Assembly (NCBI GenBank): GCA_903879705.1
Contig: CAIRMO010000103.1
Coordinates: 1 to 48,433, forward strand
Source of the DNA: an uncultured Candidatus Competibacteraceae bacterium
Lineage (GTDB): Bacteria > Pseudomonadota > Gammaproteobacteria > Competibacterales > Competibacteraceae
Length of the DNA: 48,433 nt
Reading direction: 5' to 3'
In this document: piece by piece, positions 1 through 48,433 of the stretch
Layout: every line of letters starts with the position of its first letter
Position numbering within the stretch: the first letter of the stretch is position 1
Position numbers and translations under genes: made by a program
Notes under the pieces: model-generated
What the model saw: the letters and a program-made list of their open reading frames with translations, nothing else
The model's database searches: none
Told to the model about the DNA's origin: nothing

Positions 1-507
1 CAAAATACTGTCCAGACCGTCGCTTTCCGTTAATAGCCATTGCTGATCCGGTTGCCGCCGATACGATTCAATATGCGGGCGATGCTGGGTAATCAGGACA
101 TATTCGACCAGTGATTCCAGCGTGCGGTAATGCTCGAATTTCCGGCCCCAGTCATAGGTTTCGGTCGATGCCGACAACACTTCAATAATCAGCGTCGGAT
201 TCAGCAGCGTATCGAAATGGCGATCATCAAACTCCGCCTTGCCGCAGACCACCACAATATCCGCGTAGGTATACAGCCCGGTCGGACTGACCTTGACCCG
301 CATATCCTTGGCATAGACCTTACAGGGCTGTTTTTTAAGCTGCTGGCGAATTTCCGAAACCGTATTGATCACGATCAGATGATGCGGCTCGCTGGCTCCA
401 CTCATCGTGAACATTTCTCCGCCGAAAAATTCGCTCTTGAATTCAGCCCGGCGTTCAATAGACAGATATTCTTCGGGAGTCAGTCGGGGTTTAAAGTGCA
501 GGGTCAT
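1..507 (-). CDS. Uma2 family (DUF820) putative endonuclease, C-terminus cut by window edge
   Basis: Reading leftward from the ATG at 507, the frame stays open to the window edge, giving 169 codons without a stop. The protein begins MTLHFKPRLTPEEYLSIER and has the Uma2 landmarks: an early EEYL helix, a central YADIVVVCG strand carrying the usual acidic residue, and LNPTLIIEVLS followed by DWGRKFEHYR. The glutamate of the IEVLS strand and the aspartate of YADIVVV match the restriction-endonuclease-like fold predicted for this family. Uma2 proteins are abundant in genomes rich in repeats; their biological role is unproven. A second family member lies at 20132-20743. The gene faces away from the kinase cluster, and the first MITE copy lies just upstream. 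Family assignment is firm; function is not. Confidence 0.85.
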   Translation of the reverse strand, partial: MTLHFKPRLTPEEYLSIERRAEFKSEFFGGEMFTMSGASEPHHLIVINTVSEIRQQLKKQPCKVYAKDMRVKVSPTGLYTYADIVVVCGKAEFDDRHFDTLLNPTLIIEVLSASTETYDWGRKFEHYRTLESLVEYVLITQHRPHIESYRRQPDQQWLLTESDGLDSIL

Positions 508-560
508 GGCGATACCTCAAAAAACCGGATGGGATTGAACGCGGATCATCGAAGCGCTAA

Positions 561-753
561 GGCAAGGGGCAATAAATATCCCCCACACCGCCCAGCGGGT
601 ACCCAGTAGGGCGGATTAGCGAAGCGTAATCCGCCGTTCTGGCCGGTGCCACTGAAGGCGGGTTACGGCTATGCCTAACCCGCCCTACCCGGTGTGGTAC
701 TACCCGGTGTGGTTCCGAAGTTTTCGTCCAGACGCTATTTATTGCACCCTGCC
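561..753. repeat. MITE-like repeat family 1, copy 1
   Basis: A 193-bp element bounded by imperfect terminal inverted repeats of about 18 bp (GGCAAGGGGCAATAAATA at the left; GGCAGGGTGCAATAAATA as the reverse complement of the right end). Both ends are flanked by TAA, a possible 3-bp target duplication. Inside are two strong hairpins: a GGCGGATTA..TAATCCGCC palindrome with an AGCGAAGC centre, and a GGCGGGTTA..TAACCCGCC palindrome. A near-identical copy is at 8948-9166 and a solo end at 29338. The right end overlaps the last codons of the hybrid kinase gene. Confidence 0.8.
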
Positions 754-2892
754 TAAAGCAATATGCTGGGCTAACTGCTTACAGGAATACGGTTTTTGCA
801 GTACGGGGAATCGCAAATAAGTATCGGCCAGGGCGACGTTTGTGTTTTTGCTGTAGCCGGTCGTGAGCAGGCACTTCACCGTGGGGTAATGAACGGCCAC
901 CCAACATGCCAAATTGTAGCCGTCCATTTTACCTGGCATGGCGATGTCGCTGAACAGGATCTGAAGGTTGGGTTCGGTTTCCAGAATCTCAATAGCTTCC
1001 TCGGCATTGGTCGCCTCCAGCACTTCATAACCCAAGTCGCGCAGGTAGCGACCGCTCAGCCGCCGCACCCGGGGTTCGTCTTCCACCAGCAGGATCGTCA
1101 CGCTGCCCTCCACGAGGGTGGCCGGGGCTTCCGGGGTCAGGTCCTCGTGGCCGGCGATGATCGCGGGCAGGAAGATCAGGATGCAGGTTCCCAGTCCCGG
1201 TCGGCTCTGAATGACGAGGCCGCCTTGGGACTGATGAACGAAGCCATAAACGCTGGATAAGCCCAGCCCGGTGCCCAGCCCGGTTTCCTTGGTAGTAAAA
1301 AAGGGTTCGCAGGCCCGACTCAGGGTTGCCTTGTCCATGCCACAGCCCGTATCTGCGATCATCACCACCACATAACGGCCGGGCGTCAGATCGCTGGGCG
1401 GCATCACCCCGCCCAGCGGACAGATTCCACAGATCGTGGGGGGCGGGTTAATCTCGCCCGGCAGGGTGACGAGGGCGGTGTGGACGTTGATCGTGCCACC
1501 CTTGGGCATGGCGTCGCGGGCGTTGAACGCCAGGTTCAACAGCGCCGCTTGCAATTGGTTGGGATCGATCAGGATGTCGGGAAGCTGGAGGTCGAGGTCG
1601 GTCCGCAAGGTAATCAGTGGCCCCAGGGTTCGTTGCAGGATCACTCCGATATTCTCCACCAGCCGGTTCACCCGGGTGGGTTTGACCCGCAAGGGTTGCT
1701 GGTGGGCAAACGCCAGAAGTGCCGACGTTAATTCGATGCTCTGCCGGGTGGCGGACCGTGCGTCGTCAAGGATCAAGCGCTGATCGGGGTCGGTCTGATT
1801 CTGGCCGTAGAGGAGATCGAGATTGCCTTTGATGATCGTCAGCAGGTTATTAAAGTCGTGGGCAATCCCGCCGGTAAGCTGCCCTATCGCCTTCAGCTTC
1901 TGCGTGTGGGCCAGTTGTTCGTTGCTTTTCTGTAACGCCTGTTCTGTCTTCTTGCGCTCGGTGACATCCACATAAGCGATGATCACCCCATAGTCAGGAT
2001 GAATGGCGGGCGTGGCACTGACTGAAATCCAGGTGACACCCTCCGGGCAGGCGATGCCCATTTCCACGTTGCGGACCGTCTGCTGTTCCACCATCGCACG
2101 AACGCTGGCGTACTCTGCCGATGGCATCAGCGTTCCGTCCGGGCGGATGAGCGGCCACTGCGGGCCTGCATAATTCCGCCGGAGATGCTCGTCCCGGATG
2201 ATGCCCAGGAGCGTTTCCGAGAATCGGTTGCAATCGACAATCTCACCTGACCGATCCGTGATCGAGATGCCCACCGGCAGCAGGTCGTAAATGGTGTGCA
2301 GCATGGTTTCGGACGTTTGCAACGCGAATTCCGCCTTCTTGCGCTCGGTGATGTCCAGCGCCGCGATGCGGCATTGCCAGCCGTTTTCACTGAACTGGCG
2401 CACGCCCTTCAGATGCAGACTACGGTGTGGCTCTTTTTCCAGGTGAATTTCGCAGTCCACCTTCAACTCACCAGTCAGCATCTTATTGAAAAAGGCGTTG
2501 AGGACGCCCCGGGACGGCACCGCAACAAAGAGGCCGAACCGCCGGTCGATCAGGCCGGCGCGCACTTCGTCGAGCAGGGCTGCGCCGGCAAAGTTGACGT
2601 TCTGGATAGTGCCGTTGCCGGTGAGGGTGAAATAGCCCACTGGGGCAAAGTCGTAGAGATCGATGTAGCGATCCAGGCTCTGTTCAAGCTGGATATGCGT
2701 CTCCCGCAATTCCGTGTTCTGCATTTCCAGCGCAATCTGATGGACACGCAGCTCGTGAATCACTCGCTGTATCTCGGCCTCGGTGAGGGATGGGGATATT
2801 GAAAGGGGAAGGGCTTGGCGTTGCAGTTGGGCTTCGGCGCGACGGCGCAGGGCAGTGGTTTTCGACGATGAGTTCGGGTTGCTTTTTTTCAT
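739..2892 (-). CDS. PAS-PAS hybrid sensor histidine kinase with C-terminal receiver
   Basis: A cytoplasmic hybrid kinase of 717 residues from the ATG at 2892. An N-terminal coiled coil (about 15-75, with LRRRAEAQL) leads into two PAS domains (about 75-185 and 190-315), each ending in an ITERKK/VTERKK hinge. The HisKA segment carries the phospho-acceptor in [11 protein letters not shown] (His about 345). The ATPase domain shows the N box ([12 protein letters not shown]), DTGCGMD and [10 protein letters not shown]. The C-terminal receiver has the acidic pair in LLVEDEP, the acceptor Asp in FSDIAMP and the Lys in LQKPY. An upstream in-frame start at 2988 exists, but the residues it adds do not look like a domain. 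The start lies inside the 3' end of the preceding GGDEF gene (209-bp overlap). The final GRVQ and the stop are encoded by the end of a MITE. No membrane segment is seen, so the signal is probably intracellular. Confidence 0.88.
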
Positions 2893-3967
2893 CAGAGTTT
2901 TCGCAAGGCGCTTTAGGTTCCACGCCACGATAACACTGAAAGGTATTCGACCCGATGCGCTTTGCACAATACATGGCCCGGTCGGCATTCTCGATCAGGG
3001 TATTCACGTCGGTGCCATCGCGGGGAAAGAGCGCAATCCCGATGCTGGGCGTCACGATCACCTCATGGCTTCCCAGTTCAATGGGCTGGCCCATCGCCTC
3101 CAGAATCCGCTGCGCCACCAGGATCGCCTCGTCCTCATGGTGGATCTCGGCCAGTAACACCGTGAATTCGTCGCCACCCAGCCGGGCCGCCGTTCCTGCC
3201 GGCATCGGATGGGTGACGGTATCGCAGGCCCGCAAACAATCCGATAACCGCTCCGCCATCGTTTTCAGCAACGCATCGCCGAAACTGTGCCCCAAGGTGT
3301 CGTTGATCCGCTTGAAATTATCCAGGTCCAGGAATAATACCGCCGCCTGGCGCTGATAACGCCGGGCTAATTCAATGTCCTGCGTCAGCCGATCCAGGAA
3401 CAAGGCCCGATTCGGCAGCCCGGTCAAGCTGTCGTAATACGCCAGTTGCCGGTTATGCGCTTCCAGCGCCCATTTGCGGCCCAGTGCTAAGGCGAGTTGG
3501 CGGACTTCGTAGGGATGAAACGGCTTCTGGATGTAAAACAGCGGAGACTGGAGGGTGATCGTGTGCGGGTCCACGTCCGAGTGGGCGGTGACGATCACGA
3601 TATCCAGGTAGGGATCCATCTCGCGGATTCGGGCTGCCGCCCACGCCCCATCGCGACCCGGCGGCATTCGCATGTCGAGAATAACCAGTGCGAACGCGCG
3701 GTTAGCGTTTACCGCCGCCCGCACCGCAGCTACCGCCTGCTCGGCGTTATGGCAATAGTGCGGGTCGAATGGCGCTTCTTGGGGGGGAACCGGCACCGCG
3801 CCACCGAACAGCTTGGCCTTGAGATTGTGCAGGGCACTGGCACTGGCACTGGCACTGGCACTGGCACTGGGGGCGATAGTCGTGAATAACTCACGATAAA
3901 TGTCCAATACGGCGTCGTCGTCGTCGGCGATCAGAATGCGAATCGGTTGCAAAATGGAATCAGTCAT
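2684..3967 (-). CDS. Response regulator with GGDEF diguanylate cyclase domain
   Basis: A 427-residue protein: receiver (about 8-165) followed by GGDEF (about 175-345), expected to make cyclic di-GMP when phosphorylated. The receiver has the acidic cluster IADDDD, the acceptor Asp in VILDMRMP, the Thr/Ala site VTAHS and the Lys in QKPF. It is interrupted after its first helix by a low-complexity Ser-Ala run encoded by a hexanucleotide repeat, then a proline-rich stretch. The cyclase site is intact (ARLGGDEFTVL). An RACD resembling the inhibitory I-site lies 14 residues before GGDEF rather than the usual 5, because of an insertion, so product inhibition may be altered. Residues after about 350 are proline/serine-rich and come from DNA that also encodes the start of the hybrid kinase in another frame, so the natural stop may have been lost. 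It lies 3 bp downstream of the CHASE4 kinase gene. Confidence 0.88.
   Translation of the reverse strand: MTDSILQPIRILIADDDDAVLDIYRELFTTIAPSASASASASASALHNLKAKLFGGAVPVPPQEAPFDPHYCHNAEQAVAAVRAAVNANRAFALVILDMRMPPGRDGAWAAARIREMDPYLDIVIVTAHSDVDPHTITLQSPLFYIQKPFHPYEVRQLALALGRKWALEAHNRQLAYYDSLTGLPNRALFLDRLTQDIELARRYQRQAAVLFLDLDNFKRINDTLGHSFGDALLKTMAERLSDCLRACDTVTHPMPAGTAARLGGDEFTVLLAEIHHEDEAILVAQRILEAMGQPIELGSHEVIVTPSIGIALFPRDGTDVNTLIENADRAMYCAKRIGSNTFQCYRGVEPKAPCENSDEKKQPELIVENHCPAPSRRSPTATPSPSPFNIPIPHRGRDTASDSRAACPSDCAGNAEHGIAGDAYPA
3835..3870. repeat. CACTGG hexanucleotide tandem repeat, six units
   Basis: Six perfect consecutive CACTGG units inside the REC-GGDEF gene. On the coding strand each unit encodes Ser-Ala. 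Because the unit is 6 bp, copy-number change alters protein length by two residues without shifting the frame. Confidence 0.95.
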
Positions 3968-3970
3968 GGC

Positions 3971-5878
3971 TCAACCTCCGGTAGCCAGCAACGAAGCAGG
4001 CGGTGATTTGGCGTGTGGCAGCAGCAGATGCAGGCAGGTGCCTTGGCCCACCCCCGCGCTCTCGGCGTAAACTTTGCCGCCCATCGCCAAGGCGGTGATC
4101 GCGCACCAGTGCAATCCAATCCCTGAAGTGGTTCGGGTCTTGGTGCTGAATCCGCGCTCGAAAATATGCGACAGCGACTCCGGGGAGACGCCGACTCCGT
4201 TGTCGATGACCCGCAAATGCACCCGGTCGCCGCCGGTGCCGGATTCCAGACTGGCCTTCAGCGCAATGCGACCCGTCCCCAGCGGCAAAGAATGTATCGC
4301 GATGGCCTCGACGGCATTTTTCAGCAGGTTAATCAGGATTTGCTGCACCGCCACCCGCGATCCGACCATCGCCCCGACCGCCGCCAGCTCGGGACTGGGT
4401 TCGATGTGGATTTGGGAAGGCAACGCCCCGTTGCACAGTTCTAGCGCCTCGTGTACCAGTCCTGCCACTGGCAACACTTCGAGAACCCGGCTGGCGCGAC
4501 TGAAGCGCTCCTGTTCATTCAGGATTTTCCTGATGTACTCCACCTGCTGATCGACCTTGGCCAATTGCACAACGGCGCTGTCCAGCAACGTCACCACCTC
4601 CAGCCCGGCCAGTTCCAGAAATTGCTCCAGATCGCCGCGCCGGTCTGGCGGGGTATCGATATCGGCCAGTTCGGTCAGCGTCATTCGTAATTCGGCAATG
4701 GGGGCCGTGCGGATCGCGCCGCTCAGGTTCATGACGCGGCACTTGAGCGGGGTCATGGCGTTGCCGATGTTATGCAGCAGGCCGCCCGCCATTTCGGCGA
4801 CCCCGGACTGATAGGATTGATCGATCAGCGCCGCCCGCGTCTTCACCAGGCGTTGAGTCATCCGGTCGAATTCATGGGCCAGGAGGCCGAATTCGTCCCG
4901 CCGCGCCAAAACCAGTCCATTGGTCAGGTCGCCCTGTTGGCCGACGGCGATCATGTGTTGGGTCATCCGCCGTAACGGTGTCAGAACCAGGCCGCGCAGG
5001 CCAATGACGAGGAGGGAGAGGGTGAACAGTCCAGCGCCCAGCATCGACAGCAGGGCGTAATCGACCGACATCTGACCCCGGGCGGAAATCTTCCTGGGCA
5101 CATCGACCCGTATCAGCAGCGCCGGCTGGCCGAACAGGTCCGGGAACAGCCGATATACCTGATTCTGGTTCACTTCTTCGCGGATCAGGCTCTTGCCAAA
5201 GGCACCCAACTCGGCGAGGACAGCGGCAGACTCTGGCGGCAAGCCCGGGTTCTGCGCCAGCGACACGGTCAGTTTTACCCCGGTCTGCCTGGAAATCGCG
5301 GCAATGGTGGCTGCGTTCAGGAACCGGCCCATCACCACCGTTCCCCGGATTGGCCCCTGGTTCTGGCTGGTGACGATGGGTTTGGCCACGATCAGCATTG
5401 GCCCCAATTCCGTAAGCAGAAGCCCCGTGGCTTCGGAATCGACCGTAGATAAGGCAGCCAGCGGGTGGCCTTCGGGCAGAGTGGCCGGAAACAGGGCTAT
5501 CGGTATCGCCTCCTTGGCCGCCAAATCGAGGGTCCGTCCCCAGACCTGATTCCGGGCGGCGTCAAAAAAATACAGCAGGTTGACCGCGAGGCTGCTCATT
5601 CCAGTATCATTCAGATTCATCTCCCTGAAGGCATTGTTGTGATCCTGAACGAACTGATAGCTCTCGTCCCAAGCGGCCCAGTCGGTGGCCGAGGTCAGCA
5701 GATGCCGGGTCTCGCACTGGATCTCAAAAAACACCCGATCCATGTCTTCCAGCGCATTTTCCCGCTCAATCGCGGTGAAACTGGGCATGATCAGCCGGGA
5801 CTGAACCGTATAGCTGAATGTGCCATAGATCAGGAACACTGTGATGATCAAGCCGATAACTTTAGATTGCAGGGACAT
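3971..5878 (-). CDS. Membrane histidine kinase with CHASE4-type periplasmic sensor and HAMP
   Basis: A 635-residue kinase from the ATG at 5878, chosen because an AAAGGA lies 11 bp upstream and the protein then begins directly with a first membrane segment (VIGLIITVFLIYGTF). An in-frame extension to 5974 looks non-coding. The periplasmic region (about 35-270) has CHASE4 hallmarks: ATDWAAWDESYQFVQD, the ..NDTGMSSLAVN strand and LLYFFD. A second membrane segment (LLSMLGAGLFTLSLLVIGL) leads into HAMP. The dimerisation helix contains EMAGGLLHNIGNAMTPL, whose His is the probable phospho-acceptor. The ATPase domain shows LINLLKNAVEAI, VIDNGVGV and GIGLHWCAI. It heads a three-gene leftward operon with the GGDEF regulator and hybrid kinase, and is divergent from the OmpR-type regulator at 5985, its likely partner. 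Confidence 0.88.
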   Translation of the reverse strand: MSLQSKVIGLIITVFLIYGTFSYTVQSRLIMPSFTAIERENALEDMDRVFFEIQCETRHLLTSATDWAAWDESYQFVQDHNNAFREMNLNDTGMSSLAVNLLYFFDAARNQVWGRTLDLAAKEAIPIALFPATLPEGHPLAALSTVDSEATGLLLTELGPMLIVAKPIVTSQNQGPIRGTVVMGRFLNAATIAAISRQTGVKLTVSLAQNPGLPPESAAVLAELGAFGKSLIREEVNQNQVYRLFPDLFGQPALLIRVDVPRKISARGQMSVDYALLSMLGAGLFTLSLLVIGLRGLVLTPLRRMTQHMIAVGQQGDLTNGLVLARRDEFGLLAHEFDRMTQRLVKTRAALIDQSYQSGVAEMAGGLLHNIGNAMTPLKCRVMNLSGAIRTAPIAELRMTLTELADIDTPPDRRGDLEQFLELAGLEVVTLLDSAVVQLAKVDQQVEYIRKILNEQERFSRASRVLEVLPVAGLVHEALELCNGALPSQIHIEPSPELAAVGAMVGSRVAVQQILINLLKNAVEAIAIHSLPLGTGRIALKASLESGTGGDRVHLRVIDNGVGVSPESLSHIFERGFSTKTRTTSGIGLHWCAITALAMGGKVYAESAGVGQGTCLHLLLPHAKSPPASLLATGG

Positions 5879-5984
5879 GGCGTAGACAATCCTTTGAAGT
5901 GAATTCGTAGGAGAATTCTGGGCGTGGTATGTAAACCAGGGATTGCCTAAAGGTGAATTTTTGTAAAGCGGCACTGAGGATTTA

Positions 5985-6701
5985 ATGAACGATACCGACT
6001 CGATTCTGATTGTTGACGATGATCTCCGTATTCTGCGACTGATCGAAAATTACCTGCGCTGCGAGGGCTACTCGACCCACACCGCTACCTGTGCGGTTGA
6101 AGCACGGCAGCGGTTATTGGCCTCACCCACGGCGTTGATCATTCTGGATGTTGGGCTGCCCGACGAGGACGGTTTTTCCTTGGCGCGTGAAATACGGACA
6201 AAATCCACCGTCCCGATCATCATGCTGACGGGCAAGACCGATACCGTGGATAAAGTGGTGGGGCTGGAATTGGGCGCGGATGACTACATGACCAAACCGT
6301 TCGAGGCACGGGAACTGCTGGCCCGGGTTCGCAGCCTGTTGCGACGCTCCCAAACCCCTTCCCCGTCGTCCCTGGAAAAAAGTGGTATCGCCCACTTTGG
6401 CGGCTGGCGGATTGATCTGATCCAGCACGAATTGTTCTCTCCCATCGGCAAGAATGTCCATCTGACCAGTCACGAATTCCGCTTGCTGGAAGCGTTTATT
6501 CGCGCTCCCAACCGGGTCCTGACGCGGGATCTGCTGATGGATCAAATCGCGGGTCACGACTGGAGTCCCCTGGATCGCAGTATCGATGTCCTGATCGCCA
6601 AACTTCGCAAGAAGATCGAACTCAATCCCGCGCAACCTAGCCTGATCAAGGCCATTCGCGGGGAGGGCTATAAATTGACCACCGAGGTGCGATTCGCCTG
6701 A
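5985..6701 (+). CDS. OmpR/PhoB-family response regulator
   Basis: A 238-residue two-domain transcription factor. The receiver (about 6-120) has the acidic residues of LIVDDDL, the acceptor Asp in IILDVGLPDEDGF, the Thr in IIMLTGK and the Lys in YMTKPFEARELLARV. After a short Ser/Pro linker comes a winged-helix DNA-binding domain (about 140-235) with LTSHEFRLLEAFIRAPNRVLTRDLLMDQ, the recognition helix SIDVLIAKLRKKI and the final wing IKAIRGEGYKL. A TGAGGA sits just upstream of the ATG. It is divergently transcribed from the CHASE4 kinase with about 100 bp between the starts, the usual layout of a cognate pair sharing a regulatory region. Target genes are not known; the short gene at 6988 is a candidate. 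Confidence 0.93.
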   Translation: MNDTDSILIVDDDLRILRLIENYLRCEGYSTHTATCAVEARQRLLASPTALIILDVGLPDEDGFSLAREIRTKSTVPIIMLTGKTDTVDKVVGLELGADDYMTKPFEARELLARVRSLLRRSQTPSPSSLEKSGIAHFGGWRIDLIQHELFSPIGKNVHLTSHEFRLLEAFIRAPNRVLTRDLLMDQIAGHDWSPLDRSIDVLIAKLRKKIELNPAQPSLIKAIRGEGYKLTTEVRFA

Positions 6702-6824
6702 TCCTCCGCCTGATCCTCCGCACGGCCCGCTCCAATTTATTCCCCGGCCTTACCCGCACTGCCATTAAGTTAAGGGTCAGGCATCGCTCCCTTAAATGAA
6801 GGGCGGTGCGGCCCTACCCCGCTT

Positions 6825-6866
6825 GGTTACAAAAATTAACATTCCGTTAATCTTCCGGTTACAAAC
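6825..6866. promoter_or_regulatory. Candidate regulator-binding region (direct and inverted repeats)
   Basis: A direct repeat GGTTACAAA occurs at 6825-6833 and 6858-6866, 33 bp apart (about three helical turns). Between them lies an inverted repeat TTAAC-ATTCC-GTTAA (6836-6850). The region is AT-rich relative to its surroundings and precedes the small gene at 6988. Binding by the adjacent OmpR-type regulator is inference. Confidence 0.35.
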
Positions 6867-6908
6867 TCTGCCGAAAATCCCTCGTCAGTGAACAGACCTA
6901 GAAAATCT

Positions 6909-6930
6909 GCCCGCTGACCGGGCGGCTTTT
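6909..6930 (+). terminator. Weak hairpin followed by T-run
   Basis: GCCCG at 6909-6913 pairs with CGGGC at 6919-6923 around a five-base loop, followed by GGC and TTTT. The stem is short for an intrinsic terminator. It could end an upstream transcript or attenuate the one entering the small gene at 6988. Confidence 0.35.
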
Positions 6931-6987
6931 GGTTCGATGTGCCTGCGCCCTGGATTCCGGTTATTTCCAATAAAAAAAGAGTTAAAA

Positions 6988-7131
6988 ATGCTCGAAAATC
7001 AACTAGCAAGAGAAAGTTATATCGCTAAAATCAAGCAACAGCTTGATGACTTGGCGGACAGAATCCGGCGTCGGCTAGAAGCCGTTACGCAGCTACAGGA
7101 GGTCCCGGTGAACCCGCCAAAACCTGTTTAA
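6988..7131 (+). CDS. Small charged helical protein, 47 residues
   Basis: The ATG at 6988 opens a 47-residue reading frame beginning MLENQLARESYIAKIKQQ and continuing LDDLADRIRRRLEAV. The pattern of charged and leucine residues predicts a single amphipathic or coiled-coil helix, and the tail PVNPPKPV is extended. The start resembles small coiled-coil proteins found in many gammaproteobacteria that begin with a Tyr-Ile/Val-x-Lys-(Met/Ile)-Lys-x-Gln-Leu-Asp motif; those are usually about twice as long, so this one may be truncated. An AAAAAGA stretch 8 bp upstream is a weak ribosome site. It stands alone downstream of the response regulator and of a repeat-rich possible control region. Confidence 0.5.
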   Translation: MLENQLARESYIAKIKQQLDDLADRIRRRLEAVTQLQEVPVNPPKPV

Positions 7132-7168
7132 GGCGTTTTCCTGAAATGAAGGTATAGGTTTCCTGAAC

Positions 7169-7287
7169 GAGTTGTGGTCGCATCCGGCAGAAAAATCCCC
7201 CCTGACCCCATTTTGCAAAGGGGGGAAGCTGCGTTAGCAGCGGGGGGATTTTTCCCTTTTCCACAACGTGAACCGGATGGCTCTATA
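7169..7287. repeat. MITE-like repeat family 2, divergent copy
   Basis: The element starts GAGTTGTGG and ends CCACAAC followed by the family-specific tail AACCGGATGGCTCTATA. The interior differs from the other copies: AAAAATCCCCCCTGACCCC and its near-complement GGGGGGATTTTTCCC form long arms. The same C-rich/G-rich motif occurs inside the coding sequence near 38244. Confidence 0.6.
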
Positions 7288-7294
7288 GGTGCCG

Positions 7295-8791
7295 CTACTC
7301 GGGCCGCAACTGCGGGAACAGCAGCACATCGCGGATGGACGGTGCGTCGGTGAATAGCATCACCAATCGGTCAATGCCGATACCCTCCCCCGCAGTCGGC
7401 GGCAAGCCATATTCCAGCGCCCGAATGTAATCAGCGTCGTAGTGCATGGCTTCGAGATCGCCGGCAGTTTTAGCTTCCGCCTGTTGGCAAAACCGTTCGG
7501 CCTGATCTTCGGGATCGTTCAACTCGGAAAAGCCATTAGCGATTTCCCGTCCACCGACAAAAAGTTCAAACCGATCGGTAATACGAGGGTCTTGATCATT
7601 GCGTCGGGCCAGCGGCGATACTTCAATTGGATAGGCGGTAATAAAGGTCGGATCGCGCAACTGGTGTTCAACCGTCTGCTCGAAAATTTCTATGTGTACC
7701 CGACCTAAACAATGCTCTGGCGCTATCTTCAATCCCAGTCCTTCCGCAATCTGCCGGGCGCTGGCTAAATCATCCAGTGCTGCGGCAGTGATCGCCGGAT
7801 TAAAATAAAGAATCGCCTCCCGTACCGTCAATCGGCGGAAGGGCTGGCCAAAATCACAGGTCTCACCCTGGTAGGAAATCCGCGCATCGCCTAACAGCGT
7901 TTGCGCCATCCCGCGCAATAACTCTTCAGTCAAATTCATCAAATCGTGGTAGTCCGCATAGGCTTGATAAAACTCCAGCATAGTGAATTCGGGATTATGC
8001 CGGGTTGATAATCCTTCATTGCGGAAATTGCGATTAATCTCGTAAACCTGTTCAAAACCGCCGACGACCAGCCGCTTCAAATACAGTTCCGGGGCAATCC
8101 GCAAGTACAACGGCATATCCAAGGCATTGTGGTGGGTAATAAATGGCCGCGCTGCTGCCCCGCCAGGAATCGGCTGCATCATCGGCGTCTCGACTTCCAG
8201 AAAACCGCGCCGGTTAAAAAACTCGCGGATATGCGCGACAATGGCTGAACGCAACCGGAAAGTGGCGCGGGTGGACTCATTCATGATCAGATCGACATAG
8301 CGTTGCCGATAGCAGGTTTCCTGATCGGCCAGGCCATGAAACTTCTCAGGCAAGGGCCGTAATGATTTGGTCAACAACCGTAGCCCGTCCACTTTCACCG
8401 ACAATTCGCCGGTTTTGGTTTTAAAAACCGTTCCTTCCGCCCCCAGAATATCGCCCAAATCCCAAGCCTTGAACTCTGCATACAGCCCATCCGGCAGGGC
8501 GTTCTTCTGGATAAACAGTTGAATGTCGCCGGACAGATCGCGCAGCCGGACGAAGCTGGCCCTGCCCATGATGCGTTTTGCCAGCATCCGTCCAGCAATG
8601 GCGACCCGCCGGGGTTTCACTTCCAGTTCGGCACTGTTTTTGCCGCCCTCAGTGGCCTGCAATTCTGCCGCAAGCGCATTACGGCGGAAGTCTGTCGGAT
8701 AAGGATTGCCGCGCTGGCGCAGTTCGTTCAGCTTCTGACGGCGCAAGGCGATCAGCTTGTTTTCGTCAAAAATTTCTTCGGGGAGAGTCAT
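7295..8791 (-). CDS. lysS: Lysyl-tRNA synthetase, class II
   Basis: A 498-residue class II synthetase that charges tRNA-Lys, close to the ~505 residues of the E. coli enzyme. The N-terminal anticodon-binding OB fold (about 50-150) includes [20 protein letters not shown] and [11 protein letters not shown]. The catalytic core has motif 2 ([21 protein letters not shown]) and motif 3 ([15 protein letters not shown]). The ATG at 8791 is preferred to the TTG at 8821 because a GAG lies about 8 bp upstream and the first residues [21 protein letters not shown] match the family. prfB, the common upstream partner, is absent; instead the gene is followed by a family 2 repeat and preceded by 0.5 kb of repeat-rich DNA. 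Confidence 0.96.
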
Positions 8792-8947
8792 AGGGTTACT
8801 CGATAGATTGACTTCAACCAATCATTCAGCTTTTTCAGCCGGGGCATTTTCAGCAGCAACAGAATAATGTTGGAATTCCATCCAGATGCCACTTGATATA
8901 TAATTCCGGAGTGCATAGTACCAATTTCCAGCAGGTTTTCGCATTCA

Positions 8948-9166
8948 GGCAAGGGGCAATAAATATCCCCCACTACGCCTGACTCCAACACCGCCCAACG
9001 GGTACCCAGTAGTACCCAGTAGGGCGGATTAGCGAAGCGTAATCCGCCGCTCTGGCCGGTGCCACTGAAGGCGGGTTACGGCTACGCCTAACCCGCCCTA
9101 CCCGGTGTGGTTCTACCATGTGTGGTTCCGAAGTTTCCGTCCAGACACTATTTATTGCGCCTTGCC
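8948..9166. repeat. MITE-like repeat family 1, copy 2
   Basis: A 219-bp copy of the element at 561-753 with the same ends (GGCAAGGGGCAATAAATA and, reversed, GGCAAGGCGCAATAAATA) and the same two internal palindromes. It is 26 bp longer, mainly through a short insertion after the left end and a duplication of AGTACCCAGT. It lies in the gene-free stretch 8792-9314, where no protein gene is supported; the 5' part of that stretch (8792-8947) shows nothing recognisable. Confidence 0.8.
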
Positions 9167-9183
9167 TTAAGTCTCCCGGGTTC

Positions 9184-9210
9184 CGTCATTCCCGTGAAAG
9201 CGGGAATGAT
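9184..9210. repeat. Short palindromic repeat (CATTCCCG type)
   Basis: TCATTCCCG-TGAAAG-CGGGAATGA forms a near-perfect hairpin. The same motif forms the left arm of the longer element at 17684-17756. Such CATTCCCGC palindromes are widely dispersed in proteobacterial genomes. Confidence 0.6.
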
Positions 9211-9314
9211 GAACAAGGTGATTTTTGACCTGAAAAAGATAAAACCTATCGGGAAACGGTATAACAACTCTAAACACCCCATAGCGGAAGACGTTGACAA
9301 AGGCGGATCATTGA

Positions 9315-10766
9315 ATGGCTACACTCGGAATGACTACTCTCAATCGTGCGGAAAAAATTTTAGCCGGGTTAATCGGAATCGCGGTGCTGGCTATATTCGC
9401 AACTTTTATGACCTTATCGTTTTTCAACTATCCGGTGGCGGACGATTTTTGTGCGGCCGCCAAGGCCAGAGACCTGGGTTTTTTCAAGGCGCTGGCGTTC
9501 TGGTACCAAAACTGGTCGGGCCGGTACACCCTGCATTCGGTATGGACCGCAGTGATGATGCCGCAGGACATTTTCCAAACCTACCGCATTGCGCCAATGC
9601 TGCTCCTGACCTCGACCTGGCTGAGTTTCAGCTTCCTGATTGCAAGAATCGCCCAAGGCCGTCTCTTAACCCACTGGATTCTGCTGCTCGGTGGAATCAG
9701 CAGCATCCTTTTCATCGCCGGCGTCCCCGATGTGGCCCAGACTTTCTATTGGATGGGCGGCAGCATTACCTACCAACTGGCTAACATTCTTCTGCTCTTG
9801 CTATTGGGATTGCTGGTTTGGCGGGAAACCACCGCACACAACGACCGCCGGCATACCCTGATTTTCTGGCTTTCCAGTCTGCTGGTGATCGCCATCATTG
9901 GCGCCAATGAAATTTCACTATTCCTCACGGTTTCAATTCTATGCTGTGGCGCTCTTTATGCGGTATGGACACGCCGCGATTCCCGCATGTTCTGGATTGT
10001 CTTATTAGTGATTGCTCTTATTGCGGCACTGATCAGCGTGTTAGCCCCCGGCAATTACCAGCGTTATTCAAACAGCATTGGCGAAAATGACTCTACGTTG
10101 CGTCCGCCGATCTGGCTGGCCGTCACGCTCTATTTTCCCTGGGTGAGTTTGCGAATCCTGTACTGGCTCTCCAACCTGGGCATTTGGGCCTCCGGGTTTA
10201 TTCTGCTGGCAGTCACCGTTCAGCCGGCCAGAACGCTGCTGTATCGGGAAGGAAAATTCAGAAAATCCTGGCTGCTCCTGCCGGCGCTCTGGCTGATTCT
10301 GCTGTTCCTGCTGAACGCGATTGGCTTTGTCATCAACCGCTATCCTTTACCGGAGCGGGCCGAAAGCGTGGTTTATCTGCTATTCCTGCTGGGCGGGTCT
10401 CCCGTCCTAATCATTCTGGGGCATTTCCTGATGGGCGACGGTCTTCAGCGCATCGACCGACAGTGGATTGCGCCGGCAGCCGCATTGCTGCTCATCAATC
10501 TGCTGGGAACGCCCAATGTTTTTGAGGCCTATAAGGACAGCTATCGGGGCTATCGCTACCACCAGGAACAGCAGGATCGCATCGCCGCCATTCAGGCTGC
10601 AAAAAAGCGGGGTGAAACTGAAATTGTGGTCGCCAGCCTATCCCACCCGCCCCGGACCCTGTTCGCCACCGATATCGCCACTGACCCCGGCAATTTCCGC
10701 AATGAGTGCCTGAGCGAATATTATCAGGTTCATTCCATCCGCCTGGGCGCTTCCGGCCAACGCTGA
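9315..10766 (+). CDS. Polytopic membrane protein, DUF6056/GtrII-like
   Basis: A 483-residue integral membrane protein with roughly ten to twelve hydrophobic segments, the first being ILAGLIGIAVLAIFATFMTL (about 15-35). A loop carrying PVADDFC and, further on, WSGRYTLHSVWT follows the first segment. This DD..GRY arrangement resembles large membrane proteins annotated DUF6056 and glucosyltransferase GtrII-like, in which acidic residues in the first extracytoplasmic loop are thought to bind a lipid-linked sugar. The C-terminal ~80 residues (from about 405) are soluble. It may start at M1 (9315) or M6 (9330). It is a single gene between repeat-rich DNA and the deacetylase-like gene. The family call is tentative; the membrane nature is clear. 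Confidence 0.72.
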   Translation: MATLGMTTLNRAEKILAGLIGIAVLAIFATFMTLSFFNYPVADDFCAAAKARDLGFFKALAFWYQNWSGRYTLHSVWTAVMMPQDIFQTYRIAPMLLLTSTWLSFSFLIARIAQGRLLTHWILLLGGISSILFIAGVPDVAQTFYWMGGSITYQLANILLLLLLGLLVWRETTAHNDRRHTLIFWLSSLLVIAIIGANEISLFLTVSILCCGALYAVWTRRDSRMFWIVLLVIALIAALISVLAPGNYQRYSNSIGENDSTLRPPIWLAVTLYFPWVSLRILYWLSNLGIWASGFILLAVTVQPARTLLYREGKFRKSWLLLPALWLILLFLLNAIGFVINRYPLPERAESVVYLLFLLGGSPVLIILGHFLMGDGLQRIDRQWIAPAAALLLINLLGTPNVFEAYKDSYRGYRYHQEQQDRIAAIQAAKKRGETEIVVASLSHPPRTLFATDIATDPGNFRNECLSEYYQVHSIRLGASGQR

Positions 10767-10929
10767 ATGGCGGACTACCCGTACCGCTCAAAGACTGACC
10801 CCTGAAAGCGGCCAGAAGCGCCGGATAGCCGATTTTACCCGGCTCGCCCGCCAACCCGGCGATCAATTCGACTATGATGACAGTTCAAGCAAAATCGCCA
10901 ATCCCCCTTAAAGACCGAGGTTGAGAATC

Positions 10930-11889
10930 ATGGCGCGAAGCAGAACGGTGGCCGTTTACGCTGGCGAAGAACTAGGCCGCTACGGGTTTGAGGATCATCC
11001 TTTCGGCGAGGATCGCATCCATGCCTTCTGGGACGAGATGCACATCCGCCAGCTCGACTATCAGGTGCAGATATTCTCTCCCGCCGTGGCCACCGAGGCT
11101 CAGCTCCGGCTGTTCCACACCCCCGACTATGTTGAAAAGGTCAGGATTTTTTCCCAATCCGGCGACGGCCTGCTCGATTACGGCGATACGCCGGCTTACA
11201 AGGGGGTGTTCGAGGATGCGTCGGTGGTGGTCGGCACCGTGATTGACGCGGTCCGCAAGATTATGGGCAACGAAATCCGGCGGGCCTTCGTGCCGATTGC
11301 TGGCCTTCACCACAGTATGCCCGACACCGCTGCGGGGTTCTGCGTCTTTAACGATGTCGGGGTGGCGATCAAACTGATCCAGCAGGAATACGGCCTGGAG
11401 CGCATCGCCTACGTTGACATTGACGCGCATCACGGCGATGGCCTGTTCTATCCGTTTGAATCCGACCCGACCGTGATTTTCGCCGATATCCACGAAGATG
11501 GTCGCTACAACTTTCCGCAAAGCGGTTTTCCGCACGAAGTCGGCAAGGGGCCAGCCAAGGGCCGCAAGCTGAATATCCCGTTGTTGCCGTTGTCTGCGGA
11601 CGACGATTTTATGATGATGTGGGACAAGATTGAGGGTTTCGTGCGCCAGTGGGAACCGCAATTCATCTTTATGAACTGCGGCGCTGACGGTCTGGATGGC
11701 GATCCGCTGGCGCATCTGCACTACACGGCCCGCGCCCATGCCCGCGCCGCGAGGAGTTTGTGCCAAATCGCCGAGGAGTTTGCTGAGGGTCGCATCCTGG
11801 GCGTCGGCGGCGGCGGTTACGATCTGCGCAATGTCGGCAAAGCCTGGGTGGCGGTGATCGACGCCTTCCTCGAAACCCCGATGCGTTGA
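10930..11889 (+). CDS. Histone deacetylase-fold (AcuC/HDAC family) amidohydrolase
   Basis: A 319-residue zinc amidohydrolase of the arginase/deacetylase fold. Bacterial members remove acetyl groups from lysines, polyamines or small molecules; the substrate here cannot be told. Seen in order: HPFGEDR near the N-terminus, GLHHSMPDTAAGFCVFND with the catalytic His pair and the GFC-FND substrate pocket, the zinc-binding VDIDAHHGDG (Asp and His ligands), ADIHEDG, and NCGADGLDGDPLA with the third ligand Asp. GVGGGGYDLRNV near the end contains the catalytic Tyr region. A GAGG lies 9 bp before the ATG at 10930, favouring it over the TTG at 10921. It stands alone, followed by the DUF2062 gene. Confidence 0.93.
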   Translation: MARSRTVAVYAGEELGRYGFEDHPFGEDRIHAFWDEMHIRQLDYQVQIFSPAVATEAQLRLFHTPDYVEKVRIFSQSGDGLLDYGDTPAYKGVFEDASVVVGTVIDAVRKIMGNEIRRAFVPIAGLHHSMPDTAAGFCVFNDVGVAIKLIQQEYGLERIAYVDIDAHHGDGLFYPFESDPTVIFADIHEDGRYNFPQSGFPHEVGKGPAKGRKLNIPLLPLSADDDFMMMWDKIEGFVRQWEPQFIFMNCGADGLDGDPLAHLHYTARAHARAARSLCQIAEEFAEGRILGVGGGGYDLRNVGKAWVAVIDAFLETPMR

Positions 11890-12017
11890 GGTCAATCGTC
11901 CTTCCGTTGCATTCACGAAGGCCGGCTCTAAAGGGCGAGGGGTCCAGTCTCTCTACGCCGTCCCCGGGTTATAATCCCGGCTTCTCATCGCTCCAGCTCC
12001 AGATTGATAAGGCCGCC

Positions 12018-12536
12018 ATGTTTCAGTTTCTGCGTCGCTACTTGCCGAACCCGCACGAATTACGCAAGCATAAAAACCTGCGTTTTCTCGGCGACCGCCT
12101 GCACGACCCTTGGCTCTGGCATTTCAACCGCCGTTCCACAGTGCGCGGGTTGGCGGTGGGCGCGTTTTACGCCTTCGTCCCCTTCCCCTGGCAAATGCTG
12201 CTGGTGGTAGCCACCGCCTTCTGGCTGCGCTTCAATCTGCCGGTGGCGGTCGCAATGGTCTGGATCACCAATCCGTTGACCATTCCGCCTATCGCCTTCG
12301 TCAATTACCGGTTTGGCGCATGGCTGCTGCAAAAACCGGTCGGGGACTGGACGTTTGAACCGTCGCTGGACTGGTTGCTGAAACAAGCCGGCGACATTGG
12401 CTTGCCGCTACTGGTCGGGTCAATGGCGACCGCGGTGGTCGCCGGAGTCGCGACGTTTGCCATTGCCCATCTGTTGTGGCGTTGGCGCATTATCAACCGG
12501 TTCCGCCGCCGGCGCACTTTCGCCAGTGCGGGCTGA
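12018..12536 (+). CDS. DUF2062 family membrane protein
   Basis: A 172-residue protein from the ATG at 12018 (MFQFLRRYLPNPHELRKH). The basic N-terminus is followed by RRSTVRGLAVGAFYAFVPFPWQ and by hydrophobic segments around FPWQMLLVVATAFWL and WITNPLTIPPIAFVNYRFG; the Pro-rich TNPLTIPP motif is diagnostic of DUF2062. A last membrane segment (LVGSMATAVVAGVATFAIAHLLW) precedes a strongly basic C-terminus. Its molecular role is unknown; relatives are inner-membrane proteins, some fused to glycosyltransferase or other domains. An in-frame extension upstream to 11886 overlaps the preceding gene by 4 bp but encodes no recognisable domain. Confidence 0.85.
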   Translation: MFQFLRRYLPNPHELRKHKNLRFLGDRLHDPWLWHFNRRSTVRGLAVGAFYAFVPFPWQMLLVVATAFWLRFNLPVAVAMVWITNPLTIPPIAFVNYRFGAWLLQKPVGDWTFEPSLDWLLKQAGDIGLPLLVGSMATAVVAGVATFAIAHLLWRWRIINRFRRRRTFASAG

Positions 12537-12640
12537 AACGCTGATAAAATCCGGTTTTGTTTCGCCTACTGCTGCCCGTTCCAGCCGGTCCAACCGGCCC
12601 GCTCGCTGCAAAATCCTTCTCAACCCAGGTATCGCTGTGC

Positions 12641-14470
12641 ATGTCCTCTCCTATCGAAGCTTTTGATCAACTTGCGCTGTCTCCCCCGCTGCTTGCCACC
12701 CTCGTCGAACTCGGCTACGAAGCCCCGACGCCGATCCAGGCGGCCACCATCCCCTATCTGCTCGACGGCCACGATGTGCTGGGCCAGGCGCAGACCGGTA
12801 CCGGCAAAACGGCCGCTTTTGCCCTGCCGATTCTGGAAAAGCTGAATCTGGCCGACCGCCAACCGCAGGCGCTGGTGCTGACCCCGACCCGCGAACTGGC
12901 CATCCAGGTTGCGGAAGCCTTCCAGGGCTACGCCCGCCATTTGCCCGGCTTCCACGTCCTGCCGATTTACGGCGGCCAAAGCATGAGCATCCAGCTCCGT
13001 ACCCTGCGCCGCGGAGCGCATGTCGTGGTGGGTACCCCGGGGCGAGTCATGGATCACTTGCGCCGGGAAACCCTGTCCCTGACGGCGCTACGGACCGTGG
13101 TGCTGGATGAGGCCGATGAAATGCTGCGGATGGGCTTCATTGACGACGTGGACTGGATTCTGGAGCAGACCCCGGCGGAAAAGCAGGTCGCGCTGTTCTC
13201 GGCCACCATGCCCGAACCGATCCGCCGGGTCGCGCATCGCCATCTGCGCGATCCCAAAGAGGTGAAGATCAGAACCAGCACCGCCACCGTCTCCACCGTC
13301 CGGCAGCGCTACTGGCGGGTCAGCGGGCTGCACAAGCTCGATGTGCTGACCCGGATTCTGGAAGTGGAGGATGTGGACGCGGTGCTGATCTTTGTCCGCA
13401 CCAAGACCGAGACCACCGAACTGGCTGAACGGCTGGAGGCGCGTGGACACGCTTGCGCGGCGCTGCATGGTGACATGACCCAGGCTTTGCGTGAGAAGAC
13501 CATCGAGCAGTTCAAGGGCGGCGGGCTGGATATTGTGGTCGCCACCGACGTGGCGGCGCGGGGGCTGGACGTGCTGCGGATCAGCCACGTCATTAATTAC
13601 GACATCCCCTATGACACCGAGGCCTATGTTCACCGCATTGGCCGCACCGCACGCGCTGGCCGCACGGGTGACGCCATTTTATTCGTCGCGCCCCGTGAGA
13701 TGCGGATGCTGCGGGCGATTGAAAAAGCCACCCGTCAAACTCTGGAACCGATGCAGCCGCCCACCCGCGCCGCCATCGCCGACCGCCGCCTGACCCAGTT
13801 CAAACAGCAGATCAGCGAGATTCTGGCCGGGCAGCAGGACCTGGATTTTTTCTACCAAGTCATCGGGGAGATCGAACAGGAACAGGAAATCAGCGCCCAC
13901 GATATTGCCGCAGCGTTGACCTGGCTGGCGCAGCGCGACCGGCCGTTTCAGCATGACGAGAAGGCGGATCTGAAAGAACTTGAAGCCGCTCGCCCGGAAC
14001 GGGAACCACGGGATTCACGAGATTCACGAGACTCACGAGACTCACGAGACTCACGGCCGGACGGGCGACGGGAACGGCGGCCGCGTGAATCAGGTCGGGG
14101 TGCCAGCGATCTGGATAAAGTGCGCTACCGGATCGAAGTCGGGCGGGAACACGGCGCAACCCCGCAAAACATCGTCGGCGCGATTGCCAACGAAGCGGGC
14201 ATTGATAGCCAGAACATCGGGCGCATCGAGATTTTCGAGGACTACAGCACCGTCGATTTACCGGACGGAATGCCGGCGGAAATTTTCCAGCACTTGCGCC
14301 GGGTGCGGGTGCGGCAACACCCGATGAATATCAGTCGCCTTGATGGGCAGGAGCCAGCCAGGAAGCGGGCCGGTTCACGGGCGCAACCCGCGACAGGCGA
14401 TAACGACAACCGTCCGGTCGAACGTAAACCCGCCCAGCGGCGTACCCCGAAACCCGCGGATGATCTCTGA
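12641..14470 (+). CDS. deaD: DEAD-box ATP-dependent RNA helicase, DeaD/CsdA-like
   Basis: A 609-residue RNA helicase for ribosome assembly and mRNA remodelling, probably most important in the cold. The Q motif (PTPIQAATIP), Walker A (AQTGTGKT), PTRELA, TPGR, DEAD, SAT, ARGLD and motif VI are in order over about 20-380. Motif VI reads HRIGRTARAGR, with Ala replacing the usual Gly of RTGR. After a helical linker (about 400-450) comes a low-complexity run of Arg-Asp-Ser repeats encoded by a 9-bp tandem repeat. A DbpA-type RNA-binding domain follows (about 487-565: RYRIEVGREHGATPQNIVGAIANEAG..IEIFEDYSTVDLP), then a basic tail. The ATG at 12641 is chosen because the family starts just before the Q motif. 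E. coli DeaD is 629 residues. Confidence 0.93.
   Translation: MSSPIEAFDQLALSPPLLATLVELGYEAPTPIQAATIPYLLDGHDVLGQAQTGTGKTAAFALPILEKLNLADRQPQALVLTPTRELAIQVAEAFQGYARHLPGFHVLPIYGGQSMSIQLRTLRRGAHVVVGTPGRVMDHLRRETLSLTALRTVVLDEADEMLRMGFIDDVDWILEQTPAEKQVALFSATMPEPIRRVAHRHLRDPKEVKIRTSTATVSTVRQRYWRVSGLHKLDVLTRILEVEDVDAVLIFVRTKTETTELAERLEARGHACAALHGDMTQALREKTIEQFKGGGLDIVVATDVAARGLDVLRISHVINYDIPYDTEAYVHRIGRTARAGRTGDAILFVAPREMRMLRAIEKATRQTLEPMQPPTRAAIADRRLTQFKQQISEILAGQQDLDFFYQVIGEIEQEQEISAHDIAAALTWLAQRDRPFQHDEKADLKELEAARPEREPRDSRDSRDSRDSRDSRPDGRRERRPRESGRGASDLDKVRYRIEVGREHGATPQNIVGAIANEAGIDSQNIGRIEIFEDYSTVDLPDGMPAEIFQHLRRVRVRQHPMNISRLDGQEPARKRAGSRAQPATGDNDNRPVERKPAQRRTPKPADDL
14012..14056. repeat. 9-bp tandem repeat in helicase linker, five units
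   Basis: Five units of GA(T/C)TCACGA (two GATTCACGA, then three GACTCACG-A/G) encode consecutive Asp-Ser-Arg triplets in the linker between the helicase core and the DbpA-like domain. Unit gain or loss keeps the frame. Confidence 0.9.
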
Positions 14471-14484
14471 AAGGAGGGGCTATT

Positions 14485-14669
14485 GTGAACCGCAAACTGC
14501 GCTGGATGCTGATGGGACTGAGCAGCGCGACTCCACAACGAGCGAGCAGCCCCGGAGCGACTATCGGCAGATTCAGCCGGCCTCACCGACGCGGGACGAT
14601 TGCGCCGAGCAGGAAAAACTGCGCCGCGAGATCGAGCAATTGCAGCAGATGAAACGAGTCGATGAATAA
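14485..14669 (+). pseudogene. Probable frame-disrupted small lipoprotein/periplasmic protein
   Basis: A strong AAGGAGG (14471-14477) sits 7 bp before a GTG at 14485. Translation gives VNRKLRWMLMGLSSA, a plausible signal-peptide start, then turns into low-quality sequence and stops at 14652. In the other forward frame the DNA from 14535 encodes a sensible ending, TTSEQPRSDYRQIQPASP and then EKLRREIEQLQQMKRVDE, stopping at 14669. The two halves look like one small exported protein whose middle, including any lipobox, has lost bases. The interpretation rests on the ribosome site and the charged helical tail; no named family is recognised. A sequencing error would also explain it. Confidence 0.4.
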
Positions 14670-14693
14670 AGCAAAGCAAAACGGCTCAAGGCC

Positions 14694-15374
14694 ATGAAGC
14701 TGCTGGCGCTGGATACCGCAACTGAAGCCTGCTCGGCGGCAGTCTGGGTAGACGGCGCGGTGCTGGAACGCTATGAATTGGCCCCGCGCCGCCATGCCGC
14801 CCTGATCCTGCCGATGCTTGAAGCGGTATTGGCCGAAGCCGGACTGAGCGTAAAGCAGTTAGACGCTATTGCGGTCGGGCGCGGACCGGGGGCGTTTACC
14901 GGGGTGCGGATCGCCATTGGCATCGCCCAGGGCATTGCCTTTGCCGCTGATCTGCCGGTAGCGCCGATATCTACCTTGGCCGCCTTGGCCTTGGGTGCGG
15001 CGCGTGAGTTTGGGTATTCACACCTCGCGGCGGCGCTGGATGCCCGGATGGGCGAGGTCTATTGGGGCGCGTATGCCGTAACCGGCCATACGGTGGAGCT
15101 GTTGGGCGAGGAGCAGTGTTGCCCGCCGACTGCGGTTGCGGCACCGCCGGGCGACTGGTTCGGAGCCGGCAGCGGCTGGTTGGCCTATCCGGAGGCGCTG
15201 GCGCAACGCTTGGCTACTAAAAACTGGCAGGGCAACCGCTATCCCCGCGCTGGCGATGTCGCCTGGCTGGCGGCGGCTCCAGGGCGGCGCAGCGACTGGG
15301 TCAGCGCTGACCAGGCGCTGCCGGTCTATCTTCGCAACCGGGTAGCGAACCGGCCCGCCGCGCATCCCCGCTGA
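14694..15374 (+). CDS. tsaB: tRNA threonylcarbamoyladenosine biosynthesis protein TsaB
   Basis: A 226-residue protein of the ASKHA fold, partner of TsaD and TsaE in making the t6A modification at position 37 of ANN-decoding tRNAs. It opens with MKLLALDTATEACSAAVW and carries the family motifs RRHAALILPML, GRGPGAFTGVRIAIGIAQG and AALDARMGEVYW. The length matches E. coli TsaB (231). It lacks the metal-binding histidines of TsaD, as expected. Located 24 bp downstream of the broken small gene and co-oriented with the Rsd-like gene. Confidence 0.95.
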   Translation: MKLLALDTATEACSAAVWVDGAVLERYELAPRRHAALILPMLEAVLAEAGLSVKQLDAIAVGRGPGAFTGVRIAIGIAQGIAFAADLPVAPISTLAALALGAAREFGYSHLAAALDARMGEVYWGAYAVTGHTVELLGEEQCCPPTAVAAPPGDWFGAGSGWLAYPEALAQRLATKNWQGNRYPRAGDVAWLAAAPGRRSDWVSADQALPVYLRNRVANRPAAHPR

Positions 15375-15486
15375 ATCCAGTGGTTGGCAATGATCCCGCC
15401 CGGGGTTAGCATGATGGCGTGGTCGGTCATCACCACTGAAAAAATCAAAATAGTGGACATCCGATTCACTACCCGGAGGATACCGC

Positions 15487-15960
15487 ATGAACACCGCCAT
15501 GATTGCTGACGCTGCCCACAGCAAGGCGTTGCCCGATCTGGTCGCCAAACTACTGACCGTGCGCCAGGAAATCCTGGTGCTGTATCAAAAGCTGGCTGCT
15601 TTAAAACCGGCCATGCCCGCTGGTCCGGCCCAACATTTGCTGCAACGGTTTCGGCAAACCCTGATGGATTATCTGGCGCTGGGGCCATTCGAGGTCTATC
15701 AGGCGCTCGAAGATCAACCCGCTGATTCACCCTACTGTCCGGCCCGCGATTTGGCCCGGCGACTTTACGCTCGCATTGCCCGCACCACCCAGGCGGTGCT
15801 GGCCTTCCACGACCGCTACGATGGCGAGTTATCCGACCTGGCGCTGGCGGATTTGAACCAGGAACTGTCCCGCCTGGGCGAGTCGCTGGCGACCCGGATC
15901 GAACTGGAAGATCAGATCGTCGCCGCCGTCCGCAATCACAGCGCCACCCTCGCTGCCTGA
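15487..15960 (+). CDS. rsd: Rsd/AlgQ-family anti-sigma-70 protein
   Basis: A 157-residue all-helical protein. Rsd in E. coli and AlgQ in Pseudomonas bind region 4 of sigma-70 and shift RNA polymerase toward alternative sigma factors. The matching segments are LLTVRQEILVLYQKLAALKP and MDYLALGPFEVYQAL in the first half, and LNQELSRLGESLATRIELED near the end. The latter pattern (L..LGE.L..R..LED) is highly conserved in the family. GGAGG lies 8 bp before the ATG at 15487. E. coli Rsd is 158 residues. The gene stands alone with no evident operon partner. Confidence 0.8.
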   Translation: MNTAMIADAAHSKALPDLVAKLLTVRQEILVLYQKLAALKPAMPAGPAQHLLQRFRQTLMDYLALGPFEVYQALEDQPADSPYCPARDLARRLYARIARTTQAVLAFHDRYDGELSDLALADLNQELSRLGESLATRIELEDQIVAAVRNHSATLAA

Positions 15961-16063
15961 GGCCCGAAGGCCACCGTATCTCCCTTCTCCAGTCAACGAC
16001 CACGACACCAGTCTGTTTGAGCGAGCCTGTTCCGGATCGCTCCAAAGCCAACGGGTTAAAACC

Positions 16064-17479
16064 ATGCCCTATTCCAACGATCCGACGATGCTGCTGGATG
16101 GCATTCGCGCCTTCATCGACCCCGTCCACGTCCGCACCGATCCCGATAGCCGTCTGAATTACGGTCGCGACTGGACCAGGCTATATGCGCCGAATCCGCT
16201 GGCGGTGGTTTTACCCGGCAGCGTTGACCAGGCACAACAACTGGTGCGCTACGCCAACGACTACCGACTGGCGCTGGTTCCCTCTGGTGGCCGGACCGGT
16301 TTGAGTGGCGCGGCTGTAGCTTGTCAGAGCGAGATTGTGGTTTCGCTGGAACGGATGAACCAGATTATCGAGTTCGATCCGGTCGACCGCAGCGTGACTT
16401 GTCAGGCGGGAGTAGTGACCGAGGCGGTGCAAAATTTTGCCCGCGAGCATGATTTGTACTACCCGGTTGATTTCGCGTCACGCGGCTCCAGTCAAATCGG
16501 CGGCAATATCGCTACCAACGCTGGCGGGATTAAGGTTATTCGCTATGGCCTGACCCGCAACTGGGTCACCGGGCTGAAAGTGATTACCGGGCGTGGTGAT
16601 CTGCTGGAGTTGAACCGGGGGCTGATTAAAAACGCCAGCGGTTATGACCTGCGGCATTTATTCATTGGCAGCGAGGGAACGCTGGGCCTGATTGTTGAAG
16701 CAACATTACAATTAACCCGGCCATTACGCGAGCCGGTAGTTATGGTGTTGGGTGTGCCGAATCTGGATAGCATGATGTCGCTCTATCACGTTTTCCGCAA
16801 TAAGCTGGAGTTGAGCGCCTTTGAGTTTTTTTCCGAGCTGGCCTTGCGCCATGTACTAAACAAAGGGCTGCATCGACCCTTTGATGTCGCAACGCCTTAT
16901 TATGTACTTATTGAGTTCGATAACCCGGAACAATGGCATACTGATACGGCGCTGGCGTTGTTCGAGCAATGCGCGGAACAAGGCTGGCTGGCGGATGGCG
17001 TAATCAGTCAAAGCGAGAGCCAGGCTAAAGAATTATGGCGCTTGCGGGAGGACATCAGCGAGTCAATTTCCGAATATCTGCCTTACAAAAATGATCTGGC
17101 GGTGCGGATTTCGCGGGCGCCAGCGTTTTTGGCGGAAGCTGATGCGCTTTTAACTCGGGAATACCCGGATTTCGAGGTATTGTGGTACGGCCATATTGGC
17201 GATGGCAACCTGCATATCAACATTCTCAAACCGGATAAATTAGATCCTGCGGCTTTTATTGCGAAATGCGGAACAGTCAGCGAACATCTGTTCAGCATTT
17301 TACAGCAATATGGTGGCAGTATTTCTGCTGAGCATGGCGTGGGCTTGACGAAAAAACCCTATTTGCAATATACCCGTGACGAGACGGAAATCAGCTATTT
17401 GCGGGCCATTAAACAGGCGTTTGATCCGAATGGAATCATGAACCCAGGCAAGATTTTTGATTCCCATAACGATGCTTAA
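16064..17479 (+). CDS. FAD-binding 2-hydroxyacid dehydrogenase (GlcD / D-2-hydroxyglutarate dehydrogenase type)
   Basis: A 471-residue flavoenzyme of the vanillyl-alcohol-oxidase fold. The FAD-binding domain (about 40-220) shows VVLPGSVDQAQQLVRYAN, VPSGGRTGLSGAAV, the central DFASRGSSQIGGNIATNAGG pyrophosphate loop and GYDLRHLFIGSEGTLGLI. The C-terminal oxidase domain includes YGHIGDGNLHINI, whose histidines and asparagine form the metal/substrate site in D-2-hydroxyglutarate and D-lactate dehydrogenases, and SISAEHGVGLTKK. It oxidises a D-2-hydroxyacid and passes electrons to the respiratory chain; the exact substrate is not decidable. No serA or glcEF neighbour is present. Confidence 0.9.
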   Translation: MPYSNDPTMLLDGIRAFIDPVHVRTDPDSRLNYGRDWTRLYAPNPLAVVLPGSVDQAQQLVRYANDYRLALVPSGGRTGLSGAAVACQSEIVVSLERMNQIIEFDPVDRSVTCQAGVVTEAVQNFAREHDLYYPVDFASRGSSQIGGNIATNAGGIKVIRYGLTRNWVTGLKVITGRGDLLELNRGLIKNASGYDLRHLFIGSEGTLGLIVEATLQLTRPLREPVVMVLGVPNLDSMMSLYHVFRNKLELSAFEFFSELALRHVLNKGLHRPFDVATPYYVLIEFDNPEQWHTDTALALFEQCAEQGWLADGVISQSESQAKELWRLREDISESISEYLPYKNDLAVRISRAPAFLAEADALLTREYPDFEVLWYGHIGDGNLHINILKPDKLDPAAFIAKCGTVSEHLFSILQQYGGSISAEHGVGLTKKPYLQYTRDETEISYLRAIKQAFDPNGIMNPGKIFDSHNDA

Positions 17480-17648
17480 TCCATCCCTCAAATATGGCGG
17501 TCATTTACTGGAATGCCAGCCCCGCCAAGTGCAGGCTGGCGTACAGTTGATCAATACCCTGGAACTGGTGTTGCCGATGAATCTGGATTATCTGACCTGC
17601 GATTTTCAGCGCAACATCGACCAGGATTTGCACGAAGCCGAGAAGTAA
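17472..17648 (+). CDS. Hypothetical small protein, 58 residues
   Basis: Starting at an ATG that overlaps the end of the dehydrogenase gene by 8 bp, this frame encodes MLNPSLKYGGHLLECQPRQV followed by QAGVQLINTLELVLPMNLDY and an acidic end. No family is recognised. Tight overlap with the upstream gene and plausible composition suggest translational coupling, but the open frame is short enough to be chance, and no ribosome site is evident. Confidence 0.3.
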   Translation: MLNPSLKYGGHLLECQPRQVQAGVQLINTLELVLPMNLDYLTCDFQRNIDQDLHEAEK

Positions 17649-17683
17649 GCGCTTCGGACCAATATCGCTTGGACTTTGATTTC

Positions 17684-17756
17684 CGTCATTCCCGCGGATG
17701 CGGGAATCCAGTCAGCCGCTGAAAAACTGGATACCCGCTTTCGCGAGTATGACAAC
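17684..17756. repeat. CATTCCCGC/CTGGAT dispersed palindromic element
   Basis: About 73 bp: CGTCATTCCCGCG..GCGGGAATCCAG on the left and CTGGATACCCGC..TCGCGAGTATGAC on the right. The halves are inverted copies of each other, giving a large hairpin between the converging 17472 and purH genes, where it may also act as a bidirectional terminator. Confidence 0.65.
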
Positions 17757-17762
17757 AGCGCG

Positions 17763-19346
17763 TTAGTGCCGGAAATGCCGCATTCCAGTAAACAGCATTG
17801 TCATCTGATGCTCATCGGCGGCGGCGATCACTTCATTGTCGCGCATTGAACCGCCCGGCTGGATCACGGCGGTAATTCCAAATTTGGCGGCCAGATCAAT
17901 GCCGTCGCGGAATGGGAAAAAGGCATCAGAACCCATTGCTGCCCCTTTCAAATCGAGCTTTTCTTCCTGTGCTTTCATCGCGGCGATCCGTGCCGAAAAG
18001 ACCCGGCTCATTTGGCCCGCACCAACGCCGAGAATCATTCCATCCCGACCGTAAACAATGGCGTTTGATTTAACAAACTTCACGACTTGCCAGGCAAACT
18101 GCAAATCGGCCAACTCCGCGTCAGTCGGCTGGCGCTGAGTCACGACTTTCAATTCCGCCAATGTCACCTGACCCAGATCGCGATCCTGCACCAATAGCCC
18201 GCCGTTCACCCGCTTGTAATCCCAGCCCTGCGCCCGGCCATTGCTGTCCCACTGGCCGCAAGCCAACACCCGCACATTCTGCTTGCTGGCGGTCACTACC
18301 AGCGCTTCCGGAAACACCTCCGGCGCAATGATGACCTCGACGAATTGCCGGTCAACAATAGCTTTAGCGGTAATAGCGTCCAGTGGCCGATTGAAGGCGA
18401 TGATGCCGCCAAAGGCTGAAGTCGGGTCGGCCTGATACGCCCGGTTATAAGCGTCGAGCAGAGTTGCGCCGACCGCTACGCCACAGGGATTGGCGTGTTT
18501 CACAATGACACAGGCTGGCCCGGTGAAACCCTTGACGCATTCCAGCGCGGCATCGGTGTCGGCGACATTGTTATAAGACAGCTCCTTGCCCTGCAATTGG
18601 CGGGCGGTGGCGATACACGCCTCTGCCGGCTGTGATTCAACATAAAACGCCGCGTGCTGATGCGGGTTTTCGCCGTAACGCATCGCCTGCGCTTTACGAA
18701 ACTGGACGCTGTAGCTGCGCGGAAAGGGATCGCGCTCACCATTGGCCTGAATCGAACCGAGATAATTGGCAATCGCGCCGTCATAGCGGGCGGTATGCTC
18801 GAAAACTTTCACCGCCAGATCAAAGCGGGTGGCCGGACTTATTACGCCATGATTCTCCCGCAATTCGGTTAAAACCCGCTGGTAATCACTGGCATCGGTA
18901 ATGACTGTGACCGCCGCATGATTTTTAGCCGCCGCCCGCAGCATGGTTGGCCCGCCAATATCAATGTTCTCAATGGCGTGAGGCAGCGTGCAATCGGGGT
19001 TAGCGACCGTCGCTGCAAACGGGTAAAGATTCACCACCAGCAAATCAATCGGCGGAATGCCATGTTGATCCATTGCCGCGTCGTCTTCACCGCGCCGACC
19101 GAGCAATCCGCCGTGGATTTTCGGATGCAGAGTTTTCAGCCGTCCGTCCATCATTTCGGGAAAGCCGGTGTAATCAGCGACCTCAATGACTGGAATGCCA
19201 TTGGTGCTTAACAGCTTGGCGGTACCGCCGGTAGACAGCAGTTCCACACCGAGTTCATGCAGGGCGCGGGCGAAATCAACCAGGCCGGTTTTATCGGAAA
19301 CACTGAGCAGGGCACGGCGAATGGGAAGAACGGAAATCGGGTTCAT
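17763..19346 (-). CDS. purH: Bifunctional AICAR formyltransferase / IMP cyclohydrolase
   Basis: A 527-residue enzyme catalysing the last two steps of IMP synthesis. The N-terminal cyclohydrolase (MGS-like) domain, about 1-200, has [52 protein letters not shown] and NLYPF. The formyltransferase domain (about 205-527) has [28 protein letters not shown] and [10 protein letters not shown] with the catalytic Lys-His, and ends in [19 protein letters not shown]. The length matches E. coli PurH (529). purD, its common partner, is not adjacent. Confidence 0.97.
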
Positions 19347-19387
19347 GCGGGAGTCCGGGAGTTAGGTTCGGGGAAAACAGGGATGAT

Positions 19388-20062
19388 TCAAGCGGGATGG
19401 GCAACCGACGGTTCAGCGCCAAAATACAGGTCATAGAACCGATCTTTTTCGGCGTCATATTGCAACAGCTCGCCATTTTCCAGATCGTAATACCATCCAT
19501 GCAAAGTCAGGCGACCGTCATCCACTCGCTGGCGGAGAAATGGGAACGTCAACAAGTTATCCAGTGAAGCGCGAATCCCGGCCCGTTCACAAGCCCGTTG
19601 CTGAAACTCATGGCCCGCGTCCGGCCAGCGCCGCAATACTTCTTCACGCGCTGGCGCCGCGATTTCCACCCACGGCGCGATGAAGCCCTCACCTTCGTCG
19701 TTATTCTGGCCGTAGCCTTTCAGCAATGCCTTAATGCCGCCGCAGCGCGAATGACCGAGGACGATAATGTTTTCGACTTCCAGATTGCAGACCGCGAATT
19801 CCAGTGCAGCGCTGGTGCCGTGATAGCGGCCAGTGGTTTCATAGGGCGGAACCAGATTAGCAACGTTGCGCACCACAAACATATCACCGGGCGCGGAATC
19901 GGTAAGGATGGCCGGATCGACCCGCGAATCGCTGCACCCGATCAGCAGGGTGCGCGGGGTTTGTCCCTGCATGGCCAAGCGGTTGAACAACTCGCGATTC
20001 GGTTCAAAGTTCTTGATCCGAAAGCGTTGAAAACCTTTCAATAACTCATTGATTTCAGCCAT
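19388..20062 (-). CDS. can: Beta-class carbonic anhydrase
   Basis: A 224-residue zinc enzyme interconverting CO2 and bicarbonate. It shows the beta-class ligands: Cys and Asp in LIGCSDSRVDP and His and Cys in VLGHSRCGGI. It also has VVRNVANLVPPYE and the typical N-terminus (LLKGFQRFRIKNFEPNRELF). The ATG at 20062 is preferred to the TTG at 20071 because GGAG lies 9 bp upstream of it. It is single-gene, downstream of the Uma2/nuoM cluster on the same strand. Whether it feeds bicarbonate to purH-linked carboxylation or works with the NuoM-like protein is open. Confidence 0.95.
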   Translation of the reverse strand: MAEINELLKGFQRFRIKNFEPNRELFNRLAMQGQTPRTLLIGCSDSRVDPAILTDSAPGDMFVVRNVANLVPPYETTGRYHGTSAALEFAVCNLEVENIIVLGHSRCGGIKALLKGYGQNNDEGEGFIAPWVEIAAPAREEVLRRWPDAGHEFQQRACERAGIRASLDNLLTFPFLRQRVDDGRLTLHGWYYDLENGELLQYDAEKDRFYDLYFGAEPSVAHPA

Positions 20063-20131
20063 AATGGGCAACTCCAGCGGGTGAAAAGAAGGCGCGATTA
20101 TAGCCTGAATTATCGGCCTCGCTGCTGATGG

Positions 20132-20743
20132 TCAGAACGACTCCCGCAACGCCGCCCGGAAGGCACGAACGGCCTGGGTCTGGCTGGATTCATTCATGAA
20201 GCGGGCGATCAGGGCTGGATCGAGATCGGGCAACAGGCGACTGCGGGCAGCGGCCTGGTAGGCATTGTCCCGGAGCAGAAAGAACTGCAATGCGCCTTTT
20301 TTCCAGAACCAGACTTCGGGAATACCCAGCCCTCGGTACACCTCCAGCTTGTCAATACCACCCGAAGTCCAGATCACTTCAATAGCGATGTCCGGGATGT
20401 CCGGCAGCCCGTCTCGCAGCCCCACCACATAGCATTCATCGGCCTCAAAACCGCATTCCTTTTCTGCGTTCTTGACCGTCCATGAGCCATAGCCATTGAG
20501 TTCAATTCCGCATTCATCAGCATACGTTTCCAGCAAACGGGCCAGCAGAGTTTTAAATAACTCGTGATTGATTGAGGGTGCCATCAGTTCCAATGCTCCA
20601 TCCAGATAAGTGACGCGAGTGCCGCATTGTTCGCCGCGCATCGCCAGCAGCGCTTCATAACCCTGCCAGTCAATGTCATGCAGATAAACACGCTGGTCGA
20701 TATGAGCAACGGAAGTCATTTCAATATTCAAAGCGATAGTCAT
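20132..20743 (-). CDS. Uma2 family (DUF820) putative endonuclease
   Basis: A 203-residue Uma2 protein from the ATG at 20743, which has GAGG 9 bp upstream; the alternative ATG at 20749 is too close to that site. Landmarks are VTYLDGALELMAPSINHELF, the IELNGYGSWTVKN strand, DIPDIAIEVIWTSGGIDKLEVY and GIPEVWFW. The catalytic-type residues of the PD-(D/E)XK fold (Glu in DGALELM, Asp in PDIAIEV, Glu in AIEV) appear present. It starts 12 bp after the nuoM-like gene ends and may be co-transcribed with it. It is only distantly similar to the partial family member at 1-507. Confidence 0.85.
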   Translation of the reverse strand: MTIALNIEMTSVAHIDQRVYLHDIDWQGYEALLAMRGEQCGTRVTYLDGALELMAPSINHELFKTLLARLLETYADECGIELNGYGSWTVKNAEKECGFEADECYVVGLRDGLPDIPDIAIEVIWTSGGIDKLEVYRGLGIPEVWFWKKGALQFFLLRDNAYQAAARSRLLPDLDPALIARFMNESSQTQAVRAFRAALRESF

Positions 20744-20754
20744 GGCCATGATCC

Positions 20755-22314
20755 TCAAGGGTTCAATCGCACAGTAGAACGGACATCCAACCGAGTCGCT
20801 GGAGAGGCCGCCATTTGCGCCACCCAGGCATCGGCAGCACTGGCGGTGACCTTCTGCGTCAGATTGGGAAACAGTCCGCCGATCAGAATCAGCAATCCCA
20901 TAACTCCGACGATCAGCAATTCACGCGGGCGTAAATCCATCGCCGAGGCCACCGTTGGATGCGTCACCGGCCCTAAAAAGGCCAGCCGGAAGAAGCCCAG
21001 AAAATAAGCCGCGCCGAGAATTACGCCGAGCAGGGCAACGACGGCCAGACCAGGAGATACCTGAAAAATGCCCAGCAGCATCAACAGTTCCGCGACAAAA
21101 CCATTGGTTCCCGGCAGTCCAATCGCTGCCATGCCGAATAGCAGAAACCAGGCCGTGAAACGGGGCATGGGTTTGGCCAGTCCGCCCAGACTGGCTAAAT
21201 CGGTGGAGCCGAGTCGATGGTGCAGAAAGCCAGCCAACAGCATTAGCCCGCCAGCAATGATCGAGAAATTCGCCAGTTGAAAAATCGCGCCCTGAATCCC
21301 TTGCAGGTTCATGGCTGCGATTCCGACGATCACCAACCCAACATGGCTGATGCTGGAAAAAGCCAGCATTTTTCTTAAATTCGCTTGCCGCAATGCCGCA
21401 AAGGCTCCATACAATAATCCAAACAGACCCAGCGCCGCCATTAACCAGACATAGTCACGCGCCGCATTAGGCGCCAGCGGCAAGGCAAAGCGCAGGATGC
21501 CAAACGCGCCGAGTTTTAGCCCGACCAGAATAGCGCTGAGTCCAGCGGGCCCTTCGCGTAACACCGTCGGCAACCAGGTATGGAATGGAAACAGCGGTGT
21601 TTTTACCGCAAAGCCGAAGAACAGCAGCAAAAAAATCGCGGTTTGCTGTGGAACCGGTAGCGGATGTTCAAGCAAAATCCGATAGTCGAAAGTCAATTTG
21701 TCAGATGCGGATATTCCGGCGGTATGCAGACCGAGCAGAATAAAGGCGAACAACAGTGGAATGCCACCGGTCAGCATAAACAGCGTATATTTAACCGCGG
21801 CAAAGCGGCGTTCCGGACCAATTCCCCACAGGCTGATCAAAAAATAAATCGGCGCGAGAGTCAGTTCCCAGAACAGGAAGAACAACACTAGATCGAGCGC
21901 ACAGAACACTCCCATCGTCGCGCTTTCCAGCGCCAGCAACAGCGCAAAATACAGCCGGGGCATCGCCTGAATGCTGGTCCAGGACGCCAGAATTACGGCG
22001 CAAAATAATAAAGCGGTCAGTGGTGGAAACAGCGCGGCAATGCCGTCAATTCCCAGCAGATAATGAACATTCAGGCTGGGAATCCAGTCCGCCCGCTCCA
22101 CCAGTTGCATTCCAGCACTCTCTGGATTCACCGAAAACAGCATCACGATCGCCAGCGCCAGTTCCAGTCCGGCCCCGATCAGCGTGGCATAACGCACCAT
22201 GCGATCAGTGCGGAGCAACGGTAATAACAGCGCCCAAGTCAGCGGCAACAGAATCAGCAGGCTCAGGAAGGGGAAAGCCATAAAGTCCACGGCGGATAAA
22301 GGTTCGAGGTTCAT
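20755..22314 (-). CDS. nuoM: Orphan NuoM-like proton-translocating subunit (complex I chain 4 family)
   Basis: A 519-residue membrane protein with about 14 hydrophobic segments, homologous to the antiporter-like subunits of respiratory complex I. Seen: GIDGIAALFPPLTALL, the conserved glutamate helix FFLFWELTLAPIYFLI, the lysine helix RRFAAVKYTLFMLTGG, FPFHTWLPTVLREGPAGLSAIL and KMLAFSSISHVGLVIVGI. The rest of a nuo operon is absent, so it is not in the usual 13-14-gene cluster. It overlaps the DUF4239 gene by ATGA (22311-22314), so the two are translationally coupled. Orphan NuoM/NuoL-like proteins elsewhere work in CO2/bicarbonate uptake or alternative complexes; a carbonic anhydrase gene lies 0.7 kb away, but no DabA (DUF2309) gene is present. 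Confidence 0.85.
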   Translation of the reverse strand: MNLEPLSAVDFMAFPFLSLLILLPLTWALLLPLLRTDRMVRYATLIGAGLELALAIVMLFSVNPESAGMQLVERADWIPSLNVHYLLGIDGIAALFPPLTALLFCAVILASWTSIQAMPRLYFALLLALESATMGVFCALDLVLFFLFWELTLAPIYFLISLWGIGPERRFAAVKYTLFMLTGGIPLLFAFILLGLHTAGISASDKLTFDYRILLEHPLPVPQQTAIFLLLFFGFAVKTPLFPFHTWLPTVLREGPAGLSAILVGLKLGAFGILRFALPLAPNAARDYVWLMAALGLFGLLYGAFAALRQANLRKMLAFSSISHVGLVIVGIAAMNLQGIQGAIFQLANFSIIAGGLMLLAGFLHHRLGSTDLASLGGLAKPMPRFTAWFLLFGMAAIGLPGTNGFVAELLMLLGIFQVSPGLAVVALLGVILGAAYFLGFFRLAFLGPVTHPTVASAMDLRPRELLIVGVMGLLILIGGLFPNLTQKVTASAADAWVAQMAASPATRLDVRSTVRLNP

Positions 22315-23096
22315 GATCGTGGTTCCAGCAATGAATCGGCTGTGATCAATTCAGCAATGGGCTTCGGGCTGACTACAAACACCTGAAATGGGCTGCGTTG
22401 CAGATAAGCGGCAGTAAAGCTCACCGAAATAGCGGCGGCGTAAATCAGCAACGCCGCCAGTTGCGTCCGCCAGTTGTCAGGATGCACCAGCACAATCGTC
22501 AGCATGGTCAATGCACCCAGACAAGCCACCGCAAACCATTTCAACGGATCGCCATGCTTCTGACTCTGCGCCAGGCGCTGATACCGGGCAACTTGGACCT
22601 GTTTTGTATCCAGCAACATGGCCGAATGAACGCTGATCGCCAATCCCTTCAGCGCCATTTCACTCATCACCGCCTGCAATAACCTTCGCCAACTGGCTAA
22701 AGCCTGTGGACTGGCCTCGCCCTGTGCCAATAACGGCCATTCAATTTCAGCCGTGGTTCGTGCATAGTCACGGATCGCGGCTACAATGGGAGCGCCAATC
22801 GCCGGTGATTGCTGTTCAGCCAATCGAAACAGGTCTCGCAAGGCATCCGCTTCTTGCAAAATCGCGGTTTGCGCCCGGTCACGGACATTCCAGATGTCGC
22901 TGGCAAAAAAAGTGGTGTACAGCGCAAACAGAACGCCGATCACCGCTACCACTTGCGGCGAAAAATTACTCAACGAGCGGAACCAGGGCGCGAATCGGGA
23001 AAAACTGCTTAGCCAGATCAACAGGCCCGCAATGGCAAAGGTGGCGGCAATACCGAGTATCAGCAGGCTGATATAAATCAATTGTGGCATAGACAT
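22311..23096 (-). CDS. DUF4239 (bestrophin-like) membrane protein
   Basis: A 261-residue protein with an N-terminal pair of membrane segments (YISLLILGIAATFAIAGLLIW; VVAVIGVLFALYTTFFASDIW), a soluble helical middle, and two C-terminal segments (FAVACLGALTMLTIVLV; LAALLIYAAAISVSFTAAYL). The pattern ALYTTFFASDIWNVRDRAQ..LQEADALRDLFRL is characteristic of DUF4239 proteins, distantly related to bestrophin channels. The ATG at 23096 is chosen; a GTG at 23117 would overlap gabD by 16 bp. Its stop overlaps the start of the NuoM-like gene, so the pair is made together. Function is unknown; an ion or bicarbonate conductance is conceivable. Confidence 0.72.
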   Translation of the reverse strand: MSMPQLIYISLLILGIAATFAIAGLLIWLSSFSRFAPWFRSLSNFSPQVVAVIGVLFALYTTFFASDIWNVRDRAQTAILQEADALRDLFRLAEQQSPAIGAPIVAAIRDYARTTAEIEWPLLAQGEASPQALASWRRLLQAVMSEMALKGLAISVHSAMLLDTKQVQVARYQRLAQSQKHGDPLKWFAVACLGALTMLTIVLVHPDNWRTQLAALLIYAAAISVSFTAAYLQRSPFQVFVVSPKPIAELITADSLLEPRS

Positions 23097-23101
23097 GATG
23101 A

Positions 23102-24553
23102 TCAGACTGCGATGCACAAATACTTGAGGTCCAGGTATTCCGCGATGCCATACCTCGATCCTTCGCGGCCAAAACCGGACGCCTTGACTCCGCCAAACGG
23201 CGCGACCTCGGTGGAAATCAGCCCGGTATTAACGCCGATCATGCCGTAGCGCAGCGCCTCGGCCACTCGAAACAGCCGGCTTAAATCACGGCTGTAAAAA
23301 TAAGCGGCCAACCCGAATTCAGTATCATTCGCCAATCGCACCGCGTCCTCGTCGGTTTTAAACCGGAACAGCGGTGCCACTGGCCCAAAGGTTTCCTCGC
23401 GGGCGGCCAGCATTTCTGGCGTCATCCCGCTTAATACCGTCGGCTCATAAAACGTCCCCCCCAAGCAATGACGCTGGCCGCCGGTCAATATTTTCGCGCC
23501 CTTGGCTACTGCATCAGCGACCTGCCGCTCCACCTTGGCCAGCGCCGCGGCATCGATCAGCGGCCCCTGCATGATCCCCGGTTCCAGCCCATTACCGACT
23601 TTCAACTGCTCGCGCACCGCTGTGGTTAATTTGGTGGCGAAAGCGTCATACACCCCGTCCTGAATCAGAAAGCGATTAGCGCACACGCAGGTCTGGCCGC
23701 TGTTGCGATACTTGGAAACCAGCGCCCCGGCGACCGCCGCTTCCAGATCGGCATCGTCAAACACGATGAACGGCGCATTGCCCCCCAGTTCCAGCGACAA
23801 CCGTTTGAGCGTTCCCGCGCAGCGCTGCATCAGGTATTTGCCGGTGCGGGTCGAACCGGTAAAACTGAGTTTCCGCACCAAGGGATTGTCGAGAATTTCA
23901 TCGCCAATCGCTTGAGCCGGACCGGTGACGATATTCAGCACCCCGGCGGGCAACCCGGCCCGTTCCGCCAATACCGCCAGCGCCAAGGCAGAAAACGGGG
24001 TCTGCGGCGCGGGCTTGACCACCATCGTACAACCGGCGGCCAGCGCCGCTCCGGCCTTGCGGGTGATCATCGCCGCCGGGAAATTCCAGGGCGTAATCGC
24101 GGCGCACACCCCGACCGGTTCCTTGAAGGTCAGAATCCGTTTATCCGGCTGATGGGCGGGAATTACATCGCCATAAACCCGTCGGCCTTCCTCAGCGAAC
24201 CAGTCGAGAAAGCTGGCGGCGTAAGCGATTTCACCCCGCGCTTCAGCCAGCGGCTTGCCTTGTTCCAGCGTCATCAGGATCGCCAAATCCTCCTGATGTT
24301 CCAGCAATAAATTGAACCAGCGCCGTAAAATCAGCGCCCGCGCCTGAGCGGTCAACCCGCGCCAGCCCGGCCCGGCGGCGTGAGCGGTTTCAATAGCACG
24401 GCGGGTTTCGGCAGCGCCCAGTTCAGGAACCTGACCCAGACTCGCGCCGGTGGCCGGGTTGGTAATGGTCGAGACCGCGCCGTGATCGGCGTCGATCCAG
24501 GACCCGGCAACGTAGCATTGCTGCCGGAACAGCGTGGCATCGCGCAGTAGCAT
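23102..24553 (-). CDS. gabD: Succinate-semialdehyde dehydrogenase (NADP-dependent)
   Basis: A 483-residue aldehyde dehydrogenase, almost the same length as E. coli GabD (482). The signature TPWNFPAAMITRKAGAALAAG, the cofactor loop FTGSTRTGK, the catalytic Glu in LSLELGGNAPF and the catalytic Cys in NSGQTCVCANRF are intact. FGLAAYFYSRDLSR and EVAPFGGVKASGFGREGS close the protein and are typical of the GabD branch. It converts succinate semialdehyde to succinate. The ATG at 24553 is the real start; the longer open frame upstream translates the family 2 repeat. No gabT or gabP is adjacent. It precedes the DUF4239/nuoM pair by 5 bp, suggesting one transcript. Confidence 0.92.
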   Translation of the reverse strand: MLLRDATLFRQQCYVAGSWIDADHGAVSTITNPATGASLGQVPELGAAETRRAIETAHAAGPGWRGLTAQARALILRRWFNLLLEHQEDLAILMTLEQGKPLAEARGEIAYAASFLDWFAEEGRRVYGDVIPAHQPDKRILTFKEPVGVCAAITPWNFPAAMITRKAGAALAAGCTMVVKPAPQTPFSALALAVLAERAGLPAGVLNIVTGPAQAIGDEILDNPLVRKLSFTGSTRTGKYLMQRCAGTLKRLSLELGGNAPFIVFDDADLEAAVAGALVSKYRNSGQTCVCANRFLIQDGVYDAFATKLTTAVREQLKVGNGLEPGIMQGPLIDAAALAKVERQVADAVAKGAKILTGGQRHCLGGTFYEPTVLSGMTPEMLAAREETFGPVAPLFRFKTDEDAVRLANDTEFGLAAYFYSRDLSRLFRVAEALRYGMIGVNTGLISTEVAPFGGVKASGFGREGSRYGIAEYLDLKYLCIAV

Positions 24554-24608
24554 GAACTTTCTCTCGGAATGGGTGAGCAGTGCTTGGCTGATTATAGGAA
24601 TCCGACCT

Positions 24609-24798
24609 GAGTTGTGGAATTGCCGCTTCGAACCACCCCGGCGCTTCGCGCCACCCCTCCTTATCCAAGGAGGGGATAAAACCAGCACGGTACATCGCTT
24701 TTTCCCCTCCTTGGATAAGGAGGGGTGGCCCCGTCAGGGGCCGGGGTGGTTCGCTCCTCAGCGAGGGGAAATTCCATAACTCCAACCGGATGGCTATA
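24609..24798. repeat. MITE-like repeat family 2, full copy A
   Basis: About 190 bp with inverted ends: GAGTTGTGGAATT at the left and AATTCCATAACTC at the right, followed by CAACCGGATGGCTATA. Both arms also carry inverted GAACCACCCCGGC and CCCCTCCTTATCCAAGGAGG modules, so the element can fold into one long hairpin. It accounts for most of the non-coding DNA between gabD and the exporter operon (24554-24880). Confidence 0.75.
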
Positions 24799-24880
24799 GG
24801 CGACGGGATGGGAACTCCGCGTCCGGTCGCAAAAGATCAGCAGGAATCGTTATGGCCTCCCCGGTTCTCTCCGCCCGGCG

Positions 24881-25606
24881 TCAACCGATATCCCGGCCTT
24901 CGCCGGCTTCCTGGTAGGTCTTGCCATCCCGGATATGGTAAAGCCGTTTGAAGGTCGGGATGATCTTCTCATCATGGGTGACCACAATGATCGCGGTTCG
25001 ATACTGCTGGGCCATGCGATTCAGAATCCGCACCACCGCCAGAGCGCGTTCGCTGTCGAGCGGCGCGGTCGGTTCATCGGCCAGAATGATCGGCGGTTGG
25101 TTAGCCAATGCCCGGGCAATCGCGACCCGTTGTTGTTCGCCGCCGGACAGTTGGGTGATCGCGGCCTGAGCGCGATGGTCGACGTCCAGCGCCGCCAGCA
25201 GTTCCCGCGCCCGCTGCCGCGCCTCCCGGTTGGATCGTCCCGCCAGCAATAGCGGCAAGGCCACATTGTCGGTCACATCGAGAAACGGGATTAGATACGG
25301 CGCTTGAAATACGAAGCCGATCCGATCCCGGCGTAGCGCACGGGGATCGATGTTGCGCCAGCCGCCGGCGTACACGGTTTCGCCGGACAGCACAATCTGC
25401 CCGCTGCTGGGTTCGGTGACTGCGCCCAGGCATTTGAGCAGGGTGCTTTTGCCGGAGCCGCTGGGGCCGATTAGCCCGATCACCTCGCCGGGCTGGACAC
25501 TCAGGTCCACGCCCTTGAGCGCATCGACTGCGGTATCGCCGCTGCCGTAGCGTTTCCGCAAGTCGGCCACTTCAATCGCGGGTGGTGAAGCGGGGGTGGC
25601 GCTCAC
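24881..25606 (-). CDS. ABC transporter ATPase, LolD/DevA/MacB type
   Basis: A 241-residue ATP-binding protein. Walker A is GPSGSGKST, the Q loop FVFQAPYLIPFLDV, the signature LSGGEQQRVAIARAL, Walker B IILADEPTAPLD and the switch His VVTHDEKI. The GTG at 25606 is chosen because GGAGG lies 5 bp upstream and the permease stop ends 1 bp before it, indicating coupled translation. It forms a complete tripartite exporter with the permease and adaptor genes. The order adaptor-permease-ATPase is that of DevBCA-like systems, which export glycolipids, peptides or drugs through a TolC-like channel; the cargo here is unknown. Confidence 0.93.
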   Translation of the reverse strand: MSATPASPPAIEVADLRKRYGSGDTAVDALKGVDLSVQPGEVIGLIGPSGSGKSTLLKCLGAVTEPSSGQIVLSGETVYAGGWRNIDPRALRRDRIGFVFQAPYLIPFLDVTDNVALPLLLAGRSNREARQRARELLAALDVDHRAQAAITQLSGGEQQRVAIARALANQPPIILADEPTAPLDSERALAVVRILNRMAQQYRTAIIVVTHDEKIIPTFKRLYHIRDGKTYQEAGEGRDIG

Positions 25607-25607
25607 T

Positions 25608-26801
25608 TTATCCTCCAATCGCAGTGGCCGGGTCCACCCGCAGCGCGGTACGGATCGCGACAATGCTGGCGACGGCGCAGATCAGCAACACCGCGAACAG
25701 GCCGCGCACGGCATCGCCCGGTTCCAGCAGCACATATTTGGGGAAGTAAGGCGCCCATAGCGTCGCCACTGTTTTCCCCACCATAAAACCGATCAATCCC
25801 AGCCCCAGCGCTTCCTGCAAAATCATCCCGGCGATGGTGCGATTACGCGCTCCAATCAGCTTGAGTACCGCGATTTCGCGCAGTTTGCCCAGGGTCATGG
25901 TGTAGATGATAAACGAGACAATGGCGGCGCTGACGATGGCGAGGATCACCAGAAAGACCCCGATCTGCTTGGCCGAAGTGGCGATCAGTTTGGCAATCAG
26001 AATCTCTTCCATTTGCGGGCGAGTGTAGGCCTGGAGGTGTTTCCAGCGGCGAATGGACTCTGCAACCGTCTCCGCATCGGTGCCAGGGGTGACTTGTACC
26101 AATACCGCGTTGACCATTCGGCTGCTTTCCTGACTGCGGGAAAGGGTCTCGGCCAGCCCCGGCACGCCGGGCCGGTTCAACACCGGATTGGCCAGTACCC
26201 GCACCCGTTCGTTGCGCAACGCATCGTTGTCCTTGAGAAACTGGACTTCCTGAGCGTCGCGCAGCGGAATGAACACCATCGGATCGCCACTGGCTGACAC
26301 CATCCGCTGGGTCAGGCCGACCACGGTGTAGCGATGGCGGCGAATCTGGATCGCGTCACCGAGCCGGAAGCCGGTTTTGACATCGGCCACCGCTTCGTAA
26401 TGGGCGCGTTCCAGTGGCCGACCGGCGATCAGGTAACGCGGCTCGCCGGGTTCACCGGGTCGAATCCCGACCAGCATCACCCGAACCTCCTGATCGGCGA
26501 TCTGAACCTGCAAGGTCAGATAAGCGACGTTGGCCGCCCGCTGCACGTCCGGCAACCCCAGCAGGCTGCGATAGAGATCATCGCGCAGACTGGACGGTTC
26601 GGCGTAAGGGCCAAGGGTGTCCTGCTGCACCACCCACAGATCCGCGCCGCTGTTAGTCAATAACGCCTTGCCGTCATCCACCATCCCGCGATAGATGCCG
26701 GCCATCGACAGGGTCACGCCAATCAGTAGCCCCAGTCCCACCCCGGTGAAAGCGTATTTGCCCCACGAGTGGAGAATGTCACGGCCCGCCAGACTGATCA
26801 T
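25608..26801 (-). CDS. ABC transporter permease, FtsX/MacB (DevC-like)
   Basis: A 397-residue membrane protein with one N-terminal segment (YAFTGVGLGLLIGVTLSMAGI), a large periplasmic domain (about 45-270, with LWVVQQDTLGPYAEPSSLRDD) and three C-terminal segments (IGVFLVILAIVSAAIVSFIIYTM; ALGLGLIGFMVGKTVATLW; GLFAVLLICAVASIVAI). LREIAVLKLIGARNRTI is the cytoplasmic coupling motif of FtsX-type permeases. It overlaps the adaptor gene by ATGA and abuts the ATPase gene. This is the mechanotransmission class of exporter rather than a substrate channel. Confidence 0.92.
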   Translation of the reverse strand: MISLAGRDILHSWGKYAFTGVGLGLLIGVTLSMAGIYRGMVDDGKALLTNSGADLWVVQQDTLGPYAEPSSLRDDLYRSLLGLPDVQRAANVAYLTLQVQIADQEVRVMLVGIRPGEPGEPRYLIAGRPLERAHYEAVADVKTGFRLGDAIQIRRHRYTVVGLTQRMVSASGDPMVFIPLRDAQEVQFLKDNDALRNERVRVLANPVLNRPGVPGLAETLSRSQESSRMVNAVLVQVTPGTDAETVAESIRRWKHLQAYTRPQMEEILIAKLIATSAKQIGVFLVILAIVSAAIVSFIIYTMTLGKLREIAVLKLIGARNRTIAGMILQEALGLGLIGFMVGKTVATLWAPYFPKYVLLEPGDAVRGLFAVLLICAVASIVAIRTALRVDPATAIGG

Positions 26802-27979
26802 TGACGGCTGCCATTCAAGGTCGGGCTGGACTTGACCGCCGCGCCGGGGTGCAACTCCCGTTCACTGTGGACGATGACCTGCGCCTCCGGGGCTAATCCG
26901 GCCAAAATCTGCGCCCGACCGTCCAGGCTGCGGACGCCGATCTGGATCGGCTGGAATTGCACCACGCCATCATCGCCCAGCACCCAGACCCCTTCCCGTC
27001 CGGCGAGTCGGTGCAGCGCCGCGCTCGGCAGGGTCAGGGCCTTGGCAATGGCGGGCAAGTACACCGTTGCTTCTGCCAGTTCGCCCAGCGTCAGAGCGTC
27101 CGGCAGATGATCGAACGCGACCTGGGCGATGGTTTCCTCGGTCACGCTATCGCCGATCCACTCGACTCGCGCCACCTGACCGGGCAACGGTTCGCCGGGA
27201 TGGGAACGCAGCACAATCTCCACGGGCAAGCCGACTCGCAACCCGGCCGACCGGGCCTGATCGATCCGTAGCCGCACCCAGCAACTGCCCGGATCGATCA
27301 GTCGCACCACACTTTGCCCCGCGACCAGGGTCGATCCGGGTTCGGCATCACGGGCAGTCACAATGCCGGCCACCGGACTGTACAGCCGCAGGTTGGCGCG
27401 TAATTTCATGGCGGCGGACTGTTCGGCCAGCAGCCGGTCCCGATCCTGGCGGGCGGCGGCCTGATTGGCCTCGGCGGTGGACAATGCCGCGCGGGCGGCG
27501 TTGGCCTCATGCTGTTTCACGTCGGCTGCTTCCTGGGTGACGAAGCCCCGGCCCCGCATGACGGCAAAACGGCGGGCATTCGGTTCTGCTACCTCCCGCC
27601 GGCTCATGGCCTCCCGTACCTGCGCCTCGGCGGCGGCCAGGCTGCTGCGTGCGCGAGCTAAAGCGGCCTGCGCGGCGGTAATCCGGTCATCCAGATCGAC
27701 CGGAGTCATCTCGGCGAGCAGTTGGCCGGCGGTGACCACATCGCCGACTTCGACCAGCACCTGTTGCACCCGACCCGCAGCGGTCGGGCCAATGGCATAG
27801 GCGCGGCGGGCTTCTACGGTGCCAATACCGAACAGCGCCGGATATAAATCGTGGCGTTCTGGCGCGGCAAGGGTGACGCGGATCGCGGCCAGTGGACCGG
27901 TGCGAACTGCGACGTAGCCGAAGCCGCCAATCAGGCCAGCGGTGAGCAGCAGGGGCAGCCAGTGACGGGGCAGGCTCAT
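26798..27979 (-). CDS. Periplasmic adaptor (HlyD/RND-type membrane fusion protein)
   Basis: A 393-residue adaptor with an N-terminal membrane anchor (WLPLLLTAGLIGGFGYVAV), a lipoyl half-motif (GRVQQVLVEVGDVVTAGQLLAEM), a long alpha-helical hairpin rich in Ala/Arg (about 90-180), a second lipoyl half (LRLYSPVAGIVTARDAEPGSTLVAGQSV) and a beta-barrel/membrane-proximal region. It would link the permease to an outer-membrane channel. The first gene after tetR, it overlaps it by ATGA, so the four genes form one tightly packed operon. Confidence 0.92.
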   Translation of the reverse strand: MSLPRHWLPLLLTAGLIGGFGYVAVRTGPLAAIRVTLAAPERHDLYPALFGIGTVEARRAYAIGPTAAGRVQQVLVEVGDVVTAGQLLAEMTPVDLDDRITAAQAALARARSSLAAAEAQVREAMSRREVAEPNARRFAVMRGRGFVTQEAADVKQHEANAARAALSTAEANQAAARQDRDRLLAEQSAAMKLRANLRLYSPVAGIVTARDAEPGSTLVAGQSVVRLIDPGSCWVRLRIDQARSAGLRVGLPVEIVLRSHPGEPLPGQVARVEWIGDSVTEETIAQVAFDHLPDALTLGELAEATVYLPAIAKALTLPSAALHRLAGREGVWVLGDDGVVQFQPIQIGVRSLDGRAQILAGLAPEAQVIVHSERELHPGAAVKSSPTLNGSRQ

Positions 27980-28599
27980 GGCTGGCGGACGCCGATGCCG
28001 CGCAGGTAAAGGGGTAATAGCCGGCTGGCGGTGGGGTGCAATGTGCGAAGATCGCCGGCCAGCAGGGTTTGCATGACCAAGCCCTGCACCGTACCGAGGA
28101 ACAGGGTGGCGGCAGCGGGTTCATCCAGCGCCGGATCGACCAGTCCTTGTGCTTTGGCCTGCACCAGCAAGGTGGTCACCCGCTGCCGATAGCGTTCCAG
28201 CAGACCGCGCACCCGTTGCTTGACTGCGCTGGCGGCGGGTTTTTGCAGTTCGTGAAAGATCAGGCGCGGCACGGCGGGATGGGTGACGATAAAGGCGATA
28301 TGGGCGTTGAACAGGGCTTGCAATCCGGCAACCGGATCGCCAACCTCGGCGATGGCGGCAGCGATAGCGCTCTGGAGGGAGTTCTCCAGCCAGTCCATAA
28401 CCGCCAGCCAGATAGCTTCCTTGGTCGGGAAATGGCGAAATACCGCTCCCTGGGTCAGCCCGATCTGTTGGGCAATCGCCTGAGTAGTAATGGCGTCGGG
28501 ACTGTGTTCCGTTGCCAGTGCCAGCACGGCGGCAACGATCTCGATTTGTCGTGCTTCAGCGGAAAGCCGGGTTTTTGGTAGGGGCATGGTGGTTTTCAT
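27976..28599 (-). CDS. TetR-family transcriptional repressor
   Basis: A 207-residue regulator. The N-terminal helix-turn-helix (about 15-60) reads RQIEIVAAVLALATEHSPDAITTQAIAQQIGLTQGAVFRHFPTKEAIW, with the typical GAVFRHFPTKE. The C-terminal ligand-binding region is helical and ends RGIGVRQP. The ATG at 28599 lies only 2 bp from a perfect 24-bp palindrome, its probable operator, with no ribosome site upstream, so the message may be leaderless or start at an internal ATG (28587). It probably represses its own operon, which encodes the exporter, until a substrate binds. Confidence 0.9.
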   Translation of the reverse strand: MKTTMPLPKTRLSAEARQIEIVAAVLALATEHSPDAITTQAIAQQIGLTQGAVFRHFPTKEAIWLAVMDWLENSLQSAIAAAIAEVGDPVAGLQALFNAHIAFIVTHPAVPRLIFHELQKPAASAVKQRVRGLLERYRQRVTTLLVQAKAQGLVDPALDEPAAATLFLGTVQGLVMQTLLAGDLRTLHPTASRLLPLYLRGIGVRQP

Positions 28600-28600
28600 C

Positions 28601-28652
28601 AAGATAGTAACTGATTACTATCTTAGTATGCCCTAACAGGATTGGCCGTCAA
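28601..28652 (-). promoter_or_regulatory. Promoter and palindromic operator of the tetR-exporter operon
   Basis: A perfect inverted repeat with 10-bp arms (AAGATAGTAA and TTACTATCTT) around CTGA occupies 28601-28624. On the minus strand a -35-like TTGACG (28647-28652) and a -10-like TACTAA (28623-28628) are separated by 18 bp, so the palindrome covers the end of the -10 box and the transcription start. This is the geometry expected for TetR autorepression. The box assignments are by eye. Confidence 0.65.
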
Positions 28653-28719
28653 GCGTAGCGCTAAACGAGGTCCAAGCTAAAATGAAGTGGCTAATCCACC
28701 CGCATTGAGGATCGAAACG

Positions 28720-29235
28720 ATGACCACCACAACGTGCGCCGAATTATTCCGCGGCTATGTCAACGAGTACACCGCGCAAGCCGCAACCGGACACTTGCCA
28801 AAGCAGGTGATTGGGATCATGACCGACGGGCGGCGGTTTGAACTGGATTTGGGGGGGTTAAATCTGGGGCCGTTCCAAAAGGACAAGCTGATCCGCCATG
28901 TGCTACAAACCGAAGGCGCTGAACGCTATTTATATGCGACGGTGATCCGGGTTGAGGAGGATGATTCCGGCAAGGTCAGCGAGCGGGTGTTGCTGATCTG
29001 CGCGGCGGCTGATGATTATGTTGGCGGTGACTGGACGGTGATCCGGGCGGCGGATGGCGCGGTGACCCTCAAGCCGCTGGGCGAGTGGTCAGGCCATGAT
29101 CCGGGCCAGATGCCGGGAACCTGGTTTCTGACTGATGCCGTGGTGGTCGAGCCGGAGGAGCGGTCGCGTTATACGGCGCTGTGGATGGAACGGGGTGGAA
29201 CGGCCCAGGCGGGTCATGCCGGGTTAATGTGGTAG
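28720..29235 (+). CDS. Hypothetical protein, 171 residues
   Basis: From the ATG at 28720, which follows TTGAGG by 9 bp, the protein is MTTTTCAELFRGYVNEYTAQ.. and contains GIMTDGRRFELDLGGLNLGP, a VEEDDSGKVSERVLLICAA segment and a C-terminal PGTWFLTDAVVVEPEERSRY. It looks soluble, acidic and beta-rich. I recognise no family. It is divergent from the tetR operon and shares the intergenic region with its operator. A GTG at 28687 would add eleven residues without support. Its end overlaps a decayed gene on the opposite strand. Confidence 0.7.
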   Translation: MTTTTCAELFRGYVNEYTAQAATGHLPKQVIGIMTDGRRFELDLGGLNLGPFQKDKLIRHVLQTEGAERYLYATVIRVEEDDSGKVSERVLLICAAADDYVGGDWTVIRAADGAVTLKPLGEWSGHDPGQMPGTWFLTDAVVVEPEERSRYTALWMERGGTAQAGHAGLMW

Positions 29236-29337
29236 TGGGTTCGTGGATCGGCCCGTTCTCGATTTAGCGCCCGCAAGCGGCGCAATACCTCCTCGTCATC
29301 AATAAAAGTGGACCCCGAAAAGTAAACCAAGGGCTTA
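29214..29337 (-). pseudogene. Truncated gene remnant cut by a MITE end
   Basis: Read leftward from the family 1 repeat end at 29338, the frame encodes KPLVYFSGSTFIDDEEVLRR and then LRALNRERADPRTHYHINPA before a stop. The composition is protein-like, but there is no start codon, ribosome site or N-terminal half: the frame upstream is repeat DNA. I read it as the last ~40 codons of a gene whose front was lost at the repeat junction. No family is recognised. Confidence 0.35.
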
Positions 29338-29355
29338 GGCAAGGCGCAATAAATA
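29338..29355. repeat. Solo end of MITE-like repeat family 1
   Basis: GGCAAGGCGCAATAAATA matches the terminal repeat of the elements at 561 and 8948. No matching right end follows. The next 60 bp contain CATTCTCGTTCCCCCGCTCCAGCG-like sequence and then a family 2 element, so this looks like a relic. The gene-free stretch 29236-29695 consists of the remnant gene, this end and the family 2 copy. Confidence 0.65.
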
Positions 29356-29429
29356 CCCTCCCATTCTCGTTCCCCCGCTCCAGCGGTCCGCCTTCCGGGA
29401 TCATTCGGAACCATACAGGAATCCGACCT

Positions 29430-29619
29430 GAGTTGTAGAATTGCCGCTTCGAACCACCCCGGCGCTTCGCGCCACCTCTCCTTATCCAAGGAGGGGATAA
29501 AACCAGCACGGTACATCGCTTTTTCCCCTCCTTGAGTAAGGAGGGGCGGCCCCGTCAGGGGCCGGGGTGGTTCGCTCCTCAGCGAGGGGAAATTCCACAA
29601 CTCCAACCGGATGGCTATA
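29430..29619. repeat. MITE-like repeat family 2, full copy B
   Basis: About 190 bp and nearly identical to the copy at 24609-24798, including the preceding GGAATCCGACCT and the tail CAACCGGATGGCTATA. Ends are GAGTTGTAGAATT and AATTCCACAACTC. The few differences between copies (for example GAGTAAGG for GGATAAGG in the right arm) imply recent spread. Confidence 0.75.
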
Positions 29620-29695
29620 CAAGCGAGAACTGGATTCCTTACTAACCCCCAATTTTCAGACCGTTAAGGAATCACAGGTTATGGCGGGTGTACTG

Positions 29696-29992
29696 TCAGA
29701 CCAGCGTATAGCGGCGAATATCGGGATCAGTCGCCAGCAAACTCACGGCCTGAGCCAGCGCCGCCTGGAGATGAGGCGTTTGCAGATGGGTGTCGAGCGC
29801 GGCGGCATCGGCCCATTCTTCGACAAAAGTGAAATCGGTCGGGTCGGCCCGGTTATGCAGCAGGTTATAACTGCGGCAGCCCACTTCCCGGCGCGTCGGT
29901 TCGAGTAATGCAGTCAGAATCGTCTGGAGTGGGGCGACAGTATCGGACCGAGCGGTGAGGCGGGCGATCACATGGAGGGCAGGGGTAGACAT
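29696..29992 (-). CDS. Antibiotic biosynthesis monooxygenase (ABM/YgiN-like) family protein
   Basis: A 98-residue single-domain protein of the dimeric ferredoxin-like ABM fold. It reads MSTPALHVIARLTARSDTVA, then LLEPTRREVGCRSYNLLHNR and FTFVEEWADAAALDTHLQTPHLQA; the E-W and H-L..PH spacing is typical of the family. Members oxidise quinols or act on small aromatics without cofactor; the substrate here is unknown. The ATG at 29992 is used since GGAG precedes it by 12 bp. It lies downstream of prfA on the same strand, where prmC often sits in other gammaproteobacteria. Confidence 0.85.
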   Translation of the reverse strand: MSTPALHVIARLTARSDTVAPLQTILTALLEPTRREVGCRSYNLLHNRADPTDFTFVEEWADAAALDTHLQTPHLQAALAQAVSLLATDPDIRRYTLV

Positions 29993-30049
29993 GGCGGTTT
30001 CATTCTCCGGGGCAAGTAGAATCGACAGGGGCATGATCGCGAGCGCTGC

Positions 30050-31132
30050 TTAATCCGCCAGCGCCGCCAGCAGATCAGCCTGATGTTCGTTAATCAGCGG
30101 ATCGATGATGGGATCCAGATTTCCTGCCAGCACCTCGCCGAGCTGGTACAGGGTCAGGTTGATGCGGTGATCCGTCACCCGTCCCTGCGGAAAATTGTAG
30201 GTGCGAATGCGCTCGGAACGGTCGCCGCTGCCGACTTGCAACTTCCGGTTCCGGGCTTGGGCGCTGGTCTGCTTGGCTCGTTCCGCCGCCAGCAATTTGG
30301 CCTGCAACAGCGCCATGGCCCGCGACCGGTTTTTGTGCTGGGAACGCTCGTCCTGACACTCCACCACAATGCCGCTGGGTAAATGGGTGATGCGGATCGC
30401 CGAATCGGTCTTGTTGATATGCTGGCCGCCCGCCCCGGAAGCCCGGTAGGTGTCCACCCGCAGATCGCCGGGATTGATCTCCACTTGCTCAATTTCGGCC
30501 AGTTCCGGCAGCACCGCGACGGTCGCGGCGGAGGTGTGAATCCGGCCCTGTGCTTCGGTGGTCGGCACCCGCTGCACCCGGTGCGCCCCGGATTCAAACT
30601 TCAGCCGTGAATAAGTCCCTTGGCCGATCACTCGGGCAATCACTTCCTTATAGCCGCCATGCTCGCCAACGCTCTCGGTCAGCAATTCCAGCGACCAGCC
30701 ACGCAATTCAGCATAACGGGCGTACATCCGCAGTAAATCCCCGGCAAACAACGCCGCTTCGTCGCCGCCGGTCCCGGCGCGGATTTCCAGAAACAGGTTG
30801 CCGACATCGTGCGGGTCGCGGGGTAACAGCAACAATTGCAAGGCCCGTTCCTGATCGGCGCGGTGGACTTGAGCGTCCAGCCATTCAGCCTGAGCCAAGG
30901 CGCGCAACTCCGGATCAGGATCGCCCGCCATTTCGCTGGCGGCGTCCAGGTCATCGAGCGTGCGGCGATAGGCCCAGAACCCGCCGGCAACCGGCTCCAG
31001 TTGTGCGTATTCCATCGATAAGGCCCGGAACCGGTTGCTGTCGCCGATAATGCCGGGTTCGGCCAGCAGGGCGCTGACTTCCTCATGGCGGGAGGCCAGT
31101 TGCTCCAGCTTCGCCAGCATGGACGGGTTCAT
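30050..31132 (-). CDS. prfA: Peptide chain release factor 1
   Basis: A 360-residue release factor for UAA and UAG codons, the same length as the E. coli protein. The GGQ motif that triggers peptidyl-tRNA hydrolysis is in [18 protein letters not shown], and the stop-codon-reading tripeptide lies in [23 protein letters not shown] (PTT for the usual PxT). The ATG at 31132 gives [20 protein letters not shown], which matches the family start and overlaps the hemA stop by 4 bp; an ATG at 31138 is also possible. The hemA-prfA pair is the standard gammaproteobacterial operon. Confidence 0.97.
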
Positions 31133-32397
31133 CGGCATGGGTTCCGCCCGTCGAGCCGGTACAGGGTTTTAATCATGGTCAGCATCTCGGCATCGCCTTG
31201 GGCGGCAGCTTCACGCAGGCCGACGCAGGGCGGGTGAATGAGGCGATTGGTCAGGGTATTGGCCAGCATTTTCAGCACTTCAGCCGGGTCTTTACCTTGA
31301 CCGAGTTGCCGCTGAGCGCGGATCAGGGCTTCATCCCGCGCTGTCTCGGCCTGTTGGCGCAATGCCTGAATACTGGCGGCGCTATCCTGAGTTCGGAGCC
31401 AGGCCATGAAATGCTCCACTTGGCTGTCAATGATTTCTTCGGCCTGGACAGCGGCGGTTTGCCGGGAACGCAGATTGTCCTGAATGATGTCCTTCAGATC
31501 GTCCACCGTGTACAAGTACACGTCATCCAGTTCCGCCGCCGCCGGATCGATGTCACGCGGCACCGCCAGATCGACCATGAACATGGGCTGGCGGCGGCGC
31601 TGTTTCAAACACTGGCGAATCAGCGCCACATCCAGCATCAGGCCGGGGCTGGCGGTCGCGGCGATGACCATATCCGCTTCGCCCAAATGGGCCGGAATTT
31701 CCTCCAGCCCAATCGCGTAGCCGGCGAACGGCGCAACCAGCGCATGCGCCCGCTCCAGGGTGCGGTTGGCGACGATTAACCGCCCTACCCCGTTATCGTG
31801 CAAATGGCGAGCGACCAGTTCGATGGTGTCGCCGGCCCCGATCAGCAAGGCCGTCCGGTGGGGCAAATCGGCGAAAATCTGCTTCGCCAGTCCGACTGCC
31901 GCGAACGCCACTGACACCGGGCTGGCCCCGATCCGGGTATCGGTGCGAACCTGTTTGGCGACCGCGAAGGTGTGCTGAAACAGCCGCTGCAAGCGGGAAC
32001 CCAGCGCGCCGGCGCTATTGGCGGCCTGATAAGCGGCTTTGACCTGGCCGAGAATCTGCGGCTCGCCCAGCACCAGCGAATCCAGCCCGGAGGCCACCCG
32101 CAGGATATGGCGCACTGCCCGCTGATCGGCGTACTGGTACAAATACGGTTGCAGATCGGCTACCGGCAGAGCGTGGTAATCGCCCAGCCACTCCAGCACA
32201 CGACGACCATCATCGTTCCGCAGTCGGCAATACAGCTCGGTACGATTGCAGGTTGACAGAATCGCCGCTTCCCGGGCGCAACCGCAGCCCAGTAAGTCGC
32301 GCAGGGCTGCGTCCAGCCGTTCGGCATGAAATGCTACCCGTTCACGGATATCCACCGGGGCGGTGCGATGGTTGAGGCCAAGCGCCAGCAAAGGCAT
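31129..32397 (-). CDS. hemA: Glutamyl-tRNA reductase
   Basis: A 422-residue enzyme for the first step of C5 tetrapyrrole synthesis, reducing glutamyl-tRNA to glutamate-1-semialdehyde. The start at 32397 gives [21 protein letters not shown]; the catalytic Cys is in [14 protein letters not shown]. The substrate region [25 protein letters not shown], the NADPH loop [16 protein letters not shown] and [13 protein letters not shown] are present. The C-terminal dimerisation helices end at NPCR. It overlaps prfA by 4 bp and is divergent from the TPR lipoprotein gene, with about 240 bp between them holding both promoters. Confidence 0.97.
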
Positions 32398-32639
32398 AGG
32401 AGAGGTCGGGTCGGGTTGGGTTGAAAAATGGTAGGATTCTGCGGGATAAATCAGGGCGATGACAAGGTCATATCCGGGTCGGGCGTTCCGGTCCGTCATT
32501 AATTTGCTCCGACCGTTCCCGATGGCAAGATTTTTATCCAGCCGACTGGACACCAGCTTCACATTCCCTTCTCGATTTCGGCAGTTCCTCTCACTGCCAA
32601 AGCCAAACGATCAACACACACCACTGGTAATAATCGGTA

Positions 32640-34352
32640 ATGAACAGACTTTTGAAAGGATTGAGTTTTAGTGGGCTGTTGCTATTAAGCGGCTGCGCGA
32701 CCGTAGTGGACGCGCAAGCGCCGATGGAACCGGAATTTCTGATTCATCCGGTTTTGCAGCCCAGTCTCCGTGCGGAATGGATGTATCAGGTTTTGACGGC
32801 GGAACTGGCCGGCAAGCGTAATCAACTGGACGTGGCATTGGACTATTACCGCAAGGTGGCCGTTGCCAGCGCCGATCCCCAGATCGCCGAACGGGCGGCA
32901 ATGCTGGCGTTGTTGTTGAAGGACCACGTCACTGCGCTGGAACTGGCTAAACGCTGGCAGACCCTCGCGCCCGCCAATGATCAGGCCCGGCAGGCGCTGG
33001 CGCTGGCGTTGTTGCGGAATGGCCGGGTGGACGAAGCGGCCGATTATCTGGAAACCGTGCGGAAGCTGGCGGGGAAGAACGATAAACAGGAGGGCTACGC
33101 TACCCTCGCCTCGCTGTTCACTCAGGTCGATGACAAGCCGGCGGCGCTGCGGGTGATGGGGCAATTCCGGGATCGCAATCCCCGTTCGGCTTTCGCCCAG
33201 TATTACTACGCCATGCTGGCGGTTGCCGCTGGCGAACGCGATCAGGCGTTGACCAGCCTCGATCGGGCGCTGGCCCGTGACCCGAAACTGGCCGCCGCTC
33301 ATCTGTTGCGTACCCGCATTTTGCTGGATCAGGATAACCGGGAAGCGGCGCTGGTCGGACTGGGTAAAGCCGTTGCTGCGCTGCCCCGTGACCGTAATCT
33401 GCGGATGAGCTACGCCAAGTTGCTGATTGAGTCCGGGCAACTGGATAAAGCCCGCCGTGAGTTCGCCACCCTGCTGAACCAGAATCCCAAGGATGCGGAT
33501 TCGGTTTATGCCTTGGGGCTACTGGCGGCGGAAATCCGCCAGTTTGATCTGGCTGAAAGCTATTTTCTGGACTTGGTCAAGCGCAGCGCCCGCTTGGCCG
33601 ACGCCTATTTTGAGCTGGGCCGGATTGAGGAGCAACGCGGTAATTATGCCAAGGCCAGGGAATGGTACGAACGGGTAGCCGGGGAAGATCGCACGCTGAA
33701 CGCCCGGATGCGGATTGGCGTGACGCTGGCCAAGGCCGGTGCTTCGATTGCCGTGGTCAGCCAGCATTTCGACACCATGCGCCGCGCCAACCCGCAGAAC
33801 AGCATCATTCTTTATCTGGCCGAGGCTGAAGCCTTGCGTGAGGCCGAGCGCTTTCAGGAGGCGTTTGCCACCTTGGAGCGGGCGCTGCAACTGTATGAGA
33901 GCGACAAGGATTTGCTCTATGCCCGGGCGCTGCTGGCGGAACGGATCGACCGGCTGGACGTGCTGGAGCGGGATTTACGGGTGATTATCGCCGCCGATCC
34001 TAAAAATGGGCAGGCGTTGAATGCGCTCGGTTATACCTTGGCGGATCGCACCGACCGTTATCCAGAAGCGCTGGGCTATATCGAACAGGCGCTGGTGGTT
34101 TTACCCAATGACGCGGCAGTGCTGGATAGCATGGGTTGGGTGCAATACCGGCTGGGTGATTACCCGAAGGCGCTGGACTATCTGCGCCGGGCGTATCAGG
34201 CTAATCCTGATGCGGAAATCGCCGCCCATTTGAGTGAGGTGCTGTGGGTCAGTGGGCAGCGCGAGGAAGCGAAAAAAATCTGGCGGGAGGCTAAGCGCAA
34301 GACTCCCGACAGTCACCCGTTGCGCCAATTGCAGGAACGGTTTAGCTGGTAG
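32640..34352 (+). CDS. Tetratricopeptide-repeat outer-membrane lipoprotein
   Basis: A 570-residue exported protein. The N-terminus MNRLLKGLSFSGLLLLSGCA is a lipoprotein signal peptide with LLSGC lipobox (Cys about 19). The rest is a helical solenoid of many TPR units, such as DVALDYYRKVAVASADPQIA, AYFELGRIEEQRGNYAKAREWYERV, NALGYTLADRTDRYPEALGYIEQAL and DSMGWVQYRLGDYPKALDYLRRAYQ. The gene corresponds in position to the TPR lipoprotein that precedes lolB in Pseudomonas and relatives (divergent from hemA), where it may help lipoprotein or envelope assembly. Here lolB is 9.5 kb further on, displaced by the accessory island. Confidence 0.92.
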   Translation: MNRLLKGLSFSGLLLLSGCATVVDAQAPMEPEFLIHPVLQPSLRAEWMYQVLTAELAGKRNQLDVALDYYRKVAVASADPQIAERAAMLALLLKDHVTALELAKRWQTLAPANDQARQALALALLRNGRVDEAADYLETVRKLAGKNDKQEGYATLASLFTQVDDKPAALRVMGQFRDRNPRSAFAQYYYAMLAVAAGERDQALTSLDRALARDPKLAAAHLLRTRILLDQDNREAALVGLGKAVAALPRDRNLRMSYAKLLIESGQLDKARREFATLLNQNPKDADSVYALGLLAAEIRQFDLAESYFLDLVKRSARLADAYFELGRIEEQRGNYAKAREWYERVAGEDRTLNARMRIGVTLAKAGASIAVVSQHFDTMRRANPQNSIILYLAEAEALREAERFQEAFATLERALQLYESDKDLLYARALLAERIDRLDVLERDLRVIIAADPKNGQALNALGYTLADRTDRYPEALGYIEQALVVLPNDAAVLDSMGWVQYRLGDYPKALDYLRRAYQANPDAEIAAHLSEVLWVSGQREEAKKIWREAKRKTPDSHPLRQLQERFSW

Positions 34353-34420
34353 ACGTTTGCGGTGGCAATCGGTCCAGCAATGGGTTGAGCCGCCACAGGA
34401 ATAACGCAAGAGACCCTGTG

Positions 34421-35545
34421 ATGAATAACGAACCGCGTGAAAAACTCCGTGAATCGATCGTTGAATATGGTCGTTCTCTTTGCGATGACCCGCGCCGGTG
34501 TGAGGCATTGCTCAAGGATTACTGCGGGCAATATAAGCGGGAAATTTTTGTCTTGATCAGTGCCCTGAAAAACCGAGTGGCGGATGATTTGCTGAAGACT
34601 TCGGCGGGTGTACCACAAATCCTGTTATTGGCACGATTGATCAAGCGATTGGAGGATGAATTGGCGATGACTGCCGAAGCGGCACAATGGGGGGTGGAGT
34701 CGTGGGCATTGGCGCTGGGTGTGATTGATCAACCGATGCCGGTGATTAAACCGGCTCCCACGCCGCTGACTCCGTCCGCCGTACCCTCCCCCATATCAGT
34801 GGCCTCGTTGGTGCATCCGGTTTTAGCGCCCTTATCGGTTTTCCGTGACCGGTTACGCGACGGCAGCAATGGCCCCGTGATGATTGCGATTCCAGCGGGT
34901 GAGTTCTGGATGGGATCACCGGAGAATGAAGCGGACCGGAGCGGCGATGAACGCCGGCATCGGGTCAAGATTGAACGGCCTTTTGCTATCGGCCAATACG
35001 CGGTGACTTTTGATGAGTATGACCGTTTTTGTGCCGACAGGGGTAGAACTAAACCCGAAGATCAAAGTTGGGGTCGCGGCAACCGGCCAGTCATTAACGT
35101 CGATTGGTTGAATGCACTGGATTACACCGAGTGGCTATTGGCGCAGACCGGGCAAAACTATCGATTGCTTACGGAAACGGAATGGGAATACGCGGCGCGA
35201 GCGGGAACGGAAACCGCATTCTGGTGGGGCAATGATATTAGCCCGGATCAAGCAAATTACGAGTTCAATCGTATGAAAACAGTCCCGGTCGATCGATTTC
35301 AACCGAATCCGTGGGGATTATATCAAGTGCATGGCAACGTCTGGGAATGGACGGGTTCACAATATGGCGTAAAGTATAGCGGGGCAGAAATGCTGTGTAT
35401 TAATAAAAACACAAGCAGCACGTTGTCGGTTCGGGGTGGCGCTTGGAACAACAGATCCGTGGGAGTCCGTTCCGCTAGCCGCTTCGGGAACAATCCTGCT
35501 GAACGCATCAGTAACCGGGGGTTTCGTCTCGCCCGATCATTATAG
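34421..35545 (+). CDS. Module-FGE paralogue 1: N-terminal helical module fused to FGE-sulfatase-like domain
   Basis: A 374-residue protein. Residues 1-104 (MNNEPREKLRESIVEYGRSL, DDPRRCEALLKDYCGQYKR, LLARLIKRLEDELAMT) form a helical module repeated in three neighbours. A Pro-rich linker (about 105-140) leads to a formylglycine-generating-enzyme-type (C-type-lectin-like) domain with MIAIPAGEFWMGSPENEADR, YAVTFDEYDRFC, YRLLTETEWEYAARAGTETAFWWG, NPWGLYQVHGNVWEWTGS and a final GFRLARSL. The paired active-site cysteines of true FGE are absent: the end is RGF-RLAR, not GFRC, and RSAS-R replaces the Cys region. So catalysis is unlikely and ligand binding more probable. The last ~25 residues before GFRLAR differ sharply from paralogue 2. 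The start at 34421 aligns with the other copies. It is followed by the kinase gene. Confidence 0.85.
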   Translation: MNNEPREKLRESIVEYGRSLCDDPRRCEALLKDYCGQYKREIFVLISALKNRVADDLLKTSAGVPQILLLARLIKRLEDELAMTAEAAQWGVESWALALGVIDQPMPVIKPAPTPLTPSAVPSPISVASLVHPVLAPLSVFRDRLRDGSNGPVMIAIPAGEFWMGSPENEADRSGDERRHRVKIERPFAIGQYAVTFDEYDRFCADRGRTKPEDQSWGRGNRPVINVDWLNALDYTEWLLAQTGQNYRLLTETEWEYAARAGTETAFWWGNDISPDQANYEFNRMKTVPVDRFQPNPWGLYQVHGNVWEWTGSQYGVKYSGAEMLCINKNTSSTLSVRGGAWNNRSVGVRSASRFGNNPAERISNRGFRLARSL

Positions 35546-35670
35546 TCGCTATCACAGTGGCCGCAGCGATGTTTCGCAATATGCAGAACAACGCATTCAG
35601 CAAACTATTCGGATGGGTCCATTGATCCTGCTGCCCGCCGACGCATAAATCATCCATTCAGGAATCACCC

Positions 35671-36987
35671 ATGCACCAGCTTCTGCAACTCCGTTCCATG
35701 GTCCAATCCGCTTCCGGCCATCCCTGCACCATAGAAACTTTTCTCGGCGGTGGCGGCCAAGGTGAAGTTTACCGCGCCATGTTGGACGGCAAGCCCATTG
35801 CTCTAAAATGGTATTTCCCGGAACAAGCCACGCCTACCCAAAGGCAAAATTTGGAAACGCTGATTGGCAAAGGCCCGCCCAATACTCAATTTTTGTGGCC
35901 GGTAGAATTAGCGACCGCCGCCGATACCACCGGCTTCGGTTATCTCATGCCATTGCGGGAACCGCGCTATAAAAGCATTGTGGATTTGATGAAACGGCGC
36001 ATTGAACCGTCATTCCGCACCTTGGCGACTGCCGGGTTGCAATTAGCCCAAGCCTTTCTCGAACTTCACGCCAAGGGTTTATGCTATCGGGATATTTCAT
36101 TTGGCAATGTCTTTTTTGATCCTGATACCGGCGATATTCAGGTCTGCGATAACGACAACGTGTCCATTGACGGTCAAGGCAACAGCGGTGTATTAGGCAC
36201 ACCGCGTTTTATCGCCCCGGAAGTGGTGCGGGGAGAAGCTGTACCGAGTACCGAAACCGATCTATTTTCGCTCTCAGTGCTGCTGTTTTATCTGTTCCAC
36301 ATTCATCATCCGCTGGAAGGCCAGCGCGAGGCGGCGATTAAATGCTTCGATTTACCGGCGATGACGCAACTCTACGGCACCGATCCGTTGTTTATCTTCG
36401 ATCCTGCTGACACTACTAATCAGCCGGTGCCCGGCGTTCACGACAATGCTCTGGCATATTGGCCGCTTTACCCGCAATCCTTGCGCGATTTATTCATTAA
36501 AGCCTTCACCATTGGTTTGCACGACCCTCACCAGCGCGTGCGGGAAAGCCAATGGCGGGGGGCGATGATGCAGTTGCGCGATGCCATGCTGTATTGTGGT
36601 CACTGTGGCGAGGAAAATTGCTATGACGGTGACGCTTTACGCATCTCCGGCGGTCAACCGGGACTGTGCTGGTCATGCCAAAAACCGCTGATTCTCCCAT
36701 TCCGGCTGCGGCTGGAGCGCCAAGTGGTCATGCTTAACCACGACACCCAGTTATTTCCCCATCATCTCGACCGGCAGCGGTGTTACGACTTATCGCAACC
36801 GTGGGCAGCGATGCAGCGTCATCCACAGAATCCCAATGTCTGGGGCCTGAAAAACCAGTCGCCCGCCAAGTGGGTGATGACTGCACCCGATGGCACGATC
36901 CGCGATGTTGAACCGGGGCGCAGCGTTTCTGTAGCCGTGGGCGTGAAAGTCAATTTTGGTTCGGTAGAGGGCGAGATTCGGGGTTGA
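35671..36987 (+). CDS. TerY-P-type Ser/Thr protein kinase with C-terminal zinc ribbon
   Basis: A 438-residue kinase. The glycine loop is GGGGQGEVYRA (about 26-36), the ATP lysine IALKWYF, and the catalytic loop YRDISFGNVFFDP, in which Tyr replaces His and Ser replaces the usual Lys of HRDLKxxN, while Asp and Asn are kept. The metal-binding DFG is DND (QVCDNDNV), and an APE motif is present (FIAPEVVRG). The C-terminal part has a zinc ribbon (CGHCGEENC.., GLCWSCQKPL; about 310-345) and a beta-rich tail (WGLKNQSP..W and VNFGSVEGEI) that may be FHA-like. Kinases of this build occur beside a vWA protein and a PP2C phosphatase in TerY-P triads; both partners are found at 42226-43801. AGGA lies 7 bp before the ATG. 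Confidence 0.85.
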   Translation: MHQLLQLRSMVQSASGHPCTIETFLGGGGQGEVYRAMLDGKPIALKWYFPEQATPTQRQNLETLIGKGPPNTQFLWPVELATAADTTGFGYLMPLREPRYKSIVDLMKRRIEPSFRTLATAGLQLAQAFLELHAKGLCYRDISFGNVFFDPDTGDIQVCDNDNVSIDGQGNSGVLGTPRFIAPEVVRGEAVPSTETDLFSLSVLLFYLFHIHHPLEGQREAAIKCFDLPAMTQLYGTDPLFIFDPADTTNQPVPGVHDNALAYWPLYPQSLRDLFIKAFTIGLHDPHQRVRESQWRGAMMQLRDAMLYCGHCGEENCYDGDALRISGGQPGLCWSCQKPLILPFRLRLERQVVMLNHDTQLFPHHLDRQRCYDLSQPWAAMQRHPQNPNVWGLKNQSPAKWVMTAPDGTIRDVEPGRSVSVAVGVKVNFGSVEGEIRG

Positions 36988-37032
36988 GTGGACGCTTAGT
37001 GCAGCCGGGTAGGTTGGGTTGCCATCTTTTGG

Positions 37033-37064
37033 GCAACTCAACTTTGACCTGAATGTTGAGTTGC
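37033..37064. repeat. Perfect 10-bp inverted repeat between converging genes
   Basis: GCAACTCAAC (37033-37042) and GTTGAGTTGC (37055-37064) are exact inverse complements around a 12-base loop. It lies between the kinase gene and the converging PIN-toxin gene. No T-run follows on either side, so it is at best a Rho-assisted terminator or a protein-binding site. Confidence 0.55.
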
Positions 37065-37136
37065 GATAAGGCGGCAATTTAACCTACATCACTTCTCAGA
37101 AGTAAGCAGTAGATTTTCAAAAGGCTTCCGCTGTTT

Positions 37137-37517
37137 CTAGCGGTAGGCTTCAAAATCACGCTCATCAGTCGATAAAATACGCCCATGCCCAAGATGCTCG
37201 GCTAAAATCACCAGCGAAGCGTCAGCTAAGTCCATCGGCAAGTTGGCGTATTTTTTCATTAAGGCAATGATGCGTGGAACATGCGATGGAGTTAAATCAA
37301 ACAGGCTAAAAGCACCAGCTATGTAATTGCTTAAAAAGAGTTGTTGCGCTTGGACGCCAATCCGCGCCCCCAATAAATAACAGGTCTCAGTCACGACCGG
37401 CCAAGTTGTGACGAGCGGTTCAGGAGACAGTTCGGTTAAGCGAATGCTGGCGATGTCATGGTATTTATCTTTGCTATTAGCCAAGGCTAACCAGAATCCG
37501 GTATCAGCGATCACCAT
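37137..37517 (-). CDS. PIN-domain ribonuclease toxin (VapC-like)
   Basis: A 126-residue PIN-fold protein. It starts MVIADTGFWLALANSKDKYH with the first catalytic Asp, has the conserved Glu in WPVVTETCYLLGARIG, and the later acidic residues in MDLADASLVILAEHLG and ILSTDERDFEAYR. PIN toxins cleave specific RNAs with Mg2+. The ATG overlaps the end of the antitoxin gene by 14 bp, so the pair is translationally coupled. The pair points leftward toward the kinase gene and is divergent from paralogue 2. Confidence 0.88.
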   Translation of the reverse strand: MVIADTGFWLALANSKDKYHDIASIRLTELSPEPLVTTWPVVTETCYLLGARIGVQAQQLFLSNYIAGAFSLFDLTPSHVPRIIALMKKYANLPMDLADASLVILAEHLGHGRILSTDERDFEAYR

Positions 37518-37764
37518 GTTTTTTTTCCAGCAATTGAATTAGTTCAGATTTATAGGTGGTCGATAATTCCGGGGAGGCTTCACCACAACCAATAAAACCC
37601 GATTGGGTGAGAATATCAGCGGTACTGGGATGTTCGGAATTTACTCTGGAATAATAAAAATCAATTGCTTGCCGGATCACTTCGCTGATATTGGCATGAG
37701 TGGTTTCTGCAAGGTAACGTAACTTTTGCAGACGCTGATCGTCCAGTTGAGTTTGGACACGCAT
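37504..37764 (-). CDS. Ribbon-helix-helix antitoxin of the PIN pair
   Basis: An 86-residue protein from the ATG at 37764, preceded by GAGG at 9 bp. Residues 1-45 (MRVQTQLDDQRLQKLRYLAE, ISEVIRQAIDFYYSRV) fit a CopG/RHH DNA-binding fold: a short beta strand followed by two helices with the SEVIRQA motif. The tail (about 50-86) would wrap and block the toxin. The longer open frame upstream to 37824 is not supported. It probably represses its own promoter in the 108-bp gap before paralogue 2. Confidence 0.82.
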   Translation of the reverse strand: MRVQTQLDDQRLQKLRYLAETTHANISEVIRQAIDFYYSRVNSEHPSTADILTQSGFIGCGEASPELSTTYKSELIQLLEKKHGDR

Positions 37765-37872
37765 GATTGTTTGCCTCTTTATCCATAAAAAGGGTAGAAT
37801 AGTTTTTTTGGTACTGAATATCAATAGAATTTATAAATAATTCGATCTTGTTGTGAAATTTAAGGAATCCCT

Positions 37873-39042
37873 GTGAACAACGAACCTCGTGAAAAACTCC
37901 GTGAATTGATCGTCGAATATGGCCGCACGCTGTGCGATGACCCGCGCCGATGCGAGGCATTGCTCAAGGATTACTGTGGGCAATACAAGCGGGAGATTTT
38001 CGTCCTGATCACCGCCCTGAAAAGCCGAGTGGCCGATGATTTGCTGAAAACCTCGGCGGGTGTGCCGCACGTCCTGTTATTGGCGAGACTGATTAAGCGG
38101 TTGGAGGATGAATTAGCCATGACCGCCGAGGTGGCACAGTGGGCGGTTGAGTCGTGGACATTGGCACTAGGTGTGATCGATCAACCGATGCCGGTCATTA
38201 AACCGGCTCCTGCGCCGCCACCTCCGTCCGTTGCTATTCTGTTCCCTCCTTTGAAAAAGGGGGGTCAGGGGGGATTTTTGGGTGCGGGGGGATTTTCGTC
38301 GGTATTCCGCGACCAGTTGCGCGATGGTAGTCCCGGCCCCACGATGATTGCGATTCCAGCGGGTGAATTCTGGATGGGATCGCTGGAGAGCGAGGCCGGA
38401 CGGGATGACAATGAACGCAGGCACCGGATCAAGATTGAACAGCCTTTTACTATCGGCCAATATGCGGTGACTTTTGAGGAGTACGACCGTTTTTGCGTCG
38501 ACGGGGATAGAACAAAACCCGGAGATCAAAGTTGGGGCCGTGGCAATCGACCCGTGATTAACGTCAGTTGGCTTGATGCGTTGGACTACACTGAATGGCT
38601 GTCGGCGCAGACTAGGCAAAACTATCGGCTACCTACAGAAGCGGAATGGGAATATGCAGCACGAGCGGGAACGGAAACCGCGTTCTGGTGGGGCAATGAT
38701 ATTAGCTCGGATCAGGCGAATTACCACGGGAATTACACTTATCGTGAGGGACCTAAGGGTGTGTATCGTAAAAAAACAGTCCCGGTCGATCACTTTCAAC
38801 CGAATCCGTGGGGATTATATCAAGTGCATGGTAATATCTGGGAATGGACTGGCTCCCAGTATGACGAAAATTATAGCGGGGCAGAAATGCTATGCGCTAA
38901 TAAAGATACGGGCAACCGTTTGTCGGCGCGGGGCGGCTCTTGGTTCGACGTTCCCGCGTGGGTGCGTTCGGCCCTTCGTAGCAGGCTTAATCCTGCGTAC
39001 CGTGACTACTACCGGGGATTTCGTCTTGCCAGATCATTATAA
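37873..39042 (+). CDS. Module-FGE paralogue 2, with repeat-derived linker
   Basis: A 389-residue protein starting at GTG 37873, with AAGGA 6 bp upstream. Its N-terminal module (1-104) is almost identical to those of paralogues 1 and 3. The linker contains FPPLKKGGQGGFLGAGGF, encoded by an in-frame genomic repeat (38244-38296). The FGE-like domain follows (MIAIPAGEFWMGSLESEAGR, YRLPTEAEWEYAARAG, NPWGLYQVHGNIWEWTGS, YYRGFRLARSL). The catalytic cysteine pair of genuine FGE is missing. Compared with paralogue 1 the backbone is nearly the same, but the segment after RGGSW up to GFRLAR is strongly diverged (FDVPAW versus NNRSVG; LRSRL versus SRFGN; YRDYY versus ERISN). This one retains a Tyr/Trp-rich surface, as expected for a ligand-binding face. 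Confidence 0.85.
   Translation: MNNEPREKLRELIVEYGRTLCDDPRRCEALLKDYCGQYKREIFVLITALKSRVADDLLKTSAGVPHVLLLARLIKRLEDELAMTAEVAQWAVESWTLALGVIDQPMPVIKPAPAPPPPSVAILFPPLKKGGQGGFLGAGGFSSVFRDQLRDGSPGPTMIAIPAGEFWMGSLESEAGRDDNERRHRIKIEQPFTIGQYAVTFEEYDRFCVDGDRTKPGDQSWGRGNRPVINVSWLDALDYTEWLSAQTRQNYRLPTEAEWEYAARAGTETAFWWGNDISSDQANYHGNYTYREGPKGVYRKKTVPVDHFQPNPWGLYQVHGNIWEWTGSQYDENYSGAEMLCANKDTGNRLSARGGSWFDVPAWVRSALRSRLNPAYRDYYRGFRLARSL
38244..38296. repeat. Genomic repeat segment embedded in frame in a coding sequence
   Basis: CCCTCCTTTGAAAAAGGGGGGTC.. and the following GGGGGGATTTTT/GGGGGGATTTT repeat the C-rich/G-rich arms of the family 2 variant at 7169-7287. Here they encode PPLKKGGQGGF-LGAGGF in the linker of paralogue 2, without breaking the frame. 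Paralogues 1 and 4 lack it. Confidence 0.7.
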
Positions 39043-39101
39043 CAATTTGTTTTTTATCCTTTTACCCTTTATCGCTTGAGCAGCGGAGTGATTCACAGGA
39101 T

Positions 39102-39181
39102 CGAACCACCCCGGCGCTTCGCGCCACCCCTCCTTATCCAAGGAGGGGAAAAAGTCACCACTTAAGCCGGATCGCTCTATA
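39102..39181. repeat. Truncated MITE-like repeat family 2 copy
   Basis: TCGAACCACCCCGGCGCTTCG and the CCTCCTTATCCAAGGAGG hairpin match the left part of the full copies. The segment then jumps to a variant of the right tail (AGCCGGATCGCTCTATA). The middle and the GAGTTGTGG end are missing. It lies between paralogues 2 and 3. Confidence 0.65.
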
Positions 39182-39217
39182 TTCACCCGAACTCTTCTCG
39201 ATTGACCGAAAATGCCC

Positions 39218-40162
39218 ATGCACAACGAACCTTGTGAAAAACTCCGTGAATTGATCGTCGAATATGGCCGCTCGCTGTGCGATGACCCGCGCCGATGCGA
39301 GGCATTGCTCAAGGATTATTGCGGGCAATACAAGCGGGAGATTTTTGTCTTGATCACCGCCCTGAGAAACCGAGTGGCCGAGGATTTGCTGAAGACCTCG
39401 GCGGGTGTGCCGCATGTCCTGTTATTGGCGCGACTGATTAAGCGGTTGGAGGATGAATTAGCCATGACCGCTGAGGCGGCACAGTGGGCGGTCGAGTCGT
39501 GGACATTGGCGTTAAGGGTTGTGAGCGCGGACATAGAGGCAAGGGAAATCTTAAAAATTAAAGGGATTGATTGCACAGTAGATGTTTTTTTAGAAAAAGC
39601 GAAAGAAGGGAATACTGAAGTAGTAAAGTGGTTAATAGCCGCTGGGATAGATATCAACTCAGCAGATAATAACAGCAACACTGCGCTCGGATGGGCATTA
39701 TATAAAGGCCACACGGAAACCGTGCAAGCCTTGTTGGCGCATGGGGCTAAGATTAATGATGGCAAAACCGCTGCTTTCATGCGAGCATCATTGAACGGCT
39801 ATGCGAAAATCGTGCAAGTCTTGCTGACGCATGGAGCCAAGATTGAGGCAAGAGATGGTAGCGGCCTGACTGCTCTCATGTGGGCGTCATATAAAGGCCA
39901 TACGGAAACCGTGCAAGTCTTGTTAGCGCATGGGGCCGATATTGAGGCAAAAGATTATGATGGCTGGACTGCTCTTATTAGTGCATCACTGACCGGTCAT
40001 ACAGAAACCGTTCTAGCCTTGTTGGCGCATGGGGCCAATATTGAGGCAGAAGATTGTGACGGCTGGACTGCTCTTATTAGTGCATCAATGAACGGTCATA
40101 CGGAAACCGTTCTAGCCTTGTTGGCGCATGGTGCCAGCGGTTCCCGGCGTCCTGATTTATAA
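39218..40162 (+). CDS. Module-ankyrin paralogue 3: N-terminal helical module fused to ankyrin repeats
   Basis: A 314-residue protein. Residues 1-100 are the same module as in the FGE-like paralogues (LRELIVEYGRSLCDDPRRCE, VAEDLLKTSAGVPHVLLLAR, WAVESWTLAL). The identity stops abruptly after WTLAL, and the rest is an ankyrin array of about six units of 33 residues, for example DGWTALISASLTGHTETVLA followed by LLAHGANIEAED. The DNA of neighbouring units is very similar, so the array grew by recent tandem duplication. The junction marks a domain swap: one sensor domain exchanged for another behind a common module. The reading frame ends in SGSRRPDL, out of register with the repeats, and decayed repeat DNA continues beyond it, so the protein is probably shortened. 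The ATG at 39218 aligns with the other copies; one at 39212 is also possible. Confidence 0.82.
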   Translation: MHNEPCEKLRELIVEYGRSLCDDPRRCEALLKDYCGQYKREIFVLITALRNRVAEDLLKTSAGVPHVLLLARLIKRLEDELAMTAEAAQWAVESWTLALRVVSADIEAREILKIKGIDCTVDVFLEKAKEGNTEVVKWLIAAGIDINSADNNSNTALGWALYKGHTETVQALLAHGAKINDGKTAAFMRASLNGYAKIVQVLLTHGAKIEARDGSGLTALMWASYKGHTETVQVLLAHGADIEAKDYDGWTALISASLTGHTETVLALLAHGANIEAEDCDGWTALISASMNGHTETVLALLAHGASGSRRPDL

Positions 40163-40247
40163 GGACTTTTTCGCCTAATCGGAGTTACACTAGCAAAAAT
40201 ATCCTTAAAAATCATAGTCACAAAAATAAGAGAGCGAGAATCGCTGA

Positions 40248-40371
40248 CATGGTGCCAATATTGGGGTAAAAGACTTATGTGGACAGAACTGCTCTTATGC
40301 GTGCAAGAGGTCACACGGAAACCGTGCAAGCCTTGAGAAATGCCAGTGATATATTGCGGAATGAACAATAA
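40248..40371 (+). pseudogene. Decayed 3' ankyrin units of paralogue 3
   Basis: CATGGTGCCAATATTG-GGGTAAAAGA followed by GGACAGAACTGCTCTTATG matches the DNA of the intact ankyrin units. From 40282 the frame reads DRTALMRARGHTETVQAL and RNASDILRNEQ, then stops at 40371. Deletions and frameshifts separate it from the intact frame, and 40163-40247 shows no usable coding. Confidence 0.65.
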
Positions 40372-40401
40372 TTAGGCCTTTAGTGTGAATGAATCGCACC
40401 G

Positions 40402-41517
40402 ATGAATAACCTACCGCGTGAAAAACTCCGGGAATTGATCGTCCAATACGGTCGCTCGCTGTGCAATGACCCGCGCCGCTGTAAAGCCTTGCTGAAGGAC
40501 TATTGCGGGCAATACAAGCGCGAGATTTTCGCCTTGGTCAGCGCCCAGGACAATCGAGTGGCCGAAGAACTGCTGAAAGCATCCGCCGGAGTCCCGCAGT
40601 CCATCGTGCTAACGCGACTGAGCAAACGACTGGAAGATCAATTAGGCTTCACCAAGGAATTAGCCCACTGGGCCGTCGAATCCTGGGCACTGGCGCTGGA
40701 CGTGATCGATCAACCCTTGCCCGCCATGCCGCCCGCCGCCGCGCCGCCGCCCGTATTTCTGACCGCCTTGCAAGTTTTCCGCGACCGGTTGCTCGACGGC
40801 AGCGACGGTCCCGCCATAATCGTCATTCCAGCGGGCATCTTCTGGATGGGATCGCCGAAAAACCAGCCCGAACGGGATGACAATGAACGCCGTCACCGGG
40901 TGACAATTCCCCAGCCATTCGCCGTGGGTCAATATCCTGTCACCTTTGACGACTATGACCGGTTTTGCGCCGCCACCGGGCGGGACAAACCCAATGACGA
41001 AGGCTGGGGACGAGAGCGGCGGCCAGTGATTCACGTTGATGGGTTTGCCGCGGTGGCCTATACCCAGTGGCTTTCCCAGCAGACCGGCCAGACTTATCGT
41101 CTGCCGACCGAAGCCGAATGGGAATACACCGCACGCGCAGGCGCTCGAACCGCGTTTGGGTGGGGAAATCGCATCACGCCGGACCAGGCCAATTACGACA
41201 GCCGTCAGGTTTATGCCAGCGAGGGTCAGTCCGGCATTCCCCGGCAACAAACGACGCCAGTCGGCACTTTCCCGCCCAACCCGTGGGGGTTATACGACAC
41301 CGTGGGCAATGTCTTTGAGTGGACTGGTTCCTTGTATGCGGCTGATTACCACGAAGCGGAGCGGAGTGGTTCTGTCAAAGACCCCACCAGTGTCCGAGTC
41401 GTGCGGGGTGGTTCGTGGTTCTACGGCCCGGCGAAAGCGCGTTCCGCCTACCGTAATCGCCGCCAACCATTTTATCACGATCACAATCTGGGGTTCCGTC
41501 TCGCCCGATTATTTTAA
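40402..41517 (+). CDS. Module-FGE paralogue 4
   Basis: A 371-residue member with the same architecture: module (MNNLPREKLRELIVQYGRSL, NDPRRCKALLKDYCGQYKRE; about 1-104), a short Ala/Pro linker, and an FGE-like domain (IIVIPAGIFWMGSPKNQPER, YRLPTEAEWEYTARAG, NPWGLYDTVGNVFEWTGSLY, RGGSWFYGPAKARSAYRNRR, LGFRLARLF). It is more diverged and more GC-rich than copies 1-3, so it is probably the older copy. The FGE active-site cysteines are again absent. The 3' variable stretch (about residues 340-363) is rich in Tyr, Arg and His. Only 17 bp separate it from the antitoxin gene, followed closely by the toxin, vWA and PP2C genes, suggesting one transcript. Confidence 0.85.
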   Translation: MNNLPREKLRELIVQYGRSLCNDPRRCKALLKDYCGQYKREIFALVSAQDNRVAEELLKASAGVPQSIVLTRLSKRLEDQLGFTKELAHWAVESWALALDVIDQPLPAMPPAAAPPPVFLTALQVFRDRLLDGSDGPAIIVIPAGIFWMGSPKNQPERDDNERRHRVTIPQPFAVGQYPVTFDDYDRFCAATGRDKPNDEGWGRERRPVIHVDGFAAVAYTQWLSQQTGQTYRLPTEAEWEYTARAGARTAFGWGNRITPDQANYDSRQVYASEGQSGIPRQQTTPVGTFPPNPWGLYDTVGNVFEWTGSLYAADYHEAERSGSVKDPTSVRVVRGGSWFYGPAKARSAYRNRRQPFYHDHNLGFRLARLF

Positions 41518-41534
41518 CCCGTTGGAGATCAATC

Positions 41535-41762
41535 ATGTCCCATCGAATCCAGATTACCCTTGAAGATCATTTGTGGGAATTTGTGCAGACGATTCCTAAA
41601 AATAAACGCAGTCAGTTTCTCAAACAGACTGTATCCGATCAATTAACTCGGATTCGGCGACAACAGGCTATGGAAGAAATGGATATTTTACGCTCAAAGC
41701 TGAAACCATTGCCGGGTTGTGCTGAAGAATGGATCAGAGAGGAACGTGATGGTCACTTGTAA
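41535..41762 (+). CDS. Antitoxin of a PIN-toxin pair
   Basis: A 75-residue protein: MSHRIQITLEDHLWEFVQTI, then KNKRSQFLKQTVSDQLTRIR and an acidic tail ending EEWIREERDGHL. The start looks like a ribbon-helix-helix strand plus helix, with SQFLKQTV as the second helix. GGAG lies 8 bp before the ATG. Its end overlaps the toxin start by 14 bp, exactly the overlap seen in the 37.5-kb pair, although the proteins differ. It would bind and neutralise the toxin and probably repress transcription. Confidence 0.78.
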   Translation: MSHRIQITLEDHLWEFVQTIPKNKRSQFLKQTVSDQLTRIRRQQAMEEMDILRSKLKPLPGCAEEWIREERDGHL

Positions 41763-42222
41763 AAGGCTGGTGCCCGATGCGTCAGTGATCCTGAAATGGG
41801 TTTTACCAAAAGATAAAGAGCCTCATTTTGAGGAAGCCCAGGCCATTCTTGGAAATTTTCACAATGGATTTATTGACCTGTTGGTGCCAACTATCTGGAT
41901 TTATGAAGTCGGTAATTTGCTGGGCAGGAAATACCCTGATGAAGCTAACCGGTTGATTACTAATCTGGAGGCAATCGGATTCAAAATCATCGCGCCCTAT
42001 CCTGAATGGCGTCAACAGGCTTTGTCACTGATGAAGCAATATCGAGTCACGTTCTACGACGCGGCTTATCATGCGCTGGCGATGACCGAAAATGCTTTAT
42101 TCGTTACGGCTGATGTTGCCTATATTCGTAAAGTGGGCAATCAACCGGAAATTATGAATTTATCCGACTGGCTTGACCAGTTCCCCGCATTGAATACGAA
42201 ATTCGTATTAACAAAGGAGTAA
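41749..42222 (+). CDS. PIN-domain ribonuclease toxin (VapC-like)
   Basis: A 157-residue PIN protein from the ATG at 41749 (GAGG upstream). Catalytic acidic positions are the Asp in RLVPDASVILKWVLP, the Glu in VPTIWIYEVGNLL, the Asp in VTFYDAAYHALAM and the Asp in LFVTADVAYIRKV. The fold is of the type annotated as type II toxin-antitoxin VapC. It is followed after 3 bp by the vWA gene with its own strong ribosome site, so the toxin pair is embedded in the FGE-vWA-PP2C operon. Confidence 0.87.
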   Translation: MVTCKRLVPDASVILKWVLPKDKEPHFEEAQAILGNFHNGFIDLLVPTIWIYEVGNLLGRKYPDEANRLITNLEAIGFKIIAPYPEWRQQALSLMKQYRVTFYDAAYHALAMTENALFVTADVAYIRKVGNQPEIMNLSDWLDQFPALNTKFVLTKE

Positions 42223-42225
42223 CTC

Positions 42226-42930
42226 ATGGCTAAACGTCCCGGCGGCGAATTGGCGACCCGCCCGCTGCATTTTATCTGGCTGGCCGACTGTTCCGGTTCC
42301 ATGTCCATTGACGGCAAGATTCAGGCGCTCAATAACGCCATCCGCGAAGCTCTGCCGCACATGCAGACCGTCGCTGATGAGAATCCTAACGCCGAAGTCC
42401 TGATGCGGGTCCTCAAATTCTCCAGCGGGGCGCAATGGCACGTCTCACAACCGACGCCGGTCGCTGATTTTAAATGGGTAGATTTGCAGACTGACGGTGT
42501 GACGGATTTGGGCAAGGCGCTGAGTATGCTGGCCGAACAATTGCGAATCCCGCCAATGACGGATCGCGCTTTACCGCCGGTGCTGGTGCTGATTTCCGAT
42601 GGCTGCCCGACCGACGATTTCCACAAGGGTTTGCAAGCCCTGATGAATGAACCGTGGGGCAAAAAAGCCGTGCGGATCGCCATTGCCATTGGTGAAGACG
42701 CGGATACCGAAGTTCTCCAGAAATTTATCGGCCACCCGGAACTGAAACCCTTGCAAGCCAATAATCCCGAAGCCCTGGTGCGGCATATTAAATGGGTATC
42801 GACCGCGGTGCTGAAAGCCGCTTCATCGCCGGCCAGTCAAGCAGCGGGCGCAATTTCGGGCGGTCTTAACGTGCCGATTCCCGCGCCACTCGCCCAAACC
42901 GGCCCCAATGCCGTGGGCGATGTGTGGTAA
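42226..42930 (+). CDS. TerY-like von Willebrand factor A (vWA) protein
   Basis: A 234-residue single vWA domain. The metal-ion-dependent adhesion site is complete: DCSGSMS (about 20-26), the Thr of DGVTDLGKAL and the Asp of VLVLISDGCPTDDF. It starts MAKRPGGELATRPLHFIWLA, as do TerY proteins of tellurite-resistance-type stress clusters. The C-terminal ~35 residues are Ala/Pro-rich and probably flexible. AAAGGAGT precedes the ATG by 7 bp. In TerY-P triads the vWA protein is thought to act as a metal-dependent scaffold controlled by the kinase and phosphatase. The phosphatase gene follows after 7 bp. Confidence 0.9.
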   Translation: MAKRPGGELATRPLHFIWLADCSGSMSIDGKIQALNNAIREALPHMQTVADENPNAEVLMRVLKFSSGAQWHVSQPTPVADFKWVDLQTDGVTDLGKALSMLAEQLRIPPMTDRALPPVLVLISDGCPTDDFHKGLQALMNEPWGKKAVRIAIAIGEDADTEVLQKFIGHPELKPLQANNPEALVRHIKWVSTAVLKAASSPASQAAGAISGGLNVPIPAPLAQTGPNAVGDVW

Positions 42931-42937
42931 CTCGGCC

Positions 42938-43801
42938 ATGAATGAGTGGCGGACGCTCAAGGCCAGTGTGCGCGGCGCGGCCCATTATCGCGCCGGGTTG
43001 CCTAATCAGGATGCGGTGCGAGTCGCCTGGTTCAACGATGATCTGTCATTATTAGTGGCTGTGGCGGACGGCCACGGCAGCGCCAAGTGTTTTCGCAGTC
43101 AACGCGGGGCGCGGTTAGCAGTAGTCGTGGCAAAACAGGTTTGTAGCCAGTTATTCATATTCAAGCCGGTCAGCCCGTCGAAAATTAAACGCTGGGCTGA
43201 GGAAGAATTGCCCAAAGGGTTGGTGCGGTGCTGGCGAGAACGAGTGAACAAGTCGTTGGCGATTAAACCCTTCACCCCGGCGGAACTGGCCCCGCTGGAT
43301 GCCGCCAGTCGCCGTCTGGTGGCAACCCATCCGCATCTAGCCTATGGCTCGACCTTGCTGGTAGTGATCGTCGCGCCCGATTTTATCCTCTACCTGCAAC
43401 TGGGCGATGGCGACCTGTTGACGGTCTCTGCTGCGGGTGTAGTTGAACGCCCGATCCCCAAAGACCCACGGCTGATTGCCAATGAAACTACCTCGCTGTG
43501 TTCCGATCAGGCATGGAATGAGATGCAAGTCCGGTTTCAGACCTTGGCCGGAGCGCCGCCAGCACTGATTCTGGCCGCCACCGATGGTTACGCTAATGCT
43601 TTCCGTACCGAGGCTGGTTTTAAGCAGGTAGCGGGGGATCTGTGGGCGATGTTGCGTGACGACGGCGATACGGCAGTCAAACCGTACCTGAAAAACTGGC
43701 TGAATGAAGCCTCGCAACAAGGCAGTGGCGACGACATTAGCGTTGGTCTGATCTGGCGACCGATTGCATCGCCGGGAATGCTGCCAGAGTCGCGGCATTG
43801 A
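42938..43801 (+). CDS. PP2C-type serine/threonine phosphatase
   Basis: A 287-residue metal-dependent phosphatase with all four acidic motifs: the Asp in AGLPNQDAV, VAVADGHGSA, the Asp in ILAATDGYANAF and DDISVGLIW. The start MNEWRTLKASVRGAAHYRAG is typical of the PP2C member of TerY-P triads. The start at 42938 is preferred over 42908 because the latter overlaps the vWA gene and adds nothing conserved. It would reverse the action of the kinase at 35671, which has been separated from it by about 5.9 kb of inserted paralogues and toxin genes. Its stop overlaps the beginning of a paralogue remnant. Confidence 0.9.
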   Translation: MNEWRTLKASVRGAAHYRAGLPNQDAVRVAWFNDDLSLLVAVADGHGSAKCFRSQRGARLAVVVAKQVCSQLFIFKPVSPSKIKRWAEEELPKGLVRCWRERVNKSLAIKPFTPAELAPLDAASRRLVATHPHLAYGSTLLVVIVAPDFILYLQLGDGDLLTVSAAGVVERPIPKDPRLIANETTSLCSDQAWNEMQVRFQTLAGAPPALILAATDGYANAFRTEAGFKQVAGDLWAMLRDDGDTAVKPYLKNWLNEASQQGSGDDISVGLIWRPIASPGMLPESRH

Positions 43802-43875
43802 ATGACGAATCACGCCAGAAACTCAAGGAATTGATCTTCGAATATAGCCATTTGGACCGACCCTATGCACCCTGA
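43798..43875 (+). pseudogene. Remnant of a fifth N-terminal module
   Basis: Starting inside the phosphatase stop, the frame reads NDESRQKLKELIFEYSHLDR PYAP and then stops. The first 18 residues match the beginning of the module in the four intact paralogues (NNEPREKLRELIVEYGRSL). The rest of the gene is gone, and the next codons run straight into lolB. It marks the right boundary of the island and the site of a deletion. Confidence 0.7.
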
Positions 43876-44485
43876 TCCCCTGTTGTTTCAATCAATGGTA
43901 ATGCGCGGAATTGTATTTTCTCTTGCGTTATTGACCGGCTGTGCGGTTCCACCGATGACTTCCCCGGAAGCGGCGGCTGCCTGGACTAACCGCGAAGCGA
44001 TCTTGCTGAAACTGACGGACTGGAACGCTGCCGGGCGGATTGGGGTGGTCAATGGCTCGGATGGCTGGCACGCCGGGTTCCGGTGGGGGCAACAGGGTTC
44101 CGGCTACCGCATTGATTTAATTGGCCCGCTGGGTCAGGGCCGGGTCCGGGTTGAGGGCGATGAGCAAATGGTGCGAATTCAGACGGCGGACGGCCAAACC
44201 CAGACCGCGCCCAATCCCGATGCGCTGCTGGAACAGGCGGTTGGAGCGCGGCTGCCGGTGAATGGCCTGCGCTACTGGATTCGCGGTCTCCCGGAACCCG
44301 GCGCACCGCCAACCCTTCAGTTCGATGCCGAGGGCCGGTTGATTCGCCTGGAGCAGAACGGCTGGACCATTGAGTACCTGGCCTACGCTTATGCTGCACC
44401 TTTGAGTTTGGAACTGCCGGAACGGATCAGCGCCCGCCGGCAGGACTTGAGCGTCAAACTGATCATTGAGGACTGGAGCCGGTGA
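43865..44485 (+). CDS. lolB: Outer-membrane lipoprotein LolB
   Basis: A 206-residue lipoprotein that accepts lipoproteins from LolA and inserts them into the outer membrane. The signal peptide ends in the lipobox LLTGC (Cys about 26), and the mature part has WNAAGRIGVVNGSDGWHAGFRWGQ, YRIDLIGPLGQGRVRV and LRYWIRGLPEPG, matching LolB. E. coli LolB is 207 residues. The start is uncertain: ATG 43865 lies within the paralogue remnant, while ATGs at 43895 and 43901 give a more typical short signal peptide (MRGIVFSLALLTGC). The stop overlaps ispE by 4 bp (GTGA). Confidence 0.92.
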   Translation: MHPDPLLFQSMVMRGIVFSLALLTGCAVPPMTSPEAAAAWTNREAILLKLTDWNAAGRIGVVNGSDGWHAGFRWGQQGSGYRIDLIGPLGQGRVRVEGDEQMVRIQTADGQTQTAPNPDALLEQAVGARLPVNGLRYWIRGLPEPGAPPTLQFDAEGRLIRLEQNGWTIEYLAYAYAAPLSLELPERISARRQDLSVKLIIEDWSR

Positions 44486-45345
44486 GGGCCGATGTCGCCG
44501 CTTGGCCGGCTCCAGCCAAACTCAATCTGATGCTCCACATCGTAGGCCGGCGACCCGATGGCTATCACCTGCTGCAAACCGTGTTTCAATTTCTGGATCA
44601 TTGCGACCGGCTGTGGTTTGAACCCCGCGCTGATGGTGACCTGGTGCGGGAGGGCGTCGTGGCCGACGTTGCCCCGGAAGCGGACTTGACGATTCGCGCC
44701 GCCCGGCTCTTGCAACAAGCCACTGGAACCCGTTGTGGCGCAACGATTCGCATTGAAAAGCGATTGCCGTTAGGCGGTGGGCTGGGCGGCGGCAGTTCCG
44801 ACGCCGCGACCGCGCTGATTGCGCTCAACCATGACTGGCAGACCGGCCTGAATTTGGCGCAACTGGCGGACCTGGGATTGCAACTGGGCGCCGATGTGCC
44901 CGTGTTTATTCACGGTCAGGCGGCGTGGGCGGAAGGAGTGGGGGAAGAACTGACCCCGGTGGAACTGGCAGAGCCGTGGTTCGTGGTGTTGACCCCGGCC
45001 TGCCAGGTCGCGACCGGCGCAGTGTTCAATGATCCGGAATTGACAAGAAATTCCCCGCTCAGCACAATAGCCGACTTCGTGAGCGGGGCGGGCGGTAACG
45101 ATTGCGAAGCGGTGGTGTACCGCCGCTACCCGGAAGTCGCCGCCGCCGCCGCCTGGTTGAACCGGCATGGCGTCGCCCGGTTGACCGGTACTGGCGCTGG
45201 CGTATTTGCTGCCTTTCCAGACGCCGGGAGCGCGCAACAGGTGCTGGAGCAATTGCCGCCGGGGCGGAGCGGCTTTGTCGCGCAAGGGCTTAATCGTTCG
45301 CCCCTGCATCAGCGTCTGGCGCGGGAATGCGCCGTAGCCATTTGA
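44482..45345 (+). CDS. ispE: 4-diphosphocytidyl-2-C-methyl-D-erythritol kinase
   Basis: A 287-residue GHMP kinase of the MEP isoprenoid pathway. It begins (GTG) with WPAPAKLNLMLHIVGRRPDGYHLL, holds the ATP loop PLGGGLGGGSSDAATALI, and closes with GVARLTGTGAGVFAAF. The length fits E. coli IspE (283). It overlaps lolB by 4 bp, and the pair is co-conserved in gammaproteobacteria with tRNA-Gln and prs downstream, as here. Confidence 0.96.
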   Translation: MRADVAAWPAPAKLNLMLHIVGRRPDGYHLLQTVFQFLDHCDRLWFEPRADGDLVREGVVADVAPEADLTIRAARLLQQATGTRCGATIRIEKRLPLGGGLGGGSSDAATALIALNHDWQTGLNLAQLADLGLQLGADVPVFIHGQAAWAEGVGEELTPVELAEPWFVVLTPACQVATGAVFNDPELTRNSPLSTIADFVSGAGGNDCEAVVYRRYPEVAAAAAWLNRHGVARLTGTGAGVFAAFPDAGSAQQVLEQLPPGRSGFVAQGLNRSPLHQRLARECAVAI

Positions 45346-45361
45346 ATCATCTCTGAATTTT

Positions 45362-45436
45362 TGGGCCGTCGCCAAGCGGTAAGGCACCGGATTTTGGATC
45401 CGGCATTCCCAGGTTCGAATCCTGGCGGCCCAGCCA
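45362..45436 (+). tRNA. tRNA-Gln (anticodon UUG)
   Basis: A complete cloverleaf of 75 bases including an encoded CCA. The acceptor stem is TGGGCCG with CGGCCCA (45426-45432), discriminator G. The anticodon stem CCGGA/TCCGG encloses the loop TTTTGGA, giving UUG. The T arm contains GGTTCGAATCC. It lies between ispE and prs, its usual place. Confidence 0.97.
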
Positions 45437-45470
45437 TCTTTTCACAGCCAAACTAATGGGGAAGCGGATC

Positions 45471-46421
45471 ATGTACGAAGGCCGCATGATGGTGTTTGCA
45501 GGCAACGCTCATCCCCACCTGGCTCGCGCTATTGTCGATCACCTGCAACTGCCGCTCGGTCAGGCGGTGGTCAGCCGTTTCAGCGACGGCGAGGTGATGG
45601 TTGAGTTGATGGAGAACGTGCGCGGCAAGGATGTGTTCATCGTTCAACCGACCTGCGCGCCCACCAACGATAACATCATGGAACTGCTGGTGATGGCGGA
45701 TGCGCTACGGCGTTCTTCGGCCGTGCGGGTTACGGCAGTGATCCCGTACTTTGGCTATTCCCGGCAGGATCGTCGCCCCCGTTCGGCGCGGGTGCCGATT
45801 TCCGCCAAAGTGGTCGCCAACATGATTACCAGCGTCGGGGTCGATCGCGTCTTGACTCTGGATTTGCATGCGGATCAGATTCAGGGCTTTTTCGATCTGC
45901 CGGTCGACAACATTTATGCCACTCCTATCGTCCTGAGCGACATCCGCGCTCAGAATCTCGGCGATTTAATGGTGGTTTCCCCGGATGTGGGCGGCGTGGT
46001 TCGCGCCCGCGCTTTGGCAAAACGGCTGGATGGTGCCGAACTGGCGATCATCGACAAGCGTCGTCCTGCGCCGAATCAATCCCAAGTGATGCACGTCATC
46101 GGCGATGTGGAAGGTCAGCATTGCATTGTGGTCGATGACATGGTGGACACTGCCGGCACCCTTTGTCTGGCGGCCAAGGCGCTTAAGGAATGGGGCGCGG
46201 CCTCGGTGCGGGCTTATTGCACTCATGCCGTGCTGTCTGGTGCGGCGGCGGACAACATCCGCAAGTCGGCGCTCGATGAACTCGTGGTCACCGACACCAT
46301 CCCTTTACGCCCTGAAGCGGCGGCCTGTCCCAATATCCGTCAAATCCCCGTAGCCGGACTGCTGGCTGAAACCATGCGCCGCATTCACCTCGAAGAGTCG
46401 GTCAGCTCGCTGTTTTTATGA
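45471..46421 (+). CDS. prs: Ribose-phosphate pyrophosphokinase
   Basis: A 316-residue enzyme making PRPP for nucleotide, histidine and tryptophan synthesis. Seen: [22 protein letters not shown]-type motif ([20 protein letters not shown]), STCAPTNDN-type loop ([15 protein letters not shown]), [16 protein letters not shown], the ribose-5-phosphate/PPi loop [13 protein letters not shown] and [13 protein letters not shown]. The ATG at 45471 follows GGGGAA by 7 bp and gives nearly the E. coli length (315); an ATG at 45456 is an alternative. rplY, its usual next neighbour, is displaced 1.9 kb by an AT-rich insertion. Confidence 0.96.
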
Positions 46422-46602
46422 GTAGCAAGCGGGTTTGGGTTGGAGAAGCGGCGATCTGGAACGGTTTTAGAAACGCTTCAGTGCGTAGGCAGACTACAGC
46501 AGCATCGGGTTAAGCTATAACCGGATGCGTAATATCCCCAAGTAGTTTTTCGATTATAACTGTTGGGGGGTTTATTCAACAATTAGGGCTATTCGTAAAA
46601 CT

Positions 46603-47014
46603 ATGCCAGTAATATTTGAAAACATCAAAATTAGTCAAACCTACTCAAGACACCAACTCGCTGAGCTATGGGGTTATGCAGGAGTTCAGGCACTTCAACG
46701 AGGTGTTGTTACTCCGCATAATGATAATAAGATTATTCTGTTTGTAACTGAAGACAAATTACCTTCAGCAACCCAATATAATGATCGCTTTTCCGATAAT
46801 AAATTAGAATGGGAAGGACCAAATGATCATTTTGCCGAACAACGTAATGATTAACACAGTTCAGACTAATGATGAAATTCATCTTTTCTACCGTCAGACT
46901 TCCCGTGAATCTTTCGTTTATCATGGACAAATTCAACTTTTAGAGATTCAAAAATATATGAATCAACCAAGTCGATTTTTATTTAAATTAAAGCCCTCAA
47001 CTTCCGCCGTCTAA
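46603..47014 (+). pseudogene. DUF3427/SRA-like domain protein, frameshifted
   Basis: The first frame (46603-46854) reads MPVIFENIKISQTYSRHQLA.., GVVTPHNDNKIILFVTEDK and LEWEGPNDHFAEQR, then stops. The continuation is found in another frame: MINTVQTNDEIHLFYRQTSR, FVYHGQIQLLEIQKYMNQPS and RFLFKL, ending at 47014. Removing a single base near 46848 would rejoin them into one ~135-residue domain. The pattern (NKIILFVTE, WEG, EIHLFYR, YHGQI) resembles the domain found at the C-terminus of some helicases and restriction endonucleases (DUF3427, SRA-like), proposed to recognise modified DNA. The DNA is AT-richer than the surroundings, consistent with transfer. A sequencing error is the alternative. 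Confidence 0.6.
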
Positions 47015-47077
47015 ACCTGTCTTGCAGCGATAAAATCTACATAAGCCAGTTCAACCCGCCCGACTGGATGTTGAAAA

Positions 47078-47326
47078 ATGCCTGAAATAGCAAGATTTTA
47101 TGGAATTATTATCAAGTTGTTTTTTGGCGATCATCCACCACCGCATTTTCATGCAGTGTATGGTGAATACAATGGTCTGTTTAACATAGAAACATTAGAA
47201 ATGATGGAAGGTGATTTACCACAAAGAGCAAGAAAAATGATAACCGATTGGGCTACACAATATCAAAGAGAACTGATGGATATTTGGGAGAAACAGGAGT
47301 TCCGTAAGCTTCCACCACTCAAGTGA
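47078..47326 (+). CDS. DUF4160 family protein
   Basis: An 82-residue protein with the DUF4160 signature: MPEIARFYGIIIKLFFGDHP followed by PPHFHAVYGEYNG and a helical second half (ARKMITDWATQYQRELMDIW). DUF4160 genes are usually next to DUF2442 genes, as here, and the pair is often listed among putative toxin-antitoxin modules, without proof of toxicity. The DNA is AT-rich relative to prs. The DUF2442 gene starts 11 bp after this stop. Confidence 0.88.
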   Translation: MPEIARFYGIIIKLFFGDHPPPHFHAVYGEYNGLFNIETLEMMEGDLPQRARKMITDWATQYQRELMDIWEKQEFRKLPPLK

Positions 47327-47337
47327 GCTTAATTATT

Positions 47338-47583
47338 ATGCACGCTAGAATTATCTCTGTGCAAGCGATTGACGATCATACATTAGTTGTAGAGTTTGAA
47401 AATCAGCAGAGGAGAAAATACGATATAGTTCCTTTACTTGAAAGAGAAATGTTCGCCCCTTTAAAAAACTCAGGGTTATTCAAAAATGTCCGAGTTGATA
47501 AAGGAGGATATGCGGTTTATTGGAATGACGAAATAGATATTAGTGAATATGAACTGTGGATACATGGTATGCCGATATCCTGA
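47338..47583 (+). CDS. DUF2442 family protein
   Basis: An 81-residue protein: MHARIISVQAIDDHTLVVEF, KYDIVPLLEREMFAPLKNSG, VRVDKGGYAVYWNDEIDIS and ELWIHG. These segments, especially the GY-VYWNDEIDIS strand, are those of DUF2442. The ATG at 47338 matches the family start; a GTG at 47323 would overlap the upstream stop by 4 bp. Paired with the DUF4160 gene; function unknown. Confidence 0.85.
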   Translation: MHARIISVQAIDDHTLVVEFENQQRRKYDIVPLLEREMFAPLKNSGLFKNVRVDKGGYAVYWNDEIDISEYELWIHGMPIS

Positions 47584-47750
47584 ATTAAGCGATATCCCGT
47601 TTTTCTACCGAGCAAACCTGCATTGCTGCAAGAAAGCCTGCATAGACCAGTTCGACCTACAGGTTTTGATAGGCGGAGAAGTGCTGCATACCGCTTTGAT
47701 AATGTAGAAAATAAACGGTTCAGAAAGTCGTCAACATAAGCCTAATTGAT

Positions 47751-47984
47751 ATGCCCACATTACTACTTCAAGGTGGATTCAAGTTCTTTTTCTATGCGAA
47801 TGAGCATGAGCCAAAGCATATTCATGTTCAAAAAGCAGGCGAATTTGTCAAAATTGAATTGGTAACACTTCGGGTTGTTAACAATTACATGAAACCTAAA
47901 GATTTGAAAAAAGCGTTATTAATAGTTGAAGAAAACCAAGGTGATTTTGAGAGAAAATGGGATGAATACTTTAACCAAAGGTAA
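47751..47984 (+). CDS. DUF4160 family protein, second copy
   Basis: A 77-residue protein: MPTLLLQGGFKFFFYANEHE PKHIHVQKAGEFVKIE and a helical end (LKKALLIVEENQGDFERKWD). The FFFYANEH-PKHIHV core is the DUF4160 signature, but the sequence is quite different from the copy at 47078, so this is a separately acquired pair rather than a recent duplication. It overlaps the next gene by 23 bp. The preceding 47584-47750 shows no gene or clear signal. Confidence 0.85.
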   Translation: MPTLLLQGGFKFFFYANEHEPKHIHVQKAGEFVKIELVTLRVVNNYMKPKDLKKALLIVEENQGDFERKWDEYFNQR

Positions 47985-48207
47985 GCTGGTTCACTTTGAT
48001 GACCGCTATCTTCATGTAGAACTTGAAGATGAACGGATTATTTCAACTCCTATGTCTTGGTATAAAGAACTACAGGATGCCTCACTACTTCAACTAAAAA
48101 ACTACGAATTTATTTGCCAGGGTACAGGTATTGAGTGGCCTGATCTTGACTATCACCTCAGTATTGAAAGCATGTTGCTTTCTCAAATTCAGAAGAAAGC
48201 GGCTTAG
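47962..48207 (+). CDS. DUF2442 family protein, second copy
   Basis: An 81-residue protein from the ATG at 47962: MNTLTKGKLVHFDDRYLHVE, DERIISTPMSWYKELQDASL, GTGIEWPDLDYHLSIESML. The STPMSWYKEL and IEWPDLDYHLSIESML motifs are typical of the DUF2442 subgroup that accompanies this kind of DUF4160. It overlaps its partner by 23 bp. It is the last gene of the insertion before rplY; the following 140 bp probably carry the rplY promoter, but no boxes are convincing. Confidence 0.85.
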   Translation: MNTLTKGKLVHFDDRYLHVELEDERIISTPMSWYKELQDASLLQLKNYEFICQGTGIEWPDLDYHLSIESMLLSQIQKKAA

Positions 48208-48348
48208 AAATTTTCTAACTGGACACATTCGCCCCAAATTGCTGTCTCCGATTTAAACCGCCCCGCCCGGTTCATGGCGGGATCGCCAAAATGGCGCGTC
48301 TGGTCGCGGGCGCGTCGTCTTTTTGTCTTCACTACTGGAGTACACCCG

Positions 48349-48433
48349 ATGAGCATGACTTTTGAATTTAACGCCGAACCACGCAGCGATTTGGGCAAAG
48401 GTGCGAGCCGCCGCCTGCGCCGCGCGGGCAAAG
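48349..48433 (+). CDS. rplY: 50S ribosomal protein L25 / general stress protein Ctc, N-terminal fragment
   Basis: The frame [28 protein letters not shown] runs off the window edge. The [19 protein letters not shown] pattern is the conserved start of the L25/Ctc family, which binds 5S rRNA. GGAG lies 9 bp before the ATG at 48349. Position after prs matches the conserved gammaproteobacterial order prs-rplY-pth. Confidence 0.93.

Follow-up and report, generated by a model that had tools for sequence, protein, structure and literature searches.

The peptide linker of an FGE-like protein in a Competibacteraceae genome is encoded by a copy of a palindromic repeat that is found throughout that genome, a conclusion supported at the level of nucleotide sequence. 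The gene lies in a window of 48,433 nt, the whole stretch of DNA that was analysed. The most probable explanation, to which we give a likelihood of roughly 85%, is that the repeat is a protein-coding palindromic element, that insertions of it which keep the frame survive in linkers and loops able to tolerate them, and that this linker holds a captured copy. It rests on direct observations of repeat identity, dispersal, in-frame position, empty sites in relatives and restricted use of reading frames, and other proteins are affected in the same way. The features of the window to which the text refers are as follows.

37873..39042, + strand: FGE-like paralogue (paralogue 2), 389 aa, with N-terminal module, linker and FGE-sulfatase domain
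38242..38297, + strand: shortened copy of the palindromic element, its in-frame translation being FPPLKKGGQGGFLGAGGFS within the 389-aa frame
38256..38277, + strand: element core AAAGGGGGGTCAGGGGGGATTT, found by pattern match (contig C103 of the own genome, G000)
7190..7253, no strand: intergenic copy with the whole palindromic core, in which AAAAATCCCCCC / GGGGGGATTTTT form the outer arms around two hairpins
7153..7287, no strand: longer MITE-like shell around the 7190-7253 core, TATAGGTTTCCTGAACGAGTTGTGG ... CCACAACGTGAACCGGATGGCTCTATA, found in other copies of the genus
34385..35545, + strand: paralogue 1, 78-80% identical, probable start ATG 34421, linker without the repeat
40402..41517, + strand: paralogue 4, 61-62% identical, its short linker lacking the repeat
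39212..40162, + strand: N-terminal module (89% identical) and ankyrin repeats, repeat copy absent

The repeat in the linker and in the window

A Pfam scan of the 389-aa protein placed the FGE-sulfatase domain (PF03781) at residues 156-387 and gave no match to the N-terminal module. The sequence-only reading had proposed that arms of an intergenic repeat are translated in the linker between these two parts after a frame-preserving insertion, and this is borne out: 38242-38297 is read as FPPLKKGGQGGFLGAGGFS within the open frame, and 38242-38279 is identical at 37/38 nt to a copy on contig C57 (L005) that lies outside every ORF of at least 80 aa. The copy in the linker is truncated, the outer arm AAATCCCCCC being absent on its 5' side, and GGGGGGATTTT occurs in it twice with a spacing of 18 nt. 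Allowing one mismatch or fewer, GGGGGGATTTTT has 4 matches in the window against 0.45 expected (7191 on the minus strand; 7242, 38268 and 38286 on the plus strand), which are confined to these two repeat places, and the hairpin arm CCCTCCTTTGAAAAAGGGGGG, with up to three mismatches, has one match against 0.00 expected. That a low-complexity Gly/Pro linker merely resembles the repeat by chance is a very remote prospect; linkers in this protein group are indeed Pro-rich and variable, but the 37/38 nucleotide identity to an intergenic copy already refutes such a coincidence, and against it stand also the expectation of 0.00 for the arm in the window and the absence of any match in the genome controls.

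In the complete element the outer arms AAATCCCCCC/GGGGGGATTT enclose two hairpins, an inner one (CCCCCCTTT/AAAGGGGGG) and a second that is small. The 7190-7253 copy has a mutated arm in its inner hairpin, retains the small second hairpin, and is predicted to fold into a three-way junction (-36.4 kcal/mol); the same fold is predicted for an in-gene copy within a DNA-methylase gene (-46.6). The shell was aligned over nine copies, one of which (L004) has no left part. The terminal inverted repeats of this long form are imperfect (TATAGG...GTTGTGG / CCACAAC...CTATA), and a terminal TA is present. Inside the core, as delimited by the search pattern, there is no GTAG or CGTC tag of the kind that marks the foot of REP palindromes. 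A comparison of the long form with plasmid records gave no match. A further family of palindromic repeats (ACCACCCCGGCGCTTCGCGCCACCCCTCCTTATCCAAGGAGGGGA or close to it) is present at 24640-24730, 29461-29550 and 39100-39160; at the first two places it has an inverted relative some 60-75 bases off, and the words flanking them there (GAGTTGTGG, GAGTTGTAG) are similar to the shell of the KGG element.

Alignment of the linkers of paralogues 1 and 4 showed them to be Pro-rich and to have no KGG-type peptide, as the sequence-only reading had stated. The distance between the KPAP and VFRD motifs is 26 residues in paralogue 1 and 30 in the protein with the repeat, which indicates that, instead of being cleanly added, the repeat took the place of a portion of a variable Pro-rich linker or overwrote it. 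The proposal that a mobile repeat created new linker sequence thus holds for the peptide, which is repeat-derived, but not for the linker as such, which pre-existed in the paralogues. A recent insertion, as had also been proposed, is consistent with the near-identity to another copy but is not dated directly: the 40 genomes searched, own included, yielded no orthologue of the full protein from the same genus, and the age of the insertion can therefore be inferred only from that near-identity (37/38).

Some match to the FGE protein was found in 35 of these 40 genomes. The near-full-length homologues, in G024 (67%) and G008 (54%), have no such peptide, and it is likewise absent from FGE-domain frames of G004 (contig C242), G017, G019 and G005; linkers were inspected in these named frames, a minority of the many FGE matches. 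No orthologues were found that conserve the peptide without having the repeat family. Among the frames inspected, one other FGE gene, on contig C365 of G004, has a similar peptide, SPPLAKGGKGGF, shortly before its domain; the peptide derives from an exact copy of the repeat's core, and its frame is interrupted by stop codons in the assembly. Either, therefore, the linker received two insertions, or one of them is older than it appears. In another FGE-type gene (L098, G022) an inverted pair of the element lies upstream of the domain.

One tryptic peptide predicted across the insert is GGQGGFLGAGGFSSVFR. An AlphaFold2 model built from the protein and six relatives was poor (mean pLDDT 43.5, pTM 0.33) and carries no weight here; residues 111-150 were among those of lowest pLDDT, and 99-144 had neither helix nor strand. 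A 30-residue query gave no match among solved structures.

Other features of this locus may be recorded here. The N-terminal module, of about 100 aa and with no Pfam match, is common to three FGE-domain proteins and one ankyrin protein (37873-38180, 34421-34730, 39221-39529 and 40402-40710), and a further copy, 51% identical, lies elsewhere in the genome (G000:C126:31962-32366). Directly before the linker gene, on the minus strand at 37137-37824, is a gene pair for PIN-domain and ribbon-helix-helix proteins, likely a toxin-antitoxin pair. The C-terminal segment of the FGE domain (38925-39042) differs strongly between paralogues at scattered positions, a pattern similar to that of the targets of diversity-generating retroelements. 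A genome search for a template of such a retroelement returned two other places (75%, both within FGE matches) and a 26-base match (E 0.37), and the candidate was rejected.

Dispersal of the element and its reading frames

The own genome is a draft of 148 contigs, and the core AAAGGGGGNNNNGGGGGGATTT, with one mismatch or fewer, occurs in it at 15 places as against none in the backward control, while the hairpin CCCCTTTN(1-4)AAAGGGG occurs at 18 places and in none of the controls. The exact core was present in 15 of the 40 genomes of the relatives search and in 23 of 39 from the taxonomic family, but in only 3 of 398 drawn from the phylum, the own genome being included in each count. Draft genomes of the family that carry it span 2.6-4.7 Mb, and many copies are present in G445 (46), G018 (26) and G435 (22). 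Sometimes the element is found as inverted pairs. Named records of other groups gave ten stretches with a strict 35-base pattern, which speak for the spread of the motif only and stand outside the copy counts: three in 'Deltaproteobacteria' and one each in Poribacteria, Geomonas, Methylococcaceae, Gallionellaceae, Desulfobacterales, Desulfobacteraceae and Desulfobulbaceae. The motif is thus not private to the Competibacteraceae. A 1021-aa frame at locus L182 (G018) contains several tandem units of the element (SSSPSFEKGGQGGISSSPPFDKGGQGGIS...), as though the element had expanded into a coding minisatellite.

For the assignment of copies to genes, codon usage was modelled on 173 long frames of the loci, including a few that did not belong to the family. 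A copy was called in-gene if a single frame ran open across it and each flank scored >10, excluding the 30 bases beside the core; this open-frame test replaced an earlier classification by 240-bp flank scores, which had confused neighbouring genes with frameshifts and had missed the linker copy. Across the family, 53 of 172 distinct core copies are in genes by this codon-usage test, at 28 non-homologous sites; the total excludes the seven copies of the distant genome G040, the one of G320, both sets lying outside genes by the codon model trained on other genomes, and the single copy of G034. A first set of 84 distinct copies was made up of 15 from the own genome (one mismatch or fewer) and all 69 exact copies from other genomes of the relatives search, G034 excluded. 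In it 28 copies are in genes (7 of the 15 own and 21 of the 69 others), and these reduce to 18 sites when grouped by homology of the flanking protein. A second, separately fetched set of 88 distinct copies, from 102 core places in nine further family genomes, has 25 in genes, of which 11 are at sites already known and 14 define 10 new ones.

When translated, the element reads KIPPxPPFxKGG...GG(F/I) in one orientation and PP(L/F)xKGGxGG(F/I) in the other, and is rich in Pro, Gly and Lys. All 18 sites of the first set read PP..PP..KGG or KGG.GG, that is, 17 labelled as KGG and L022, which stops short after IPPDPPF in the same frame as the KGG sites; all 10 new sites of the second set are also in KGG-type frames. 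The counting of in-gene against other copies that the sequence-only reading had in view therefore comes to 53/172, with PP/KGG-type frames at 28/28 sites. The SPL..QRG and RGVRGD frames are used at none of the 28, though open in 69 and 37 of the 84 first-set copies respectively. If frames were used according to their openness, these two would be expected in about 28% of cases, and the probability of the observed absence is 0.003 for the first set (0/18), where the test was post hoc, 0.038 for the second (0/10), which taken alone is weak, and about 1e-4 overall (0/28). A hairpin-only copy beside bioA (L201), which is outside the tested sets, has marginal in-gene scores of 12 and 15 in the QRG frame, on the strand opposite bioA. 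As to the other hairpin-only copies of the own genome, that of SucB is in a gene and in a KGG-type frame, and L067, L069, L199, L200 and L004 are not in genes.

Empty sites and the position of inserts in proteins

Two conserved proteins show the site both with and without the element. The dihydrolipoyl succinyltransferase SucB has lipoyl, E3-binding and catalytic domains by Pfam, and in the own genome IPPASPPPFDKGEQGGFAGGQGGF lies between the E3-binding and catalytic domains; the same-genus G002 has IPPASPPPFDKGGQGG at the same place, and the site is empty in the same-genus G001 and G003 and in all 14 others among the 18 aligned sequences. In valyl-tRNA synthetase (ValS), KIPPNPPLxKGG or close variants occur at one position in G010, G014, G022 and G003, and at that position G018 has the element twice in tandem; in the alignment of 21 sequences, 5 carry the element and 14 have an empty site. 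The own ValS (L204, G000:C55) carries LTPSPLEGKGWGEG in the loop where these five relatives have the KGG element, and that of G013 has a further short insert there. The DNA of the LTPSPLEGKGWGEG insert forms an inverted repeat of another sequence (fold -22.4). It was considered as a candidate second dispersed repeat, but no other copy is present among 319 loci, and its arm is absent from the window. The C-terminal tail of FtsB reads KIPPGPPLLKGD, with a diverged counterpart in G001 and none in G002 and G003; this copy was not called in-gene because little coding sequence lies downstream of it.

These sites bear on two further alternatives. It might be supposed that the gene linker was the source and that the intergenic copies derive from it, which may hold for how the element first arose; as an account of the present copies it is highly improbable, since the SucB and ValS sites are empty in relatives and the linker copy is truncated where the intergenic 7190-7253 copy is complete. 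An assembly artefact at repeats could be suspected in a draft genome of 148 contigs, yet same-site insertions occur in separate genomes, five for ValS and two for SucB, and the likelihood of such an artefact is close to nil.

Pfam scans of 21 copy-bearing proteins left three without a match, most target genes belonging to recognisable families. In the 18 matched proteins, 15 of 19 insert sites fall outside the matches, as against 9.4 expected (P 0.004); this test used open-frame counts with positions entered by hand, and took in FtsB and L018 though neither was called in-gene. The four sites within a match, against 9.6 expected, are in the N-domain of a glycogen-debranching enzyme, a topoisomerase, an NRPS condensation domain and the ValS anticodon domain. 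Among the inserts outside domains, that of the polyketide synthase L195 lies between acyl-carrier and ketosynthase, that of L198 between methyltransferase and carrier, and that of the Cas3-like protein L019 upstream of the helicase domain; restriction genes also contain in-gene copies.

A different view would be that the repeat is kept for a function, such as an mRNA hairpin, a G-rich pause site, or a selected flexible linker that tunes the coupling of the N-terminal module to the FGE domain. The exclusive use of PP/KGG-type frames, the strong folds predicted for two complete copies, and the elements lying just before the domain in the G004 FGE gene and, as an inverted pair, upstream of the FGE-like domain of L098 would fit with this. 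However, presence is patchy among same-genus genomes for SucB and ValS, the target genes are unrelated, and the frame of the G004 copy has stop codons, all of which looks like tolerance rather than need, and we regard retention for a function as unlikely.

Origin, known relatives and significance of the element

Under the reading preferred here, that of a coding palindrome captured in tolerant linkers and loops, a non-autonomous element would be spread by a putative enzyme, its copies arriving in a transposition-like manner and inserting widely as the whole or as a half of about 35 bases. In the genus of the window it is found also within the longer MITE-like shell that starts with TATAGG and ends with CTATA. 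Insertions that break a frame or a folded protein core would be lost, and those in linkers and loops would be kept and translated, the protein being made with the segment; purifying selection is the presumed cause of the bias in frame and position. The frame restriction itself could reflect selection for a soluble Pro/Gly/Lys segment or a preference in insertion, and in the FGE-like protein of the window the element has replaced part of an existing variable linker. More speculatively, and on balance doubtful, sequence and insertion could be tuned to yield a single Pro/Gly/Lys-rich 'portable linker', harmless or even useful once translated, and a recurrent source of domain spacers in the family and perhaps across phyla, the latter extension being suggested by finds of the DNA motif in records from Poribacteria, deltaproteobacteria, Gallionellaceae and Methylococcaceae. 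The ValS loop would then be one that repeatedly takes inserts; five genomes have the KGG element in it, and the own genome has another inverted repeat.

REP and BIME sequences are small, palindromic and dispersed, and sometimes form inverted pairs. The element resembles them in all of these respects and differs in that about a third of its copies are in genes. With MITEs it shares a long intergenic form with imperfect terminal repeats starting TATAG, whereas the displayed in-gene copies consist of the inner palindrome without the shell. According to PMC2229807, the Correia/NEMIS, ERIC/RU-1, RU-2 and RU-3 repeats are non-autonomous MITEs, some of which have open frames fused in frame to genes. 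As described there and in PMC4224334, palindromic repeats that lie in frame within genes have been recorded in Rickettsia (RPE), Wolbachia (WPE), Neisseria and enterobacteria, and the RPE and WPE are short, dispersed palindromes, both intergenic and fused in frame within unrelated and even conserved protein genes. The element is like the RPE and WPE in being palindromic, dispersed, multi-copy and in frame within unrelated conserved genes. Its likeness to the RPE is one of behaviour, and it may be regarded as an analogue; the host group is different, and its length in genes is about 35-65 bp as against the 105-146 bp given for the RPE in PMC2229807. Restricted frame use is a feature seen in the present element. 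Among the openly licensed papers listed for its own DNA and peptide strings, none has a title or opening of an abstract that concerns such a repeat, although a description may exist elsewhere, and the element is therefore taken as new and its kind as known.

Rickettsia and Wolbachia are the best-known hosts of coding palindromes, and genome decay is a common explanation there. The same behaviour is seen here in genomes whose draft assemblies measure 2.6-4.7 Mb, and genes that contain a copy include SucB, ValS, polyketide and restriction genes. For annotation this carries a warning, as protein segments of the KGGxGGF type may be repeat insertions and not domains. Since presence and absence differ between close relatives, the question of whether the element provides a usable linker is directly testable in this family.
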